From: Candidatus Gastranaerophilales bacterium
GTDB lineage: Bacteria; Cyanobacteriota; Vampirovibrionia; Gastranaerophilales; Gastranaerophilaceae
Direction of reading: 5' to 3'
Assembly (NCBI GenBank): GCA_944324135.1
Contig: CALUVE010000008.1
Span: 1-64,000, forward strand
DNA: 64,000 nt
Part shown: piece by piece, positions 1 to 64,000 of the stretch
How positions within the stretch are numbered: position 1 is the first letter of the stretch
Layout: each line of letters begins with the position of its first letter
Made by a program: the position numbers and the translations under genes
The notes under the pieces: generated by a model
What the model was told of the DNA's origin: nothing
What the model saw: the letters and a program-made list of their open reading frames with translations, nothing else
The model's database searches: none

Positions 1-182
1 TCCCCACTCCGTGGGGGAGGCTAGGTGGGGGCTTACAACCTTGGTAGAGGGGGTGAATGTTGAGAAGCTCTTACGGGCGGTGTAAAAGCCGACTTTTAAA
101 AGACATTAAAAGTCGATTGAACATCTTCATAAGGCGACATTTCAGTTTGCGGAAATAGTGTTGATGCAAACATCATGTTTGC
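1..182. repeat. Dispersed composite repeat, copy 1
   Basis: This segment opens with a C/G-rich hairpin (TCCCCACTCCGTGGGGGAGG), continues through TTGAGAAGCTCTTACGGG and TTCAGT(T/C)TGCGGAAATAGT, and ends in the 17-bp palindrome GCAAACATCATGTTTGC at 166-182. A second copy with the same order of blocks is at 55014-55200; the two diverge most around 95-118. No protein is encoded in either. Copy 1 begins at the window edge, so its true left end is unknown. It looks like an intergenic, non-autonomous repeat; I cannot say whether it is mobile. Confidence 0.8.
166..182. repeat. 17-bp palindrome GCAAACATCATGTTTGC, copy 1
   Basis: Perfect 8+1+8 palindrome. Other copies lie at 315-331 (two bases differ), 11762-11778 (one base differs), 54997-55013 and 55184-55200. 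All are intergenic or touch a gene end. Confidence 0.85.
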
Positions 183-190
183 CTGACCAA

Positions 191-265
191 AGAGGCAGAA
201 ATGTTATTTGAGGACGATAGCGGGAGCAGGGCGGGAGCGTGCTCCGAAAATAATATTCTGCCTCT
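191..265. repeat. Long hairpin element with conserved apex, copy A
   Basis: The arms AGAGGCAGAA..TTATTT.. (191-217) and their complement (242-265) form a stem of roughly 25 bp with few mismatches. The apex, read on the minus strand, contains GAGCACGCTCCCGC and GCTATCGT. The plus strand continues into a T-run (CTCTTTTTAG), so it could end a plus-strand transcript entering from left of the window. Relatives are at 33847-33920 and 40182-40258. Confidence 0.75.
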
Positions 266-274
266 TTTTAGAAA

Positions 275-331
275 AAATTATGAGATTCTTCGCTTCGCTC
301 AGAATGACAGCAATGCAAACGTTATGTTTGC
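275..331. repeat. GATTCTTCGCTTCGCTC repeat joined to palindrome copy 2
   Basis: AATTATGAGATTCTTCGC..GCTCAGAATGACAGCAATGCAAAC is repeated at 54957-55013, where it again ends in the 17-bp palindrome (here GCAAACGTTATGTTTGC at 315-331). The inner unit, in the opposite sense GTCATTCTGAGCGAAGCG, belongs to a short repeat type found in many bacterial genomes. Its right end touches the stop codon of the minus-strand gene that ends at 331. With the two preceding elements it accounts for all of 1-330. Confidence 0.8.
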
Positions 332-1926
332 TATGAGAATGCTTTGAAAGAACGTTCCATGTTCTTGTCTAAGACGCCTTTGATGGAATCGTATTCTGTC
401 TGTAATGCATTGTGTTCTGTGTCTAATTTCTTTATGTCGTTATCGTATTCTTTATCTTTTGCCTGTATGTCTCGCAATGCTTGATTGTATTTGACTTCTG
501 CTTTTGTTATTGCAAGTTCGTCTGTTACTTCTACAATATCTGCTGTTGATGACCAGCTGGTGGCTGTCCAGGTTTTGTTTTCCAGCTCTGTTGTTGTGTC
601 GTAATCTTCATTAAATACAACTTTCTCAAGCGTAATCTCGCCTGTCTCAAGCGCGAATTGTAACCATTCAGGGCTGTTTATCAAGGTTTCGTCAAACTCA
701 ACCCAGCTTTGCTCAGCGTCTGCTGTTTTTTCAAAATATTTTTGATGGAAGTCGTCTGCGTTATTATATCCTTCGTCATTAGCATTTTGCATGTGTTCTT
801 CATCAAAAACAGCGCCGTTCATTCTATACCAGAGGTTGGTATACCATTCGGCTTTATCAGGGTCTAATATTTCTCTTTCAGAAAAGTCCAAAGTTTCCGG
901 CGGTTCGCTTGCCACCCATTCTGCGTGGTCAGCTTTAAATTTTTCTTCAAGGAATTCTTCGGTTTCATTTAATGCATATTTCAAGTCGTAGAATACTAAG
1001 TGTTTAGCTTTGTTTAATATTTCTTCTTCAGTCATACCGCTATCTGCGGGGTTTTGAGAAGCCCAGAGTAAATCTACAACCTTTTGGGTAAATAATTCAT
1101 CGCCGTCACAATCCTGATGGTATTCATCTTCATGTTGTCCGCAGCAGTGTCTGTCTTTTAATTCAGCACGTATTTCAGCCATAACTACAGGGTCTCCATT
1201 GACGCCGCCGCTACCTCCGCCAACGCCGTCCCACCAATGATAAAATGGTTGGGACGGACCGTCTGATATAGTAAATGTATGTAACCCGTCAGATGTTGTG
1301 TATGTTCCTAAATCTAACAGGTGGCTTAATACGTCGCCTAAGTGAAATAATGCGGCATTACCGGCCATTACGGATGACCAACATCCTGATGCAGTACCGT
1401 ATGCAAATTTTTCATATAAGTCTGATGATTCAGAAACAACCGTTTCCCAATAGTCAGGATCTGTATCTTTAGGTTCACTGGCTTTCCAATCATCGTAGGC
1501 CGGGTTGTGCTCTGTCCACTCATCAATTTTCAAGCAGTTGTTCAATACCAGAAATTCATCCAGATTATTTGCCTGCTGGAATGTGGTTGCATCTCCGTGG
1601 TTAACCATTGTTTGCCCTGCGCGGTTAACCAGAGCATACTGGTTCTTCAACGGCTGATACTGCAGCATTGTGCTTGCTGTTAGGTCATACAGCGTTTGCT
1701 GTCCGTTTGCATCATAATACACATACTGTAATTTGGTTGCATTTAACGCTTCCATATACTCATCACTTGCAGCCTGAGTTTCGTTGGCAAGGCGTGTTTT
1801 ACTATTTGCCACCATCTGTGAACGAAATTCATTATTCGTAAGACGAGTGGTAATGCTCAACAATCTAGCTTGTGAGGCTGCCATTCCCATTTTTTTTGTG
1901 AAAGTCCTTTCAAAAGTTGTATACAT
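331..1926 (-). CDS. Unrecognised acidic protein, 531 aa
   Basis: I do not recognise a characterised domain. The N-terminus (MGMAASQARLLSITTRLTNN, residues 13-32) is followed by a predicted helical stretch. The middle is rich in Asp/Glu/Trp and holds a Gly-rich patch (GGVGGGSGGVNGDP) next to a Cys/His patch (HCCGQHEDEYHQDC), which could bind metal. The C-terminal ~70 residues look coiled-coil and end in RSFKAFS. There is no signal peptide or membrane segment. The start could be Met1 (1926) or Met13 (1890); the Met13 region reads like a conserved family start, and AAAGGA lies 14 nt before it, so neither site has a clear ribosome-binding site. The gene stands alone, and its stop codon abuts the repeat at 315-331. 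Confidence 0.7.
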   Translation of the reverse strand: MYTTFERTFTKKMGMAASQARLLSITTRLTNNEFRSQMVANSKTRLANETQAASDEYMEALNATKLQYVYYDANGQQTLYDLTASTMLQYQPLKNQYALVNRAGQTMVNHGDATTFQQANNLDEFLVLNNCLKIDEWTEHNPAYDDWKASEPKDTDPDYWETVVSESSDLYEKFAYGTASGCWSSVMAGNAALFHLGDVLSHLLDLGTYTTSDGLHTFTISDGPSQPFYHWWDGVGGGSGGVNGDPVVMAEIRAELKDRHCCGQHEDEYHQDCDGDELFTQKVVDLLWASQNPADSGMTEEEILNKAKHLVFYDLKYALNETEEFLEEKFKADHAEWVASEPPETLDFSEREILDPDKAEWYTNLWYRMNGAVFDEEHMQNANDEGYNNADDFHQKYFEKTADAEQSWVEFDETLINSPEWLQFALETGEITLEKVVFNEDYDTTTELENKTWTATSWSSTADIVEVTDELAITKAEVKYNQALRDIQAKDKEYDNDIKKLDTEHNALQTEYDSIKGVLDKNMERSFKAFS

Positions 1927-2095
1927 TTATTTTATCGGTATTTTGGTCTTAAAAATTCAAATTTGTTTGAATAAACATAATAGAATTGTTACAAAAATTA
2001 ATATTCAACCTTAATTTGACAGAATAGTTTGTAGACTTTGGTTGAAAAATCCGTTAAAATAATTAAAAGTATGATAAAACAAACCTAGGTTTTCC

Positions 2096-3217
2096 ATGGA
2101 AAATTTTAATCTCGGGCACATGCTACCAAAATATATTCATAAACTGCAATCAGGAAATGCGGTGAATAAAAACGCGCCTCCGGCAGGAAACACTGCGGGG
2201 CAGGCGGGCGGAGCAAATTTCCAAAATACAATGGAGCCGATGTATTCTACCAGTCTTAATACAATGCAGATGAATACATTAAAAAGTATGGATCAGTCGC
2301 TTTATGTAAAAGATTTGCTGAAGCTGCCGAGAAATATGAACGAGCTTTTGTATATTCTGCAGAAGAATATGTCTCAGGCAGAATTTAACCAGCGGTTTTT
2401 GAACCATGTAAACGCCCAGCGGAATATATTATCCCAGATGCAGGCGCAAATTCTCGCCCAGCTGCAGGGGTTGAGCACAGGACAGATGCAGGCAACTCTC
2501 CAGCAGCAGATGTCGCAGAATATGCAGTCAATGTTAAAAAATCTGCCTATTTCAACAAGTGCAATGATTAATCTTAATGAAATTGCTATTCTTCTTCAAA
2601 ATAACGGAAAAGATGCTATTACAAAGTTGATTGCGGCAATGGCAGCTGCCTCGCAATCAGGTCTCACAGACCTTTCACAGATGAAAGATACTGCAAAATT
2701 AATCAATGCAAGTATTGCAGCAGCCGGTCAGAATAATCCGACTCAAACTCTCAAAACTCTTATGCTTTTATATCTGCCGTGGCTGCCGCTGCAGGAGGGG
2801 GTCGGGTTTGATTTGGAAATAGAAGCCTCTGAATCCGAAGACCCGAATGACAGCATTCTGGTTATTACTATAACCACCAAAAACTACGGTGTTGTAACAG
2901 CTACCCTTATTCTGGAAACTTCAAATTCAGTGCATACCGCTATTGAATGTTCTGAAAAATTCCCTAAAGATGAGCTTATGCTGCGAATTGAAAAAGAACA
3001 AAAAAATTATTCGATGCAGTCTGTGATATCTTTTGAAACAAAACATTCTGAGCCGCAAGCTTCTGTTGATGACAAAAACGCTCAGGCAAAGATTAATATG
3101 TCAAATACAAACGAGATTAATCCATATATGCTTTTGATGGCTCATACTATTATCCGCCATGTTATAGAAATTGATAATAATGCCTCCATAGGCGGTCTGC
3201 CGTCTCATATAGATTAA
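2096..3217 (+). CDS. Unrecognised Gln/Met-rich helical protein, 373 aa
   Basis: The function is unknown. Residues 1-50 are a low-complexity Gly/Ala/Asn linker. Residues ~60-230 are helical and rich in Gln, Met and Leu (for example MQAQILAQLQGLSTGQMQAT). Residues ~235-330 look like a small beta-rich domain (ILVITITTKNYGVVTATLIL). A Gln-rich helical part followed by a C-terminal beta domain recalls the layout of flagellar hook-length control proteins (FliK), but I see no decisive motif and no flagellar gene nearby, so I do not assign it. The start at 2096 is preceded by a weak AGG at 8 nt. It is a single gene, separated from the downstream phosphofructokinase gene by about 90 bp. Confidence 0.7.
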   Translation: MENFNLGHMLPKYIHKLQSGNAVNKNAPPAGNTAGQAGGANFQNTMEPMYSTSLNTMQMNTLKSMDQSLYVKDLLKLPRNMNELLYILQKNMSQAEFNQRFLNHVNAQRNILSQMQAQILAQLQGLSTGQMQATLQQQMSQNMQSMLKNLPISTSAMINLNEIAILLQNNGKDAITKLIAAMAAASQSGLTDLSQMKDTAKLINASIAAAGQNNPTQTLKTLMLLYLPWLPLQEGVGFDLEIEASESEDPNDSILVITITTKNYGVVTATLILETSNSVHTAIECSEKFPKDELMLRIEKEQKNYSMQSVISFETKHSEPQASVDDKNAQAKINMSNTNEINPYMLLMAHTIIRHVIEIDNNASIGGLPSHID

Positions 3218-3237
3218 GAACTATATAAGTCTCAAAG

Positions 3238-3266
3238 TTTATCGGTAAAATTTTTTGTAGTACAAT
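3238..3266 (+). promoter_or_regulatory. Possible promoter of the PPi-phosphofructokinase gene
   Basis: TTTATC (3238-3243), a 17-nt spacer and TACAAT (3261-3266) lie 44 bp upstream of the ATG. The -35 match is poor; this call rests mainly on the -10 box and spacing. Confidence 0.3.
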
Positions 3267-3309
3267 GTTATTGTAATACTGGTACATTTAAACAAAAAGG
3301 AAGAGACTT

Positions 3310-4992
3310 ATGAAAAAACTTTCACCATTACAAATCGAAAGATTAAAGTATCAACCAAAACTTCCGGCTTGCCTTGCAAAAGGTATTAATTCACTTGAAA
3401 TGCTTGAAGGTGCACCGACTCAATCAGTCCGTGATCAGGCTCAAATCAATGAATTGTTTAAAAATACATACGGAAAACCGGTTGTAACTTTCAAAAATAC
3501 TTCTAAAACATCAACATCTTCTGTCAGAAATGTCGGTGTAATTCTTTCCGGCGGTCAGGCTCCAGGCGGTCACAACGTTATTGCCGGTTTGTATGATGCT
3601 CTTAAACAGGCAAATCCGGCTAACAAATTATACGGATTCTTAGGCGGCCCTTCCGGTATCATTGACGGCAAATACGTTGAGTTCACCGATGAATTTATGA
3701 ATGAATACAGAAACACAGGCGGTTTTGATATTATCGGCTCCGGCAGAACAAAACTTGAAACTGAAGAACAATTCAAAAAATCTCTTGAAGTTTGCAAAAA
3801 CTTGAACATTTCTGCTGTTGTAATCATCGGCGGCGATGATTCAAATACTAACGCTGCACTTCTTGCAGAATGGTTTGTTAAAAATAACACAGGTATTCAG
3901 GTTATCGGCTGCCCGAAAACTATCGACGGCGACCTGAAAAATGAACAAATCGAAATTTCTTTCGGCTTTGATACTGCTACAAAAACTTATGCAGAATTAA
4001 TCGGAAATATTGAACGTGATGCTAATTCTGCTAAAAAATACTGGCACTTTATAAAAATTATGGGCAGAAGTGCTTCTCACGTTGCGTTGGAAGCTGCTCT
4101 CCAAACCCAGCCTAATATCACTTTGATTTCTGAAGAAGTTGAACAAAAGAAAATGTCTCTTGAATCTATTGTTAACTACATGACAGATATCATCGTAAGA
4201 CGTGCTGATATGGGTAAAAACTTCGGTATTGCAATCATTCCTGAAGGGCTAATTGAATTTATCCCTGAAATGAAATCAATGATTGCAAATCTGAATGACA
4301 TTATGGCAGCTCTGGAAACTGATCCTGCTTTTGTTAACGCAACTACTATCAGAGAAAAATTTGATATCGTTGAAAACAGACTTGATCCGGCTAATGCCAA
4401 AGTTTATAACTCTCTGCCTGCATTGATTAAAACTCAGCTGCTCGCAGACCGTGACCCGCACGGCAATGTTCAGGTTTCTAAAATCGAAACTGAAAAATTG
4501 TTAATTGAAATGATTGAAACAAGATTAGACGAAATCAAATCTCAAGGGGAATATATCGGTAAATTCTCACCGCAGTCACACTTCTTCGGTTATGAGGGAA
4601 GATGTGCATTCCCGTCAAACTTCGATGCTGATTATTGCTATTCTTTAGGCTTCAACGCTTTTGCTTTAATCAACTTCGGTTTGACAGGCTATTTATCATC
4701 AGTAAGAAACCTCACTGCTCCTGCTTCTGAATGGATTGCAGGCGGTGTTCCGCTCACTATGATGATGAATATGGAAAGACGCCACGGTGAAATGAAACCT
4801 GTTATTCAAAAAGCACTCGTTGAACTCAACGGGCCTGTGTTCAAACAACTTGAACAAAACAGAGAAGATTGGGCTATGAATGACAGATACCTCTTCCCGG
4901 GTGCAATACAATATTTCGGACCATCTTCAGTCTGCGATATTACAACCTGCACTCTGCAGCTTGAAAGAGCTAAAACTTTAGCTTCTGTATAA
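3310..4992 (+). CDS. pfp: Pyrophosphate--fructose-6-phosphate 1-phosphotransferase
   Basis: Cytosolic enzyme that interconverts fructose-6-phosphate and fructose-1,6-bisphosphate using pyrophosphate instead of ATP, so this step of glycolysis can run in both directions. At 560 residues it belongs to the long PPi-PFK class related to plant beta subunits; ATP-PFKs are about 320. Visible motifs: [11 protein letters not shown] near residue 80 (phosphate loop), GGDDSNTNA near 175, where the second Asp is the residue that typically marks PPi use, PKTIDGDL near 203 (catalytic Asp in TIDGD), and [11 protein letters not shown] near 255. The ribosome-binding site is AAAGGAAGAG just before the ATG, and a strong terminator follows. 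Together with PPDK (57846) it indicates PPi-linked glycolysis. Confidence 0.95.
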
Positions 4993-5014
4993 TCTGCTGC
5001 AAGATATTATTTTT

Positions 5015-5050
5015 GAAAAACCGCTTTGCTTTTTGGCAAGGCGGTTTTTC
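5015..5050 (+). terminator. Rho-independent terminator after the PPi-PFK gene
   Basis: GAAAAACCGCTTTGC pairs with GGCAAGGCGGTTTTTC across a short loop and ends in a T-run. A-tracts on the other side allow it to work for the converging small gene at 5061-5255 as well. Confidence 0.85.
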
Positions 5051-5060
5051 TTGCTGCATA

Positions 5061-5255
5061 TTAAAATAAATTGATTATATTCTTCATGTGTTTATCCATA
5101 ATTTCCATTACAATACTGTATTCCCCAAGGACATTTTTATCCTCGTGAAACTCACGAAATTTGATAGAATCCTGGAGTATACTATGCATTGAATGAATAA
5201 TCATCATTTCTTCATTGATTACATCCATCATATTTTCATCAGGTACGTTCATCAT
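5061..5255 (-). CDS. Small helical protein, 64 aa, unknown
   Basis: A short, probably all-helical protein rich in Met, Ile and acidic residues, with no Cys and no membrane segment. I do not recognise a family. It is supported as a real gene by an excellent ribosome-binding site: ACAGGAGGT stands 6 nt before the first ATG at 5255. An AT-rich region upstream (around 5270-5300) could carry a promoter. It is monocistronic, converges on the PPi-PFK gene and shares that gene's terminator hairpin. Confidence 0.7.
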   Translation of the reverse strand: MMNVPDENMMDVINEEMMIIHSMHSILQDSIKFREFHEDKNVLGEYSIVMEIMDKHMKNIINLF

Positions 5256-5353
5256 TTCAATACCTCCTGTTTTATTATAATATAAAAAACAGGAAATATT
5301 ATTAATATTTTACTCATATTGTTAAGCAATTTTACAAAAAGTTTTGCACAAAC

Positions 5354-5392
5354 AAACCGGCAAATCCGTATTTTGGGGGGATTTGCCGGTTT
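5354..5392 (-). terminator. Hairpin after the M29 aminopeptidase gene
   Basis: A perfect 14-bp stem (AAACCGGCAAATCC / GGATTTGCCGGTTT), 24 bp past the stop codon of the minus-strand gene. The following minus-strand bases are only moderately T-rich (GTTTGTTTGTGC), so termination may be partial. Confidence 0.65.
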
Positions 5393-5415
5393 ACATCTCA
5401 CTTAAATACTATCAA

Positions 5416-6522
5416 TTAGATAATGAATTTGCCGTTCTCATAGATTAGAACATCATCAGCGTAAATTTTTCCGCCGTTTTTCATATTTTTAATCATATCC
5501 CAGTGCAGTCCGGAAACGTTTTTGCCGCCTGTTTCAGGGTAGGATGCTCCGACTGCCATATGGATAGAACCGCCTATTTTTTCATCAAAGAGGATACTTC
5601 CTGTGATTTCCTGAATTTCATCATTTGTACCGACTGCAATTTCACCGATAGAGCGAGAGCCCTCATCCATATCAAGCATTGCATTAAGGAAGTCCAGTCC
5701 GGTTTCCGCCTCAGCCTTGACTATTTTGCCGTTTTCAATCCATAAATGGACACCTGTTGCTGAGTTGCCGCGGTAATTCTGAGGGAAATCAAAATATATT
5801 TCACCGTTTATATCATCTTCAACAGGAGAGGTAAACACTTCGCCATCGGGATAATTATTAATTCCGGAACAGCTAATCCATTTTCTTCCCTCGACACCAA
5901 AGGTGATATCTGTTCTGTCTCCTGTGACACGGAGTTTTTTTACATTATTCAGATAATTTGCCCATTTGGTTTGTTTTTCGTCAAGTTCTTTAAGTTTTGC
6001 GACAGGGTCGTCCAAATCCAAATAGCAGGATTTAAAAAGGAATTCAGAATATTCATCCAGAGACATTTTAGCTTCCTGTGCAAGCGCGTGGGTCGGAACA
6101 TCCGCAATAACCCAGCTTGCGTCACCATTTGCAGAGCGGGTCATCAAAATTTCCGACAATTGTTTTGTTGCTTTGCCGCGTCTTGAAAGTTTTTTCAAAT
6201 CCGCACGCGCCATGTTTTTTGTATTCATCGGCGCGCCGATTGAAATGAATTTGTCTACAGTCTCATATTCCAGTTTTGTAATAGGGTCGACATAGTCAAG
6301 TTGTTCATCTGATGCAAGTTTTATAAACAAGTCAGACATATCTTCAATGGAGGTTCTGACAATAGCGTGTGCGCCTTTTTCAATAACACGTTTGTAAACA
6401 GCTTTGACTAAATCTTTTGCATAGACGCTTGTTGCACGAATTTGCACCAAATCGCCTTTTTGCACATTAGTTGAATAGTCAACAAGAACTTCAGCGTACT
6501 TATCCCAGATTGTTTTATTCAT
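5416..6522 (-). CDS. Aminopeptidase, M29 family
   Basis: A thermophilic-type (AmpS / aminopeptidase T) metallo-aminopeptidase that removes N-terminal residues from peptides in the cytosol using two divalent metals. The length (368 aa from the chosen start) fits the family. The C-terminal half carries the family's metal-site region (GSRSIGEIAVGTNDEI, followed by IHMAVGASYPETGGKN, SGLHWDMI). I chose the ATG at 6522 over 6528 because AGAGGGG sits 7 nt before it but only 1-2 nt before the other. The gene overlaps the end of lpxA by 8 bp, so the two are translationally coupled; peptide turnover and lipid A synthesis have no obvious functional link. Confidence 0.88.
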   Translation of the reverse strand: MNKTIWDKYAEVLVDYSTNVQKGDLVQIRATSVYAKDLVKAVYKRVIEKGAHAIVRTSIEDMSDLFIKLASDEQLDYVDPITKLEYETVDKFISIGAPMNTKNMARADLKKLSRRGKATKQLSEILMTRSANGDASWVIADVPTHALAQEAKMSLDEYSEFLFKSCYLDLDDPVAKLKELDEKQTKWANYLNNVKKLRVTGDRTDITFGVEGRKWISCSGINNYPDGEVFTSPVEDDINGEIYFDFPQNYRGNSATGVHLWIENGKIVKAEAETGLDFLNAMLDMDEGSRSIGEIAVGTNDEIQEITGSILFDEKIGGSIHMAVGASYPETGGKNVSGLHWDMIKNMKNGGKIYADDVLIYENGKFII

Positions 6523-7330
6523 CTTCATTCCCCTCTAAAGACTGCAAGCAGTTTTTGTGTGCTTTCAAAAGTACACCGCGTTTAGAGGTTTTAATAAAAT
6601 CAATCATTTTTTCTATATATTCATTCATAGGGATTTCAGCTTTAATTTTTTCAATAGCCTGAGTTGTATTGTAATCTTCAGAAATCAAGAGTTTGAACGC
6701 ATCATTGACGGCAGTTCTGATTTCCTGCGGGACTCCGCGGCGTTTCATTGCAACTACATTAATTCCGCGCGGAACAGGAGGTCTGCCATCACCTTTTGAG
6801 TAAGGAAGAATATCCTGACGTGATGCTGAAAATCCGCTGATGATAGCCATATCACCGATTCTTATATTCTGGTGGAATACGCTCATTCCGCCGACAAATG
6901 CACCGAATCCTACGTGAACGTGACCGCCTAATGTAACAAGGTTTGCCAGAATAACCTGATCAGCCAAGACGCAGTTATGTGCAACGTGAGAACCTACCAT
7001 TAAAAGGCATTTATTACCTATTCTGGTTGTAAAATCACCGCAGGCTGCCCCTCTGTGGATGGTTACATTTTCTTTAATGATAGTGTCGTCTCCGATAACA
7101 ACCTTTGTTGCTTCGCCCTTGTAGCCTAAATCCTGAGGTTCGGAACCAATTGTGGCAAACGGTGAAATTGTACATCTTTCACCTATTTCTGCAAATTCTA
7201 TATGTGCATTAGAAATTACTCTTGTTTTACTGCCTATTTTAACATTTTCACCGATAACAACATAAGGTCCGATGATTGCATCATCCGCGATTTGTGCTGA
7301 CGGGTGGATAATGGCTGTTTTGTCTATCAT
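6515..7330 (-). CDS. lpxA: Acyl-ACP--UDP-N-acetylglucosamine O-acyltransferase (LpxA)
   Basis: First step of lipid A synthesis: transfers a 3-hydroxyacyl chain from acyl carrier protein to UDP-GlcNAc in the cytosol. Its presence indicates an outer membrane with lipopolysaccharide. Residues ~1-185 are hexapeptide repeats (left-handed beta helix), followed by a helical C-terminus. HVAHNC places the catalytic His at about residue 118, equivalent to E. coli His125. GSEPQDLGYKGE is the usual substrate-contact segment. Length 271, against about 262 in E. coli. AAAGGAGAG precedes the ATG. The usual neighbours lpxC, fabZ and lpxB are not in this window; the only operon partner is the downstream aminopeptidase gene. 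Confidence 0.95.
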   Translation of the reverse strand: MIDKTAIIHPSAQIADDAIIGPYVVIGENVKIGSKTRVISNAHIEFAEIGERCTISPFATIGSEPQDLGYKGEATKVVIGDDTIIKENVTIHRGAACGDFTTRIGNKCLLMVGSHVAHNCVLADQVILANLVTLGGHVHVGFGAFVGGMSVFHQNIRIGDMAIISGFSASRQDILPYSKGDGRPPVPRGINVVAMKRRGVPQEIRTAVNDAFKLLISEDYNTTQAIEKIKAEIPMNEYIEKMIDFIKTSKRGVLLKAHKNCLQSLEGNEDE

Positions 7331-7474
7331 AATTGCTCTCCTTTATAAAATAACCGATGGTTCAATTATATTACAAATTTCAGCCATCCTCAATAACTTT
7401 ATATTATTTTAATAAGGGTAAATCGTGACGTTTTCCCGTCATTTTGTGCCTATGGAAAGAATTTTTCAGTATTC

Positions 7475-8107
7475 TTAAACTTCATTATAGGTTTTAAAAT
7501 GTGTTTTGCAGACTTCATTCAGACGATTTTTGCCGTATTTTGCAATAAATTCTTGTGCTGCGGTTTTCACCTGCGGGGCGCAACCTTTTGGGAAAACAAT
7601 TCCGTAAGTGTCGGCCAAGGATTTCATTTTTTGTACAAATGTTGCTCTTGCCAGAACTGAGGCGGCTGCAACCGCAACATCACTTTCTGCGCGTACCATT
7701 TGTTCTAATCTTATGTTTCTGCCGTTTTTCATCAATGCTGATTTTATAAGGCTTTCATCTCCGAATTTGTCAGAGAGTGCGTATTCACAGTCGTGTTTTT
7801 CTGCTATGTTTTCTATGACTCTGGCATGACCCCAGGCAAGGAGTTTGTTCAGGTTTTTTATATTCCCGTAAAGCTCATTATATTTGCTGTTGGAAATAGC
7901 AACTATTGAATGGACTGCGTTTGCTTTGATGTGTTTTTCCAGTTCAAGGATTTTTTTATCGGTAATTTTTTTGCTGTCTTTAATCCCGAGGTCAGCAAAA
8001 AGTTTTGCATTTTTTTCATTTACCAGTACGCCTGCGATAACAAGCGGGCCGAAAAAATCACCCTTTCCGGACTCATCAACTCCAATGTGAATAGCAAAAT
8101 TTTCCAT
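7475..8107 (-). CDS. Ribonuclease HIII-like, short form
   Basis: Cleaves the RNA strand of RNA:DNA hybrids. GVDESGKGDFFGPL near residues 9-22 is the RNase HIII signature (DESGKGD..GP) rather than that of HII. The other catalytic acids appear to be the Asp in YALSDKFGDE and the Asp in AESDVAVAAASVLAR. RNase HIII is normally about 300 aa, with an N-terminal TBP-like substrate-binding domain of about 90 residues; that domain is absent here (210 aa in total, active-site motif at the very start). AGGAGG is present but 16 nt before the ATG. It follows the PBP1A gene by 5 bp and so is probably in its operon. Confidence 0.88.
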   Translation of the reverse strand: MENFAIHIGVDESGKGDFFGPLVIAGVLVNEKNAKLFADLGIKDSKKITDKKILELEKHIKANAVHSIVAISNSKYNELYGNIKNLNKLLAWGHARVIENIAEKHDCEYALSDKFGDESLIKSALMKNGRNIRLEQMVRAESDVAVAAASVLARATFVQKMKSLADTYGIVFPKGCAPQVKTAAQEFIAKYGKNRLNEVCKTHFKTYNEV

Positions 8108-8112
8108 ATTTA

Positions 8113-10326
8113 TTAATTTATTCCTCCTGAGGGTATAGGTGCAGGACTTGGTGTCGGAGCCGGAACAACAGGTTTTGCCGGCTGAGGAGCCGGAGTTTGT
8201 TGTTGTGTTTGTACCGGCTGCTGCTGCGGCTGGTTCATATTCATATTCATTTGAGGATTTTGACGTTTAAAATTGCGTATTATATCAGCCGGCGTCATAT
8301 TTTGAACATTCACAGGCAGCGGATTTTCAGCCTCTTCCTGTTCTTTTTTGAGTTTTTCCTCTTCTTCTTTTTCCTTTTCTTCGTTATAAACTTTCGGGTC
8401 AAGAACTTTTATGTTAGCCGGATTGAGGTGGAACGGTTTTAGTTCTACTTTCGGGTAGCTGAAATCAAGTTTGCCGTATGGTTCTGTGGCAACCCTCATA
8501 ACATCACGCCAAATGATAGCAGGAACTGTGCCGCCTGTGAGGTTTCCCATTTTTGTGTTGTCATCGTTGCCTACCCAGACTCCTGTTACAATGTTCGGTG
8601 TGTAGCCTACAAAGTATGCGTCTTTGTAATCATCAGTTGTACCTGTTTTGCCGGCGGCAGGTTTGCCGATATTTGCTGCCATACCTGTACCGTTTGTTAT
8701 TACGGTTCTCATAATTGCCGTCATAACTGCGGCAGTTCTTACGTTCAGCTGATGGCTTATTTTTGTTTTCGGTGCGCGGTAGATAACTTTGCCGCGTGCT
8801 GTTTCAATCTTTTCTATGGCATAAGGTTCAACAACGTATCCGCCGTTTGAAAACGCTCCGTATGCACGTGTAAATTCAAATAATTTAACTGCATTAGAAC
8901 CGAGTGCGATAGTGTAATCGTATTCAAGCGGGGTTTCAATTCCGAGGACGCGTGCCATCTGAATTACCGAGCGGATTCCTATTTCTCTTATAATTCTTGC
9001 TGCGGCAACGTTGGAGGATACCATTAATGCTGTATAAACAGGTATTGGACCTCTGTATTTGTTGCCGTAATTTCTCGGTGACCAGTCGCCGATTTTGACA
9101 GGGAGGTCATCCACCATTGTATTTGGGTCTAAGCCTTTTTCAATCGCTGCTGCATAAACAAACGGTTTAAAAGCTGACCCCGGCGGTCTGAGTGCCTGTG
9201 TTACACGGTCATACTGGCTCTGGGTATAATCTTTACCGCCGACATAGGCAAGGATTCTTCCGTCAATAGTGTTGTATGTCAGAACAGCACCCTGATGATT
9301 TTTCCCTGTCATCCCCCAGCTTTTGAGGTTTCTTACAACCGCTTCGTTTGCGGCTATCTGGGTTTTGTAATCAAGTGTTGTGATAACTTTATAGCCGCCC
9401 TGAGAGATTTCAGTTTCCGTAAAACCGAGTTTTTCAAGCTCTTTAAGAACGTAATCGCAGAAATACGGTGCTTTGTTGGTTGTGTAAAGCCGCGGCATTG
9501 AGCTCAATGTTACTTTGGCATCTTTAGCTTTGTTGTATTCATCTTTTGTGATGAATCTCATTTTATACATACGGTTCAGCACCTGATTACGTCTTTTGAC
9601 CGCCAAATCAACGCTGTTAAACGGTGAATACAAAGACGGAGCCTGCGGCAGTCCTGCAATCAATGCAAGTTCCGGCAGGGTGCATTCTTTCAGGTGTTTG
9701 TTAAAATAAATTTGTGCAGCGCCCTCTGCACCGTAAGCACCGGAGCCGAGGTAAACGTTATTTATGTACATTTCAAGAATTTTGTCTTTTGAAATTGTTT
9801 TTTCAATGCGGGAGGCAATGACAAGTTCTTTAATTTTTCTGTCTATTGTTTTTTCGTTAGACAGGAAAAGCATTCTGGCAAGCTGCTGGGTGAGTGTGCT
9901 TGCACCCTGAACAACATGTCCTGCAAGGATGTTTTGTACGGTAGAACGGGCGAGCCCCATCAAATCGTAGCCGTTATGTTTGTAGAAATTTTTATCTTCC
10001 GTTGCAATAAGCGCATTAATAAAATTTTGCGGAACATCTTTCAAATCAACCTTTGAAGAAGTGTAGGCAGTGAAAGTTTTGATAATTTCGCCATCGTGTG
10101 AGTAAAATTTGGTGACGATATTCGGCTTAAATGATTCCAGATTCTGTATAGGCGGAAGAGATGAAAGATAAAGCTGGAAAGATGCTATCCCTGCAAGGAC
10201 TGCTGCTACAGAAAAAATTAAAAAGAATTTTGCGCCTGACATAAAAGAATCGGAGGATTCTTTGTGGATATTTTTTTTGCTGTAGTTATAAGTTTTACCA
10301 TTAGATGATTTTTTGCCTCTTGCCAT
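8113..10326 (-). CDS. Penicillin-binding protein 1A, bifunctional
   Basis: Class A PBP that polymerises lipid II into glycan strands and cross-links peptides on the outer face of the inner membrane. Residues 1-30 are basic and cytoplasmic; ~33-56 form the membrane anchor. The glycosyltransferase (GT51) domain follows, with EDKNFYKHNG (catalytic Glu110), QGASTLTQQLAR and EMYINNVYLG. The transpeptidase has SAFK (Ser384), SSN (437-439) and KTGTT (560-564). The C-terminal ~100 residues are Glu/Lys- then Pro/Gln-rich and probably unstructured. Length 737. AAGGA precedes the ATG. The short RNase HIII-like gene lies 5 bp downstream, and the Cys-cluster gene is divergent. Confidence 0.95.
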   Translation of the reverse strand: MARGKKSSNGKTYNYSKKNIHKESSDSFMSGAKFFLIFSVAAVLAGIASFQLYLSSLPPIQNLESFKPNIVTKFYSHDGEIIKTFTAYTSSKVDLKDVPQNFINALIATEDKNFYKHNGYDLMGLARSTVQNILAGHVVQGASTLTQQLARMLFLSNEKTIDRKIKELVIASRIEKTISKDKILEMYINNVYLGSGAYGAEGAAQIYFNKHLKECTLPELALIAGLPQAPSLYSPFNSVDLAVKRRNQVLNRMYKMRFITKDEYNKAKDAKVTLSSMPRLYTTNKAPYFCDYVLKELEKLGFTETEISQGGYKVITTLDYKTQIAANEAVVRNLKSWGMTGKNHQGAVLTYNTIDGRILAYVGGKDYTQSQYDRVTQALRPPGSAFKPFVYAAAIEKGLDPNTMVDDLPVKIGDWSPRNYGNKYRGPIPVYTALMVSSNVAAARIIREIGIRSVIQMARVLGIETPLEYDYTIALGSNAVKLFEFTRAYGAFSNGGYVVEPYAIEKIETARGKVIYRAPKTKISHQLNVRTAAVMTAIMRTVITNGTGMAANIGKPAAGKTGTTDDYKDAYFVGYTPNIVTGVWVGNDDNTKMGNLTGGTVPAIIWRDVMRVATEPYGKLDFSYPKVELKPFHLNPANIKVLDPKVYNEEKEKEEEEKLKKEQEEAENPLPVNVQNMTPADIIRNFKRQNPQMNMNMNQPQQQPVQTQQQTPAPQPAKPVVPAPTPSPAPIPSGGIN

Positions 10327-10406
10327 TGTTCCACATCCTTTTTACCTGAATTTTACCTAAATATTATACCATGGTAAAATATAAAGCAAATATATTAAGG
10401 ATAAGG

Positions 10407-10805
10407 ATGCGGAAGTTTACTGATTTTTTAAGCTCAATATACAATGAAATTATGTCGTATTTTGTTCCGGAGCGTGTGTCATACGAGATTACCGGAGAGT
10501 GTAAAAAATGCGGCAAATGTTGTAACTATATGTACAGTGTAGACACATATACAGAAAAAGAATTTAAGATAATGCAGTTTTTATTTCCGACTTACCGCAG
10601 GTTTTATATAAAAGGTAAAGACGAAGAGGGAAATTTAATATTTGCGTGTAAACTTGTAACAAAAGAGGGTTTGTGTTCTGTGTATAACAGGCGTCCGAGG
10701 ATGTGTAGAAATTATCCGGCAAAGCGGATATTTTATCCCGGCAAACTTCATGACGGATGCGGTTACAAGGTTAATATCAAGACTTTTGACGATTATTTGA
10801 AATGA
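10407..10805 (+). CDS. YkgJ-type cysteine-cluster protein, 132 aa
   Basis: Belongs to the YkgJ / UPF0153 group, proposed to bind Zn or an Fe-S cluster; the biochemical role is unknown. The N-terminal cluster CKKCGKCC is followed by FACKL.., LCSVYNRRPRMCRNYPA and DGCGY, which is the typical spacing. I chose ATG 10407: AAGG lies 6 nt upstream, whereas the longer reading from 10371 would start inside the divergent promoter region and has no ribosome-binding site. It is divergent from the PBP1A gene. Confidence 0.8.
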   Translation: MRKFTDFLSSIYNEIMSYFVPERVSYEITGECKKCGKCCNYMYSVDTYTEKEFKIMQFLFPTYRRFYIKGKDEEGNLIFACKLVTKEGLCSVYNRRPRMCRNYPAKRIFYPGKLHDGCGYKVNIKTFDDYLK

Positions 10806-10865
10806 ATTTTTAGCCGATGTTCTAACTTGACAGTTTTTTGAAACGCGTGGTTAAATAGAACTAAT

Positions 10866-11454
10866 ATGGAAAAGATTAAAAATATTTTATTGATTGTCCT
10901 AATTTTATTATGCGCAGCGCCTGCGGCTTTAGCAGAAAAATTGCCAGTAGATTTAGATAAATTTGAATACGGCGGCGCTGATACATACGTTCCATACCGT
11001 CAGTATTTTGCAGAATATACGGAAAGATTATCCAACGCGTTCCAGCCGAAAGGAAAATTTCCCTGGCGAACTTTTATTTTTACAGATGTACGGTATTTAA
11101 TTCATAAAGACGGCAGCATATCAAATTTAGAGATAATAGACAGCAGCACTGAAAATTATGAATATTACATATCAAAATACAATCCTATAGGCCGCTACAG
11201 AGCAAGGAAAGCAAGCCCCAAAGCTGGATAAATATGTAACTGAAATAATAAAGAATAATCCGCCAAAGCCGTTTTTAGAGGGTATGGATTGCAAAACTAT
11301 CAGAGTAGAAGTCCAGACCGGATATTATAAAAGGTCTGATGAAATATCATATAGAATAAATGCAGCAGGCTGCTATGTACCGTCAAATAATACATATGTC
11401 TTACCTAAATTTACCATATATCTATGTCACGACAGCAGAAAAATTTTCAAATAA
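10866..11454 (+). pseudogene. Exported protein, probably TonB-C-like, broken by a frameshift
   Basis: The first frame (10866-11231) encodes a signal peptide (ILLIVLILLCAAPAALA, residues ~7-23) and a domain with FIFTDVRYLIHKDGSISNLE, the beta-strand pattern of TonB C-terminal/energy-transducer folds. It then runs into junk (RARKASPKAG) and a stop. The +1 frame is open from 11191 to the stop at 11454 and continues sensibly: APKLDKYVTEIIKNNPPKPF, then a region with VEVQTGYYKRSDE. The two frames overlap at 11191-11231, so one indel there, near GCAAGCCCCAAAG, joins them into a product of about 196 aa. Either this is a recent pseudogene or a base-call error in a homopolymer; programmed frameshifting is possible but unsupported. 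Confidence 0.6.
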
Positions 11455-11795
11455 ACGTCACACACATTGCACATTTCACAAAGAATTCCCGGAAAGGAAT
11501 TTTTTAAATGAACACTTTAGAACAGAAAGGAAACCACATTGACCACTCAAACTGCAAGTGTAAGTTAAAGCTGTTAAAGCAGAGGTAATCCTTTTTTGCG
11601 CCTATTATGGTGCTGGAAATTTTATGTCATTCTTGAATATCAGGTAATTCATCATTCTGACCCCGACTACAATTTCAGGTGGTGAAGAATCTCTTTTCCC
11701 CCGTCATTCTTCACGCTATACTCATATAATTAATGCACTTAATGTCCTATCGTCCTTTTATACAAACATCATGTTTGCATTAAATTATTTTGAGA
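11455..11795. other. Non-coding stretch with repeat fragments before tpiA
   Basis: Nothing convincing is encoded. An ATG at 11509 (GGAAAGGA upstream) opens a 26-codon frame ending in CKCKLKLLKQR, too short to call. TCATTCTGACCCCGACTAC..GGTGAAGAATCTCT at 11652-11693 matches 54914-54952, a degenerate member of the GATTCTTCGC repeat class. The 17-bp palindrome is at 11762-11778. Confidence 0.6.
11762..11778. repeat. 17-bp palindrome, copy 3
   Basis: ACAAACATCATGTTTGC, one base off the perfect palindrome. Its right arm supplies the TTTGCA that serves as the likely -35 box of tpiA. Confidence 0.8.
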
Positions 11796-11801
11796 TATAA
11801 T
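11774..11801 (+). promoter_or_regulatory. Likely tpiA promoter
   Basis: TTTGCA (11774-11779), a 16-nt spacer and a perfect TATAAT (11796-11801). Transcription would start near 11808, giving a ~30-nt leader with AAGGAGAG before the chosen tpiA start. The -35 lies inside the dispersed palindrome. Confidence 0.6.
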
Positions 11802-11837
11802 ATTAATGACTTTGTACCTAAAAAAAGGAGAGAAATT

Positions 11838-12641
11838 ATGTCAAGAAAACCAATTATTGCAGGCAACTGGAAAATGAACCTGCTCCAATCAGAAGCTAAA
11901 GATTTATTTGAAGGCATTAAAGGTTTTGTAAAAGATTATACAGCCGTTGAATTGCCGACAATTGTAATTGCACCTGTATTTACTTCACTTTCTGCAGTAG
12001 AAACAGTAAAATGCAACTGCGGCTGCGGCGGCAACAAAATTAACATTGCCGGTCAAAACTGCCACTGGGAAAAATCAGGCGCTTATACAGGCGAAATTTC
12101 TGTTGAAATGCTCGCTGATGCAGGCTGCTCTTATGTAATCATCGGTCACTCTGAAAGAAGACAATACTTCTCTGAAACAGACGAAATGATTAATAAAAAA
12201 GCTAAAGCAATCCTTGCAGGCGGTTTAATCCCTATCATCTGCTGCGGTGAAACTCTTGAACAAAGAGAAGCCGGTGTTACTGACAGCTGGATTGCAGGTC
12301 AAATCAAAGCTGCTTTAGACGGTATTTCATCAGAAGATGTTGCTAAATCAGTTATCGCTTACGAACCTATCTGGGCTATCGGTACCGGTAAAACTTGCGA
12401 TTCTGATGAAGCTAACAGAGTTATCGCTATGATTAGAAGTGTTGTTAAAGAAGTTGCAGGCGCTGAAGCAGCTGATGCTATCAGAATCCTCTACGGCGGC
12501 TCTGTAAAACCGTCTACTATCGAAGAACAAATGTCTAAATCAGACATCGACGGTGCTTTAATCGGCGGCGCTTCTTTGAAAGCTGACAGCTTTAACGAAA
12601 TTATCGCTAAAACTATGAAACTTGCTGTTGCATCAAAATAG
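11838..12641 (+). CDS. tpiA: Triosephosphate isomerase
   Basis: Interconverts dihydroxyacetone phosphate and glyceraldehyde-3-phosphate in glycolysis and gluconeogenesis. Motifs: GNWKMN at residues 9-14 (Asn10, Lys12), GHSERR (catalytic His), AYEPIWAIGTGKT (catalytic Glu, then loop 6) and YGGSVKP (phosphate binding). An unusual Cys/Gly-rich insert, CNCGCGGNK, lies before AGQNCHW. I chose ATG 11838 (267 aa) because AAAGGAGAG precedes it; the longer reading from 11790 begins inside the -10 region. The gene is monocistronic between a promoter at 11774-11801 and a strong terminator. Confidence 0.95.
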   Translation: MSRKPIIAGNWKMNLLQSEAKDLFEGIKGFVKDYTAVELPTIVIAPVFTSLSAVETVKCNCGCGGNKINIAGQNCHWEKSGAYTGEISVEMLADAGCSYVIIGHSERRQYFSETDEMINKKAKAILAGGLIPIICCGETLEQREAGVTDSWIAGQIKAALDGISSEDVAKSVIAYEPIWAIGTGKTCDSDEANRVIAMIRSVVKEVAGAEAADAIRILYGGSVKPSTIEEQMSKSDIDGALIGGASLKADSFNEIIAKTMKLAVASK

Positions 12642-12665
12642 TTGGCTTTCTGTAGTTTAAATATT

Positions 12666-12703
12666 AAAAACAGTCCCTGCTTTTTTAACGGGGACTGTTT
12701 TTT
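12666..12703 (+). terminator. Rho-independent terminator after tpiA
   Basis: A perfect 12-bp stem (AAAAACAGTCCC / GGGACTGTTTTT) followed by Ts. The A-tract on the other side also makes it usable by the converging ThiF-like gene. Confidence 0.88.
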
Positions 12704-12716
12704 GTAGAAAATCCGT

Positions 12717-13427
12717 TTATTTCCCGCAAATCGGGCAATCCGGGTTGCGTTTTATGCTCTGCTTTTTGAACTCCATTTTCAACCCGTTGTATGTCAAAAG
12801 AGTGTTTTCTAATGTAGTACCGATTTTTAGAATATATTTTATAACCTCCATTGCCTCAATGGAAGCAATTTGTGTTACCGCAGGGCTTACGGCGTCTTTT
12901 AACCTTTTTACATTGACATTCCCGTCCGGCAGAATGCACCGCAGGCATGGCGTCTTGTGCGGTACGATTGTTGTGACCTGTCCGTAGAATTCTGTCAAGC
13001 CGGCATGGATTAATGTTTTGCCTGTTTTGACTGCTATTGAATTAAGCAGAAATTTTGAGTTGTACAAATCAAAACAGTCAACAAGTATTTCATAATCTTT
13101 TACTATTTTTTCGTAATTTTTTTCATCAAGCCGTATCTTATATTCTTTGACATCTACATCAGGGTTAAAGCTTTCGACAAATTCTTTTGCTGTTTCTGTT
13201 TTATGACGTTTAACCTTTTCGGTTTTGTGAATTTTGTTCATATTATTAATATCAATTACGTCATCATCAACAATTCCGATATGTCCGATGCCGAGCGCAG
13301 CAAGGTTAGCTATAACTGTTAAGCCGAGTCCGCCGCAGCCGCATACCAGTACTCTGGAGTTAAGAAGTTTTTCCTGTCCCTCTTCTCCAATTTCTTTTAT
13401 CAGTATGTTTCTGGAATATCTGTTCAT
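12717..13427 (-). CDS. ThiF/MoeB/HesA-type E1-like adenylyltransferase
   Basis: This family adenylates the C-terminus of a ubiquitin-like sulfur carrier (ThiS, MoaD) or a similar substrate. Seen: RYSRN at the start, the nucleotide loop VCGCGGLG at residues ~28-35, and the acidic strand VDDDVID. Two Cys pairs, CLRC and CPICGK, make the usual zinc site. Where the family has an NLxRQ segment with a catalytic Arg, this protein reads NNMNKIHK, so the usual Arg is missing. Length 236. No ThiS, MoaD or cysteine desulfurase gene is next to it, so the substrate cannot be inferred. It lies 9 bp downstream of the diguanylate cyclase gene and is probably co-transcribed with it. Confidence 0.8.
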   Translation of the reverse strand: MNRYSRNILIKEIGEEGQEKLLNSRVLVCGCGGLGLTVIANLAALGIGHIGIVDDDVIDINNMNKIHKTEKVKRHKTETAKEFVESFNPDVDVKEYKIRLDEKNYEKIVKDYEILVDCFDLYNSKFLLNSIAVKTGKTLIHAGLTEFYGQVTTIVPHKTPCLRCILPDGNVNVKRLKDAVSPAVTQIASIEAMEVIKYILKIGTTLENTLLTYNGLKMEFKKQSIKRNPDCPICGK

Positions 13428-13436
13428 CTTAGTTTT

Positions 13437-14090
13437 CTATAATGCTGCTTTGACCTGATTTCTTCCGGTTTCTTTTGCCTGATACAATGCCTTGTCTGTT
13501 TTTTCAAATAAATCAAATGCGGATAAAATGCTGCTGTCTTTTTCACAGACGCCGGCGCTTATTGTAACGTTAAAAGGCTGTCCGTTATAGATAAACGGAT
13601 ATGTCTCTACATTTTTACGCAATCTTTCGCAAGGGATAATCGCATTTTGGATATCGGTTTCTGTCAGAATGACGGCAAATTCCTCTCCGCCGTATCTGAA
13701 AACCATATCGGTTTTTCTGAAAGTCTGGAGCGCAAGATATGCTATCTCTTTCAATACATAATCGCCGCAGCCGTGCCCGTATGTGTCATTAACCTGTTTG
13801 AAGAAATCAATATCAATCATTGCAAGACTTAACTTGCTGTCATATCTTTCGGAACGCAAAAATTCACGGTCAAAATTGCACTGAAAATGCCGTCTGTTGT
13901 ATAGTCCGGTCAACCCGTCAGTTACTGAAAGATATTTTGTCTGAGAGTACATAAAGTTGATTTTTTTGATGACATCAAGTTTATTGTCATCCGGAATAGG
14001 AAAACTCTGGATAATCTCTTCTATGTTGTGCTGAATCTCGTCCAGAACATTATCAGGGATATCAAAACTCAACTCTAAATTATCTTCCAT
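13437..14090 (-). CDS. Diguanylate cyclase (GGDEF domain)
   Basis: Makes cyclic di-GMP from two GTP. Residues ~1-50 are a short helical N-terminus without membrane or sensor domain; ~50-217 are a full GGDEF domain: DGLTGLYNRRHF, the metal-binding DIDFFKQVNDTYGH and the signature RYGGEEF. The RKTD five residues before GGEEF fits the RxxD inhibitory site, so product feedback is likely. GAGAGAG precedes the ATG. The ThiF-like gene follows after 9 bp. No PilZ or EAL protein is in the window; a degenerate relative of this domain is in the protein at 35738. Confidence 0.92.
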   Translation of the reverse strand: MEDNLELSFDIPDNVLDEIQHNIEEIIQSFPIPDDNKLDVIKKINFMYSQTKYLSVTDGLTGLYNRRHFQCNFDREFLRSERYDSKLSLAMIDIDFFKQVNDTYGHGCGDYVLKEIAYLALQTFRKTDMVFRYGGEEFAVILTETDIQNAIIPCERLRKNVETYPFIYNGQPFNVTISAGVCEKDSSILSAFDLFEKTDKALYQAKETGRNQVKAAL

Positions 14091-14142
14091 TTAATCTCTC
14101 TCAACCATAATGTTCCCACTAAAATTATTATACCATGAAAAA

Positions 14143-14171
14143 TTGATGCCAATTTATTTTTTTGATAAAAT
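14143..14171 (+). promoter_or_regulatory. Likely promoter of the HD-domain gene
   Basis: TTGATG (14143-14148), a 17-nt spacer and TAAAAT (14166-14171), 9 nt before the ATG at 14181. The start codon has no Shine-Dalgarno, so the transcript is probably leaderless or nearly so. Confidence 0.5.
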
Positions 14172-14180
14172 TACAGCATT

Positions 14181-14768
14181 ATGATGATGTCTGTAGATGA
14201 CATGCTAAAAGAATTTTCCAATGATTCAGCGCATCCGTCAGAGGTGAGGCGGTTGTCGATGATGATTTTTGATGAAGTCTGCGAAAAAATTCTGGAACTT
14301 CCGAACAAATACAGAAATTACCTTGAAGCCGCAGCACTTTTACACGATATCGGCTATGTTATAAATTCAAAAAGCCACAACAAAGAAAGTCAAAAATTAA
14401 TTCTTGAACACGGTTTTAAAGAATTTAACGACACTGAAACAAAGATAATTTCTTGTATTGCCCGCTACCACAGAGGCAGTCTCCCGGATAAACGCGAGCA
14501 CGAAATTTATAACACTCTCGATAAACAGGAAAGAAAAATTGTTAAGCGTCTTGCCGGTATGTTGAGGATTGCTGACGGTTTAGACAGGGCTCATTTGAGT
14601 TTAATCAAAAAAATTAAAATAAATTATAATCAAGAAGACGAAATAGTAGAATTTATGCTGACCCCGAATACTTATGAATACCATCCTGATATCTCCTATG
14701 CAGCCAGAAAACGTGACCTTTTCGAGGTCGCTTTCAAGGTGCAGAGTTATCTGAGATTTGAAAGGTAA
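14181..14768 (+). CDS. HD-domain protein like the C-terminal part of Ppx/GppA
   Basis: Residues ~15-195 resemble the HD-type C-terminal domain of exopolyphosphatase/GppA proteins: LLHDIGYVINSKSHNKES (HD metal site), IARYHRG and LRIADGLDRAH. The N-terminal actin-like catalytic domains of Ppx/GppA are missing and no candidate for them is adjacent. It may be a phosphohydrolase on its own or the partner of a separately encoded Ppx core; its substrate is unknown. Three ATGs in a row open the frame, so the exact start is uncertain. There is no Shine-Dalgarno (see the promoter entry at 14143). Confidence 0.75.
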   Translation: MMMSVDDMLKEFSNDSAHPSEVRRLSMMIFDEVCEKILELPNKYRNYLEAAALLHDIGYVINSKSHNKESQKLILEHGFKEFNDTETKIISCIARYHRGSLPDKREHEIYNTLDKQERKIVKRLAGMLRIADGLDRAHLSLIKKIKINYNQEDEIVEFMLTPNTYEYHPDISYAARKRDLFEVAFKVQSYLRFER

Positions 14769-14862
14769 TTTGTAAATTTTTGTTACAATTTTCCGAAAAT
14801 TGTAACATTTCTTCATGAAATATACTTTATATATATAGGGAAAAATATAAAGGAAAAAAGCC

Positions 14863-15144
14863 ATGAGTTTCGATGTAAATGTACTGAGTGCAAAACCGGT
14901 GATACGCGAAGCCCAAAGTATGCAAAATGACGGCGGAGGCGGCAACCTCGGTTATATGTCACAAGGCAACGGTGAAAGACACAAAAAAAGTTTTGAAGAT
15001 GAAAAAAGTATTTTTCTCTCAAAAGAAGAAAAAGATACTTTTGGATTTGAAAAAGACGTAGAAATTCCTGAGGAAGAATTTTCCATTGCAAAGGTAATTG
15101 CAAAGGTAATTTACACATTAAAAAGTTTGTTCATAAAAAAATGA
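14863..15144 (+). CDS. Small hydrophilic protein, 93 aa, unknown
   Basis: No family recognised. It has a Gly-rich N-terminal segment (NDGGGGNLGYMSQGNGERHK), a charged middle and a C-terminal helix (SIAKVIAKVIYTLKSLFIKK) that is amphipathic and basic and could touch a membrane or another protein. AAAGGA precedes the ATG at good distance and a clean terminator follows, so expression as a single gene is likely. Confidence 0.65.
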   Translation: MSFDVNVLSAKPVIREAQSMQNDGGGGNLGYMSQGNGERHKKSFEDEKSIFLSKEEKDTFGFEKDVEIPEEEFSIAKVIAKVIYTLKSLFIKK

Positions 15145-15180
15145 ACGCAATGAACTGAAAGCAAACCCGAAAACAGAACT

Positions 15181-15208
15181 AAGACGCCGATTTAAGGCGT
15201 CTTTTTTT
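15181..15208 (+). terminator. Rho-independent terminator
   Basis: AAGACGCC / GGCGTCTT, 8-bp stem with a 7-nt loop and a run of seven T. It closes the small gene ending at 15144. Confidence 0.85.
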
Positions 15209-15261
15209 ATAGCAGTTTGTAGTTAGGCTAATAGCAGGATGTAAAAAAATATGTAACTAAC

Positions 15262-15290
15262 TTGCCAATGTAAAAATAACATATTACAAT
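15262..15290 (+). promoter_or_regulatory. Likely promoter of the serine hydrolase / LdpA-like operon
   Basis: TTGCCA (15262-15267), 17-nt spacer, TACAAT (15285-15290), 26 bp before the ATG at 15317. Good match to a vegetative sigma factor site. Confidence 0.6.
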
Positions 15291-15316
15291 TAATATTACT
15301 TGGGTAGGGGGAATTA

Positions 15317-16495
15317 ATGCCGAAGTTAGCGAAACAAAACAGTAGCAGACAATACTACTATGACGAAGTATACAAATTAAATGATTTTCAAACCGGAAGA
15401 TATATTCACGAGATACCGCAGCGCACTTACGAACGCCCTCGGGTTGTCCGCCGCAAGGTTAGAAAAGAGAACCGTTTATCCCGTGCGCTTGCCGTAATTG
15501 TGATAATGCTTTTAGGTATATTTGTACTGCCAATAAGTTACGGAAAAATAACCAGAATGATATTTGAGCCGACGCCGCTCAAGACGGTTAAGACTGATTA
15601 TTATCAGTTATTGTTCCCGACAACAAATTACCTTTCAAACGACTGGTTTTTAGGGACAAGAGCACTGCGCGGCGCTGAAGTCAAAAAGCCGTTGATGAAT
15701 ACTCTGACAGAAAGTGTCAGAATGTCCGGTTTAGAAAACAGAATAAAAGATTTAATGGCTTTATATCCGACAATTGAGCCGTCTGTTTACGTTTGGGATT
15801 ATGACACACAATCTTACGCTGATGTAAACGCTGACAAAATTTATTCTGCGGCAAGTATTATCAAACTACCTGTACTTGTTCAGCTTTTCCGTTCAATAGA
15901 GCGCGGGCAGGTGACAATTTATGATGAGATGACGCTTACTGATTTTTACAGAGCGGAAGGCTCAGGCGGTCTGCAATTCAAGGCTGAGAACTCCAAATAT
16001 TCTATAGATAATCTTGCGCGTGTTATGATTACGGATTCTGACAATTCCGCAACCAATATGCTTATGTCAAAAATAGGCGGGATGCCGGATGTTAATCAGG
16101 GAATCCGCGAATGGGGATTGAAAAACACAGGTGTACAAACCTGGCTGCCTGATTTGGGCGGTACAAACCATACAACCGCAAGAGATATGGCAACAATTTT
16201 GTACAATATAGACAACCCTAACTTTTTGAGTGTATCTTCAAGAGAAAAGATTTTTGATTATATGGCGCATGTAAAAAATAACAGGCTTATAGAAGCCGGA
16301 TTAAATCCGGGAGCTGTATTTTTGCATAAAACTGGCGACATAGGTAAAATGCTCGGGGATGCCGGTATTGTATATGCCCCGAACGGTAAAAAATATATTG
16401 TTGTAATTCTTGCTAACCGTCCGCACAATTCGGTTGCAGGAAAAGAATTTATTGTAAAGGCATCAGAGATTATCTACAATTATATGGTAAGATAG
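15317..16495 (+). CDS. Membrane-anchored class A beta-lactamase-like serine hydrolase
   Basis: A basic N-terminus (residues 1-50) is followed by one membrane segment (~53-73, AVIVIMLLGIFVLPISYG) and an extracytoplasmic penicillin-recognising domain. The motifs of class A enzymes are there: SIIK (SxxK nucleophile), SDN and HKTGD. The omega-loop Glu that class A beta-lactamases use for deacylation is not visible; the segment reads WLPDLGGTNHTTARDM. By family knowledge such a protein would acylate but deacylate slowly, so a cell-wall peptidase or sensor role is as likely as antibiotic resistance. AGGGGGAA precedes the ATG. The LdpA-like gene follows after 4 bp. Confidence 0.82.
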   Translation: MPKLAKQNSSRQYYYDEVYKLNDFQTGRYIHEIPQRTYERPRVVRRKVRKENRLSRALAVIVIMLLGIFVLPISYGKITRMIFEPTPLKTVKTDYYQLLFPTTNYLSNDWFLGTRALRGAEVKKPLMNTLTESVRMSGLENRIKDLMALYPTIEPSVYVWDYDTQSYADVNADKIYSAASIIKLPVLVQLFRSIERGQVTIYDEMTLTDFYRAEGSGGLQFKAENSKYSIDNLARVMITDSDNSATNMLMSKIGGMPDVNQGIREWGLKNTGVQTWLPDLGGTNHTTARDMATILYNIDNPNFLSVSSREKIFDYMAHVKNNRLIEAGLNPGAVFLHKTGDIGKMLGDAGIVYAPNGKKYIVVILANRPHNSVAGKEFIVKASEIIYNYMVR

Positions 16496-16499
16496 ATTT

Positions 16500-17441
16500 A
16501 TGCTAAAAAATCTGCTGGAAGAAAAAAGATGCTTTAAGTTAATTTGCGGTGCCGGAAACGAAAATGAGTCCGAAGTTGAAAAACTGGTGGCTTTGTACGC
16601 ATCTGCCGGATGCAGATTTTTTGACCTGTCAGCGAAAGAAAACATTGTTGATTGTGCAATGCGCGGTCTTGCCTACGCAGGTGTTGAGGATGCTGAACTA
16701 TGTGTTAGTGTCGGGATAAAAGGTGACCCGCACGTAAGCAAAGCCGTAATTGATTGTGAAAAATGTATTCAATGCGGACATTGTGAATCAGTCTGCCCGC
16801 AGGGTGCCATAAAATATGCCAAGGTTAAAAAGATTAAATGTATAGGCTGCGGCAAATGTGCAAAAGTGTGCCCTAAAGACGCCATAAGTTATGTCTCGGA
16901 GAATAAGGATTTATCAGAAGTTATCCCGCCGCTTGTCAAAAAAGGGATAAGCTGCGTTGAGTTTCACGTAATCGGGGAGGACGATACTGAAATCGAAGAA
17001 AAATGGAAATACCTGAACGAAAATTTTGACGGGATGTTAAGTATTTCTATAAACAGAATGAAATTGAGCGGGGCTGAGATGGTCGCCCGTGTAAAAAAAA
17101 TGACAGAAATGAGAGCGCCATATAGTATGATTATACAGGCTGACGGTTTTCCGATGAGCGGCGGCAAGGATGATTACAAATCCACATTGCAGGCCGTTGC
17201 GACAGCAGAGTTAATCCAGAATGAAAAATTGCCTGTCTATGTTTTGTTGTCCGGAGGGACGAATTCAAAGTCCAGAGAGCTTGCCAAGCTTTGCGGAATA
17301 GAGATAAACGGGGTTGCCGTCGGGTCTTATGCACGCAATATTGTGAGAAAATATATAGAACGTGACGACTTTCTGACAAATCCTGTAATCTTTGGCGAAG
17401 CTCGTGATATTGCAAAGAGTTTGATTGATTTGTGCAATTAG
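16500..17441 (+). CDS. LdpA-like iron-sulfur protein
   Basis: Residues ~1-75 form a TIM-like N-terminal part (KLICGAG, GCRFFDLSA). Residues ~85-135 hold two 4Fe-4S motifs (CEKCIQCGHCESVCP and CIGCGKCAKVCP). The rest matches the C-terminal domain of cyanobacterial LdpA: QADGFPMSGG, LLSGGTNSKS, NGVAVGSYAR. In Synechococcus, LdpA is a redox-sensitive iron-sulfur protein that passes light/redox information to the circadian clock. Here there are no kai or photosynthesis genes in view, so a more general redox role is likely. It sits 4 bp after the serine hydrolase gene with no ribosome-binding site of its own, so translation is probably coupled. Confidence 0.85.
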   Translation: MLKNLLEEKRCFKLICGAGNENESEVEKLVALYASAGCRFFDLSAKENIVDCAMRGLAYAGVEDAELCVSVGIKGDPHVSKAVIDCEKCIQCGHCESVCPQGAIKYAKVKKIKCIGCGKCAKVCPKDAISYVSENKDLSEVIPPLVKKGISCVEFHVIGEDDTEIEEKWKYLNENFDGMLSISINRMKLSGAEMVARVKKMTEMRAPYSMIIQADGFPMSGGKDDYKSTLQAVATAELIQNEKLPVYVLLSGGTNSKSRELAKLCGIEINGVAVGSYARNIVRKYIERDDFLTNPVIFGEARDIAKSLIDLCN

Positions 17442-17497
17442 GGCAGGATGCCAACTCAAGAAGTTTATTTCTGGGCTGAAAGCACAAACGCCTTTAC

Positions 17498-19444
17498 TTA
17501 TCTAAATAGTTTCTTTTTTAGTTGTATAACAGAGTTTAAAAGGAACGGACAATATTTTCTTAAGTATATCTTTAATGTGTATAAAAGGAACGGATATTGT
17601 TCTAAATTAGCCGCAAAAAATCGAAAATCCTCTCGTATGTATTTGGTAAAATTTTTATTTATTGAAAATTCACGGAAACTTTTATAATACCGTGCGGCTT
17701 TGAATAAATTTTTGATTAACAAAATATTATATGTTTCAATACAAGAACTGCACATACGTCTCATAACAGTTTTGTAAATTTCTTCATTGTAGTCTTTTAG
17801 AATGTTTTCAACCATCTCATACCAGCTGAAATATCTGTCAAAAAATTTATCCCTATTATCAATTAACGAATTTGTTCTTTTGGTTCTGTAATAATATAGA
17901 GGCTGCTGTGTTACGTATAAGCGTTCTGCCTTTAATAAGCATTCCACATAAAACGGTGTGTCTTCATGTATTGGGACATTAGTGAAAATAATATTATTTT
18001 CCTGAAGAAATTTTCTGCTGTAGAGAACTTTCCACACCGCTTCCGCATTATCAATAAATTCTGTATTTGTAATAGGGCGGAAGCATCCGTTTATATTTTC
18101 AATTCCCTTATAAACAAACTCAGGCTCATAACATTTTGTCTTTTCATTATAAGACTGGAAAGAAAAATTAATCATCTGCGGACGATACTTATCAATAATC
18201 TCTTTCAATTTTTCGTATGCATCCAATTTTACCCAGTCATCAGAGTCGACAAAATGGATATACTCTCCGCGTGCAATGTTCAGTCCTACATTTCTGGTTA
18301 ATCCAAGCCCTAGATTTTTCTGGTTATACAGAACTTTTATACGTGCATCTTTTGATGCATATTCTTTTAGTATTTCTACGGAGTTGTCTTCAGACGCGTC
18401 ATCAATACAAATTATTTCAATATTAGAATAAGTCTGGTTGACAACGCTATCCAGACACTGTGCCAGATATTTTTCCACGTTATATACAGGTATAATTACA
18501 CTTACTAAAGGGTTGTCCTGATAGTTATGGCTATTTGCTGAAATGTTTGAAATTATTCTGTCTGTGGAGGTGTCTTTTTTGAAATGCTTTTTAATCACGC
18601 GTTTCAGGCAGTATTCAAATGCGCTTGAGGCGTTTTTGAATATGGTTCTGGAGAAAAAGGCATTTTTAAATAATCTTTTGGTATACGTAAGCTTAATCCC
18701 GACCGGTATGTATGGCATCAGCTTTAGCAGCACCGGAAAAATAATATATTGTATATTATCAATATACAAATCAGGATGCAGTTTCATTATTTTTTTGAAA
18801 TTTTCAAAGAAATTTTTATTAGCAATGGTGTTTCTGGACTCTCCGTGCATTCTGTAACATACCAGCGCCTCCGGAATTTTGCGGCCCTTTACTCCGATTT
18901 CGGATAACGAAACCCAGAATTCCCAATCTTCATATCCTGCATTCATTTCGGCTTTGTATCCGCCGACTTTTTCCCAATCTTTTTTACGGAAGAGAGAAGT
19001 GTTTATACAGATATTGTTGTACAACAACTCAATATTGTTCCAAACAGTAGTGTAGGCAATGTTGTTTTCTTCTCCGATAAGTTGAAAATCAGAATAAACA
19101 ATACCGATATCAGAATGTGCATCAAGAATTTCAACAGCTTTTCTTATAAAATCAGGTGCTATAGTATCATCAGCATCAAGCGGAAGAATATATTCTCCTG
19201 CTGCCTCTTTTATTCCGTTATTTCTCGCTGCGACAACCCCTTGATTTGACTGTCTGATTATACGGGTTTTCGGGCGGGAAAAACTTTCCAGAACAGACAA
19301 AGTTTCGGCATCATTTGAACCGTCATCAACTACTATTATCTCAATATTTTCATAATCTGATGCCAGAACCGAATCAACTGACTCAGAAAGATACTGTCCG
19401 TAATTATAGCACGGAATAACTACCGAAACTTTTGTTTGTGTCAT
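17498..19444 (-). CDS. Tandem glycosyltransferase, two GT2 domains
   Basis: Two family-2 (GT-A fold) glycosyltransferase domains in one 648-aa chain. Domain 1 (~1-220) has VSVVIPCYNYGQYLSES, VDDGSND and the metal-binding LDADD. Domain 2 (~310-540) has VSVIIPVYNVEKYLAQC, IDDASEDNS and VDSDD. The ~90-residue linker holds the basic stretch KKHFKKDTS. There are no membrane segments, so it likely adds two sugars in the cytosol to a lipid-linked surface glycan; the substrates are unknown. The ATG directly follows the speE stop codon (0 bp), with AAGGA inside speE, so it is co-expressed with speE despite no evident link in function. Confidence 0.9.
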   Translation of the reverse strand: MTQTKVSVVIPCYNYGQYLSESVDSVLASDYENIEIIVVDDGSNDAETLSVLESFSRPKTRIIRQSNQGVVAARNNGIKEAAGEYILPLDADDTIAPDFIRKAVEILDAHSDIGIVYSDFQLIGEENNIAYTTVWNNIELLYNNICINTSLFRKKDWEKVGGYKAEMNAGYEDWEFWVSLSEIGVKGRKIPEALVCYRMHGESRNTIANKNFFENFKKIMKLHPDLYIDNIQYIIFPVLLKLMPYIPVGIKLTYTKRLFKNAFFSRTIFKNASSAFEYCLKRVIKKHFKKDTSTDRIISNISANSHNYQDNPLVSVIIPVYNVEKYLAQCLDSVVNQTYSNIEIICIDDASEDNSVEILKEYASKDARIKVLYNQKNLGLGLTRNVGLNIARGEYIHFVDSDDWVKLDAYEKLKEIIDKYRPQMINFSFQSYNEKTKCYEPEFVYKGIENINGCFRPITNTEFIDNAEAVWKVLYSRKFLQENNIIFTNVPIHEDTPFYVECLLKAERLYVTQQPLYYYRTKRTNSLIDNRDKFFDRYFSWYEMVENILKDYNEEIYKTVMRRMCSSCIETYNILLIKNLFKAARYYKSFREFSINKNFTKYIREDFRFFAANLEQYPFLLYTLKIYLRKYCPFLLNSVIQLKKKLFR

Positions 19445-20296
19445 TTATAACAATTCCTTTAAATAGTTAGGAAGAGCAAATCTTGCATTATGGTACTCTT
19501 TATTATAAATTTTGCAGGATTTTGTAATATCTTCATAACGGTCATCCGCAAAGTATGACAAAGGCTCAACAGTCTCAGAACAAAATGCCCATGCCCAGTA
19601 TCCGCCGGGGTATGTCGGGATGTTTGAAGTGAATGTTGAGCATACAGGGAATACTTTTTTCAAAAGATTATACATCTTTTTGATTTCTTCTCTGTTAACA
19701 AACGGAGATTCTGACTGAGCGCAGACAATGCCGTCTTTTTTCAGTGAATTTTTAACGTTTGTATAAAATTCCTCTGTAAATAATCCCTCGCCAGGTCCCA
19801 TAGGGTCTGTGGAATCAATCAGAACGATATCAAATTCATTCTTTTTATCTTTGATGTATTCAATGGCGTCTTGAACGAGGATTTCTACTTTCGGGTTGTC
19901 GAGTTCACAGGAAATTGTCGGGAGGAATTTTTTGCAGGCGTCAATAACCATGCCGTCAATTTCGCAAAGAACAACACGTTTCACTGTTTTATGCTTAAGA
20001 ACTTCTCTCACAGTGCCGCCGTCTCCGCCGCCAATGACAAGAACGGATTCAGGATTTTTGTGGTGCATCATCGGGATATGGGCAATCATTTCGTGGTAAT
20101 GGAATTCATCACCCTCTGTTGTCATCATCAAGTCATCAAGTGTTAAAACTCGTCCGAGCATACTATCTGTTTCAAAAACTTCAACTTTTTGAAAAGGCGA
20201 CTGTTCAGAAAACAGAACTTTGCCTGACTTGATTGCTATCCCAAATCCGCCCGGTGTAATTTCTTTGTAAAATCCGTCTTTTATTCCGTTTGTCAT
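19445..20296 (-). CDS. speE: Spermidine synthase
   Basis: Transfers an aminopropyl group from decarboxylated S-adenosylmethionine to putrescine. Full length at 283 aa. Seen: the substrate-gate segment near TEGDEFHYHEM, the nucleotide motif VIGGGDGGTVREVLKH, LCEIDG, and the catalytic DSTDPMGPGEGLF with Asp in place. AAAGGGA stands 9 nt before the ATG. The genes that would make its substrates (speA/speB, speD) are not in the window. Its closest relatives could prefer agmatine or another polyamine acceptor; the sequence alone does not decide. Confidence 0.92.
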   Translation of the reverse strand: MTNGIKDGFYKEITPGGFGIAIKSGKVLFSEQSPFQKVEVFETDSMLGRVLTLDDLMMTTEGDEFHYHEMIAHIPMMHHKNPESVLVIGGGDGGTVREVLKHKTVKRVVLCEIDGMVIDACKKFLPTISCELDNPKVEILVQDAIEYIKDKKNEFDIVLIDSTDPMGPGEGLFTEEFYTNVKNSLKKDGIVCAQSESPFVNREEIKKMYNLLKKVFPVCSTFTSNIPTYPGGYWAWAFCSETVEPLSYFADDRYEDITKSCKIYNKEYHNARFALPNYLKELL

Positions 20297-20311
20297 TATT
20301 TAATTCCCTTT

Positions 20312-20623
20312 CTATTTACCAAGAATATGTATGTGCAGGTGAAAAACTTCCTGTCCGGCTTCTTTGCCTGTATTAATCTGTATTCTGTAGGATTTCAAAC
20401 CTATTTTTTTAGTTGTTTCCTTTACAGCCATAAGTAATTCACCCATAAGATTTTTATCTTCAAGCTCGTTCAAAGATTCTACGTGCACTCTCGGCACCAC
20501 AAGAAGATGAACCGGCGCTTTCGGGTTGATATCTTTAAACACAACACAGTGTTCGTTTTCATATACAAATTCTGTGCCGAAATCACCGTTTATAATTTTA
20601 CAAAAAATACAATCATTGCTCAT
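20312..20623 (-). CDS. HIT-family nucleotide hydrolase/transferase
   Basis: A histidine-triad protein (HinT/PKCI branch) of 103 aa that hydrolyses nucleoside phosphoramidates or adenylates. CIFCKIINGD at the start carries the CxxC typical of bacterial HinT; VHLLVVPRVHVE and the triad HLHIHILGK close the protein. I chose ATG 20623, five codons inside the longest reading, because GAGGG lies upstream of it and the family starts at this point. It precedes speE by 15 bp. Confidence 0.9.
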   Translation of the reverse strand: MSNDCIFCKIINGDFGTEFVYENEHCVVFKDINPKAPVHLLVVPRVHVESLNELEDKNLMGELLMAVKETTKKIGLKSYRIQINTGKEAGQEVFHLHIHILGK

Positions 20624-20746
20624 AAATACAGCCCTCATTTTTTACTTAATTTTATAATAGATAAATAAAAAGTGCAAACTAATATTTATGAATGAAAAAG
20701 CTGCTTTGCTGCCTGCGGGAATATTACTGAAGCAGAGATTATTTTG

Positions 20747-21613
20747 TCATCTGTTCAGTACAAGCTCAAAGGCCAGATTTTCTATAACCGTCTGAATATT
20801 CATATTAAGCAGCAATTCTTTTTTGGCTTTTTCAGCAGCTTGAAAATCATGGAATAATTTTGCGTCTGCTCCGTTTGATTTTAACATTGCGCCGATATAG
20901 TTCTGTATTTGTGTCAGCACTGTAACAGGTTCGTTTTCTTTTACAAGTTCGCATAATCTGTCGTTCAAGTCCAGCACCTGTGAGCGCTCAAGTTGTAAAT
21001 ATCCGTCCAGTGCTGTTTTTACCAGTTCAAAAGAATCTTCTTCCTCCTGCGCAATGGCAGGTACAAAAAACGCCTGAGCACGGGAAACTACTGTTGTTAT
21101 TAAATCACTCTTATCTTTTGTCAGGAAGAAAAAAGTTGTACCGGCAGACGGTTCTTCAAAAGTTTTTAATAGTGCGTTTGCTGCATCTTCTTGAAAATTC
21201 AGTCCGTTTAATCCTTGAATATGCCCCTCGTCATCTTTGTCGCAAAAGATGTAAACCCTGTGATATTCAGAGGTTATTAATAAATCATTCTTGATTTTTC
21301 TGGCCTGTGCAATGGATATAACAGTTTTGGAGGTGTCATCAGAGGGTTTGTTGTCTACTCTGGAAATTGTCATAACAGCAGGATGGTTGTTCTCTCTAAT
21401 CCAGCGGCAGTTCAAACAGTCGCATTCAGGGGTATGGTTCCCTTTACAGTTGAGCATTCTGGCAATTTCAAGCGCCATAGAATACTGAGCATCAACATCA
21501 GAGCCGTAGAATAATATGCAGTGCGCTATATTTTTATCAGGGTTGTTTATCCCGCCCTCAAAATATTTTGTCAGGAAAGGATAACGCTCTCTTATGTTAC
21601 TTGAGTATTGCAT
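20747..21613 (-). CDS. holB: DNA polymerase III delta-prime subunit-like
   Basis: Clamp-loader subunit of the replicative polymerase. Seen: CILFYGSD at the P-loop position (degenerate, as in delta-prime), a zinc module with Cys spaced as C..CDCLNC (residues ~65-80), and the sensor region NALLKTFEEPSAGTTFFFLT with VVSRAQ. I chose ATG 21613 (288 aa) because AAGAGGTGG stands just before it; the longer reading from 21694 lies in holA. It overlaps holA by 17 bp, an unusual holA-holB adjacency that supports both calls. Confidence 0.88.
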   Translation of the reverse strand: MQYSSNIRERYPFLTKYFEGGINNPDKNIAHCILFYGSDVDAQYSMALEIARMLNCKGNHTPECDCLNCRWIRENNHPAVMTISRVDNKPSDDTSKTVISIAQARKIKNDLLITSEYHRVYIFCDKDDEGHIQGLNGLNFQEDAANALLKTFEEPSAGTTFFFLTKDKSDLITTVVSRAQAFFVPAIAQEEEDSFELVKTALDGYLQLERSQVLDLNDRLCELVKENEPVTVLTQIQNYIGAMLKSNGADAKLFHDFQAAEKAKKELLLNMNIQTVIENLAFELVLNR

Positions 21614-22553
21614 TTTCCACCTCTTCTTCCACATCAAGAGCCTGTCCTGATTTAATTCTGTATTCAGCCTCCGTGAGATTTTGTTTGAGAGCAACCAAAT
21701 CTTTCAGGTTAGTTTTTTTAAGTTTTTGGAGTGTTTTCTGGACTACAAATTCGTGCTGCCCTGTCAGTCTGGAAAGTTCATAGTTTGTAAGTTCGCCGGA
21801 TTTGGCTTTGAGAATTATCCAGCGTCTAAGCATTGTCTGGAGAGTTGCCAGAATTTCCAGCGGGTGCTTTTTGTCAAGCAGTTTGTGAAATTCAAGCAGC
21901 GCCCTGTCTTTTTCATTCTGCATTAGCAAATCTGAAAACGCAAACAAATCTTCATTTGATATACAGATTTCTTTAACCATGTCAGCCGTAATATTTTCAG
22001 ACGGATAAGCAAGCAGTTTGAGTTTGTCAAGCTCGGTATCCAGCTGGCGGAGATTGTTTCCGACCTGTATCACAAGATTTGTTACCGCATCTGATGAGGG
22101 TTTAATTCCTTTTGATTTAGCCTGTTTTTTTACCCATTCTTCAATTTCTGCTGTTTTGTAAGTCGGGATTGTCGGGAATTCTCTTGCGTTGAATTTGGAA
22201 AGCAGTTTGAAAAACTTTTTCCTGCTGTCCAATTTTTTGCCCTCATTCCTCGGCAGTATTGCAAGAAATACTATATCAAGATTGTCGCTGTTATTTTCAA
22301 GGGCTGATGTGATTTCTTTAATCTCTTTGTCGTCAAAGGTTTTGGAAAAATAGTCAAGGCAGTTTATTACAATAAGCATTTTGCCGAACATCATCGGCTG
22401 CGTGCGTAAAATTGCTGTCAGGTCGGCAAATTTCGGGTTGTCATAAGTTTTGAAACTCATTTCAAGAAAATTTTTATCAAGCCCTTTTTTTAGCTTGTCG
22501 AGTTCTTTTTCAATATTAAAATCTTCTTCGCCGTAAAAAAAATAAATTGCCAT
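21597..22553 (-). CDS. holA: DNA polymerase III delta subunit
   Basis: Clamp-loader wrench subunit that opens the sliding clamp. 318 aa. The N-terminus IYFFYGEEDFNIEKELDKL, the DDKEIKEI/RNEGKKLDSRKKF region and the C-terminal collar helices fit the HolA family, which is poorly conserved in sequence. There is no Shine-Dalgarno: instead TATAAT (22560-22565) lies 6 nt before the ATG, so the mRNA may begin at the start codon. holB overlaps the 3' end by 17 bp. Confidence 0.88.
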   Translation of the reverse strand: MAIYFFYGEEDFNIEKELDKLKKGLDKNFLEMSFKTYDNPKFADLTAILRTQPMMFGKMLIVINCLDYFSKTFDDKEIKEITSALENNSDNLDIVFLAILPRNEGKKLDSRKKFFKLLSKFNAREFPTIPTYKTAEIEEWVKKQAKSKGIKPSSDAVTNLVIQVGNNLRQLDTELDKLKLLAYPSENITADMVKEICISNEDLFAFSDLLMQNEKDRALLEFHKLLDKKHPLEILATLQTMLRRWIILKAKSGELTNYELSRLTGQHEFVVQKTLQKLKKTNLKDLVALKQNLTEAEYRIKSGQALDVEEEVENAILK

Positions 22554-22559
22554 AGCTGA

Positions 22560-22589
22560 ATTATACTATAAAATCACATCCGGTTGGAA
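22560..22589 (-). promoter_or_regulatory. Likely leaderless promoter of holA
   Basis: On the minus strand a perfect TATAAT (22565-22560) stands 6 nt upstream of the holA ATG. A weak -35, TTCCAA, lies 18 nt further (22589-22584). Confidence 0.5.
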
Positions 22590-22593
22590 CAGG

Positions 22594-23583
22594 CTACTTT
22601 TTAGGCAGCAGATATGACTGCGGATAGTTGTAATCCTCCTTAAACCCTAAATGTCTGTACATTTTAAGCGCCTGGAAGTTATTCGTTTCAGTGTTTGTGT
22701 TTACTTCAGTTATAGGTTTTTCACCTGCATCAACCCATCTCAAAAGCTGTTCAACAGAGCGTTTTAACATATATTTAGAAAGACCCTTGCCCTGGTGTTC
22801 TTTTTTGATTGCAACTATCGGAATGTTTGCAATAGTGCCGCCTGTGAGGTTCATAAAGCAAAATCCTACAGGGATATCATTGCATAAAAGTACACTGGTT
22901 GCCTCTGGCAGAAATTCCGCATAGAGATTTTTTACTATTTTGGTGATGATGTCGAAAGTTCCGTCAAGGCTCAAAAATCTCGGGTCAAACAGTGCATCTG
23001 CACTTGTTTCAAACGCTTCCTGTACAATTTCTACCGCATCATCAAAATAACTGTCATTCCACGGTACAACTTTGTAACAGTCCTCCATACCGGTGAGGTG
23101 CGTCAGTTTTAGAATTTCACGAGAGTTTGTGCCTGTCATCATAAATCTCAACACTGCAATCCCGACAAATTTAAATCCGTAGCGTGCAAGTTCTCCTATG
23201 AGACTTCTTTGGGCGCCGAGCATCGGGTAGCATACAACTTTTTCTTTACGTTCTTCTTTTGTAAGCATCAAGAATTTTTCAGTGAGCAGTTTGCTGCGTT
23301 GAATCATATTTTCCATATTAAGGCAGTGGATAATGTTAAGTTCAATCGCTTCTGATATTGCTGTTGTGTAAATTAAGAACGCTGTAGGCTTGTTATTTTC
23401 AAGCAGGACTAGACAGGTTATGAGTTCTTTTCTGACAGATTCTAAAAATTCGCCGTAAGTCAGCGGGCTTAATTCAAACTTATACTCATCAACCGCTCTT
23501 GTTCTGAAATCGTTGTAAACTTCAGCAAAGCTTTCGTATTCATCCTCTGTCAGGAATTTAACTTCAAAAGTTGTTTCTGTCAT
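22594..23583 (-). CDS. GNAT-family N-acetyltransferase
   Basis: 329 aa, about twice the size of a single GNAT domain. The C-terminal half has the acetyl-CoA loop (IKKEHQGKGLSKYMLKRSVE) and the closing motif NTETNNFQALKMYRHLGFKE. The N-terminal half (~1-150) looks like a degenerate second GNAT fold without the acetyl-CoA loop. The substrate is unknown. AAAGGA precedes the ATG. It is 24 bp downstream of ribBA and may share its transcript. Confidence 0.82.
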   Translation of the reverse strand: MTETTFEVKFLTEDEYESFAEVYNDFRTRAVDEYKFELSPLTYGEFLESVRKELITCLVLLENNKPTAFLIYTTAISEAIELNIIHCLNMENMIQRSKLLTEKFLMLTKEERKEKVVCYPMLGAQRSLIGELARYGFKFVGIAVLRFMMTGTNSREILKLTHLTGMEDCYKVVPWNDSYFDDAVEIVQEAFETSADALFDPRFLSLDGTFDIITKIVKNLYAEFLPEATSVLLCNDIPVGFCFMNLTGGTIANIPIVAIKKEHQGKGLSKYMLKRSVEQLLRWVDAGEKPITEVNTNTETNNFQALKMYRHLGFKEDYNYPQSYLLPKK

Positions 23584-23607
23584 AAATAATCCTTTGTTAT
23601 TTTTATG

Positions 23608-24816
23608 TTACAGCATATGATGCATTTTGTCACGTTTTGTATTCATATATTTTTCATTATATATATTTATCTCAGGAGTTAATTTTATAATATCGTGGAC
23701 GGTTAATCCATAGCCCTTTAGACCGATAATTTTTTTAGGGTTGTTAGTTATAAGGTTAAAATTGTTGAACCCTAAATCCCGGATAATTTGTGCTCCTGCA
23801 CCATAATCTCTCAAATCCGGTTTAAAACCGAGGGAGATGTTTGCTTCTACAGTATCCTGCCCGCACTCTTGCAGGTGGTATGCTTTAATCTTATTAACAA
23901 TACCGATTCCGCGGCCTTCGTGTCCTCTCATATAAACAAGAGCGCCTTTGCCGTAATCGTTAATCATTTTCAAAGCCGTGTGCAGTTGTGAATTGCAGTC
24001 GCATTTAAGGCTGTGAAAAATATCGCCAGTGAGACATTCGCTGTGAACACGAATCATAGGAATTTTATCACTGCCGTCATCTTTTACGAGGGCAACATGT
24101 TCCTGCCCTGTAATTTGATTTCTGTAACCATAAATTATAAATTCACCGAATTTAGTCGGAAGATGAGCCTCAGCCTCGCGTGTTACAAGTTTTTCCGACC
24201 TTAGGCGGTATGCGATTAAATCTGATACGGTTATGAATTTTATACCGTGCTTGTCAGCAAATTTTTTCAAATCATCACGGCGTGCCATATGTCCGTCCTC
24301 TGCCATAATTTCGCACATAACTCCGGCAGGTGTGTGCCCGCAGAGTTTAGCGAGGTCAACAACAGCTTCGGTGTGTCCCGTTCTTTGCAGAACTCCGCCC
24401 TTGCGTGCGACACACGGGAACATATGCCCCGGACGCCGTAAATCAGACGGAACTGCATCTGGTGCAAGTGCTACTTCAACGGTTTTGGCTCTGTCGTATG
24501 CGGAGATGCCGGTTGTAACTCCATATTTTTCTGCGGCATCAATACTTATTGTAAAGGCTGTTTTCATCCCTTCAGTGTTTTGTTCAACCATTTGCGGGAG
24601 GTCAAGTTTTTCTGCTATTTCGTGTGAGATTGCAAGACAAACAAGCCCCTGGGCTTCCCTCGTCATAAAGTGGATGATTTCCGGAGTGACCATTTGTCCT
24701 GAACAGATAAGGTCGCCCTCATTTTCTCTGTCCTCATCGTCTGCTACGATAATCATTTTTCCCTGTTTAAAATCTTCTATCGCGTCTTCAATTGTATCGA
24801 ATTTGAAATCTTCCAT
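23608..24816 (-). CDS. ribBA: Bifunctional riboflavin enzyme: DHBP synthase / GTP cyclohydrolase II
   Basis: Supplies both precursors of riboflavin. Residues ~1-200 are RibB: DDEDRENEGDL (metal and substrate acids), TREAQGLVC and GHTEAVVDLA. Residues ~205-402 are RibA: VRVHSECLTGDIFHSLKCDC with the zinc cysteines, MRGHEGRGIG and the C-terminal NNPKKI. All key residues are visible. It follows ribE by a single base, so the two are coupled. ribD and ribH are not in the window. No FMN riboswitch precedes the pair. Confidence 0.95.
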   Translation of the reverse strand: MEDFKFDTIEDAIEDFKQGKMIIVADDEDRENEGDLICSGQMVTPEIIHFMTREAQGLVCLAISHEIAEKLDLPQMVEQNTEGMKTAFTISIDAAEKYGVTTGISAYDRAKTVEVALAPDAVPSDLRRPGHMFPCVARKGGVLQRTGHTEAVVDLAKLCGHTPAGVMCEIMAEDGHMARRDDLKKFADKHGIKFITVSDLIAYRLRSEKLVTREAEAHLPTKFGEFIIYGYRNQITGQEHVALVKDDGSDKIPMIRVHSECLTGDIFHSLKCDCNSQLHTALKMINDYGKGALVYMRGHEGRGIGIVNKIKAYHLQECGQDTVEANISLGFKPDLRDYGAGAQIIRDLGFNNFNLITNNPKKIIGLKGYGLTVHDIIKLTPEINIYNEKYMNTKRDKMHHML

Positions 24817-24817
24817 T

Positions 24818-25465
24818 TTACATAAACCCGTTTTCTTTCAAGAAAGTTTCATCTATTTTGCTTTCGGAATTATTATCTGATACTGACAATAATTTTTCAA
24901 CATATTTGCCTAAAATGTCAGTTTCAATGTTCACGGCAGAATTTAATCGGAGATATTTAAGGTTTGTGTTTTCAAAGGTATGCGGGATAACCGCAACGTG
25001 GAATATATTCTCCTGAATATCAGCAACCGTAAGGCTTATTCCGTTTATTGCAACAGAACCTTTTTTTACAATATAACGGCTTTCTCGTTCCGGAATTTTA
25101 AAATAAAGATTATAAAAGTTCTCCAGCTGCTCTTTTTGAATAAATTCTCCCGTGCAGTCCACGTGCCCCTGCACAATATGTCCTCCCATTCTGGAAGAGG
25201 GCGTGAGCGCGCGTTCAAGATTTACCCTGTCGCCTGTTTTCAGGGTATTGAAATTACTAACTTTCAAAGTCTCTTCACTTACATTTGCGGTGAAAGTGTC
25301 TCCGGTTAAATTAACCACAGTCTGACAGCATCCGTTAATTGCAATACTGTCTCCGATTTTTGTATTTTCAAGCACTGTGCTGCATTGGACAATAATATCA
25401 GCACCTGTTGATTTTTTTATAAAATTTTTTACAAACCCGAGTTCTTCAATAATCCCTGTAAACAT
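24818..25465 (-). CDS. ribE: Riboflavin synthase, alpha chain
   Basis: Makes riboflavin by dismutation of two 6,7-dimethyl-8-ribityllumazine molecules. The protein has the expected two-lobed repeat: MFTGIIEELG, INGCCQTVV and SEETL in the first lobe, GHIVQGHVDC, KGSVAINGISLTVAD and IPHTFENTNL in the second. 215 aa, normal length. No Shine-Dalgarno is visible; a -10-like TATGCT lies 11 nt before the ATG. First gene of ribE-ribBA, divergent from the small gene at 25571. Confidence 0.95.
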   Translation of the reverse strand: MFTGIIEELGFVKNFIKKSTGADIIVQCSTVLENTKIGDSIAINGCCQTVVNLTGDTFTANVSEETLKVSNFNTLKTGDRVNLERALTPSSRMGGHIVQGHVDCTGEFIQKEQLENFYNLYFKIPERESRYIVKKGSVAINGISLTVADIQENIFHVAVIPHTFENTNLKYLRLNSAVNIETDILGKYVEKLLSVSDNNSESKIDETFLKENGFM

Positions 25466-25570
25466 AATTTAAGTTTAGCATAAAAATTTTCAAGCCCTTT
25501 ACAATATTGCATATTTTTCATTTTTAATATAAAATTTTTTTACTGTTGTAAAATTAGTATTGGAGGAATT

Positions 25571-25822
25571 ATGGCTCAACAATTCACATCTCAAAACATC
25601 AAAAAAAGAACAGCTGTCCTTGTCTTTTTGAAAGGTTCAACAGCTCCTCTGGTTTTATATGTTGAAGCACCGCAGGACTTGTATAATGAAGTTATAAATC
25701 TTATGAAAAGTCCGACTGCCGTTATGATAGAAAAAGAGACTGCCGGTCCGTTGAAAAAAGTCTGCTTTATCTCTAATCAGGTCGCAGCTGTTGCTCTGCA
25801 GGAAGAACAGTATATTCAATAA
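25571..25822 (+). CDS. Small protein, 83 aa, unknown
   Basis: No characterised family recognised. The pattern (KKRTAVLVFLKGSTAPLVLY.., FISNQVAAVALQEEQ) suggests a small alpha/beta fold with a beta-sheet edge, similar in feel to small RNA- or protein-binding folds, but there is no catalytic motif. GGAGG precedes the ATG. It is followed after 20 bp by the YceD gene, so it may head the ribosome/fatty-acid cluster. Confidence 0.7.
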   Translation: MAQQFTSQNIKKRTAVLVFLKGSTAPLVLYVEAPQDLYNEVINLMKSPTAVMIEKETAGPLKKVCFISNQVAAVALQEEQYIQ

Positions 25823-25842
25823 TTCAGGGCAGGTTCTTTTGT

Positions 25843-26334
25843 ATGCGTAAAATCAGTATTGATGATCTTGAAAATTCTGCCGACAAAACTTTGAAAATCT
25901 CGTTTGAAGATTTTATCAAAGAGTTCAATTGTGTAACACCTGTGAAAGCAGAAATCATTTTGAAATCACTCGGGGAATTTATAGAGGCAAAAGGGCATGT
26001 TTCAGGAGTCGTAAAATTGGAATGTGACCTGTGTTTGAAAGAATTTGATTACAAACTGGATTTTGATATTGATGAACTTTACGCAAAAAAATCTCTTATG
26101 GAAGAGTACGGACAGGAGCTGGAACTCAAAGACGGTCAGTTTGTTACCGATTTAGACGGCTCGGATGAAATTGATATTTATGACTTATTGTATCAATCTG
26201 TAATATTAAATTTACCAAATAAAAAAGTTTGTGGTATAAATTGTAATGGGGATAATTTTCTCAAAGAGGAAAATTTATCCGATCCAAGATTAGATGTCTT
26301 TAAAAACATCAAATTAGAACCGAAAAATAAGTAG
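25843..26334 (+). CDS. YceD/DUF177 family protein
   Basis: This family lies just upstream of rpmF in most bacteria and has been linked to 23S rRNA processing; the mechanism is unclear. The family Cys motif is present (GVVKLECDLCLKEFDYKL) together with an acidic C-terminal half (DEIDIYDLLYQSVILNLPNK, CGINCNG). 163 aa, normal length. rpmF follows after 29 bp, the classical arrangement. Confidence 0.85.
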   Translation: MRKISIDDLENSADKTLKISFEDFIKEFNCVTPVKAEIILKSLGEFIEAKGHVSGVVKLECDLCLKEFDYKLDFDIDELYAKKSLMEEYGQELELKDGQFVTDLDGSDEIDIYDLLYQSVILNLPNKKVCGINCNGDNFLKEENLSDPRLDVFKNIKLEPKNK

Positions 26335-26363
26335 TACACAAGGAAATAAAAAGGAAAAAAGAA

Positions 26364-26702
26364 ATGGCAGTACCAAAGAAAAGAACAGGACATTCCGCAC
26401 AAGGACACAGAAGAAGCAACTGGAAAGCTACAAAACCGGAAACAACTAAATGCCCTAATTGCGGTGAAACAGTTTTAACACATACAGTATGTACATCATG
26501 CGGTTACTATAAAGGCGAACCTGTACGTCTTAAAGACAAGGCAGAAGCAGCTGTAAAAGAAAAACCCGCAAAAAAAGCAGTTAAAAAAGCTGTGAAAGCT
26601 GAAGAAACTAAAGTTGAAACTAAAGTAGAAGAAACTGAAGTTAAAGCTGAAGCTCCTGCTGCAGCAGCAGAAGAAGAAGTTTCAGAAGAAAAAGCTGAAT
26701 AA
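26364..26702 (+). CDS. rpmF: Ribosomal protein bL32 with a long charged tail
   Basis: Residues 1-~55 are a normal bL32: AVPKKRTGHSAQGHRRS, then the zinc ribbon CPNC..CTSC. bL32 is usually about 57-60 aa; this one is 112, because of a ~55-residue tail made almost only of Lys, Ala, Glu, Val and Thr (KPAKKAVKKAV, then EETKVETKVEETEV and poly-Ala/Glu). The tail is low-complexity and probably disordered; what it does is unknown. AAAGGA precedes the ATG. Confidence 0.95.
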   Translation: MAVPKKRTGHSAQGHRRSNWKATKPETTKCPNCGETVLTHTVCTSCGYYKGEPVRLKDKAEAAVKEKPAKKAVKKAVKAEETKVETKVEETEVKAEAPAAAAEEEVSEEKAE

Positions 26703-26716
26703 ATTTGAAATCTAAT

Positions 26717-26749
26717 ACTTTTCTGCCGGTCAGATACCGGCAGAAAAGT
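26717..26749 (+). other. Perfect 14-bp hairpin between rpmF and plsX
   Basis: ACTTTTCTGCCGGT pairs perfectly with ACCGGCAGAAAAGT around a 5-nt loop. No T-run follows on the plus strand, so it is more likely an RNA processing or stability site than a terminator. It separates the ribosomal from the lipid genes. Confidence 0.6.
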
Positions 26750-26789
26750 AAAGGGATATAGTAAGTAAGAGACTTTGTGAGAGGGTAAA

Positions 26790-27845
26790 ATGACAAGAAT
26801 AGCTATAGATGCAATGGGCGGAGACCACGCACCGCATGAGATTGTCGCAGGAGCTGTATGGGCAGCACAGGAATATGGTGTTGCTTTGGAACTGGTCGGC
26901 AAACAAGACAGGATTGAGCAGGAACTCGACAGAATTGCTCAAGAGGGGATTATGTCTGACTGCGGTACAGGAGGACGCCAGAGACGTGTAAAGATTGATT
27001 TGTCAAAGTTAGATATTAAAATTACGCACGCATCTGAAATTATAGAAATGGGCGAAGCTCCGGGGCAGGCTATTCGTAAAAAGAAAAAATCTTCTATAGT
27101 TCTTGCTGTTGATGCAGTTGCACACGGAAGTTCGGACGCTGTTGTTGCAGCCGGTTCAACAGGTGCTGCTATGGCATCAAGCTTGTTCGGTCTGGGCAGA
27201 CTGCCAGGAATTGACAGACCTGCTATTGCCGTTACTCTCCCGACTATGAAAAGACCTATTGTTGTTATTGACGCAGGTGCTAACAGTAATTGCACCCCGG
27301 AAATGCTCTATCAGTTTGCTGTCATGGGTCAAACTTTCTCTAAAAATGTTCTCGGTATTGAAAAACCGCGTGTCGGGGTTTTGAATATCGGTGAAGAAGC
27401 CGGCAAGGGAAATGAACTTGCTCAGGCAACTTATAAATTGCTTGAAGAACATCAGGAAAAAATCCACTTTGTCGGAAATATTGAGGGTAAAGAAATTTTC
27501 CTCAGCGTGTGCGATGTTGTTGTATGTGACGGTTTTGTCGGCAACGTTGCTCTGAAAATCACCGAGGGTACTTCTTCAATGCTGTTTAGAATGCTTAAAA
27601 ACGAGTTTAAATCGGATTTGGTCGGTAAAATTATCGGTCTTATGTCTAAACCGTTTATGAAAAGAATTTACAGAAAAATAAATTACGAAGAATTTGGCGG
27701 TGCACTCCTGCTTGGTGTCAAAGGAATTACGGTAATTTCTCACGGCAGAAGTAAGGCGTATGCAATTAAAAATGCCGTAAGAGTTGCAAAAGATGCCGTA
27801 GAAACAGGCGTTAACGAAAAAATAGCTAAGTTTTATGAGGAGTAA
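26790..27845 (+). CDS. plsX: Phosphate acyltransferase PlsX
   Basis: Converts acyl-ACP to acyl-phosphate, the acyl donor for glycerol-3-phosphate acylation by PlsY. IAIDAMGGDHAP at the start, AAGSTGAAMASSLFGLGR, VIDAGAN and CDGFVGN are all characteristic. 351 aa. An insert at residues ~50-70 (CGTGGRQRRVK) is slightly longer than I would expect. It lies 7 bp before fabH; plsX-fabH-fabD-fabG-acpP-fabF is the standard order. Confidence 0.95.
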   Translation: MTRIAIDAMGGDHAPHEIVAGAVWAAQEYGVALELVGKQDRIEQELDRIAQEGIMSDCGTGGRQRRVKIDLSKLDIKITHASEIIEMGEAPGQAIRKKKKSSIVLAVDAVAHGSSDAVVAAGSTGAAMASSLFGLGRLPGIDRPAIAVTLPTMKRPIVVIDAGANSNCTPEMLYQFAVMGQTFSKNVLGIEKPRVGVLNIGEEAGKGNELAQATYKLLEEHQEKIHFVGNIEGKEIFLSVCDVVVCDGFVGNVALKITEGTSSMLFRMLKNEFKSDLVGKIIGLMSKPFMKRIYRKINYEEFGGALLLGVKGITVISHGRSKAYAIKNAVRVAKDAVETGVNEKIAKFYEE

Positions 27846-27852
27846 TTAATAG

Positions 27853-28869
27853 ATGGCTGAAAATTTGATTCCGTTAAGAATTGCCGGTGTAGGGTACAGT
27901 ATACCTGAAACTGTTGTTACAAATGATGATTTGACAAAATTATACGATACCTCTGATGAGTGGATTTACACTCGTACAGGGATAAAAGAGAGACGCGTTT
28001 GTTCAGGTAATGAGGACGCTATTGAATTAGGCTTGAAAGCTGCTCAGAATGCACTGGAAAAATCCGGTATCAAACCTGAAGAATTGGATTTGATTATTGC
28101 AGCATCTTCTGCTCCGCCTCAGTTGTATCCGGCAATTGCCTGCCATATTCAGGCTCGCCTCGGGATTGAAACTGATATTCCGGCTTTTGACATCACCGCT
28201 GCTTGTTCGGGTTTAATCTACGGATTGCAGGTTGCAAAAGGTTTTATCAATTCAGGTATTTATAAAAATATTCTTATCGTCGCAACCGATAACAACACAA
28301 GATATTTGGATTGGACAGATAGAGGAACATCAATTCTCTTTGGTGACGGTGCCGGCGCAATGGTTGTTACTGTTGCTGAAGACGGTATGGATGATGTTCT
28401 GTCAATTGATATCAAGGCTAAAGGTGCTATCGGTGAATATATTTACAAGGATAACGTCGGTCAAAACTGCCCGCTGGCTGAACCTTGCCCTGAGCATGAC
28501 GGTTTTATCCATATGAACGGAAAAGAAGTTTACAAATTTGTTGTAAGAATTCTGCCGCCTTATATTGAAGAAATTATTGAAAAAGCTGGTCTGAAAGCCG
28601 AAGATATTGAGTATCTTATTCCGCATCAGGCTAACTTGAGAATTATCCAGGCTATTCAGGAAAGACTTCAATATTCTGACGAAAAAGTTATTACAAATAT
28701 CAAATACTATGGCAATACGTCTGCCGCATCTGTACCTATTGCTCTTGCAGAAGGCGTAGAAAAAGGTACTGTAAAATTAGGTAAAGATACAAAAGCTATC
28801 CTGTGCGGATTTGGCGCAGGCATGACCTGGGGTGCTGCCATTGTAAGACTCAGAGAAGGTATTTGCTAA
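27853..28869 (+). CDS. fabH: 3-oxoacyl-ACP synthase III (FabH)
   Basis: Starts fatty acid synthesis by condensing acetyl-CoA (or a branched primer) with malonyl-ACP. The triad is visible: Cys118 in ITAACSGLIYG, His258 in PHQANLRII and Asn288 in GNTSAAS. WIYTRTGIKERR near residue 37 is the CoA-binding segment. 338 aa, normal. It starts 7 bp after plsX. Confidence 0.95.
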   Translation: MAENLIPLRIAGVGYSIPETVVTNDDLTKLYDTSDEWIYTRTGIKERRVCSGNEDAIELGLKAAQNALEKSGIKPEELDLIIAASSAPPQLYPAIACHIQARLGIETDIPAFDITAACSGLIYGLQVAKGFINSGIYKNILIVATDNNTRYLDWTDRGTSILFGDGAGAMVVTVAEDGMDDVLSIDIKAKGAIGEYIYKDNVGQNCPLAEPCPEHDGFIHMNGKEVYKFVVRILPPYIEEIIEKAGLKAEDIEYLIPHQANLRIIQAIQERLQYSDEKVITNIKYYGNTSAASVPIALAEGVEKGTVKLGKDTKAILCGFGAGMTWGAAIVRLREGIC

Positions 28870-28935
28870 GAGAGTTAGTCTATTGTATAAATCAAACCTA
28901 TAAAATAATTAGAGAGATAATTGAGGGATATGTAT

Positions 28936-29886
28936 ATGACAAAAAAGATTGCATTTTTATTTCCGGGTCAGGGGTCACAAGCCGTTGGCATGGGGAAAGA
29001 TTTGTATGAAAATTACGGAAGCGCAAAAGCTGTATTTGATACTGCAGACAGCGTGTTGGGAAAAAGCATTACAAGCCTTTGTTTTGACGGGCCAGAAGAC
29101 GCTTTGAAACAAACAGTTAACACTCAGCCTTGTATTGTAACAATGTCTATTGCAGCTTTGGAAGCTTTGAAATCTGAATTAGACATTCAACCTGCTTATA
29201 CAGCAGGTCACAGTCTCGGTGAATACTGTGCAATGTACGCATCAGGCGTTATGTCTCTGGAAACAGCATTGAAAGCTATCCAGAAAAGGGCTGACCTTAT
29301 GAATGCATCTGCTACCGGCGGTGCAATGGCCGCAATCCTTAACGCATCTGAAGAACAGCTGAAAGCAGGACTTGAGGAGGGCGCTAAAGCCGGGTATGTT
29401 GATGTCGCAAACTACAATTCACCTGCACAGGTGGTTATTACAGGCGATGAAAAAGCTGTAAAAGCCGCTGGTGACTATATGCTGGCTAACGGTGTAAGAA
29501 GAGTTGTTCCGCTTGCGGTATCAGGCGCTTTCCATTCAAAATTTATGGAAAAGGCCAGCGAGGGCTTTGCAGAATTTGCCTCCTCTCTTGAATTGAACGA
29601 TGCTTCAGTTCCTGTGATTACAAACGTTGATGCTCAGGTGACAACAGAGGCTGAAGATTTCAGAACTAAAATGCCGAAACAAATCTGCTCATCTGTATAC
29701 TGGACTCAGACAATCCAGAAAATGGCAGCAGATGGTGTTGATACATTCATTGAAATCGGACCTGGTAAAGTTCTTGCCGGTTTGAATAAGAAAATAGCTC
29801 CGGAAGCTGTTGTATATAATGTATTTGACAAAGCTTCTCTGGATGCAACTCTTGCTGCATTAAAAGAGCAAATGGCCGGAGTATAA
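28936..29886 (+). CDS. fabD: Malonyl-CoA:ACP transacylase (FabD)
   Basis: Loads malonate onto acyl carrier protein. FLFPGQGSQAVGMG opens the protein, the nucleophile is Ser93 in GHSLGEY, and the His partner is in VSGAFHSKFM. 316 aa from the chosen start. Three candidate starts lie close together (TTG 28921, ATG 28930, ATG 28936); GAGGGA stands 7 nt before the last, which also gives the usual N-terminus. Confidence 0.95.
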   Translation: MTKKIAFLFPGQGSQAVGMGKDLYENYGSAKAVFDTADSVLGKSITSLCFDGPEDALKQTVNTQPCIVTMSIAALEALKSELDIQPAYTAGHSLGEYCAMYASGVMSLETALKAIQKRADLMNASATGGAMAAILNASEEQLKAGLEEGAKAGYVDVANYNSPAQVVITGDEKAVKAAGDYMLANGVRRVVPLAVSGAFHSKFMEKASEGFAEFASSLELNDASVPVITNVDAQVTTEAEDFRTKMPKQICSSVYWTQTIQKMAADGVDTFIEIGPGKVLAGLNKKIAPEAVVYNVFDKASLDATLAALKEQMAGV

Positions 29887-29904
29887 TCCTAGGTTATAAA
29901 AGTA

Positions 29905-29976
29905 GTAGGTCAGGCAATGTCTGACAAAAAATAATAAGAATGTAGGGCATAATGTAGGTCAGGCATCGCCTGACAA
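29905..29976. repeat. Two copies of a small hairpin, GTAGGTCAGGC..
   Basis: GTAGGTCAGGCAATGTCTGA (29905-29924) and GTAGGTCAGGCATCGCCTGA (29954-29973) are direct repeats; each can fold as TCAGGC/GCCTGA, the second perfectly. Both are followed by CAAA. They fill the fabD-fabG gap. Confidence 0.75.
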
Positions 29977-29996
29977 AGATAATAAGGAGAAATTTA

Positions 29997-30728
29997 ATGA
30001 CAGAAAGAAAAATTGCATTAGTAACAGGCGGTTCACGCGGTATCGGTCTTGCATGCGCACTTGAACTTGCTAAAGCAGGCTGCGATATCATTATCAATGA
30101 TATTTGTGATGCTGAAAAAGCTCAGCCGGCTCTTGATGAAATCAAAGCATGCGGTGCAAACGCATATTTCTACAGCTTTGATGTTTCTGATGATAAAGCT
30201 GTTCAGGAAAATGTCGATAAAATGATTGCTGAACACGGCAAAATTGATATCCTGCTTAACAATGCAGGCATCACTAAAGACGGTCTTTTCGTAAGAATGG
30301 ATATGGAACAATGGGAAAGAGTTATCAAAATTAACCTGACTTCTGCATATTGCGTTACTCACGCCGTAATCAAATATATGATGAAAGCTCGTCAGGGTTC
30401 TATTATCAATATGTCAAGTATCGTCGGACGCCACGGTAATGCAGGTCAGGCAAACTACTCCGCTTCTAAAGCAGGTCTTATCGGTTTGACTCAAACATTG
30501 GCAAAAGAATTTGGTTCACGCGGTATCAGAGTTAATGCTGTATGCCCTGGTTTTATCCAGACTGCTATGACTCACGACCTTGCTAATATTGACGAATATC
30601 TGAAAGCTATTCCGATGAAAAGACTCGGTACTCCGGAAGATATTGCTAAAGTTGTTAAATTCCTTGCTCTTGATACTGACTACGTTACAGGTCAGGCTAT
30701 CGAAGTTGCAGGCGGCTTGATGTTGTAA
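29997..30728 (+). CDS. fabG: 3-oxoacyl-ACP reductase (FabG)
   Basis: NADPH-dependent short-chain dehydrogenase of fatty acid elongation. Seen: ALVTGGSRGIGLA (nucleotide loop), LLNNAGI, the catalytic Ser in INMSSIVG, YSASKAG (Tyr and Lys), and the C-terminal YVTGQAIEVAGGL. 243 aa. AAGGAG precedes the ATG. The gap to fabD holds a repeated small hairpin. Confidence 0.95.
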   Translation: MTERKIALVTGGSRGIGLACALELAKAGCDIIINDICDAEKAQPALDEIKACGANAYFYSFDVSDDKAVQENVDKMIAEHGKIDILLNNAGITKDGLFVRMDMEQWERVIKINLTSAYCVTHAVIKYMMKARQGSIINMSSIVGRHGNAGQANYSASKAGLIGLTQTLAKEFGSRGIRVNAVCPGFIQTAMTHDLANIDEYLKAIPMKRLGTPEDIAKVVKFLALDTDYVTGQAIEVAGGLML

Positions 30729-30786
30729 TCCGTCAGCCCAAAAAAGTTAAGATTTTTAACAATATGCGCTTTGGAATGTAAATTCC

Positions 30787-30814
30787 TTGCAAAAAAATAT
30801 TAACTGGGTATAAT
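30787..30814 (+). promoter_or_regulatory. Likely acpP promoter
   Basis: TTGCAA (30787-30792), 16-nt spacer, TATAAT (30809-30814). The leader to the acpP ATG would be about 100 nt. An internal promoter here would explain high ACP expression relative to the upstream Fab genes. Confidence 0.6.
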
Positions 30815-30923
30815 TATTTTAGAGTAAAAGCGAGTCGAGGGAGAAAAGTGTAAAAACTAATCCCGTTTAAAGCGAGCGAGCGACTTAATATAGTGTAGTA
30901 ATACAATAAATGAGGAAAAAAAA

Positions 30924-31154
30924 ATGAGTACATTTGACAAAGTAAAAAAAGTTGTTGTAGATCAATTAAGTGTTGATGAAGCATTAGTAACTCCGGAAGC
31001 AAGCTTCACTGCTGATTTGGGTGCTGATTCATTAGATACAGTTGAATTGGTTATGGCTTTCGAAGAAGAATTCGGATGCGAAATTCCTGATGAAGATGCT
31101 GAAAAAATCCAAACAGTTAAAGATGCTGTAGATTATATTGATTCACATTCGTAG
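30924..31154 (+). CDS. acpP: Acyl carrier protein
   Basis: A small acidic helical protein that carries acyl chains on a phosphopantetheine arm attached to Ser36 in [12 protein letters not shown]. 76 aa, normal. It serves FabH/D/G/F here as well as LpxA, PlsX and the thioesterase at 40344. TGAGGA precedes the ATG. Confidence 0.97.
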
Positions 31155-31201
31155 GAATTACTTAATATTTGTTTTAAACAAATAAACTGTTATAAAAACT
31201 T

Positions 31202-31237
31202 GCGAGGGTGCAAAAATAATATTTTTTTCGCCCTCGT
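31202..31237 (+). terminator. Possible weak terminator or attenuator between acpP and fabF
   Basis: CGAGGGTG / CGCCCTCG forms an 8-bp stem with an A/T-rich loop. Only a short T-run follows (TAAATTTATC), so part of the transcripts would read through into fabF. Confidence 0.4.
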
Positions 31238-31270
31238 AAATTTATCAGGATAGTATAAAAAGGTAAAGAG

Positions 31271-32521
31271 ATGAGTAAAAGACGAGTAGTAATCACAGGT
31301 ATGGGTGCCGTTTCACCTTTCGGTGTTGGTGTTGACAAGTTGTGGTCCAGCCTGATTCAAGGTAAAAGCGGTATAAGTACAACAGAGGCTATTGATATCT
31401 CTAAGCACGTTGTAAAAATTTCCGGTGAAGTAAAAGATTTTAATCCGGAGGATTATCTTGATCCGAAAGAAGCTAAAAAAATGGATAGATTTATCCAGTT
31501 TGCAATGGTTGCGGCAGATGAAGCCGTAAAAGATTCTAAGCTTGATATGGAAAAAGAAGATCCTTATAGAGTCGGTGTTATAGTAAGTTCTGCTGCCGGC
31601 GGTTATAAAACTTTTGAAGAAAACCACGTAAGAATTCTTGAAAAAGGTCCGAATAAATGTTCGCCGTTTACTATCCCAATGATGATTGTAAACATGCCAT
31701 CCGGCAGAATATCCATAAAATATGGATGCAAAGGTCTTAATAAAGTTGTTGTATCAGCTTGCGCAACAGGTTCTCACTCAATAGGAGATGCATTCCGTTC
31801 TATCCAGTACGGTGATGCTGATGTTATCCTGGCGGGCGGCTGCGAAGCTACTATCTGCGATGTCGGTGTAGGAGCTTTTTCAAGTGCAAGAACTTTATCA
31901 AAAAGAAATGATGAACCTACAAAAGCATCACGTCCTTATGACAGAGACAGAGACGGTTTTGTTATGTCTGAGGGGGCTGGTGTTCTTGTTCTTGAAGAAT
32001 ATGAGCACGCTAAAAACCGCGGCGCTAAAATTTATGCAGAAATTGTCGGCTACGGTCAAACTGCCGATGCGTATGATGTTGTTGCTCCTTGCCCTGAGGG
32101 TAAAGGTGCTACTAAATCTATGGAATTTGCCCTTAAAGATGCCGGTATGAAACCGGAAGAAATTCAATACATCAATACACACGGTACAAGTACCGGACTA
32201 GGCGATGTTGCTGAATCTAAAGCTGTTGCCAATGTGTTTGGCGATTTGGATAAAAATCCGACTCTGCTTGTAAGTTCAACAAAAAGTATGCACGGTCATA
32301 TTTTGGGAGCTACAGGCGCTATTGAAGCTATTGTTTGTGTTAAAACTATCAACGAGCATATTGTTCCGCCTACTATCAACCTCGATAATCAGGATGAAAA
32401 TGTTGCTAATTTGAACTACGTGCCGCATAAAGCTGTAAAAGCTGATGTACACGCTGCTTTGAGCAATTCATTCGGTTTCGGCGGTCAAAACGCTACACTC
32501 GTTATCAAAGAAGTTAAGTAG
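31271..32521 (+). CDS. fabF: 3-oxoacyl-ACP synthase II (FabF)
   Basis: Elongating condensing enzyme. The catalytic Cys164 is in VVSACATGSHS, the two His in NTHGTSTGLGD and SMHGHILGATGA, and the C-terminus is NSFGFGGQNA. 416 aa, normal. It closes the Fab cluster, with a clear terminator after it. Confidence 0.96.
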   Translation: MSKRRVVITGMGAVSPFGVGVDKLWSSLIQGKSGISTTEAIDISKHVVKISGEVKDFNPEDYLDPKEAKKMDRFIQFAMVAADEAVKDSKLDMEKEDPYRVGVIVSSAAGGYKTFEENHVRILEKGPNKCSPFTIPMMIVNMPSGRISIKYGCKGLNKVVVSACATGSHSIGDAFRSIQYGDADVILAGGCEATICDVGVGAFSSARTLSKRNDEPTKASRPYDRDRDGFVMSEGAGVLVLEEYEHAKNRGAKIYAEIVGYGQTADAYDVVAPCPEGKGATKSMEFALKDAGMKPEEIQYINTHGTSTGLGDVAESKAVANVFGDLDKNPTLLVSSTKSMHGHILGATGAIEAIVCVKTINEHIVPPTINLDNQDENVANLNYVPHKAVKADVHAALSNSFGFGGQNATLVIKEVK

Positions 32522-32544
32522 TTTCAATATTCGAAAAAGTTAAT

Positions 32545-32585
32545 AGGTGAATAAGTTCAAATATCGGATTTATTCACCTTTTTTC
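32545..32585 (+). terminator. Rho-independent terminator after fabF
   Basis: AGGTGAATAA / TTATTCACCT, 10-bp stem, then TTTTTT. It ends the fatty-acid cluster. Confidence 0.85.
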
Positions 32586-32651
32586 TTTGTTTAGGGGCAA
32601 TTTTTATGTACGGATTGTTTTTATATATATAATATATAACGAGGACTCGCT

Positions 32652-33332
32652 ATGCCCGGAGAGTTGGACAATTTTATAGACATTTTGAAAAGCCGTGACG
32701 GTGATGAAGTTTTGCTGGACGATGCCAAAGCTGCATACAGTGCGGAGCTTAACACTGTCGAGAAATTTGCGCGCGGAGTGGGTGAGGATTTACTCGACGG
32801 AGTTAAGAATGCTTTTTCGAGCCGCAAGGATAAAGATAGAACCGGCGCTCCGGCAAAAGATGCTTTACCTTTGACACAGAAGCAGAAAGGGAGCAATCTT
32901 TTTAATGACGTTGGCTGCGACTTTAAGGGCACTTATTTCAGGTTAGAAAAACCGATTACAAAGAGTAAAAATACTTCTGTTTATACGAATATAGGCCCTA
33001 CTAAGCAGGGATTGGGACTGGAATATAAAAAGAATGATTCTACGATACGTTTCGGGGTTGAGCATAAGCCGTCCGTGAGTGCGGGAGTTTTGAATTACAA
33101 TTATGACACGGGGCTCGGAAATTTGTCAGTGGAAGCTAAATGGTCTAGCGATGTGAGCGGTATAGGTGCATCATACAGGGCAAAAGGGGTAAAAATTAAC
33201 GCATCAGTCTGGGAGGGTGATGGTGTGCTTGTTAATTTTGAAAAGAATATGAAAGTTAAGGGTAGTGATATTACTCTGGGCGGGGCGGTTTCAGACGACT
33301 ACGGGTTTGTGTATGCGCGTATAACTATGTAG
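32652..33332 (+). CDS. Unrecognised protein with beta-repeat C-terminus, 226 aa
   Basis: No family recognised. Residues 1-90 are helical and charged. From ~95 on, the chain alternates short beta strands with Gly/Asn turns (YTNIGPTKQGLGLEYKKN, RFGVEHKPSVSAGVLNYN, LSVEAKWSSDVSGIGASY), resembling a small beta barrel or outer-membrane strand pattern, although there is no signal peptide. It stands alone after the fabF terminator. A GAGG ahead of the ATG gives a reasonable start. Confidence 0.65.
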   Translation: MPGELDNFIDILKSRDGDEVLLDDAKAAYSAELNTVEKFARGVGEDLLDGVKNAFSSRKDKDRTGAPAKDALPLTQKQKGSNLFNDVGCDFKGTYFRLEKPITKSKNTSVYTNIGPTKQGLGLEYKKNDSTIRFGVEHKPSVSAGVLNYNYDTGLGNLSVEAKWSSDVSGIGASYRAKGVKINASVWEGDGVLVNFEKNMKVKGSDITLGGAVSDDYGFVYARITM

Positions 33333-33479
33333 TATAAATAAAGATAATTTTATATAAGTCCCGCTGCTAATCTATTGCATAATTTTGAAATATACTGTAT
33401 AATTCATTAGACAAGAGGAATTTAATAATTAAAAACTACTAGATTTCTTTTCAACGATACTTTAAAATGGAGAAGAAAA

Positions 33480-33764
33480 ATGTACCAAGATGAAAAATTA
33501 GTCTGTGAAGACTGTGGAAAAGAATTCATCTTCACGGTCGGAGAACAAGAATTTTACGCAGAAAAAGGTCTTGTAAACAAACCGAAAAGATGTCCGGATT
33601 GCCGTAAAGCACGCAGACAGAAAAACAGAAGCAAAAGAAAAATGTATGATGCTGTGTGTTCAAAATGCGGCGCACCAACTCAGGTTCCATTCAAACCGAT
33701 AGAAGGAAAAGAAGTCTATTGTAAAGATTGCTTTGCTCAGGTTAATGCAGCAACCGGTGTTTAA
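33480..33764 (+). CDS. Small double zinc-ribbon protein, 94 aa
   Basis: Two pairs of CxxC motifs in each half: CEDCGKEF..CPDCRKARRQ, then CSKCGAP..CKDC. The central stretch RRQKNRSKRK is strongly basic. This is the layout of small CxxC-x(n)-CxxC zinc-ribbon proteins, which probably bind nucleic acid; no specific function is known to me. It is monocistronic, with a strong terminator 20 bp downstream. Confidence 0.8.
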   Translation: MYQDEKLVCEDCGKEFIFTVGEQEFYAEKGLVNKPKRCPDCRKARRQKNRSKRKMYDAVCSKCGAPTQVPFKPIEGKEVYCKDCFAQVNAATGV

Positions 33765-33783
33765 AAACTTAATAACAAATTTC

Positions 33784-33819
33784 AAAGGCGGCGATGCAAT
33801 TTCAGCATCGCCGCCTTTT
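33784..33819 (+). terminator. Rho-independent terminator, perfect 14-bp stem
   Basis: AAAGGCGGCGATGC / GCATCGCCGCCTTT with a 7-nt loop, then TTTT. It ends the zinc-ribbon gene. Confidence 0.88.
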
Positions 33820-33846
33820 GGCTGATAAAAATAAAACTTGTATTAC

Positions 33847-33920
33847 TCAGGCGTAAACAGGTTTTCAGAACACGCTCCCGCTATGCTTACGCTATCGTTT
33901 GAAAACCTGTTTATACCTGA
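33847..33920 (+). repeat. Long hairpin element with conserved apex, copy B
   Basis: Arms TCAGGCGTAAACAGGTTTTC and GAAAACCTGTTTATACCTGA (20 bp, two mismatched pairs) enclose an apex with GAACACGCTCCCGC and GCTATCGTTT. The apex matches copies A and C, while the outer arms are different in sequence but still pair. TTTTTGATTTT follows on the plus strand, so it can act as a second terminator after the zinc-ribbon gene. Confidence 0.8.
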
Positions 33921-33953
33921 CTTTTTGATTTTCCGATGATGAAAAAATATATG

Positions 33954-34262
33954 TCATTGTGCTATGCAGTTATTCAAATACTCGATGGTGCTTATCTTTT
34001 CGTCATACAAATATTTGATAAAGCTTAAATACGCCGCGTCATAAGACGTTATAATAAGATTAATCTCAAATCCGTCGGTACAAAAAGGTTCGTAATCATA
34101 TACAACGTAGCTGTTGTATTTGCTTTTCCATTCTTTACGTTCTATACGGCTGTTGTTTTCTTCTACAATATCTTCAAGCCAGCCAACTATATTTTTATTA
34201 ACATTTTTCAATTCCATACGATTATATTTACCGCAATCGTGACAGTCATTTCCCATAATCAT
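33954..34262 (-). CDS. Unrecognised small protein, 102 aa
   Basis: No family recognised. It starts MIMGNDCHDCGKYN, with a CxxC pair near the N-terminus, and continues as a mixed alpha/beta chain (SYVVYDYEPF, INLIITSYDAAYLSFIKYLY). I chose ATG 34262 because GGAG lies 9 nt upstream; the longer reading would need a TTG at 34295. It lies 105 bp downstream of the response-regulator gene, on the same strand. Confidence 0.55.
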   Translation of the reverse strand: MIMGNDCHDCGKYNRMELKNVNKNIVGWLEDIVEENNSRIERKEWKSKYNSYVVYDYEPFCTDGFEINLIITSYDAAYLSFIKYLYDEKISTIEYLNNCIAQ

Positions 34263-34367
34263 TAGTAAATACTCCAAAAATATATCTTTATACAAAAATT
34301 GTAAATGTTTTTGGAGTTGAAATAATCCCCTTTAGGGATAGGAGTTGTATAGTAAGATTTGCTAATT

Positions 34368-34745
34368 TCAAATTAAAATTCTGTAACTTTCAGGTAACTG
34401 GCATGCTGCTTTCGGGATGCACAGAACGCCGTATTTTTCGGCAATAACTCTTATGTTGTAGGTTGCAGAAATTATAACAATTCTTGTGTTGAGGTATTCT
34501 TTGTAAGTTTTGATTTGTTTAATTAGCCATTCTCCTGCATACAGCGGTGCAAAGTCTGTTTCCATCTGCATATCGGTCAGAATTATGTCAAAAGGCTCGT
34601 CAATATTGAGAGTAACACAGTCTAAGCTTTCTCTTGCCGAGTTGGTGGTGGTTATATCAACATCATCGTTGAAAAGTTCAAGAACGTGTCTTTTGTGGTA
34701 TTCTACCCATTTTTGTGAATCATCAACTATCAGAATTTTTTTCAT
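34368..34745 (-). CDS. Single-domain response regulator (CheY-like)
   Basis: A receiver domain only, 125 aa. Seen: ILIVDDSQKW (acidic pocket), the phospho-acceptor Asp in IILTDMQM, IISAT (the switch Ser) and CIPKAA (the conserved Lys). There is no output domain, so it acts through a partner. No kinase gene is adjacent; the nearest is the histidine kinase at 37024. Confidence 0.88.
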   Translation of the reverse strand: MKKILIVDDSQKWVEYHKRHVLELFNDDVDITTTNSARESLDCVTLNIDEPFDIILTDMQMETDFAPLYAGEWLIKQIKTYKEYLNTRIVIISATYNIRVIAEKYGVLCIPKAACQLPESYRILI

Positions 34746-34763
34746 AAATTTATTATAACAGAT

Positions 34764-34797
34764 AAAAAGACAGGATTACAGTATCCTGTCTTTTTTT
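34764..34797. terminator. Rho-independent terminator, perfect 13-bp stem
   Basis: AAAAAGACAGGAT / ATCCTGTCTTTTT with a 6-nt loop and T-runs on both strands. It lies past the Hsp20-like gene and before the response-regulator gene, separating the two. Confidence 0.88.
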
Positions 34798-34830
34798 AAG
34801 AATCGGGTATATGTATATTAAATTTTAATA

Positions 34831-35385
34831 CTAGTCGTTTTCCGTCGGAATTGTTATAACCAGAGCATCTCCGATTTTTTCTTTCTGCATGTCGGAGAGG
34901 TTAACATTTTCGTCAAATGAGTAATTTTGCATAAATTTGTAGATAGCTTCGCCCTTTCTGCCGTTTTTGATACCTGCAGCGTTAATGCTAAGAGTGTCGC
35001 CGTTTGCTTTAACTTCAACGTTTTTGGGGTCGTTATCAAACGGTTTCAGGTCAATGATAATTTTGTAGGCGTCAGGTGTTTTTTCTATGTGCGAAATTTC
35101 GCCGGCTTTTTTCTCAAGCAGAAAGTCTTTTTTCATATGTTTTCTGAACGCTCTTTCCATATTGCGTTCCTGATTCATCATGGCATGTTCCATTTTTCTT
35201 ATCTGATATGATGGGTCATACAGTCTTTTGAAATGCCAGTCAGATACAGCGTAAAACGCACAGAATGCCCCCAGAAATACTAAAAGCGCCGTGATAAGAT
35301 GTCTCATTACGTGATGATTGCATAAAAAACAATCGTCATGGTGCCTGTGCTCGTGTCTTTCTTCTTCTCTGATATTTTCGTCCAT
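34831..35385 (-). CDS. Membrane-anchored Hsp20/alpha-crystallin-like protein
   Basis: Residues ~1-27 are His/Glu/Asp-rich (HEHRHHDDCFLCNHH), ~30-48 are a membrane segment (LITALLVFLGAFCAFYAV) and ~90-184 look like an alpha-crystallin domain: EKTPDAYKIIIDLKPFD, VEVKANGDTLSINA, NYSFDENVNL and DALVITIPT. Small heat-shock proteins are normally soluble; the anchor would hold this chaperone at the membrane. The usual C-terminal IxI tail is not obvious. The topology (which side the chaperone domain faces) is not decided by the sequence. Confidence 0.75.
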   Translation of the reverse strand: MDENIREEERHEHRHHDDCFLCNHHVMRHLITALLVFLGAFCAFYAVSDWHFKRLYDPSYQIRKMEHAMMNQERNMERAFRKHMKKDFLLEKKAGEISHIEKTPDAYKIIIDLKPFDNDPKNVEVKANGDTLSINAAGIKNGRKGEAIYKFMQNYSFDENVNLSDMQKEKIGDALVITIPTEND

Positions 35386-35544
35386 TATAAACTCCTTTCT
35401 TATGATATGATTATTTTAGAGCAAGCAAATTAAAAAAGTCTATAGTTAAACAGGGTATTATTATAGAATAATTTATTGCAAAAGTTTTTAAAAAGTGTTA
35501 TCATGTATAATAAAGGTATTTTCTTTATATAAGGAGTATGAATA

Positions 35545-35733
35545 ATGGCTAAAGTTTTAGTTACAATGCCCGATGAATTTTTAAACAAAGTCGATAGTAT
35601 AGCAAACAACGAACAAAGAACAAGAAGCGAACTCATCAGAGAAGCGCTCAGAACATATTTCAGACGTGTATCTATGCAGCAGGCTCAAAGAGCGGCTGAT
35701 GATGCTAAAATCCTTGATGATTTGCTCGGTTAA
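35545..35733 (+). CDS. Ribbon-helix-helix (CopG/Arc-type) DNA-binding protein, 62 aa
   Basis: AKVLVTMPDEFLNKVDSIA is the ribbon plus first helix; RTRSELIREALRTYFRR is the second helix, with the sequence typical of CopG/NikR-like repressors and RHH antitoxins. No toxin gene follows on the same strand, so an autonomous regulator is more likely than an antitoxin. AAGGAG precedes the ATG. Confidence 0.85.
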   Translation: MAKVLVTMPDEFLNKVDSIANNEQRTRSELIREALRTYFRRVSMQQAQRAADDAKILDDLLG

Positions 35734-35737
35734 TTCT

Positions 35738-37036
35738 CTAACGATTATATTCCCGTATAAAGGTTTCCACCCATTTGATTAGCATTGCCATATCATAGGG
35801 TTTAGGGATATACAGATCGGCCCCTGAATTTAATATAAGTTCTTTATCATGTATTATGGAAGTCATGATAAATTTTGTATTTTTATAATTATCAAGTTTT
35901 TTCAAGTTTTTGCAAATTTCAATACCTGCAAGTTCGTCAGCACTGCCTGCATCCAAAATAACAACAGCAGGAGAAATATTTTCGGCAGTTTCTCTATCCG
36001 GAACGGTTTCTGCCTCATAACCCTGTATCCCAAGGATTGTATTCAGAAGAAGTGTCATGGATTCATCAGGCTCAATTATTAAAACTTTTTTGTTAAAATA
36101 TTCTTCTGCAATAGAATTTTCACCTGTAATTTTAGGGCGTTCCATAAGGTAGTTGGATTTGGTTGGAACATCTGCCATATTGTGAATTTGTGAAAGCGCT
36201 CCGAGGAGTTGTTCCGGATTTTTATATTTGTAAAATTTATTGGTCACAATACCTATTGTTGTATGGACAAAGTCTGCGCGCCTGCCGGCAACGTCATCTC
36301 CGCTCATGATGATGTAGCCGCGTTTGTTGTCAGGAATTGTGTAGAATTTGTTTCTGACAGAATCAAAGGCAAAGGTTAAGAAATTGGCTATTTTTTCCGC
36401 TTTCAGGCTGTCTGTAATGACAAGAAATTCATTTTCTGATAATTCGCCGAGGTAGTCGGTTTCATTAAGGGCGGAATTGATTATTGCAATGTATGTCTGG
36501 ATTAGTTTATCCGCGGCAAGTTCAGTGTAATTTTCTTTGTAGCCGGTGTAGTTTTCTATGCTCAAAAGCATCCCTGCCCAGTCTGTGTTAGAGTGTAGGA
36601 CGCGTTTTATTGCTCTTATTGAGTAATTTTTATTCGGGAGCAGCTTTTTGTAGTTAAGGTTAGATTCAAATTCCCGTCTCAAATGGGCAAATATCCTCAT
36701 TACAAATTCTTCCGGGTTTACTGGTTCTGAGATAAAATCGTCTGCACCGCTTTGTAGAACCTGCAATTTGTCCTGAAGTTCCGCAGATTTTGACATCCCT
36801 ATGATAATCGGACGGGTGTTGTAGGTTATGGCTCTGATTTTTTTACAAAAATCAGACAGGTCATTATCTATGCTGTCGGAAATCAAAATCAAATCAGGTT
36901 CTTTGTCCTGAATGGTTTTCATCGCAGAAATCAGGTCTTTTGTAATAATGACGATATTTTCAGAACTTGCAAGGAGTTTTTTGTACTTTGTTGAAAGTTC
37001 CTTTCTTTTATCTATGATAAGAGTTACTGACTGCAT
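35738..37036 (-). CDS. Response regulator with REC - degenerate GGDEF - REC
   Basis: Three parts in 432 aa. Residues ~1-115: a receiver domain with SDSIDNDLSDF at the phospho-site region and GMSKSAE. Residues ~135-290: a GGDEF-like fold in which the signature is replaced by GELSENEFLVI, so cyclase activity is very unlikely. Residues ~310-432: a second receiver, KKVLIIEPDES, with VVILDAG as phospho-site and IPKPYD. The C-terminal receiver is the better conserved. It overlaps the histidine kinase gene by 13 bp (GAGGG before the ATG), so the two form an operon and presumably a signalling pair. Confidence 0.82.
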   Translation of the reverse strand: MQSVTLIIDKRKELSTKYKKLLASSENIVIITKDLISAMKTIQDKEPDLILISDSIDNDLSDFCKKIRAITYNTRPIIIGMSKSAELQDKLQVLQSGADDFISEPVNPEEFVMRIFAHLRREFESNLNYKKLLPNKNYSIRAIKRVLHSNTDWAGMLLSIENYTGYKENYTELAADKLIQTYIAIINSALNETDYLGELSENEFLVITDSLKAEKIANFLTFAFDSVRNKFYTIPDNKRGYIIMSGDDVAGRRADFVHTTIGIVTNKFYKYKNPEQLLGALSQIHNMADVPTKSNYLMERPKITGENSIAEEYFNKKVLIIEPDESMTLLLNTILGIQGYEAETVPDRETAENISPAVVILDAGSADELAGIEICKNLKKLDNYKNTKFIMTSIIHDKELILNSGADLYIPKPYDMAMLIKWVETFIREYNR

Positions 37037-37755
37037 TTTGCCCTCGCATAATCTTCCATATTGCCTACAGGCAAAACTACTTCAAAAGTTGTTTTGTTGT
37101 CTTTTGAACAGACGCTGATTGTGCCGTCCATTTTTTCAACAATATTTTTTGTTATGTATAATCCAAGCCCGCTGCCTTGGACTTTTCTTGTCAGCGGATT
37201 GTCTATTCGAGAAAATTTTGTGAAGATTTTTTCATAATCTTTTTCATCAATCCCTATTCCTGTATCTGTTACTTTTATTGAGATATGATGAGGATTATCA
37301 GATGGTGTTACTGTTATATAGACTGTTGAATTTTCATCCGAATATTTTGCGGCATTTTCTATAAGGTTTGTCATCACCTGCTGGAATTTGTCTCTGTCTG
37401 TGAATACCGGCGGGATATTCTTATGGACATCCAAATCAAAGTTATGTGTTTTATACTGATTTTTTACAATAGAAATAGTCTGCTCGAGGAGCGGTTTTAT
37501 GTTTGTTTCTTTGTAGACGAAATTATCCTTTGAGGATTGCAGTTTTGTCACAGAGAGCATATTCTCCACAAGGTTTATGAGACGGTTGGATTGTTCTTCA
37601 ATAATTTTCAGGAATTTCTTTTTGCTTTCGTCATCTATTTTGTCCCAGGATTGGAGCATTGTCTGTGAAAAACCTCTGATTGATGTCAGAGGGGTTCTCA
37701 GTTCGTGACTGACTGTCGATATGAAATCCGCATAGTTTTGTTCTCTTGTATCCAT
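37024..37755 (-). CDS. Soluble sensor histidine kinase
   Basis: HisKA domain with FISTVSHELRTPLTSIRG (the His is the phospho-site), then a HATPase_c domain with NLIENAAKYS, DTGIGID and GSGLGLYITK. 243 aa from the chosen start, with no membrane segment and no sensor domain, so the input must come from a partner. I chose ATG 37755: TATAAT lies 6 nt before it, whereas the longer reading begins with a TTG inside the opposite promoter. It overlaps the REC-GGDEF-REC gene. Confidence 0.85.
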   Translation of the reverse strand: MDTREQNYADFISTVSHELRTPLTSIRGFSQTMLQSWDKIDDESKKKFLKIIEEQSNRLINLVENMLSVTKLQSSKDNFVYKETNIKPLLEQTISIVKNQYKTHNFDLDVHKNIPPVFTDRDKFQQVMTNLIENAAKYSDENSTVYITVTPSDNPHHISIKVTDTGIGIDEKDYEKIFTKFSRIDNPLTRKVQGSGLGLYITKNIVEKMDGTISVCSKDNKTTFEVVLPVGNMEDYARAKCSQ

Positions 37756-37761
37756 ACGCTT

Positions 37762-37767
37762 ATTATA
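37762..37767 (-). promoter_or_regulatory. -10 box of a probable leaderless promoter (histidine kinase)
   Basis: A perfect TATAAT on the minus strand, 6 nt before the ATG, with no Shine-Dalgarno between. No good -35 is visible. Confidence 0.4.
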
Positions 37768-37814
37768 ACAGATTTTTGGATTATTTATTAATTTATTAAT
37801 CTTTTGTTTAGAAT

Positions 37815-37844
37815 TTGACAAAGTAAAATGTTATTTTTTATTAT
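37815..37844 (+). promoter_or_regulatory. Likely promoter of the fucosyltransferase gene
   Basis: A perfect TTGACA (37815-37820), 18-nt spacer and TATTAT (37839-37844), 8 nt before the ATG. The start codon lacks a Shine-Dalgarno, so the mRNA would begin at or just before it. Confidence 0.6.
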
Positions 37845-37852
37845 TAACTTAT

Positions 37853-38761
37853 ATGGCTAAAAAACAAACGGTAAAGATAAATTATCACGGCTTTTGGAAC
37901 GACTTTTTTACTGAGGACAATGTTTTATATAACGCATTGAAAAAGAATTTTGATGTAGAGATTTCTGAAGAGCCTGATTTTGTATTCTGCTCCTGGTTTG
38001 CAGATGCTCCGTGCAGATTTAAAGATTGTGTGAAGATATTCTATTCACATGAAAATCATTCTCTGAATATGTTTGCTCAGGGGTATAATTACGCAATAGG
38101 TTTGCGGCAGTTGTCTGCCATTGACAACACTGGGGCTCAAAGGTATCTGAGGCACTGTATCTGTCCGGAAATTTCTGTTGAACACAGAGCAAATCTCCCT
38201 GACAGTATGGCGAAAAGGAAATTTTGTAATTTTATCTACAGCAATCAATATAGAGGAAACAACGTAAGAAGCAGAATAGATTTTTGTCTAGCGCTTGAAA
38301 AATATAAACATGTTGATTGTCCGGGCAAGTGCCTGAATAATATGGAGGGACTTTCTTCCGGTGAGAAAATCAACTGGTCTGAAGAGAAAATTGAATTCTT
38401 AAAAAATTACAAATTTACAATAGCGTTTGAAAACAGCATTGCAGCCGGATATGCAACAGAAAAAATATGGCATCCGTTTATGGCGGATTCAGTACCTATT
38501 TATCTTGGCAGCTCGACTATTTCAGAGGATTTTAATTCAAAAGCTTTTATCAATGTTGCAGATTACAAAAATTTTGATGAAGTTATTGAACGGATAAAAG
38601 AGCTTGATAATAACGATGAACTTTATATGCAGATGCTCAGAGAGCCTGTTTACGCTAAAGAACCCGAGTATGACAAACGTCTGGAACAATTTTTGTATAA
38701 AATTGTTCAAAAAGGCAACACTCCTGCCGCAAGATTTGTAAAACCGTTTTACAACATATAA
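37853..38761 (+). CDS. GT10-family alpha-1,3/4-fucosyltransferase
   Basis: Transfers fucose from GDP-fucose to an acceptor sugar. The C-terminal half carries the family core: YKFTIAFENS, AAGYATEKIWHPFMADSVPIYLGS and FINVADYKNFDE. The N-terminal half (KVNYHGFW-type start, FVFCSW) is the acceptor domain. 302 aa, close to the short bacterial GT10 enzymes such as those of Helicobacter, and without their heptad repeats. ManC at 42488 could supply the GDP-mannose from which GDP-fucose is made. Lewis-type surface glycans are possible, but this cannot be read from the sequence. Confidence 0.85.
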   Translation: MAKKQTVKINYHGFWNDFFTEDNVLYNALKKNFDVEISEEPDFVFCSWFADAPCRFKDCVKIFYSHENHSLNMFAQGYNYAIGLRQLSAIDNTGAQRYLRHCICPEISVEHRANLPDSMAKRKFCNFIYSNQYRGNNVRSRIDFCLALEKYKHVDCPGKCLNNMEGLSSGEKINWSEEKIEFLKNYKFTIAFENSIAAGYATEKIWHPFMADSVPIYLGSSTISEDFNSKAFINVADYKNFDEVIERIKELDNNDELYMQMLREPVYAKEPEYDKRLEQFLYKIVQKGNTPAARFVKPFYNI

Positions 38762-38762
38762 T

Positions 38763-38836
38763 AAAAAAAAGCCGTCTTGAAAGAAGAACGGCTACCAGAC
38801 TTGGGGAGGAGGTATGAAAAACAAAATGTTTTTCAT
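38763..38836 (-). ncRNA. Candidate small RNA: hairpin, exposed CCUCC stretch, terminator
   Basis: Read on the minus strand from 38836: ATGAAAAAC-ATTTT-GTTTTTCAT (9-bp stem), then an unpaired ACCTCCTCCCCAAG, then AGCCGTTCTT..AAGACGGCT followed by eight Ts. That is a Rho-independent terminator pointing left, although the prs gene already has its own terminator at 38885-38913. I see no convincing promoter (the best -10, TATAGA at 38843-38838, would start inside the first stem), so it could also be processed from prs readthrough. No protein is encoded on this strand. Confidence 0.4.
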
Positions 38837-38884
38837 ATCTATATTCCACATGTCGGCAATGCAGAACAAAAACTTTTGTAATAA

Positions 38885-38913
38885 TAAAAAATCTCCTCTA
38901 AATAGAGGAGATT
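38885..38913 (-). terminator. Rho-independent terminator after prs
   Basis: AATCTCCTCT / AGAGGAGATT, perfect 10-bp stem with a 4-nt loop; on the minus strand it is followed by TTTTTATTATT. Confidence 0.82.
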
Positions 38914-38939
38914 AGTATGTTGTTATAATTATCTATATT

Positions 38940-39953
38940 TTAAAGAACGTTCATTTCTTTTTCAAATCCGAACAATGAGCTAACGGATTCATCATCGTGG
39001 ATTCTTGAGATAGCCTGTCCTAAAAGCGGAGCAACAGAAAGTTGTCTGATGTTCGGAGGCATTTTTTCCATATCAAGCGGAATAGTGTTTGTAACGATAC
39101 ATTCTTTGATAGGTGCATCAGCAAGTCTCTGGAGTGCCGGCCCTGAAAATACAGGGTGTGCCGCACAAACATAAACATCTTTTGCTCCCTCGCGTTTAAG
39201 GAGTTTGGCAGCCTCACAGATTGTGCCTGCCGTATCTATGATATCGTCAAACATAACGCAGACTTTGTCTTTTACTTCACCGATAACATGGGAGGCAATA
39301 GCTTCATTATGTTTATCTCTGCGTTTGTCGATGATAGCCAGAGAACAGCCGATTGCTTTTGCAAAATGTCTTGTTCTCTGAACGCCGCCTGTATCAGGGC
39401 TGACTGCAACCATATCATCAGGATTAATATCAAGATTTTTTATATAATTTACCAGAATAGGAGTTGCAAAAATGTGGTCAACAAGAATATTAAAGAAGCC
39501 TTGAATTTGTCCTGTATGCAAATCCATTGCCAGAACTCTTGTGGCGCCGGCTGTTGTCAGCAAATCTGCTACTAGTTTGGCTGTAATAGCTTCTCTGCCG
39601 GAGGTCTTTCTGTCTTGTCTTGCATAGCCGTAGTATGGAATAACTGCAGTGATAGTTTTTGCGCTTGCGCGTTTGAACGCATCAATTATAATAAGCAGTT
39701 CCATCAGATTTTCGTTAACAGGGTTGCAAAGCGGCTGGATAATGAAAACATCGTCCCCTCTGACGCTTTCTTGAACCTGAACGTAAATTTCTCCGTCTGC
39801 AAAATTCTTTATAACCATCGGACCGATTGATGTCCCGAGGTAATCGGCTATTTCCTGTGCCAGTTTTGAATTGGCGCGTCCCGCAAACAACTTAATGTCA
39901 TGTGTAGGGTTGATTGCCCTATCTAACTGCGGGAAAGTCATTTCTACAACCAT
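38940..39953 (-). CDS. prs: Ribose-phosphate pyrophosphokinase
   Basis: Makes PRPP from ribose-5-phosphate and ATP for nucleotide, histidine and tryptophan synthesis. Seen: KLFAGRANSKLAQEIA at the start, IPYYGYARQDRK, LHTGQIQGFF and the PRPP loop VMFDDIIDTAGTI. I chose ATG 39953 (337 aa) because AAAGGA stands 9 nt upstream; the longer reading from 39983 lacks a site. Slightly longer than the usual ~315 aa. It is monocistronic and followed by its own terminator. Confidence 0.94.
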   Translation of the reverse strand: MVVEMTFPQLDRAINPTHDIKLFAGRANSKLAQEIADYLGTSIGPMVIKNFADGEIYVQVQESVRGDDVFIIQPLCNPVNENLMELLIIIDAFKRASAKTITAVIPYYGYARQDRKTSGREAITAKLVADLLTTAGATRVLAMDLHTGQIQGFFNILVDHIFATPILVNYIKNLDINPDDMVAVSPDTGGVQRTRHFAKAIGCSLAIIDKRRDKHNEAIASHVIGEVKDKVCVMFDDIIDTAGTICEAAKLLKREGAKDVYVCAAHPVFSGPALQRLADAPIKECIVTNTIPLDMEKMPPNIRQLSVAPLLGQAISRIHDDESVSSLFGFEKEMNVL

Positions 39954-40181
39954 TCTGCTGAATCCTTTCTGTATCTTTTTCATGTTAATTATAGAACGTT
40001 GCGTATATTACATCAATATTTCTTTAAGTTATATTAATGTTTCTCAATATTTAGATAAAAAATAAACAAAAAAATTTTTGCTATTCATATGCTATGTAAG
40101 GACGATAAGACGTTAAGTTTTTGTATTGTGCTAAGAGGGGGTGTCATTCGGAGTAGAGGGAAGAATCTCCTATTAAAAAAA
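39954..40181. other. Non-coding stretch upstream of prs
   Basis: Very AT-rich near 40000-40080, which may hold the prs promoter. GTCATTCGGAGTAGAGGGAAGAATCT at 40143-40168 is a degraded member of the GATTCTTCGC repeat class. GACGATAAG..TTTTTGTATT at 40101-40125 reappears as GACGATAAGCTTTTGTATT near 40292-40310, so the hairpin element between them is flanked by similar sequence. I see no gene. Confidence 0.5.
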
Positions 40182-40258
40182 AGAGACAGAAAAATTATTT
40201 TCGGAACACGCGTCTCACTTCGTTCGTGCTATCGTCCTCAAATAACATTTCTGCCTCT
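40182..40258 (-). repeat. Long hairpin element with conserved apex, copy C
   Basis: Arms AGAGACAGAAAAATTATTTTC.. and ..AAATAACATTTCTGCCTCT pair over ~24 bp; the apex has GAACACGC and GCTATCGTCC like copies A and B. On the minus strand it ends in CTCTTTTTTTT, so it can terminate the thioesterase transcript, whose stop is ~85 bp away. Confidence 0.78.
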
Positions 40259-40343
40259 CTATTATGATAAACCTGATGATTGGATAAAGCGACGATAAGC
40301 TTTTGTATTTTGATGACGGATTATTCTTTTCCAAAAACTTTTT

Positions 40344-41090
40344 TTATTCATACTTTGTCCATTCAATCTGAACATGGCATAAATCTTCGCCAGTGTCGGC
40401 ATTTTTCACGTTGTGGATTGTTTTTAAAGAGTCCTTAAATTCAATTTGTGCAAGTATTTTATGACCGTATTTTATTTCTTTCTTAAAAACAATATCAAGG
40501 TTTTTTATCTTGTGACGGCATCTGAAATCAAACTCAAGCGGCTCAAGTGCCCAGATAATATAATTTCCGTTGTTTACGTGCTGATTGACATCAATATCTT
40601 CATACCGGATGTCAAAAACTTTTTCAGAATCAACTTTTTCGATTTCCGGAATTTTTTCAAAATTCAAATCGTCTGCGCGCTTTTCGTGAAGAGGCATATT
40701 AGGATTGTCCAGAGCTGTACCTACCGGCGTAAGTGATTTTGTGTCAGTATTCACCAGTGACCAGAGGCTGGCAGCACGCCCGAGACATTTTTCACCGTTG
40801 TATAATTCAAAGTCACGGTAAGCAAACAGTTTTGCATATCCGCGTGGTTCTGTTTTCAGTGTCAAATCATATACGGAAACCGGATAGTCCGTAAATTCCA
40901 TATGGTATTTTAAAAGAAACCACATTAAATTTTTTTTTGTAATAAAAGAATACCCAAATCCGAGCATTTCTGCATTATCGCTTGCCATGTCCTGTAAAAA
41001 GTTCAAAAGCGCGGAGGGCTTTAATGCAAGCCGGCAGTCCATTTCAGAATATTTTACGGAAATGTTTTTTGAAAATCCTGTTTTAATCAT
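40344..41090 (-). CDS. Acyl-ACP thioesterase
   Basis: Double hot-dog enzyme that releases free fatty acids from acyl-ACP. YSEMDCRLALKPSALLNFLQDMA is the first hot-dog; YEDIDVNQHVNNGNYIIWALE is the second and carries the family's Asn/His active-site segment (DxNxHVNNxxY). 248 aa, normal for bacterial members. It competes with PlsX for acyl-ACP, so the organism may route some chains to free fatty acids. TAAAAT stands 6 nt before the ATG and no Shine-Dalgarno is visible. Confidence 0.88.
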   Translation of the reverse strand: MIKTGFSKNISVKYSEMDCRLALKPSALLNFLQDMASDNAEMLGFGYSFITKKNLMWFLLKYHMEFTDYPVSVYDLTLKTEPRGYAKLFAYRDFELYNGEKCLGRAASLWSLVNTDTKSLTPVGTALDNPNMPLHEKRADDLNFEKIPEIEKVDSEKVFDIRYEDIDVNQHVNNGNYIIWALEPLEFDFRCRHKIKNLDIVFKKEIKYGHKILAQIEFKDSLKTIHNVKNADTGEDLCHVQIEWTKYE

Positions 41091-41096
41091 AAATAA

Positions 41097-41126
41097 ATTT
41101 TATCACATATAACATCTTGACGGCAA
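41097..41126 (-). promoter_or_regulatory. Likely leaderless promoter of the thioesterase gene
   Basis: TTGCCG (41126-41121), 18-nt spacer, TAAAAT (41102-41097) on the minus strand, 6 nt before the ATG. It overlaps the divergent NDP kinase promoter. Confidence 0.45.
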
Positions 41127-41145
41127 ATTATTTTTGAGTTATGAT
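41117..41145 (+). promoter_or_regulatory. Likely promoter of the NDP kinase-like gene
   Basis: TTGACG (41117-41122), 17-nt spacer, TATGAT (41140-41145). The -10 box covers the first possible ATG (41141), which argues for the ATG at 41168 as the true start. Confidence 0.55.
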
Positions 41146-41167
41146 AGAGCCCCACAGAAAATTAATT

Positions 41168-41617
41168 ATGATAAATAAGACTAATATACATTTTACCCCG
41201 CTTTATACTAAAAATTATCCACAGACATTTACCGCTTATGAAAAGACTTTTGTCATGCTGAAACCGGATTCTTTTCACCGTAACATTGACGGTATTATTA
41301 TGAAAAAAATCGATTCAGCAGGGATGAAAGTCTTGTCTCAATGGGAGGGCATCGCGCCGAGAGAAAAACTGGAAAGAAACTACATCCAGTATAAAGATAA
41401 ACCGTTCTTTAGCAAATGGATTGATTTTCTTTCTTCCGGTAAAATTAGAGCCATGGTTATCGGCGGCGATGATGCCATTTCCGCGGTGAGTGGGATTAAG
41501 AAGTCTGTCAGAGAACAATATGCTCCGGGGCAGAAAAGGTTTAACCTGATGCACTCCTCTGACGATGTTGAGAGCGCACAAAAAGAGTGTAAAAATTTCT
41601 TTGATGTGGAAATTTAA
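41168..41617 (+). CDS. Divergent nucleoside diphosphate kinase
   Basis: Equilibrates nucleoside tri- and diphosphates through a phospho-histidine. EKTFVMLKPDSFHRNIDGII matches the Ndk start (T..MLKPD) and FNLMHSSDDVESAQKECKNFF matches the active-site segment (N..HGSDSvesA..Ei..FF), with the catalytic His present and Gly replaced by Ser. An N-terminal extension of ~20 residues and the unusual middle (VIGGDDAISAVSGIKKSVR) set it apart from canonical Ndk. The start is set by the promoter at 41117-41145. The methyltransferase gene follows. Confidence 0.82.
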   Translation: MINKTNIHFTPLYTKNYPQTFTAYEKTFVMLKPDSFHRNIDGIIMKKIDSAGMKVLSQWEGIAPREKLERNYIQYKDKPFFSKWIDFLSSGKIRAMVIGGDDAISAVSGIKKSVREQYAPGQKRFNLMHSSDDVESAQKECKNFFDVEI

Positions 41618-41654
41618 TGACATATTTTTAAAAATATGTTTTAATGAAATTATT

Positions 41655-42419
41655 ATGGAGTGCAATGTTTGTAAAAAAGATACAGTAGAAATATTTGAGG
41701 GGATTATTCTTGGACGATATAAGGTCAAATATTATTTTTGTCCGCATTGTGAACATCTGCAAACAGAAAAACCATACTGGCTTGATGAGGCATATAAAGA
41801 ACCTATTGCCCCGGAAGATACAGGAATTTTGCAGCGAAACTTAAATAACAGAGTTGTGACGGCGTCTGTTATATCCTGTTTTTATGACGGGGATAAAAAA
41901 TTTTTGGATTATGCAGGCGGTTACGGGATTTTTGTGCGGTTGATGAGGGATGTCGGATTTGATTTTGTATGGGCGGACAAATATTCTCAAAACCTCTTTG
42001 CAAAAAATTTTGAATATAATAACGACAAAATTGAACTTATGACAGCGTTTGAAGTTATGGAACATTTGGAAAATCCTATGGAAGAGTTGGAGAGGATGTT
42101 TTCAATTTCTCCTGAGATTTTGTTCACACAGAATGTTTTGCCGCTGCCTGTACAAAGAAACTGGTGGTACTTTGCTCCCAATAGCGGTCAGCATATAAGT
42201 TTTTACACTAACAAAACTCTTGATTTTATGGCGGAAACTTTCGGTAAAAAACATCTGTGCTGTCAGGAATACCATTTGTTTACGGAGAAAGACATTGAGC
42301 AGGAAGCATTTGAACAGGTTATCAAAAATTCCGCGCATGTCTATCTTCAAAATGCAGTTGATTACAAAAGCCGCATAGCTTCCGATATGGAGTATGTGAT
42401 TAATCTAAAAAAATCTTAA
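41655..42419 (+). CDS. SAM-dependent methyltransferase with N-terminal zinc site
   Basis: Two CxxC pairs at the start (MECNVCKK..CPHCEHLQ, residues 3-36) form a likely zinc module, as in the methyltransferases fused to a Zn ribbon that often act in sugar or polysaccharide modification. The Rossmann part has FLDYAGGYGIFVRLM (SAM loop), WADKYS and FEVMEHLENP. 254 aa. I chose ATG 41655 because the longer reading runs into the NDP kinase gene. A perfect 20-nt palindrome (ACATATTTTT/AAAAATATGT, 41620-41639) lies between the two genes. Confidence 0.8.
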   Translation: MECNVCKKDTVEIFEGIILGRYKVKYYFCPHCEHLQTEKPYWLDEAYKEPIAPEDTGILQRNLNNRVVTASVISCFYDGDKKFLDYAGGYGIFVRLMRDVGFDFVWADKYSQNLFAKNFEYNNDKIELMTAFEVMEHLENPMEELERMFSISPEILFTQNVLPLPVQRNWWYFAPNSGQHISFYTNKTLDFMAETFGKKHLCCQEYHLFTEKDIEQEAFEQVIKNSAHVYLQNAVDYKSRIASDMEYVINLKKS

Positions 42420-42487
42420 AAATCCTGACTTAATTTTAAGTTTATTATATAATATATTTAAGTCACAATGAGGAATAAGGAGAAAAA

Positions 42488-43876
42488 ATGTACGGGATTA
42501 TTCTGGCTGGCGGATCCGGAAGCAGACTGTGGCCGCTTTCAAGAGAGCTTTATCCAAAACAGCTGCTTAATTTAAATTCAGACAAAAGCCTTTTGCAATC
42601 AACGTTTGAGCGCTTGGAATACTGTATGGATAAGCATAATATTATAAGTATTGCAAATACAAAGCATGTTTCCAATGTTCGTATGCAGCTTACTAACTTT
42701 CTGGATAATCCTGTTGTTTTGTCTGAACCTGTTTCTAAAAATACTGCTCCTGCCATTGCGCTGGCGGTAAAATATATTGCTCAAAAACACGGCGAAGATG
42801 AAATTATTATTGTTGTTCCGTCTGACCACTTGATTGAAAATAATACAAAATTTGCTGATACCGTTAAAAAGGGTATGGAACTTGCAAAAGAGGGGTACAT
42901 AGTAACGTTTGGTATTGAACCGTCTTATCCGGAAACCGGATACGGATATATTAACGTTTCATCTTCTATTGAAATTGGTTATCTGGTTAATAAGTTTGTT
43001 GAAAAACCGGATTACCAGACTGCGGAAAAATATATTTCTGACGGCTCTTATTATTGGAATAGCGGTATATTTATGTTCAAGGCATCTGTGATGCTTGATG
43101 AAATCAAAAAATTGCAGCCGGAGATTGCTAAGATATCAGAAAATGTTGATTTTGCCTACTCTGACAATATTCCGTTTACCGAGTTTGACAAAATGCCGAG
43201 CATCTCTATTGATTATGCGATTATGGAAAAATCAGACAAAATAGCCCTCGTTCCTCTTGAAAGTGATTGGAATGATTTAGGCTCCTGGCAGTCAATTTAT
43301 GATGTCAGCCCGAAAGATGAAAACGGTAATGTATTTATCGGGCATGTTCTGGACAAAGGATCTAAAAATTCGTTTGTATACTCCTCCTCAAAACTCGTTG
43401 CCTCTATCGGGCTTGAAGATACTGTCATTGTGGAAACAGAGGATGCTATTCTTGCGTGCAGAAAAGATAAAACTCAAGATGTAAAACATATTTTTGAAAC
43501 TCTTAAAAAACAAAATGACAATACTTTTTTGATTCATAAAACAGTTTACCGTCCGTGGGGATTCTATACGGTGATAGCTCAGGGAAAAGGTTTCCAGACG
43601 AAGATTATTCACGTTAATCCGGGGCAGAAATTATCCGTTCAATCCCATAATTTCCGTAGCGAACACTGGGTTGTATTGACAGGCATGGCAAAAGTTGTGC
43701 TTGAAGCAAATGAGTTGATTCTCTCTCCGGGGCATAGTGTGGATATCCCGGTCAAAGCTATTCACTCTCTCCAGAATCCGTTCAAGGAGGATTTGGAAAT
43801 TATTGAAGTGCAAAAGGGTGATGTCCTTGATGAAGATGATATTATCAGATACGAGGATATGTACGGCAGAGTGTAA
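42488..43876 (+). CDS. manC: Mannose-1-phosphate guanylyltransferase (ManC/AlgA type)
   Basis: Makes GDP-mannose, the precursor of mannose and fucose residues in surface glycans. LAGGSGSRLWPLSRELYPKQ is the nucleotidyltransferase signature, followed by VPSDHLIENN, FVEKPD and WNSGIFMFKA. The C-terminal ~110 residues form a cupin-like domain (PWGFYTVIAQGKGFQTKIIHVNPGQKLSVQSH region) that in AlgA-type proteins gives phosphomannose isomerase activity. 462 aa, so probably bifunctional. AAGGAG precedes the ATG. A gmd/fcl pair for GDP-fucose is not in the window. Confidence 0.93.
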   Translation: MYGIILAGGSGSRLWPLSRELYPKQLLNLNSDKSLLQSTFERLEYCMDKHNIISIANTKHVSNVRMQLTNFLDNPVVLSEPVSKNTAPAIALAVKYIAQKHGEDEIIIVVPSDHLIENNTKFADTVKKGMELAKEGYIVTFGIEPSYPETGYGYINVSSSIEIGYLVNKFVEKPDYQTAEKYISDGSYYWNSGIFMFKASVMLDEIKKLQPEIAKISENVDFAYSDNIPFTEFDKMPSISIDYAIMEKSDKIALVPLESDWNDLGSWQSIYDVSPKDENGNVFIGHVLDKGSKNSFVYSSSKLVASIGLEDTVIVETEDAILACRKDKTQDVKHIFETLKKQNDNTFLIHKTVYRPWGFYTVIAQGKGFQTKIIHVNPGQKLSVQSHNFRSEHWVVLTGMAKVVLEANELILSPGHSVDIPVKAIHSLQNPFKEDLEIIEVQKGDVLDEDDIIRYEDMYGRV

Positions 43877-43934
43877 GTTTTAGATTTTTCGCTTTGGCTT
43901 GAGCTTTTAGCCCGACAATAAAAAAACTGTTATG

Positions 43935-44729
43935 TCAGGCATTTATTACATCAGAAAGTTCTCTGTAGCTGCCGTGTTTAAGATTTTCGTAAAATTTTTC
44001 GCAGGTATACGGCGCTAAAGCCTCTGTCCATTCCCTGTCAATGTATATCCCCTCAACCAGCCGTGCAAAAAGCTCTGCAGGTTTTTCGTAGTATTTTTTG
44101 TAACGGGAAATTTTTGCGCTAACCCTCCACTGCCGGCGTTGGGCGGAACGAAGTCTTATGTATGCTGCAAAAGCTGCCGGCATGTCCGGAAAATCCTCTT
44201 CAAGCCTGTCTATTGTGTATATTGTTGTTGTTTTTTTGAAAAATCCTCTCTCTACAAGTTTTACTCTGTCATATTTTAACAGGTAACGGGCTTTGGATTT
44301 TTTGATGTATTTTTCAAATTCTTTGAACTTCTTTGAGCGTAAAAATGCCGGATAATCTTTTTTTATTATTCTCTCCAAATCCTTTATCTTGTTTTTGAGC
44401 CGGTCTTTATGTTCGTATAGTTTAAGAAATAAAGAATTTTCGTCAACAAAGTTTGTAACTTTGATTAATTCTTCAGTAAAAATCTTATTTTCTTCTCCAA
44501 ATAATGCTGTAAACGTCCCGCCGGTACGCGGCATGTCCGGCTCAATCTGAGAGTGGATGTAGTGGGCAAATTCGTGTAAAAGTGTCGGTACAACCCTATC
44601 CGGCGGAGTGTTTCTGGAAACATCAATTCTGTTTTTCAGATAAAATCCCTGATGTCCGCGTGCCTTTGTTGAACGGTTTACGGTCAGCCCGAGTGCTCTG
44701 AAATATTTTATGAGTGTTTGTTCTTCCAT
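43935..44729 (-). CDS. Metallopeptidase-like protein with HExxH
   Basis: LLHEFAHYIHS at residues ~51-61 holds the HExxH zinc motif; a later Glu in KPAELFARLVEG could be the third ligand, as in ImmA/IrrE-type gluzincins. The middle is rich in Lys and helical. No helix-turn-helix domain is seen. Substrate unknown. AAAGGA precedes the ATG. It lies 8 bp after the GlcD-like gene on the same strand and is probably part of that transcript. Confidence 0.7.
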   Translation of the reverse strand: MEEQTLIKYFRALGLTVNRSTKARGHQGFYLKNRIDVSRNTPPDRVVPTLLHEFAHYIHSQIEPDMPRTGGTFTALFGEENKIFTEELIKVTNFVDENSLFLKLYEHKDRLKNKIKDLERIIKKDYPAFLRSKKFKEFEKYIKKSKARYLLKYDRVKLVERGFFKKTTTIYTIDRLEEDFPDMPAAFAAYIRLRSAQRRQWRVSAKISRYKKYYEKPAELFARLVEGIYIDREWTEALAPYTCEKFYENLKHGSYRELSDVINA

Positions 44730-44737
44730 CGTTCCTT

Positions 44738-46123
44738 TTAGAAAATTTTGTACGGATTTAAGATATTATTCGGGTCAAAGATTTTTTTAATCTGGCGCAT
44801 GTAATCCAGCGATGTTGAGTTTACAACTTTTGATATGTAAGGCCGTTTTGCCGCGCCTACCCCGTGTTCCCCGGAAAGCAGTCCACCTAATTTTGCGGTT
44901 AATTCATACATTTCGGATTTGGCTTTTTTATAGCGGCTGTATTCATCTTCATCTCTGTAGTCTATCGGAATCTGAGGATGTATGCTTCCATCTCCTACGT
45001 GTCCTACCATACAAACCGTAAGCCCGTATTTTTCGCAAATAGCCCGTGTTCCTGTTATAAGTTCAGGTAACTTGGCGCGCGGAACAATCATATCATCTGT
45101 TGTCACATTTGGTTTTAATTTTGCACAAGCCCCCATTGATGAACGCCGCGCCGTCCAGATGCGGTTGTAATCCTCTTCATTATTTGAATATTGGATTGCA
45201 CTTGCCTTGCATTCTTGCAAAATAGAAACAACAATATCTTTTTGATAATCTATCGCCGCTTTGAATCCGTCTACTTCTATGATTAGCGCTGCATCCTTGT
45301 CGCATAAAAGTCCTGACGGATAGAATTTTTCTACTGTTTGTAGTGCGTTTTTATCCATAAAATCGAGTGTTGTCGGATAAATCCGCTGTTCAATGATGGA
45401 ATTTACAGCTTTTACGGCTTCATCTATTCTGTCAAAATAAGCCATTATGACTTTTTTGCATTCCGGCTGCGGAATTAATTTGAGCGTCGCTTCTGTAATT
45501 ATACCAAGAGTGCCTTCAGAACCTATAAACAGACTGCCAAGGTTGTATCCGGTGGCATTTTTTATTGTATTTGAACCGGTTTTTAGCACTTCGCCGTTTG
45601 CCATTACAACAAGTAAGTCCAGAACGTAGTCTTTTGTCGTTCCATATTTGAAAGTTCTAGCACCGCCTGAAGATTGTGCAATACTCCCGCCGATAGTTGA
45701 AACGGCAAGATTAGACGGATCCGGTGGATAGTAAAGCCCGAATTTTTCTGCTTCTTTTTGCAATTCACCGACAATTACTCCGGGCTGCACCCTTGCTGTC
45801 ATGTTTTCAGGATTAATTTCAAGAATTTTGTTCATTCGTGAAAAGTTCAAAACTATCCCGCCGTGTTCTGTGCTGCAGGCGCCTACTACATTTGTACCTG
45901 CACCGCGGCATATTACCGGAGTTTTGTATTTGTTTGCAGTTGCCAAAACTTTCTGAATATCTTCTATGCTGTCTACAAATACAACTGCGTCAGGCAGATT
46001 TTTAATCTCGCGTGTATTTGTCGCATCTTGAGCATAAACATATCGTTCCTCTATTGTTGAGAGGACATTGTCAGGGGTTAAGTTTTTCTTTAGTTCGTTT
46101 ATTAATCTGTTATTCGTCAACAT
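44738..46123 (-). CDS. GlcD-type FAD-linked 2-hydroxyacid oxidase
   Basis: Oxidises a 2-hydroxyacid (glycolate, D-lactate or similar) with FAD. The FAD-binding fold is clear: TPVICRGAGTNVVGAC, PPDPSNLAVSTIGGSIAQSS, GATGYNLG-like ATGYNLGSLFIGSEGTLGIIT; the C-terminus has GHVGDGSIHPQIP and LSGEHGVGAAKR, typical of GlcD and D-lactate dehydrogenases. 461 aa. No GlcE/GlcF partner is adjacent. The electron acceptor is unknown. It overlaps the giant coiled-coil gene by 14 bp. Confidence 0.88.
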   Translation of the reverse strand: MLTNNRLINELKKNLTPDNVLSTIEERYVYAQDATNTREIKNLPDAVVFVDSIEDIQKVLATANKYKTPVICRGAGTNVVGACSTEHGGIVLNFSRMNKILEINPENMTARVQPGVIVGELQKEAEKFGLYYPPDPSNLAVSTIGGSIAQSSGGARTFKYGTTKDYVLDLLVVMANGEVLKTGSNTIKNATGYNLGSLFIGSEGTLGIITEATLKLIPQPECKKVIMAYFDRIDEAVKAVNSIIEQRIYPTTLDFMDKNALQTVEKFYPSGLLCDKDAALIIEVDGFKAAIDYQKDIVVSILQECKASAIQYSNNEEDYNRIWTARRSSMGACAKLKPNVTTDDMIVPRAKLPELITGTRAICEKYGLTVCMVGHVGDGSIHPQIPIDYRDEDEYSRYKKAKSEMYELTAKLGGLLSGEHGVGAAKRPYISKVVNSTSLDYMRQIKKIFDPNNILNPYKIF

Positions 46124-49100
46124 AAGAAGCCAGCTTTTCGATATTAATACTTAATTTAGTCATTTGTTTTTCCATTCTTTCGAATTTCTTGTTCAGTCTT
46201 GCGTCTTCTCTGTCCTCCAGTAGTGCAAGCACTCTGTCAAACTTCATTTCAAGCCTGTCTAATCTCTGCTGCTGCTCTTCAAAACGGTTTTCTAATTCAT
46301 TTAATATTGCGGATTTTGACGGGATTGTGTCGCGTAAATCCGTTATTATCTCTTTTATTTCATCAATTTCAGAAGTTTTTTCCGATATTGCACTGATGTT
46401 TTCACTTGTGGTGTCTATCCATTCTCCAAGGTACATCATTACCTGATTCATTACCTTGCCGGAGTTTGCAATTACTGACACCATAGAATTTACATTATCA
46501 AGTTTCTTTTCGATTCTTTCGGAATTTTTTGTATTGTCAAGGATGTTGATGCGTTCTTCAAGTTTCAGAATTACTTTGCTAAACTCGTCAAGTCCGTTGT
46601 TTAGTGCTTTGTAAGATTCATCAGAAGTCAAAAGTAATTTGTTTGTTCTTGTGCTGATGCTTACAATATCTTCGTTGAGACGTTCAACATCGTTTTTCAG
46701 GTCATAAATCTGGTCTGTTGTCAGACTTGCCTGCAAACCGTCTATTGAGCCGGAAATTTTGTGGATATTATCTAAAATTTCCAGCACGTCATCACTTGAT
46801 GAGGATTGTGACATCTCATTCAGTACCATACGGAGTTTTGCAATATCTGATTCTACGTCCTGCAGGGTGTAGGAATACTCTTCTGAATCTCCTACTCCGA
46901 TTTGTTTTAACTGATTTCTGACTTCTATAAGATTTTGATTAATTTCATCGGTCTTTTCTTCTACAAAATCTTTGATATCTTCAGATTCTTCCACAAACGA
47001 AATCTGGTCAAATACTGCGATTATTGCTGACATTACGGATTCTTTTATGTCGTTTGCGTTTTTGGAAGAATTTTCTTCAATTTTGTTTATTTCTTTCAGC
47101 AGTTCACTGAATTCTTCACTCTTGCCGCTGACTTTTGTCAGAATGTTTTTGATATCTTCAATTTCGTATATGATGTCATCGCTTGAATCATCAGACATAG
47201 CAAGCACGTCAACTTTTTCGTGCAAGGCGTCGAGAGTTTCTTGAATATTTTTTGATATATCAGAAGTATCATTGAGATTTATAGTTGTCTGAATATCAGA
47301 AAGTTTGTCAGCGATGGCGTCAAATTCTTTGATTATATCGGAATTAAGATTTCCGGCCCATTTAGAAAGAATTTCGTCAACCTGCTGGGCAGTTAGTTCT
47401 GAACCGTTGACAGTTGTTTCTATATGTTTTGCAAAATTCACCAGAATTTTGTCGATGTATGATTTCAAATCCGTTGAAAATTGCTGCATGTTAACAGAAC
47501 TTCCGTTGGATTTTGCCAATTCTTCTCTGAAAGAATTGGTCAAAATTTCCATTCTGTTGGTCAATTCTGTTTTTAATATGTCTATTGAGTGGAGGGCATC
47601 TTCTTCATTTGCAACTACTGAAACAAATGATTTTATGTTTTCAAAATTTGCATCAATATTTTTTTGTAAATCTTCTTTGAGTGTTGCCATGCAGTTTCTC
47701 AAAGATATTTCATATTGTTCGTTTACAGATGCAAGTTTTTCTTCAATAGATTCAAGTCCGTTCTTCCACTGGAGAGAGAGGGTTGTTGTTTCGTCAAGAT
47801 TTTTTTCTACAACTTTGTTAATGTTTTCTATTGTAAGATTCAATATTTCAAGGTTGTTTCTTGAAAAATCTGTCATCTGATTGTCTATAGCGATAATCTT
47901 TTTGGCAACATTACTGAATACTGTTTCAAGTTTTGAAACGGATTCCTGACTCATTGTGAGACTGCTGTTTAAATCAGATGTCAGATTCAGGTATGATAAT
48001 TCTACCTGCGTTTTGACTTCAGTAATTATTTTGTTAAAGTCAAAATCAAGAATTTGTGCAACAGCTTCTCTTACCGGTGCAAAGTTATCTATAATTGCTG
48101 CGGTTTTTGTGTCTATGACATCAATTATATCAGTGTTAACAAGGTTGATTTCCTGTTTTACGGCGCCGAGTTTTTCTTCAAGTTCAATAATTGATTGGTC
48201 AATGTCCTCAGGGGTGTACTCTCTGACTTTGTTCAGGCTGTTGAAAAGCTGTTCAAATTTCAAATCAATCTCTGACAGATTTTGTTTGACCTCTCCTTTG
48301 TCGCCGGTTTGAACAATATTTTTTATGCCTGAGATATTTGATATAAGTTCGTTTATTTTATTGTTAAAGTTTTCGGTTAATTCGTAGAATTTTACGTCCT
48401 GATTGCTTTCAACCGCTGAAAGTTCTTCTGCAATTTTTTGAAGATCATTACGTATTCCGGTGATTTCCGATACGGAGTTTCCTAATTTTATTTCGGCATC
48501 TTCATTATTTTTTTCAACGTTATTTATGTAACTTGTAATGCTGCCGCTCAAAGTTGTGAGTTTTTCTTCGTATTTGTCAGAAACTTCATTAATCAAAGCT
48601 TCTACCGTGAATAATTTGTTGAAGATTTTTTCGTTGGAATTTTCGCCCTCTACTGACAGCATCTGCTGAAGAATATTCATATCAGCTTTTAAATCTGTCA
48701 TTTTTTCTTCAAATATTTGTTTGTATTCTGCTGTATTTATTTGAAGATTTTGTTCAACATTTCTAATTGCTGATGTGATATCATCAAGAGCCTGTAAATT
48801 CCGTTCGTCACTTCTTTTTGCAATGCTCAATAATTCTTCCTGACGGGCTTGCAGTTCTAAAATCACAGCAAGAATGTGTTCTCTCAGGTTTGTGAATTTG
48901 TCCTGCATATCGTCATCGGCGCCGGTATTAATTTCTTTGATTTCTTTTATTGTGTTATTAACAAGTTCTGTCAGGCTGTCGTTGTTTTCAGTGAGGTTAT
49001 CGAGAATATCTGTTCTCACCATATCGAGCGCTGACAGTGCTGAATCAAAACATTCTTTTATTGAACCGACATTTACTTTTACATCAGAACCGATTTCGAC

Positions 49101-52100
49101 AAGCTTGCTTTCTACGGTTGAATTTACATCTCCGAGAATGCTGTTAATGTGTTCTATGTTATCAGCAAGAGCTGCATTGACTGCTGCAAGCTGTTCTCTT
49201 ACAGAGCCGTCTATGTTTTCTACTTTTTCGTTCAGACTTATTGTGCCTGTAGAAATCATGGAGTTGATATTTTCAATGTTTTCTTTCATTGTGATGTTCA
49301 GATTTTCTACAGAGGCAGATATGTTAGAAGTATTTATGGCAAGAGATTCATTTGCATTTTGGATTTGTCCGAGAAGTTCGCCTGAAAGACTGTCAACTTT
49401 TGTATTAAAGGTTTCTGTATTCAGGTTCAGAGCATCATTCACAGATGTAAGTTTTGAATTGATTACGGAGGTTACGTCATCAAATTTTTCGTTAAAGGCG
49501 GCGGTGTTTGTTTTTAACTCATCATTCAAAATATTAATGCCGTTTTGGATTGAATTGTTGACATTTTCATTTACTGAATTCAGGTTTGCAGTATTTATAC
49601 TTATTGCTTCATCTACTGATTGAAGTTGTTCTCTAAGCGTATTATGTATTGAATCCAGTTTTGTATCTGCATTTTGAGATAAATTTGTGATAGTTTCACT
49701 GAGTCCGCTTAAGTTTTCCTGAACTGAAATCTGTGCGGCGTCGAGTTTCTGGCTAAGGTCAGTATGGTTGTTTGAAACTGATGAGTTCAACAGATTAATT
49801 GAATTTGCCAGATTATTTTCGGTATTTGTAACAGCGGAAATGATGCCTGCGGCGTTTTGTTCAAGAGAGCCGTTAATTGTATTGAATTTTTCATCTACAG
49901 CGGTATTCAGGTTATCTAATTTTTCGTTAACCCTGTCATTTCTTTCTGAAATGTTTTCACTGAGCAGGTCAAACTTTTCTTGGACAGTGTTCACTGTTGT
50001 TTCAAGAGTTGTGTTTATACCGCCTGTTGTCTGGTTAAGTGTTTCTGTGACTGTATTATATTTTTCATCTATTGATGTTGAAATTGTGTTCAGTTTTTCA
50101 TCTAAAGAAGTGTTCAGGTTGTCTAATTTTTCGTTGACTCTATCATTTCTTTCTGAAATGTTTCCATTGAGCAGGTCAAACTTTTCTTGGACAGTGTTCA
50201 CTGTTGTTTCAAGAGTTGTGTTTATACCGCCTGTTGTCTGGTTAAGTGTTTCTGTGACTGTATTATATTTTTCATCTATTGATGTTGAAATTGTGTTCAG
50301 TTTTTCATCTAAAGAAGTGTTCAGGTTGTCTAATTTTTCGTTGACTCTATCATTTCTTTCGGAGATGTTTTCACCGAGCAGGGTGATTTTTTCCTGAACA
50401 GTATTATTGTTAGTTTCTACGGAATTATTCACTCCGTACGCTGCGCGGTTGAAATTTTCTGTTATAGTATTAAATTTTTCATCCAAATTTGCAGAAATGC
50501 TATCCAGTTTTTCATTTATGCCGGAAGAATTTCCTTTAATAGCCTCATCTACATTTGTAATTCCGGTGTCGACAGCGGTTGAAAGGTTATCCAGTTTTTC
50601 ATTAACAGCGTCGATATTAGCGGATATTGCGCCGTTAATCTGTTCAAATTTATTTACGACGGAATCTCCGCTTATTCTGAGAGCATTTGTAATATCATTT
50701 AATTTTTCGCGGATTGCTTCGTCTACTGTTTTGAAGTTTTCAAGCGAAGTCTCAAATCTGACATCAGCCTTTGAGTTGAGTCCCTCAAGTGATTCTATCA
50801 AGCCCTTGATTTCCAGCTTAACTTCAGCAATTCCTGTGATGGAGTCGTCAAGCTTTGTTTCGGTCAGCTCATTCATTTTGGCAACCGCAGAAAGATATTC
50901 ATTAAATCTGTTGGTGAGAGCAATAATATTGTCTTCGTAGTGTCTAATGCTTTCTGAAATTGTGACCTCAAGAGACACAAGTTTTTCTGCAGCTGCCCCG
51001 TTATCTGAAAGATTTATTGTATTCAGGATTTCTGATATTGAGTTCAGGGATGTTTTGAGAGTATTTATATTTTGTTCAATATCGTATTCATTAGAGGCAG
51101 GTGCCGGAATTTCTATATCGCTTACGGCTTTTAAAATCTCGTCAAGCCTGTTTGAAAGGATAGGGTTTTCCGGTGTAATTGTCGGACGGTCAATGGATAT
51201 GTTTTCTACAATATTTTTGATTGCCGCAAGATTCTGGGCAAAGTCTTCATGTATAACCAGATTTAATTCATCTATTTTTCTGGAGGAGTTTCCTATATCC
51301 GATAAAATTTGCTGCAGATTTGATGCTGAAACAGATTTGAAATTGTCGCTGATTTGAGTTATTTCCGTAGAGGTTTTGTCAAATCTCGTACCGATTTCTG
51401 ATTGCAAATCCTGAATTGCTTTTACGGCATTTACAGGTTCTCTTTCTATTAATTCATCAATTTTGTTTTCGACAGAAGAAATTACGTTGAACAATTCGTC
51501 ATCTTTTTTGTCGGAAATTTCCAGTGAAGAAAGGATTGCATTTGAGGACAAAAAGATATTTTCAAGTTCTCTTTTAATAATATCATTCTGTTCTGTTGTA
51601 TCCATTGTGAGGATATTTTTAAGAATTTCCTGCAGATTGGAATTGATATCTATAATATAAGCTTCAAGAGAACGGTTGAAGTTTTCTACATCACCTTTTA
51701 TTGAAACAACATTGTTTATTACTTCGTCTCTGTCAGTTTTGTCGTCAGCGATTTCGTTCAATCTATGGCGGACAGTTTCCAGAAAGTTGTGCTGGTTCAA
51801 CAGTTCGTTGTAAAAATTATTAACGTCAGTTTTTAAAGAAGAGAAAAATTCTTCTGTCTCTGCAGATTTTGATAGTGTATCCTGTTTTGCAAGCACTGAT
51901 TCCAATGCGGAATTCAGTGCGGAAAATTGTGCGAGGGCTGTGCTGTGTTTGCTGTTAATCAGCTCTTCCAGCTCTGGTAATGACACATTTAAAATTTTAT
52001 TAATTTCGGTGTTTTGATTAAGCTCGTTAACTTTGTTTAAAATTTCATTTTTCTCATCATTGATAAGTTTGACCAAACCGTCTATATCTTCTACTCTCTG

Positions 52101-52106
52101 TGCCAT
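46110..52106 (-). CDS. Giant coiled-coil protein, 1998 aa, with a tandem repeat
   Basis: Function unknown. Almost the whole chain is predicted coiled coil rich in Asn, Glu, Ile, Leu and Ser, with many ~23-residue units of the type NEKLDNLNTSLDEKLNTIS. Two 69-codon units stand in tandem (about 49961-50374), nearly identical at DNA level. There is no signal peptide, no membrane segment and no catalytic motif; it starts MAQRVEDIDGLVKLINDEKN and ends in a Glu/Lys-rich helix (LNKKFERMEKQMTKLSINIE). Cysteine is nearly absent. It may be a cytoskeletal, scaffolding or surface-fibre protein. The GlcD-like gene overlaps its 3' end by 14 bp. Confidence 0.85.
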   Translation of the reverse strand: MAQRVEDIDGLVKLINDEKNEILNKVNELNQNTEINKILNVSLPELEELINSKHSTALAQFSALNSALESVLAKQDTLSKSAETEEFFSSLKTDVNNFYNELLNQHNFLETVRHRLNEIADDKTDRDEVINNVVSIKGDVENFNRSLEAYIIDINSNLQEILKNILTMDTTEQNDIIKRELENIFLSSNAILSSLEISDKKDDELFNVISSVENKIDELIEREPVNAVKAIQDLQSEIGTRFDKTSTEITQISDNFKSVSASNLQQILSDIGNSSRKIDELNLVIHEDFAQNLAAIKNIVENISIDRPTITPENPILSNRLDEILKAVSDIEIPAPASNEYDIEQNINTLKTSLNSISEILNTINLSDNGAAAEKLVSLEVTISESIRHYEDNIIALTNRFNEYLSAVAKMNELTETKLDDSITGIAEVKLEIKGLIESLEGLNSKADVRFETSLENFKTVDEAIREKLNDITNALRISGDSVVNKFEQINGAISANIDAVNEKLDNLSTAVDTGITNVDEAIKGNSSGINEKLDSISANLDEKFNTITENFNRAAYGVNNSVETNNNTVQEKITLLGENISERNDRVNEKLDNLNTSLDEKLNTISTSIDEKYNTVTETLNQTTGGINTTLETTVNTVQEKFDLLNGNISERNDRVNEKLDNLNTSLDEKLNTISTSIDEKYNTVTETLNQTTGGINTTLETTVNTVQEKFDLLSENISERNDRVNEKLDNLNTAVDEKFNTINGSLEQNAAGIISAVTNTENNLANSINLLNSSVSNNHTDLSQKLDAAQISVQENLSGLSETITNLSQNADTKLDSIHNTLREQLQSVDEAISINTANLNSVNENVNNSIQNGINILNDELKTNTAAFNEKFDDVTSVINSKLTSVNDALNLNTETFNTKVDSLSGELLGQIQNANESLAINTSNISASVENLNITMKENIENINSMISTGTISLNEKVENIDGSVREQLAAVNAALADNIEHINSILGDVNSTVESKLVEIGSDVKVNVGSIKECFDSALSALDMVRTDILDNLTENNDSLTELVNNTIKEIKEINTGADDDMQDKFTNLREHILAVILELQARQEELLSIAKRSDERNLQALDDITSAIRNVEQNLQINTAEYKQIFEEKMTDLKADMNILQQMLSVEGENSNEKIFNKLFTVEALINEVSDKYEEKLTTLSGSITSYINNVEKNNEDAEIKLGNSVSEITGIRNDLQKIAEELSAVESNQDVKFYELTENFNNKINELISNISGIKNIVQTGDKGEVKQNLSEIDLKFEQLFNSLNKVREYTPEDIDQSIIELEEKLGAVKQEINLVNTDIIDVIDTKTAAIIDNFAPVREAVAQILDFDFNKIITEVKTQVELSYLNLTSDLNSSLTMSQESVSKLETVFSNVAKKIIAIDNQMTDFSRNNLEILNLTIENINKVVEKNLDETTTLSLQWKNGLESIEEKLASVNEQYEISLRNCMATLKEDLQKNIDANFENIKSFVSVVANEEDALHSIDILKTELTNRMEILTNSFREELAKSNGSSVNMQQFSTDLKSYIDKILVNFAKHIETTVNGSELTAQQVDEILSKWAGNLNSDIIKEFDAIADKLSDIQTTINLNDTSDISKNIQETLDALHEKVDVLAMSDDSSDDIIYEIEDIKNILTKVSGKSEEFSELLKEINKIEENSSKNANDIKESVMSAIIAVFDQISFVEESEDIKDFVEEKTDEINQNLIEVRNQLKQIGVGDSEEYSYTLQDVESDIAKLRMVLNEMSQSSSSDDVLEILDNIHKISGSIDGLQASLTTDQIYDLKNDVERLNEDIVSISTRTNKLLLTSDESYKALNNGLDEFSKVILKLEERINILDNTKNSERIEKKLDNVNSMVSVIANSGKVMNQVMMYLGEWIDTTSENISAISEKTSEIDEIKEIITDLRDTIPSKSAILNELENRFEEQQQRLDRLEMKFDRVLALLEDREDARLNKKFERMEKQMTKLSINIEKLASYVDE
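49961..50374 (-). repeat. 207-bp tandem repeat inside the giant coiled-coil gene
   Basis: Unit 1 (49961-50167) and unit 2 (50168-50374) are nearly identical, period 207 bp = 69 codons; a diverged third unit follows. The match is too close for protein-level selection alone and suggests a recent in-frame duplication. Confidence 0.85.
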
Positions 52107-52214
52107 TTACATATCCACTTTCTATAAAATATTACATCCCTGATAAATATTTTAACAGAATAATATCTAAATGGGCAATATATTTAGTACTATTATTACA
52201 ATTGTAAAGACATA

Positions 52215-52244
52215 TTTAACTTTTTTATTTTTAAGTGGTATAAT
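52215..52244 (+). promoter_or_regulatory. Likely promoter of the 2-oxoacid oxidoreductase operon
   Basis: TTTAAC (52215-52220), 18-nt spacer, extended -10 TGGTATAAT (TATAAT at 52239-52244), 31 bp before the korD start. Confidence 0.6.
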
Positions 52245-52275
52245 TAATATCAGACTAGTGAAATATGAGGTGGTA

Positions 52276-52488
52276 ATGAGTCATATAGTTATAGATGAAA
52301 CCAGATGCAAGGCTTGTTATTTGTGCATAAACGAATGCCCTAAAAAACTAATCAAGAAAAGTGACAGAGTTAATAAACTCGGCGCTCGTATAGTTGAGTT
52401 TGACGATCCTGAGCATGTTTGTCTGGGCTGTGCTATGTGTGCGACAAGATGCCCTGATATGGCTATTACAGAAGTATACAAAGGCTAG
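52276..52488 (+). CDS. 2-oxoacid:ferredoxin oxidoreductase, delta (ferredoxin) subunit
   Basis: A 70-aa two-cluster ferredoxin that carries electrons out of the complex. CKACYLCINECP and CLGCAMCATRCP are the two 4Fe-4S motifs. I chose ATG 52276 since GAGGTGG stands just before it and the upstream residues in the longer reading are not ferredoxin-like. First gene of a four-gene operon; the alpha-subunit gene follows after 11 bp. Confidence 0.92.
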   Translation: MSHIVIDETRCKACYLCINECPKKLIKKSDRVNKLGARIVEFDDPEHVCLGCAMCATRCPDMAITEVYKG

Positions 52489-52499
52489 AGGTGGAAAAT

Positions 52500-53570
52500 A
52501 TGGCAGAGTGTCTGGCTGAAAACAAAAAAGTTTTAACAAAAGGTAATTATGCTATTGCTCAGGCTGCTATTAATGCAGGCTGTGAGTGTTATTTCGGTTA
52601 TCCGATTACTCCGCAGAGCGAAATCGGCGAATTTATGAGTAAACATATGCAAGACCTTGGCAGAGGTTATGTTTCTGCAGAAAGTGAACTTGCTGCTATA
52701 AATATGGTGCTCGGTGCATGTTCTACCGGAGCAAAAGCCATGACATCATCATCTTCCTGTGCGGTTTCATTGATGCAGGAGGGGTTGTCTTACGCAACCT
52801 CTGATGAACTTCCGATTGTTCTGGTTAGTGTTATGCGCGGCGGCCCGGGGCTCGGAAATATTTATCCGTCACAAGGTGACTACAATCAGGCAACAATCGG
52901 CGGGGGCGACGGTGATTACAAACTTATCGTTCTTGCGCCGGCATCTGTTCAGGAATGTGTTGACCTGACTTACAAAGCTTTTTATCTTGCGCACAAGTAC
53001 AAAAATCCGACAGTGCTTCTGGCTGATGGTTTGCTTGCTCAAATGATGGAGCCTGTTGAATTTGGTGAATATCCTTATCCGGAGGTGGACAATTCTTCTT
53101 GGGCTTTGACAGGCGCTAAAAACAGACCCTCCAGAAAAATCCGTTCCTACGGTCCTACAGAAGAAGGTCAGTGCGTTCATATTGAACATCTGTTCGAAAA
53201 ATACAAACAAATTGAGGCAAATGAAGTTATGTGTGAAGAATATATGACAGAAGATGCTGATTTGGTTATTGTAAGTTTCGGCAGCATGTCACGTGTTGTG
53301 AAGTCAGCAGTGAAAGAATGCCGCAAAAAAGGACTTAAAGTCGGTGCATTCAGACCGATTACCCTCTATCCGTTCCCGACAGAAAGGATTAGAGAACTTT
53401 CTAAGACTGCTAAGAAATTCCTTGTAACAGAAATCAATATGGGTCAAATGGTCAGAGATGTCAGACTTGCAGTAAACGGCAGAGTGCCGGTTGAATTTTT
53501 AGGCAAACCTGTCGGTGCTATGCTTCACGTTGAAGATGTTATGAATGCTGCAGAAAGGTTAATGGTGTAG
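52500..53570 (+). CDS. 2-oxoacid:ferredoxin oxidoreductase, alpha subunit
   Basis: Decarboxylating, CoA-dependent oxidation of a 2-oxoacid to acyl-CoA with ferredoxin as acceptor (KorA/VorB family). Seen: GCECYFGYPITPQSEI, SAESELAAINMVLGA, GGPGLGNIYPSQGDYNQA and AAERLM at the end. The separate D-A-B-C genes fit 2-oxoglutarate or branched-chain 2-oxoacid enzymes rather than pyruvate:ferredoxin oxidoreductase; the substrate is not decided. I chose ATG 52500 (AGAGG upstream) over GTG 52491. Confidence 0.9.
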   Translation: MAECLAENKKVLTKGNYAIAQAAINAGCECYFGYPITPQSEIGEFMSKHMQDLGRGYVSAESELAAINMVLGACSTGAKAMTSSSSCAVSLMQEGLSYATSDELPIVLVSVMRGGPGLGNIYPSQGDYNQATIGGGDGDYKLIVLAPASVQECVDLTYKAFYLAHKYKNPTVLLADGLLAQMMEPVEFGEYPYPEVDNSSWALTGAKNRPSRKIRSYGPTEEGQCVHIEHLFEKYKQIEANEVMCEEYMTEDADLVIVSFGSMSRVVKSAVKECRKKGLKVGAFRPITLYPFPTERIRELSKTAKKFLVTEINMGQMVRDVRLAVNGRVPVEFLGKPVGAMLHVEDVMNAAERLMV

Positions 53571-53572
53571 AG

Positions 53573-54325
53573 ATGGCAGTTCAAGTTTTTAAAATTCCGG
53601 ATTCAATAAAAAAAGATTGCAAATTCTCATTCTGCCCTGGCTGCGACCACGGTGTAGCTATAAGATTAGTAGCGGAAGTGCTTGATGAACTCGGGCTCCG
53701 TGAAAAAACAATTTCTGCAACTTCTATAGGCTGCTCTGTCTGCCTGTATGATTTTTTGGAAATTGATTGTATAGAAGCTCCTCACGGACGGGCATTGGCT
53801 GCTGCGACAGGTGTTAAGCGTGCCAGACCTGACAAGTTTGTATTTACTTATCAGGGGGATGGTGATTTTGCGTCAATCGGGCTGGCCGAAAGTTTGCACG
53901 CTGCCCTAAGAGGTGAAAAATTAAGTGCAATATGTATCAACAATACAACTTACGGAATGACGGGCGGACAGCTCGGGCCTACTACTCTTCTGGGGCAGAA
54001 AACAACTACTTCTGTTGACGGAAGAAATGTTGAATACTACGGCTATCCGATTAAAATAGCGGAACATGTTGCTTTATGCGACGGTACTGCTTTCAGTGCA
54101 AGGGTTTCGCTTGATACTATTGCAAATATCAGAAAAGCAAAACAGGCTATTAAAAAAGCTTTTCAGGTACAGATGGACGGTTTGGGTTTCGGGTTTGTTG
54201 AAATCCTTGCAACCTGTCCGACAAACTGGAAAATGACACCGGAACAGGCTCATGAAAGAGTCAGAACACAAATGATGGAAGTGTTTAAACCCGGCGTATA
54301 CAAAGATATTACACAAAACAATTAA
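53573..54325 (+). CDS. 2-oxoacid:ferredoxin oxidoreductase, beta (TPP) subunit
   Basis: Carries thiamine diphosphate and a 4Fe-4S cluster. FCPGCDHGVA and GCSVCLYD supply cluster cysteines; YQGDGDFASIGLAESLHAAL with INNTTYGMTGGQ is the TPP/Mg motif (GDGD..NN). 250 aa. It starts 2 bp after the alpha-subunit gene, so translation is coupled. Confidence 0.93.
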   Translation: MAVQVFKIPDSIKKDCKFSFCPGCDHGVAIRLVAEVLDELGLREKTISATSIGCSVCLYDFLEIDCIEAPHGRALAAATGVKRARPDKFVFTYQGDGDFASIGLAESLHAALRGEKLSAICINNTTYGMTGGQLGPTTLLGQKTTTSVDGRNVEYYGYPIKIAEHVALCDGTAFSARVSLDTIANIRKAKQAIKKAFQVQMDGLGFGFVEILATCPTNWKMTPEQAHERVRTQMMEVFKPGVYKDITQNN

Positions 54326-54340
54326 GGGAAATTATACAAA

Positions 54341-54886
54341 ATGGAAAAGAATTTTATCATCGCAGGATTTGGCGGACAGGGAGTATTGCTCGCTGGTGAA
54401 GTTTTGGCAAACGCTTTTATGTTAATGGAAAAATATGTAACCTGGTATCCCAGCTACGGTGCTGAGATGAGAGGAGGAACTGTTAACTGTGAAGTAGTTA
54501 TGAGCGATGAAGAAGTCAGTGCTGTCTGCAAAAAAGATACAGATTTTGTCATTGCGTTGAATCAGTTGTCATTTGATAAATTTCTTCCCAAAATCAAAAA
54601 GGGCGGCTGGATGATTGCAAATTCCACCCTTGTGAAAGAGATTAAAAGCAGAGCGGATATAAATTATCTTTTTGCGCCTATTTCCAAGCTTGCTGACAAT
54701 CTTGGCGATATCAGAATGGCAAATATTATGTCACTCGGTTTTTTGTCAAAGGTTAGCGGTCTGATTTCTATTGATGCGTTGAGTCATGCGCTTGATACAG
54801 TTTTGCCGCCGCACAGAAAACATCTTTTGCCGAAAAATCTTGAGGCGCTCCAAATTGGCTACGGCTATCAGTTAATCCCTGCATAA
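54341..54886 (+). CDS. 2-oxoacid:ferredoxin oxidoreductase, gamma subunit
   Basis: Structural/CoA-side subunit of the complex. FIIAGFGGQGVLLAGEVLA is the family start, followed by YPSYGAEMRGGTVNCEVVMS. 181 aa, normal. Last gene of the operon; the following ~300 bp are repeats and no obvious terminator is seen. Confidence 0.92.
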   Translation: MEKNFIIAGFGGQGVLLAGEVLANAFMLMEKYVTWYPSYGAEMRGGTVNCEVVMSDEEVSAVCKKDTDFVIALNQLSFDKFLPKIKKGGWMIANSTLVKEIKSRADINYLFAPISKLADNLGDIRMANIMSLGFLSKVSGLISIDALSHALDTVLPPHRKHLLPKNLEALQIGYGYQLIPA

Positions 54887-54913
54887 ATGCCGGCAAACAT
54901 TATGTTTTCATGT

Positions 54914-55013
54914 CATTCTGAACCCGACAGCCGTTCAGGGGTGAAGAATCTCTGTAAATTATGAGATTCTTCGCTAACGCTCAGAATGACAGCAATGCAA
55001 ACATCATGTTTGC
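54914..55013. repeat. GATTCTTCGC-type repeats plus palindrome copy 4
   Basis: TCATTCTGAACCCGACAG..GGTGAAGAATCTCT (54914-54952, mate at 11652-11693), then GAGATTCTTCGCTAACGCTC (54963-54982, mate at 282-301), ending in the perfect palindrome GCAAACATCATGTTTGC (54997-55013). Confidence 0.8.
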
Positions 55014-55200
55014 CCCCCCCACCTAACCTCCCCCACGGAGTGGGGAGGAACTAAAAACATTGATAGAGGTGAGAATATTGAGAAGCTCTTACGGGTGATG
55101 TAAAAGCCGTTCCTTGAAAGATATTTAAAGTTTTTTGAACATCTTCAAAAGGCGATATTTCAGTCTGCGGAAATAGTAGTGATGCAAACATCATGTTTGC
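55014..55200. repeat. Dispersed composite repeat, copy 2, with palindrome copy 5
   Basis: The same blocks as 1-182 in the same order: C-rich hairpin (CCTCCCCCACGGAGTGGGGA), TTGAGAAGCTCTTACGGG, TTCAGTCTGCGGAAATAGT and the palindrome at 55184-55200. The stop codon of the glycosyltransferase gene that ends at 55191 lies in that palindrome. Together with the previous entry it fills the whole gap 54887-55190. Confidence 0.8.
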
Positions 55201-56228
55201 TTTTTCAGCGGGACTTTCCACTCAACCCCGAGTACCCTGAATTGTTTGAATGTCCTAAATTTTGTTTTGCTCAAAAGATTATAAGGAAATTCACCTTTGT
55301 ATTGTTTAATTCTTTTTATAAGTTTTTGGTATAATTCTTGTGATTTTAATTCTTTCTTTGTGTAGTTCGCTTCAATATATTTTGTTAAATTAATCATATC
55401 TTCAAGTAGACTGGCTCTGCATTTTTCATCCTCAAGAGTGGTCCAGTAGTAATTTGCACCGCCACAAAATTGATTGCCTATTGCTATTTGAAAGTTTCTA
55501 TCCTGTTTTTTATAAATTTCAAGATTTAATAAATATTTCAGTGCTGCCAAATCTTGTCTTATAGCTTTTGCATGTGTGTAAGTAAGAGAATTTGTTACAA
55601 GATCATTGTGGTTAACTAAATATCTATTCAGGAAACTATATTTTGCGTGTGCAAAATTTACCAGATTGCAGAAAATTATATCTTCAGCCAGTGATAATTC
55701 AACTGGGAATTGAATATTATTACCCTTTATAAATTCAGTTCTAAACAGTTTATCCCATACTAATATATTCAGTTCTACAAACTCTTTTATGCCACCCTTT
55801 CCATCGAGTATTTTTTCAATAATATTACTATTAAAATCACGGTTATATTTATGGGCAATGAAACTTTTTGCGGCAAAAACTACAACATCAGTTTTATCCT
55901 GAGAAATTTTGGAATAGGCAGCCTCCATCGCGTCTGGTTCAAACCAGTCATCGCTGTCTAAAAACGCAAGGTATTCACCTTTAGCAACAGCTATGGCATT
56001 GTTGCGTGCCACGGATACGCCGGCATTTTTCTGGTTGATTAAAACAATTCTGGAATCTTTTTCAGCATATTCTTTTAAAATTGATAGGGAGTTATCGGTT
56101 GAGCCGTCATTAACGCAGATGATTTCAATATCCCGTAAAGTTTGATTAACAACGCTGTCGAGGCATGCTCTCAGGTAATTTTCAGTGTTATATACAGGTA
56201 TAATGATGCTTACTTTAATCTTTTCCAT
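55191..56228 (-). CDS. GT2 glycosyltransferase, 345 aa
   Basis: One GT-A domain: KVSIIIPVYNTENYLRACL, VNDGSTDNS and LDSDDW (metal-binding). The C-terminal ~130 residues are helical and basic; no membrane segment. It resembles the second domain of the tandem enzyme at 17498 (PVYN.E.YL..CLDSVVNQT). Acceptor unknown. The last codons (CAA ACA TGA) come from the repeat palindrome at 55184-55200, so the C-terminus may have been altered by repeat insertion. Confidence 0.9.
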   Translation of the reverse strand: MEKIKVSIIIPVYNTENYLRACLDSVVNQTLRDIEIICVNDGSTDNSLSILKEYAEKDSRIVLINQKNAGVSVARNNAIAVAKGEYLAFLDSDDWFEPDAMEAAYSKISQDKTDVVVFAAKSFIAHKYNRDFNSNIIEKILDGKGGIKEFVELNILVWDKLFRTEFIKGNNIQFPVELSLAEDIIFCNLVNFAHAKYSFLNRYLVNHNDLVTNSLTYTHAKAIRQDLAALKYLLNLEIYKKQDRNFQIAIGNQFCGGANYYWTTLEDEKCRASLLEDMINLTKYIEANYTKKELKSQELYQKLIKRIKQYKGEFPYNLLSKTKFRTFKQFRVLGVEWKVPLKKQT

Positions 56229-56375
56229 TTTTATCCTATCTTTTGAGTTTATAATTTCTATAAAAAGTTACATGATATGTTAACTACACTTTTATCTAAA
56301 TATATCGTAAATTTAAAAATATGTAAACTAGCAAAAAGGATATGTATAGCATCCATCAAAATTTTTCAAAACTAC

Positions 56376-56402
56376 GTCATGCTGAGCGCAGCGAAGAATC
56401 TG
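56376..56402. repeat. GTCATGCTGAGCGCAGCGAAG repeat
   Basis: A single copy of the widespread short repeat in the opposite orientation to the one at 282-310, in the gap between the glycosyltransferase and MNT genes. Confidence 0.7.
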
Positions 56403-56427
56403 TAACAATTCGTGCTGTTTGAATAAT

Positions 56428-56709
56428 TCATAATTCCACAAGGTCTTTTTTAATTAAATTATAAAAATTTTCGTCAATGTTGTCTAACAGGGTTATATTC
56501 ACAACGTATGGCAGAGAACTTCGGTCAAATTCTTCTTTAAGAGTTGTTAATTCATCTGGTGAGATTTTTCCCTTTACTCCCAAATCTAAATCAGATAACG
56601 GTGTAAAATCTCCTCGGACACGGGAACCGTATGCATAAAATTTGTGAGGAAAGGCTTTTAAAATGTTTTTAATAATGCCGTATTCGCTGCTGGTTGTTCC
56701 TTTGAGCAT
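56428..56709 (-). CDS. MNT nucleotidyltransferase (antitoxin of a HEPN/MNT pair)
   Basis: A minimal nucleotidyltransferase of 93 aa: FYAYGSRVRGDFTPLSDLDL holds the GSxxRG and SDxDL motifs. In characterised HepT/MntA pairs this protein neutralises the HEPN toxin by adding AMP to it. The start overlaps the HEPN stop codon by one base (ATGA-type), so the two are coupled. Confidence 0.88.
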   Translation of the reverse strand: MLKGTTSSEYGIIKNILKAFPHKFYAYGSRVRGDFTPLSDLDLGVKGKISPDELTTLKEEFDRSSLPYVVNITLLDNIDENFYNLIKKDLVEL

Positions 56710-57119
56710 TATAATTCCCTTTGCAGTTTGTTGATAAAAAAGTCTGCGTCAGCAATAAATTGCGGAATAATTTTTATTAATTCTCTGGATTTTTCAATAT
56801 TATATTCATGGGAAGTATCGTTGCGTTTTGCGTAATAATCTTTCCAGTTTTCCCAATTTTCAATAAAGCCGTATCCTTGCATAAATCTAAAGATATTATT
56901 GACTGTGAGTTCTTGTTCATTTTTGCCGTAAACTTTTTTAAGAACTCTTTTCATCAGTTTCCATGATGTTTCCAGTGTATATTCAAAACGTTTTACGCAT
57001 GAATCTTCAATCAAATCACGTATGCTGTCATCTTTGTTTTCAGATAATTTTTGCATACTTTTTTTAAGTGATTCCAGAGCTTTTATAAGGTTTGTGTTGT
57101 CAATGACTAGATTATCCAT
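56709..57119 (-). CDS. HEPN-domain protein (HI0074 family), toxin of a HEPN/MNT pair
   Basis: A 136-aa helical protein whose C-terminal motif RNDTSHEYN fits RxxxxH, the RNase site of HEPN toxins. The older name 'nucleotidyltransferase substrate-binding' describes the same family. A TATTAT box lies 6 nt before the ATG (57131-57126) with TTTACG 17 nt further, and no Shine-Dalgarno is seen. It is the first gene of the pair, toxin before antitoxin. Confidence 0.86.
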   Translation of the reverse strand: MDNLVIDNTNLIKALESLKKSMQKLSENKDDSIRDLIEDSCVKRFEYTLETSWKLMKRVLKKVYGKNEQELTVNNIFRFMQGYGFIENWENWKDYYAKRNDTSHEYNIEKSRELIKIIPQFIADADFFINKLQREL

Positions 57120-57125
57120 ACTTGA

Positions 57126-57154
57126 ATAATATCATAGTTTCTTATAAACGTAAA
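57126..57154 (-). promoter_or_regulatory. Likely leaderless promoter of the HEPN/MNT pair
   Basis: TTTACG (57154-57149), 17-nt spacer, TATTAT (57131-57126) on the minus strand, 6 nt before the HEPN ATG. Confidence 0.45.
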
Positions 57155-57279
57155 CCCGTGCAGAAATAGACTGCTTGTATGATTTTTGCGATTATGAGCG
57201 CAAATCGACTAAAAAGCTGATTTAAAAATCTCTCCGGTATACTATTCTTTGTATGTGAGGTACAAGAGGTTTTTTAGTC

Positions 57280-57510
57280 GTGAAAAATGAACTCATAAAA
57301 TCTATTAAAGAAAAAGAACTGCAATTAAAAAAACTCAAAGAACATATTGATAAAAGTTCAGTGTGTTCAGAGTTATACAACAAAGTCGTTTTAGAAAAAG
57401 CAATCCTGAAAAAAGAGCTGGAAAAATTGGACAAAAATCAGTTTTTTGAAAGTTTGAAAAATCTGCTTCCCCGCAAAAAAACTTTAATCTGCGATTACTT
57501 TAAAAAGTAA
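57280..57510 (+). CDS. Small coiled-coil protein, 76 aa, unknown
   Basis: Lys/Glu-rich helix (KSIKEKELQLKKLKEHIDKS, KAILKKELEKLDK), predicted to form a coiled coil. It starts with GTG at 57280; AAGAGGT is 10 nt upstream, which supports that start. No family recognised. Confidence 0.55.
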   Translation: MKNELIKSIKEKELQLKKLKEHIDKSSVCSELYNKVVLEKAILKKELEKLDKNQFFESLKNLLPRKKTLICDYFKK

Positions 57511-57845
57511 TGAAAATTCCCTGCTGCAGATGTGTTCCGGCAGCAAACCGGGGATGTATATAAGCCCCGAAAGTCGCGGAAATTTTCTGCAAAACCAGGA
57601 TTGCCGCAGGTATATATAATTCATTGAGCAAGGCTATTAATGCTAATATCGGGATATTACACAAGAGGCTCAAACAGATATCGACTGCATTGTTGCATAT
57701 ATTGCTACAGTTTATTAATTAAAAAGTTTTGATTTTAGTAGATTTTTCGGGCATTTAAATGTTTGAAATTGTATTTTTGTGCTATAATCTTATCAAAGCT
57801 AAAATGATGTGAACTTATGCATTTTAATGAAAAAGGAGAAAAACT
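57511..57845. other. Non-coding stretch with a possible structured RNA, upstream of ppdK
   Basis: 57512-57587 can fold as a three-helix unit: GAAAATTCC pairs with GGAAATTTTC and encloses TGCTGC/GCAGCA and CGGGG/CCCCG. It does not match any riboswitch class I know. 57590-57760 is AT-rich with no gene I can support. A promoter for ppdK lies at the right end. Confidence 0.4.
57779..57788 (+). promoter_or_regulatory. Extended -10 promoter of ppdK
   Basis: GTGCTATAAT (TATAAT at 57783-57788) with an upstream TG, i.e. an extended -10, 57 bp before the ATG. No good -35 at the usual distance (TTGAAA at 57763 is too close, 14-nt spacer). Confidence 0.5.
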
Positions 57846-60515
57846 ATGGCAGAAAAACGCGTATGGCTTTTTAGAGAGGGTAATGCTAACATGCGTAATC
57901 TTCTCGGAGGCAAAGGTGCAAACCTTGCTGAAATGACAAATTTGGGGTTGCCGGTTCCTCCGGGGTTGACTATTACAACCGAAACCTGCATGGATTACAT
58001 TAACAACGGTAATCAAATGCCTGCAGGTTTGATGGACGAAGTAAGAACAGCTCTGGCTGATGTTGAAAAACAAACAGGAAAAAAATTCGGTGATGTAACT
58101 AATCCGCTTTTGGTATCTGTTCGTTCAGGTGCCAGAGTTTCTATGCCGGGCATGATGGAAACTATCCTTAACCTCGGTTTGAATGACGAAACTGTTGAGG
58201 CAATGATTAGATTAACTAACAATCCTCGTTTTTGCTACGATTCTTACAGAAGATTTTTGACTATGTTCGGCTCTGTTGCCTGGGAAATGGACAGACAAAA
58301 ATACTTCGAATCTGAAGTAGAAAAAGTTAAAGCAAGAGAGGGCGTAAAATCAGATACAGAAGTTTCAGCTGACGGCTGGAAATCTCTGATTCCTATCTAC
58401 AAAAACGTTATCAAAGAAGTTACAGGCAAAGAATTCCCGCAAGATCCGTATGTTCAATTGCAGGAAGCTATTGAAGCCGTTTTCCGTTCTTGGAATATTC
58501 CGCGTGCTGTTGCTTACAGAAATATGAACAAAATTGATCACAATTACGGTACTGCTGTTAACGTTCAAACAATGGTATTCGGTAATATGGGTGATGACTG
58601 TGCTACAGGTGTTTCTTTCACCCGTAACCCTGCAACAGGCGAAAATAAATTCTACGGTGAATACCTGACAAACGCGCAAGGTGAAGACGTTGTTGCCGGT
58701 ATAAGAACTCCGAAACCTATTGCTGAACTGGAAACAGAAATGCCTGACCTTTACAGACAGTATGTTGATATTGCTAAAAAACTTGAACTCGGTTACAAAG
58801 ATGTTCAGGATATGGAATTTACTATTGAAAAAGGTAAATTGTACATTCTTCAAACAAGAAACGGTAAGAGAACCGCTGCTGCTGCAGTTAAAATTGCCGT
58901 TGATATGTACGAAGAAGGCATTATCACAAAAGAAAGAGCAATTCAGCTCGTTGACCCTTATACAGTTAATCAGATACTTCTCCCTTGCTTCGATACAGAT
59001 GCAATGGCTAAGGCTCATAAAATTGCCCAGGGTGTAAACGCATCTCCTGGTGCTGCTGTTGGTAAAATTGTATTTGATACTGAAGAAGCTGCAAAACGCG
59101 GTGAAGCTGGCGAAAAAGTTATCCTCGTCCGTGTTGAAACATGCCCTGACGATATTCACGGTATGGCAGTATCTCAAGGTGTATTGACACTCAGAGGCGG
59201 TGCTACTTCTCACGCAGCAGTTGTTGCAAAAGGTATGGGTAAACCATGCGTTTCAGGCTGCGAAGATATGAAAATCGACCTCGCTAATGAAACTTTGACA
59301 GGCTGCGACGGAACTGTTTATCACAAAGATGATATCATTTCTCTCGATGGCGGCAAAGGTATCGTTATGGAAGGCGCTGTTCAGCTCGTAGAAGCTAAAA
59401 TTGACGAAAACTGGAATAAATTCTTCTCATGGGTTGACGAAATTAAGACTATGAAAGTTGAGGCTAACGCTGATACTCCTAAGGATATCGAAAATGCTAA
59501 GAAATTCGGCGCAGAAGGTGTTGGTCTCTGCCGTACAGAACACATGTTTATGGATCCTGACAGATTGCCTTGGGTTCAGAAGATGATTATTGCAGGTACT
59601 CCTGAAGCAAGAAAAGAAGCTCTTGCACACTTACTTCCTATGCAGTATTCAGACTTCTACGCAATGTTCAAAGCTCTCGGCGACAAACCGCTTACCGTCA
59701 GACTTCTCGATCCGCCTCTTCACGAATTCCTCCCGTCTAAGGAAGATTTAATCGCTGAAGTTGCTACATTGAAAGCTCTCGGTAAAGACGCAAAAGAAAA
59801 AGAAGAACTTCTCCATGTTGTAGAAGCACTTTCTGAATCTAACCCGATGATGGGCTTAAGAGGATGCAGATTAGGTTTGACTTACCCTGAAATCAACGAA
59901 ATGCAGGTAAGAGCAATCTTTGAAGCATGCTGTGATTTGAAAAAAGAAGGTGTTGCTGTTAAACCTTGGGTAATGGTTCCGCTTATCGGTCACGTTAACG
60001 AACTTAAAATCGCTAAAGATACCCTTGTTCGCGTAGCTAAAGAAGTTATGGTTGAAAAAGGCGTTGAAGTTGATTACAAGTTCGGTACTATGATTGAAAT
60101 TCCGCGTGCTGCATTGACTGCTGATGAAATCGCAGAATACGCTGAATTCTTCTCATTCGGTACAAACGACCTGACTCAGATGACATTCGGTTATTCAAGA
60201 GACGATGCAGAGGGTAAATTCCTGACCAACTATGTTGAACAGAAAATCCTCCCTGCTAACCCGTTTGAAACTCTTGACCAAAAAGGCGTCGGTCAATTGA
60301 TTGAAATGTCAATGGAAAAAGGTAAGAGCGTAAATCCGTCACTGGTTGGTGGTGTTTGCGGCGAACACGGCGGCGATCCGGATTCTGTTAAATTCAGCCA
60401 CAGAATCGGTCTGGATTACGTTTCATGCTCACCGTTCAGAATCCCTCAGGCTAAACTCGCAGCTGCTCAAGCTGTTGTTGAAGCTCAAAAGGTTCGCGAA
60501 CTGGCTGCAGTGTAG
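57846..60515 (+). CDS. ppdK: Pyruvate, phosphate dikinase
   Basis: Interconverts pyruvate + ATP + phosphate and phosphoenolpyruvate + AMP + PPi; in glycolytic anaerobes it runs toward pyruvate and ATP, consuming PPi. Domains: ATP-grasp nucleotide domain (~1-340, LLGGKGANLAEM, SVRSGARVSMPGMM), phospho-histidine domain (~380-510, GGATSHAAVVAKGMGKP, His455), and PEP-binding TIM barrel (~515-880, GLCRTEHMF, GSFGTNDLTQ-like FSFGTNDLTQMTFG and CGEHGGDPDSV). 889 aa, full length. AAAGGAG precedes the ATG. It is monocistronic with a strong terminator. Confidence 0.97.
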   Translation: MAEKRVWLFREGNANMRNLLGGKGANLAEMTNLGLPVPPGLTITTETCMDYINNGNQMPAGLMDEVRTALADVEKQTGKKFGDVTNPLLVSVRSGARVSMPGMMETILNLGLNDETVEAMIRLTNNPRFCYDSYRRFLTMFGSVAWEMDRQKYFESEVEKVKAREGVKSDTEVSADGWKSLIPIYKNVIKEVTGKEFPQDPYVQLQEAIEAVFRSWNIPRAVAYRNMNKIDHNYGTAVNVQTMVFGNMGDDCATGVSFTRNPATGENKFYGEYLTNAQGEDVVAGIRTPKPIAELETEMPDLYRQYVDIAKKLELGYKDVQDMEFTIEKGKLYILQTRNGKRTAAAAVKIAVDMYEEGIITKERAIQLVDPYTVNQILLPCFDTDAMAKAHKIAQGVNASPGAAVGKIVFDTEEAAKRGEAGEKVILVRVETCPDDIHGMAVSQGVLTLRGGATSHAAVVAKGMGKPCVSGCEDMKIDLANETLTGCDGTVYHKDDIISLDGGKGIVMEGAVQLVEAKIDENWNKFFSWVDEIKTMKVEANADTPKDIENAKKFGAEGVGLCRTEHMFMDPDRLPWVQKMIIAGTPEARKEALAHLLPMQYSDFYAMFKALGDKPLTVRLLDPPLHEFLPSKEDLIAEVATLKALGKDAKEKEELLHVVEALSESNPMMGLRGCRLGLTYPEINEMQVRAIFEACCDLKKEGVAVKPWVMVPLIGHVNELKIAKDTLVRVAKEVMVEKGVEVDYKFGTMIEIPRAALTADEIAEYAEFFSFGTNDLTQMTFGYSRDDAEGKFLTNYVEQKILPANPFETLDQKGVGQLIEMSMEKGKSVNPSLVGGVCGEHGGDPDSVKFSHRIGLDYVSCSPFRIPQAKLAAAQAVVEAQKVRELAAV

Positions 60516-60535
60516 TCTATACGTAATTAAAACGT

Positions 60536-60574
60536 AAAAGAGCTCCGGAAATTTCTTCCGGAGCTCTTTTTTTA
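60536..60574 (+). terminator. Rho-independent terminator after ppdK
   Basis: A perfect 15-bp stem (AAAAGAGCTCCGGAA / TTCCGGAGCTCTTTT) with a 5-nt loop and a T-run; the strongest in the window. Confidence 0.92.
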
Positions 60575-60589
60575 TTTATTTAAAAAAAA

Positions 60590-61165
60590 TTATATAGCCT
60601 CTTCGTTCATTTTTTTGACTAAATCTTTCACGTGCTGGCTCACAGCCGGTGTAATCATCAAATCAGGTTCCAGCATTACAAATTCATCCAGCGTTGTAAT
60701 TGCTCGGGGTACTTCATTGTTTTCTGCGTATAAAAGCCCCACCATTATTTGATTGAGCGGGTTTTCGGTATCAGCTTTGTATTCCTGGATTTTCAAAGGA
60801 ACAATACCGCGTGCCTGATAGCATCTGGCAAGATTTACATAGTATTTAAAATTCAGCGGGTACTGTTTGATTGCCCTTTCAAAACAGTCTTGCGCGTAAT
60901 CAGGATAGCCTATTATCATATAAGCTTCTCCAAGGTTGTTATAAAAAACTGATGTCGCCTGTACATTCGGGCTCAGGCTGATTGCAATTTTGTATTCCTG
61001 AATTGCCGCATAATAGCATTTTTCTTCCATATAATTCAGGGCAATGTTGTTGTGCTCGTAAGCGTTTGGAACTGCGTCAATAGTGTATGTCTCGGTGTGT
61101 TTGTACCCCGAGGCTAAAAATGTCATTGATACAAGTAGTAATACAAACAATGCAGTTTTTTTCAT
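60590..61165 (-). CDS. Exported TPR-repeat protein, 191 aa
   Basis: A signal peptide (KKTALFVLLLVSMTFLASG, residues 2-20) without a lipobox Cys, then about four tetratricopeptide-like helix pairs (YAAIQEYKIAISLSPN, NNLGEAYMIIGYPDYAQDCF, AITTLDEFVMLEPD). TPR proteins mediate protein contacts; here in the periplasm. It lies 20 bp after the MBL-fold gene in a minus-strand run of TPR protein, phosphoesterase, MBL and TPR genes. Confidence 0.8.
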   Translation of the reverse strand: MKKTALFVLLLVSMTFLASGYKHTETYTIDAVPNAYEHNNIALNYMEEKCYYAAIQEYKIAISLSPNVQATSVFYNNLGEAYMIIGYPDYAQDCFERAIKQYPLNFKYYVNLARCYQARGIVPLKIQEYKADTENPLNQIMVGLLYAENNEVPRAITTLDEFVMLEPDLMITPAVSQHVKDLVKKMNEEAI

Positions 61166-61185
61166 CTAAATTACCTTTTAATTAT

Positions 61186-62121
61186 TTATTGAAAAAGGTC
61201 AAGTTCAAGCCCTTCGTATGCAAGGATTACCCTGTCGCCGAGCGGTTTGTACTGTTCTTTTATGCTGTTTAATTTTGCATCATCATAGCCCGGGTCAAAG
61301 TGGAAGAATACGAGTTTTTTTGCATCTGTCTGGTTCTGGCACTCGATTGCCATATCGTAAGTAGAGTGACCGTAACCCTGTTTTGATACAAAAGAATTCA
61401 GATAATCTTCTGTGGTGTACTGGGCATCGTGTATAAGCACATCGCAGTTTCTTGCAAAGTTAGCCAGTTTTTTGTCTCCGCCGAGGTAACTTTCTTTGTC
61501 GGTTGCGTATACAAGCACTTTGTCACGGTAGGTAATTTTATAGATAAATACGCCCTCCTGCGGGTGTGCGTAAGATTTGTAGCAGGTGATTAGGACATCA
61601 TCTTCTTCAATTTTTGTATCCTCCGGAGTTTCAATCCTTTTTACAATAGGCGGATATCCGTGTCGGAGGATGATTCCCTCATTTTCGTTAAGGTCGTGGA
61701 TATTGAGGTTGCCCGCAATATCTCCGAGGTCGAGCGGAAATGATTTGCCAAAAAGTAATTCGGCAAGTTCATCAGAGAGGCTTTCGTTGTAGTTTACATT
61801 GCCGTATACATTCAGAATGCTTGACGGAATGTGGAGCGGACGGAAGAATGTAAATCCTTGTATGTGATCCTGATGGATGTGCGAAATCAGGATGGTAGCT
61901 TTTATCGGTTCTCTTTCGTGCGGATTAATGTTTGATGCGATGTATTTTTCCATCAGGTCGTTTCCGAGATTTATCAAACCTGTTCCTGCATCAAGAATAA
62001 TCATGTGTCCGTTAACCTGAACTTCTACACAGGAGGTGTTTCCGCCGTATTCCAGATAATTTCTGTCTGCTATAGGGTAGCTCCCTCTGACCCCTCTAAA
62101 TTTTATTTTGAATTCATTCAT
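61186..62121 (-). CDS. MBL-fold metallo-hydrolase (RNase Z/PhnP-like)
   Basis: ISHIHQDHIQGF carries the HxHxDH zinc motif; LDAGTGLINLG precedes it and HDAQYTTEDY and FFHFDPGYDD supply later ligands. N-terminal IKFRGVRGSYPIADRN.YGGNTSC is typical of cyclic-nucleotide-phosphodiesterase-like MBL proteins. 311 aa, no signal peptide, so cytosolic. Possible substrates include cyclic nucleotides or tRNA-like RNA; not decidable. Confidence 0.85.
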   Translation of the reverse strand: MNEFKIKFRGVRGSYPIADRNYLEYGGNTSCVEVQVNGHMIILDAGTGLINLGNDLMEKYIASNINPHEREPIKATILISHIHQDHIQGFTFFRPLHIPSSILNVYGNVNYNESLSDELAELLFGKSFPLDLGDIAGNLNIHDLNENEGIILRHGYPPIVKRIETPEDTKIEEDDVLITCYKSYAHPQEGVFIYKITYRDKVLVYATDKESYLGGDKKLANFARNCDVLIHDAQYTTEDYLNSFVSKQGYGHSTYDMAIECQNQTDAKKLVFFHFDPGYDDAKLNSIKEQYKPLGDRVILAYEGLELDLFQ

Positions 62122-62135
62122 ACCTTTAACCTCAA

Positions 62136-63110
62136 CTATTTTTTGATTGTGTAAGTATAAGTTTGGTCTTTTTCTTCACCTGTATAAATTGATGATGAAA
62201 AGACCAGAAGTTTTGCAAGTTTTTGGATATTTTTTTCGTTAGTTTCTTTCATTTGTATATCAAAAACAACTTTATTTCTGTAATTTGTAATATTAATAAT
62301 CCTGAACGCGTTCGGATAAGAAACAAGGGCAGGAGTGCTTACATATAGGATGTTATCCTGCTGGGTAATCTTTGCTGCGTGGTAGTGCCCTTGAAATAGT
62401 GCTATCGGATTTTTGTATTTTTTCAAAATATTCTGCACCTCAGTGGCGTTCAAAAGTTTATGTCCTGCGCTCGGGAAAGGCTCTATGACAGGCACATGCA
62501 TAAAAATCAGAACTATATCTTTTTTTGATGAGGCGAGTTCTTTATCAAGCCATTCCAGCTGCTCTTTATCAATATAACCGTTTGATGTGAGTCTGTCGCG
62601 GATTATGGTATCCAGAACTATTGCCTTGTAACCTTTTTGAGGAACAAAGGAATAGTATGGTTTTGTGAATTTAAAGTCAGGATTTCCCTCACGTATCATT
62701 TTGAGATAAACTTCAGGTGTCAGATAGCCTCCCTGACATGTATCGTGATTTCCGAAAGTGGTGTACCACGGTGCATTAAGTTTTTGTGCGTGCGGCAGGA
62801 ATGCACGCAGTTCTTTTTCAAAATGTTTGTCAATCTGGTCGCCTGTGAACATAACAAATGAGATGTTCGGGGTTTCGTTTATTTGTTTAACAGCATCATC
62901 AAGGAGTTTGTCTGATTCGGCTATCATTTTGAAAGAGGTGTTATTTTCGCCGGTATAGAAGTGTACATCACTCACCTGTGCAAATTTAAGGTTTGACGCG
63001 CTGTAAACCTGCAGCCCGTAAAACATTACAGCCGTGAGTATAAGTGTAAATACTGTGTTCACGATTGTTGTGAAAAAGTTATTCTTTTGGTGATGTTGTT
63101 TCTTCTTCAT
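62136..63110 (-). CDS. Membrane-anchored metallophosphoesterase
   Basis: An N-terminal anchor (~12-32, FFTTIVNTVFTLILTAVMFY) followed by a calcineurin-like phosphoesterase outside the membrane. Metal motifs: QVSDVHFY (DxH), FTGDQID (GDxxD), FGNHDT (GNHD), FMHVPV and FQGHYHAAK (GHxH). 324 aa. Substrate unknown; cell-wall, lipid or nucleotide phosphates are possible. It overlaps the upstream TPR gene by 32 bp. Confidence 0.85.
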   Translation of the reverse strand: MKKKQHHQKNNFFTTIVNTVFTLILTAVMFYGLQVYSASNLKFAQVSDVHFYTGENNTSFKMIAESDKLLDDAVKQINETPNISFVMFTGDQIDKHFEKELRAFLPHAQKLNAPWYTTFGNHDTCQGGYLTPEVYLKMIREGNPDFKFTKPYYSFVPQKGYKAIVLDTIIRDRLTSNGYIDKEQLEWLDKELASSKKDIVLIFMHVPVIEPFPSAGHKLLNATEVQNILKKYKNPIALFQGHYHAAKITQQDNILYVSTPALVSYPNAFRIINITNYRNKVVFDIQMKETNEKNIQKLAKLLVFSSSIYTGEEKDQTYTYTIKK

Positions 63111-63999
63111 TTTGGTTTCCCGATATGCTTGAATTGTTTTGAAGCATAGCTTTTATCTCATTATACTTACTTTTTAATATTGTGTCGTCATCAGACAATA
63201 TGATTGCTTTATCAAGATTTAATAGTGCATTATTGTAGTCTCCGAGGTGATAATCACACAGACCGATGTATTTATAAACTTCGGAGGTTTTTATATCAGC
63301 AGAGACTTCGTCCAAAATTTTTTTAGCTTCACGGTAGTTGTTGCGTTCATACAGAATTTTTCCGTATAGGTATTTGTATGTAATATCATCATTCAGGGCA
63401 GTGGCTGTTATAATATCGTTTTCAGCATCACTTGCATATCCCTGATGAAGATTTATTTTAGCACGGAGTGCATAGGCATAATCGTCCTCGTTGTTTATTA
63501 TCAGGTATTGATTTAAGAAATCAATCGCATCTGCGTATCTGTCCATTGCCGCAAAGCATTCCGCAATTTTAAGACAGCACTGGATAAAGTTTGAGTTTTG
63601 TTTCAGAGCTTTGTTGTAATAAGAAACAGCCATTGAGGGGTTATTATGAGAAAGGTAGTATTCACCTAAAAGATAGCTTGCCCAGTGGCTGCCTTTGTCT
63701 GATTCTGATTTCAGGGTGTTAGTTTCACCCTGCAGGTTCCCAGCCAGTTTGTAATCCTGAGACTGCATAAGCAGTTTATCAACGGAGGTTATGTAAGAAT
63801 TACGATTTTTGCCTGAAATTACTGTTTCCAGTCCGTGTTTGAGGGTTTGAACCTGTTTGTTTGACGGCTCAAGCTGCAAAATTTTATCAAGGTAAATTAT
63901 GGCGTTTTTGTAATGTCCCAGAGCACAGTAATTTTTGGCAATATCCATGTAGTCGTCTGTTATTTCGCTTGCAATAACAGATGAACCGAACATTATCAA
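63079..63999 (-). CDS. TPR-repeat protein, 5' end outside the window
   Basis: At least six tetratricopeptide-like units (NYCALGHYKNAIIYLDKILQ, YYNKALKQNSNFIQCCLKIA, GLCDYHLGDYNNALLNLDKA). The first residues visible (MFGSSVIASE) look like the end of a signal peptide, and the only start in the window is a TTG at its edge, so the true start is further right. The last 32 bp overlap the phosphoesterase gene. Confidence 0.8.
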   Translation of the reverse strand: MIMFGSSVIASEITDDYMDIAKNYCALGHYKNAIIYLDKILQLEPSNKQVQTLKHGLETVISGKNRNSYITSVDKLLMQSQDYKLAGNLQGETNTLKSESDKGSHWASYLLGEYYLSHNNPSMAVSYYNKALKQNSNFIQCCLKIAECFAAMDRYADAIDFLNQYLIINNEDDYAYALRAKINLHQGYASDAENDIITATALNDDITYKYLYGKILYERNNYREAKKILDEVSADIKTSEVYKYIGLCDYHLGDYNNALLNLDKAIILSDDDTILKSKYNEIKAMLQNNSSISGNQNEEETTSPKE

Positions 64000-64000
64000 A

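Follow-up and report, generated by a model that had tools for sequence, protein, structure and literature searches.

On the minus strand of the window (the whole 64,000-nucleotide stretch analysed here, from a Candidatus Gastranaerophilales bacterium), positions 38842-38763 form what is, judged from the sequence, a free-standing small-RNA gene that was previously uncatalogued and whose family is absent from Rfam. This family is conserved across an entire order of bacteria common in animal guts, and our search of the literature found no paper on small RNAs of the Gastranaerophilales. We consider it probable that the RNA acts in trans as a stand-alone, FliA-dependent regulator, silencing selected mRNAs by anti-Shine-Dalgarno pairing; transcription, FliA dependence and silencing were all inferred from sequence, and start codons were assigned mechanically. 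With FliA as a specific regulator, a seed and candidate targets all supplied by the sequence, the RNA lends itself to direct tests with reporters.

Structure and conservation of the RNA gene

The gene (38763-38842, about 80 nt) has a 5' end predicted from its promoter and a 3' end given by a run of Ts. Read along the minus strand, it comprises an 11-bp hairpin (TATGAAAAACATTTTGTTTTTCATA, 38813-38837), an unpaired ACCUCCUCCCCAAGUCU, and an intrinsic terminator with eight Ts (38763-38793) identified by its fold and helix covariation. The unpaired stretch consists of ACCUCCUCCCC plus AAGUCU between the hairpin and the terminator stem, and is about 15-17 nt long when weak CCA/UGG pairs are disregarded; the near-invariant core (ACCTCCTCCCCAAGTCTGGTAGCCG, 38789-38813) takes in its anti-Shine-Dalgarno part and then the foot of the terminator. 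The initial annotation had described much of this arrangement: its unpaired pyrimidine-rich stretch and its terminator with eight Us, ending at 38763, were both recovered, and its 9-bp hairpin is present but has an 11-bp stem in the fold. It had also noted GGAGGAGGT directly at an ATG on the plus strand, which exists but is simply the reverse complement of the core beside the hairpin and starts no gene. The 80-nt RNA folds at -20.5 kcal/mol versus -9.2 +/- 2.45 kcal/mol for shuffled sequences (z = -4.6), with 0 of 200 shuffles reaching the native energy, and no Rfam family matched the locus in a scan of the window.

By DNA similarity to a 105-nt query, the element is present in 51 of 59 related genomes, a plain count to be read with the incompleteness of several searched genomes and the inflating effect of kinship in mind. 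The covariance search of relatives that had been suggested earlier was run with a family model, which scores the window RNA at E = 1.4e-24 and, across a 386-genome sample of the phylum, matches every listed member of the order, nearly all better than 1e-10. Public named genomes with the core are mostly bins called 'Candidatus Gastranaerophilales' or 'Melainabacteria', which assigns the window to this group as well. Column counts over 154 distinct copies identify the core as the most conserved part of the gene, its consensus CCUCCUCCCCAAGUCURGUAGCCG being near-invariant (11 invariant positions, most others above 90%), and CCUCCUCCCC is carried in the unpaired region by 140 of these copies. The initial annotation held that relatives keeping the terminator but not CCUCC would speak against such an RNA; the opposite was found. 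The 5' hairpin, by comparison, takes the form of 78 distinct stems among the 154 copies and still pairs (median z -3.55), while in 31 diverse sequences the terminator pairs covary more than in shuffled or slid controls by most measures. A constant unpaired core between variable yet paired stems is the pattern expected of a base-pairing small RNA.

A small protein gene starting at the hairpin ATG, which in the window would give MKNILFFIPPPQVW, has in its favour an in-frame TAG (or TGG TAG) that closes the core in the CCT CCT CCC frame, both in the window and in most variants. Only 24 of 154 copies, however, have an ATG upstream in this frame with the frame open, and the third codon positions of the core are invariant, so that we rejected a conserved peptide gene as barely credible.

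The RNA gene is flanked by prs, encoding ribose-phosphate pyrophosphokinase (38940-39983, minus strand; assigned by Pfam), and by an oppositely read GT10 fucosyltransferase gene. Since the element follows prs and is read in the same direction, it could alternatively be a second terminator, or the 3' end of read-through transcripts from prs, instead of a separate RNA gene. Yet prs, which lies outside the RNA unit, already has a separate terminator (38890-38913, minus strand), as the initial annotation had said, and a conserved promoter stands between that terminator and the RNA, whose core conservation far exceeds what a terminator needs. Moreover, among the 114 copies with enough flank, just 26 lie near prs, in three arrangements; in 16 of these prs is upstream and shares the strand of the RNA, and in 10 it is read from the other strand. 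The remaining 88 lie elsewhere, so the RNA gene is not a prs leftover. These position counts refute a read-through product or 3' UTR, which we regard as extremely improbable, and the adjacency to prs that had first seemed meaningful is incidental.

Some genomes have two or more copies of the gene. Candidatus Melainabacteria bacterium GWF2_37_15 carries three in a 362-bp tandem array (L042:1989, 2351 and 2713; also L105). Paralogs whose core has changed to TCTCTTCCCC and whose 5' stem is weak (L045:1878, L046:1971, L047:2037, L060:2081) occur adjoining normal copies or in addition to them.

A single probable homolog was seen outside the order, in a class member of a different family (L237): it combines AACCTCCTCCCCAA with a terminator, is preceded by GCCGACAC, and lies in a genome that encodes FliA. 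Other covariance matches beyond the order, where examined, were terminators or chance; the weak matches examined in photosynthetic cyanobacteria were likewise terminator-only or chance, and IMG/VR viruses searched with the exact core pattern yielded none carrying the RNA. The RNA is also carried by two bins labelled Clostridia and Brachyspira (L101 and L131), of which L131 has in addition a prs very close to that of the window; with a Gastranaerophilales-type RNA (and, in L131, prs) inside them, these bins are probably mislabelled or mixed.

A sigma-28-type promoter

The initial annotation saw no good promoter, which is true for sigma-70 only. A sigma-28-type promoter, missed because it is not of the sigma-70 type, spans 38877-38850 on the minus strand, with a -35 element AAAAGTTT (38870-38877) and a -10 element GCCGACAT (38850-38857) separated by a spacer of 12, and is kept in relatives, where the two elements have the consensus TAAAGTTT and GCCGATAA. 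The combination TAAAGTTT-N11/12-GCCGATAA, which is the sigma-28 (FliA) consensus known from E. coli, lies upstream of most RNA copies. At least 13 of the 16 promoter positions were matched in 91 of 182 copies, not all of them independent, versus 40 of 3520 control windows; several copies match the FliA consensus weakly. Within the genome to which the window belongs, the pattern occurs 10 times versus once for a reversed control.

That genome encodes FliA itself (TIGR02479, 239 bits, G000:C3:84761-85423), a few kilobases from flagellar rod genes, and 53 of 59 relatives have a FliA that passes the cut-off of its family. A point against the proposed link is that class members without a detected RNA of this family encode FliA as well. 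On balance the sequence features suggest that FliA, the flagellar sigma factor, turns the RNA gene on, even in lineages that lack flagellin. Two contig ends share one sigma-28-type promoter sequence (L185 and L187; G000:C2:115933 and G000:C13:45906), from which placement a repeated gene behind it is probably missing from the assembly.

Relation to known small RNAs

Gut Melainabacteria are non-photosynthetic relatives, and the sister group, of the photosynthetic cyanobacteria. That relationship, together with a shared layout of hairpin, open CUCCUC-bearing stretch and terminator, is what would recommend the RNA as a true Yfr1 descended from a common ancestor of the two groups. Yfr1, an RNA of about 60-80 nt with variable stems, consists of two stem-loops and, between them, an unpaired region in which a CUCC-bearing motif is ultraconserved and the undecamer ACUCCUCACAC perfectly so (PMC2190773). 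The window and its relatives likewise have two stem-loops, variable in their stems, with an unpaired stretch between them (16-20 nt in Yfr1) and a 3' terminator, but their motif is ACCUCCUCCCC, with ACCUCCUCCCCAAGUCU as the core both in the window and order-wide, and the Yfr1 undecamer is absent. The Yfr1 model (RF01116, Rfam gathering threshold 38 bits) found no match in the window's genome or in two other class members, nor in a permissive scan of 38700-38930, while four of five photosynthetic genomes used as positive controls scored 57-65 bits (G397, G297, G081, G060). Conversely, the photosynthetic genomes examined gave no full-length match to the Gastranaerophilales family. Yfr1 usually lies between guaB and trxA, whereas the Gastranaerophilales RNA occupies variable positions, with neither gene identified beside it in the window, where prs and the GT10 gene stand instead; it also differs in its sigma-28-type promoter. 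We therefore consider homology to Yfr1, already weakened by motif, Rfam model and neighbourhood, improbable: the Yfr1-like layout proposed by the initial annotation stands, without membership of the Yfr1 family. An RNA with the layout of Yfr1 thus exists in the sister lineage of the photosynthetic cyanobacteria as well, where it seems to have arisen independently.

Other known RNAs share different features. NfeR1/alpha-r14 of rhizobia carries an anti-Shine-Dalgarno motif, CCUCCUCCC, that is ultraconserved and unpaired while the stems diverge strongly, and pairing of this motif at the translation start has been shown experimentally to silence (PMC10746234). The Gastranaerophilales RNA also has CCUCCUCCC in an unpaired region, but one copy between two hairpins where NfeR1 has three copies in three hairpins, and NfeR1 is alphaproteobacterial and controlled by LsrB/NtrC. 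Sigma-28-dependent small RNAs are known from C. jejuni, namely CjNC1/CjNC4 (PMC4626219) and CJnc170 (FlmR; PMC11187230), and are directed at earlier flagellar genes. Compared by features and not by sequence, they share with the present family small intergenic genes, sigma-28 transcription (predicted here) and paralogs, but they are shorter (44-47 nt) and their hosts have a complete flagellum. The E. coli RNAs MotR, FliX, UhpU and FlgO are sigma-28-dependent and feed back on flagellar gene expression (PMC10578931), resembling the predicted sigma-28 dependence and proposed feedback here; they are UTR-derived, Hfq-bound and pair partly within coding sequences, in contrast to an intergenic gene with an anti-Shine-Dalgarno core. 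Two marks of the sigma-28-dependent class, a FliA-type promoter at the level of sequence and FliA in the same genome, are present. As far as sequence comparison goes, the family joins features of Yfr1, NfeR1 and the Campylobacter RNAs and is a member of none that could be tested.

Proposed mechanism, candidate targets and the export apparatus

In the mechanism we favour, RNA polymerase with sigma-28 (FliA) would transcribe the RNA gene, and the 5' hairpin and terminator would keep the C-rich anti-Shine-Dalgarno stretch ACCUCCUCCCCAAGUCU open to pair with G-rich ribosome-binding sites of selected mRNAs. Pairing there would block translation, and the FliA regulon would thereby include a post-transcriptional feedback step; the candidate target fliF2 belongs to a flagellar-type export apparatus kept even without flagellin. 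The conservation of AAGUCURGUAGCCG, however, exceeds what anti-Shine-Dalgarno pairing alone explains. This extension beyond what a short seed requires, and the want of an order-wide target, would suit a different mode of action, via a protein or as a decoy, with the core as a protein-binding or sponge site. CsrA-type sponging requires GGA motifs in loops, though, and the core is the complement of such motifs; AAGUCU could plausibly pair with AGAC, which a subclade has upstream of fliF2; and known small RNAs with this seed pair at translation start sites (PMC10746234). A protein-binding or decoy role is on balance unlikely.

Our target search, made up of pattern searches and selected stretches of genomes, revealed no strong order-wide target, and a strict search of the window's genome for TTGGGGAGG-N0-14-ATG matched only the opposite strand of the RNA gene itself. 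The best candidates, offered tentatively from sequence matches, are the flagellar-type MS-ring gene fliF2 and an unannotated gene for a 79-aa protein. AGAC-N0-5-GG, partly complementary to the core, lies upstream of the fliF2 start in 7 of 44 genomes versus 2 of 194 for other operon genes, all fliF2 cases falling in the flagellin-less part of the family; fliF2 of the window's genome has complementarity in a different form, GUGGGAGUGAG. Since the RNA of family f3 has CCCCGAGUCU, AGACUCGGGG is expected upstream of its fliF2, but this compensatory sequence was looked for in f3 and not seen. In 7 of 8 genomes the start of the 79-aa gene is preceded by GGGAGGA, and 55 of 59 relatives have an ortholog; most close relatives retain GGGAGG, which distant ones have lost, and the conservation of GGGAGGA may be the ordinary inheritance of a Shine-Dalgarno site. 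Both genes were found post hoc, and common ancestry may explain part of either signal. With -14.8 kcal/mol each in the window's genome, they rank about fifth among 153 sampled start regions, so neither stands out as the best partner. The 79-aa protein (MAIGAEDYIDQLLVKKY...; L322, G000:C12:49194-49430, minus strand) is order-wide and unannotated; its size and DP motif prompted comparison with a type III needle, which we do not claim, as the protein has no credible Pfam or NCBIfam match.

Flagellin (PF00669) was detected in 35 of 59 genomes and is absent from the window's own genus and many members of its family, while all but two of the 59 have an FHIPEP export protein. The FHIPEP class of flagellin-less genomes scores lower (about 730 bits, short of the cut-offs for the FlhA and the SctV model alike) and is encoded in an operon with FliE-, FliF- and FliH-like proteins. 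One such operon, fliE2-fliF2-(fliG-like)-fliH2-flhA2, was observed in the window's flagellin-less genome (G000:C5:34325-40540; L377:8326-14540), and its FHIPEP protein is found almost order-wide. The gut genome MEL.A1 is reported to have lost the filament, hook-filament junction and outer rings (PMC3787301). Since genomes lacking flagellin have both FliA and the RNA, the two persist where the filament is gone, raising the question of why such lineages keep them. One possible answer, which we advance with reserve, is that they were retained to control the flagellar-type export apparatus (here fliE2-fliF2-fliG2-fliH2-flhA2 together with flg rod genes), and that the RNA silences assembly genes, fliF2 for example; if true, a flagellar sigma factor/small RNA circuit would have been kept for a secretion machine.

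We also observed two large proteins beginning MG(M/L)AASQAR(L/F)L (L184, L381:7217-9220; L191, L382:7760-9403), which matched no Pfam or NCBIfam family where scanned. Both genes are preceded by a sigma-28-type promoter, and the proteins are possible export substrates of the FliA regulon.
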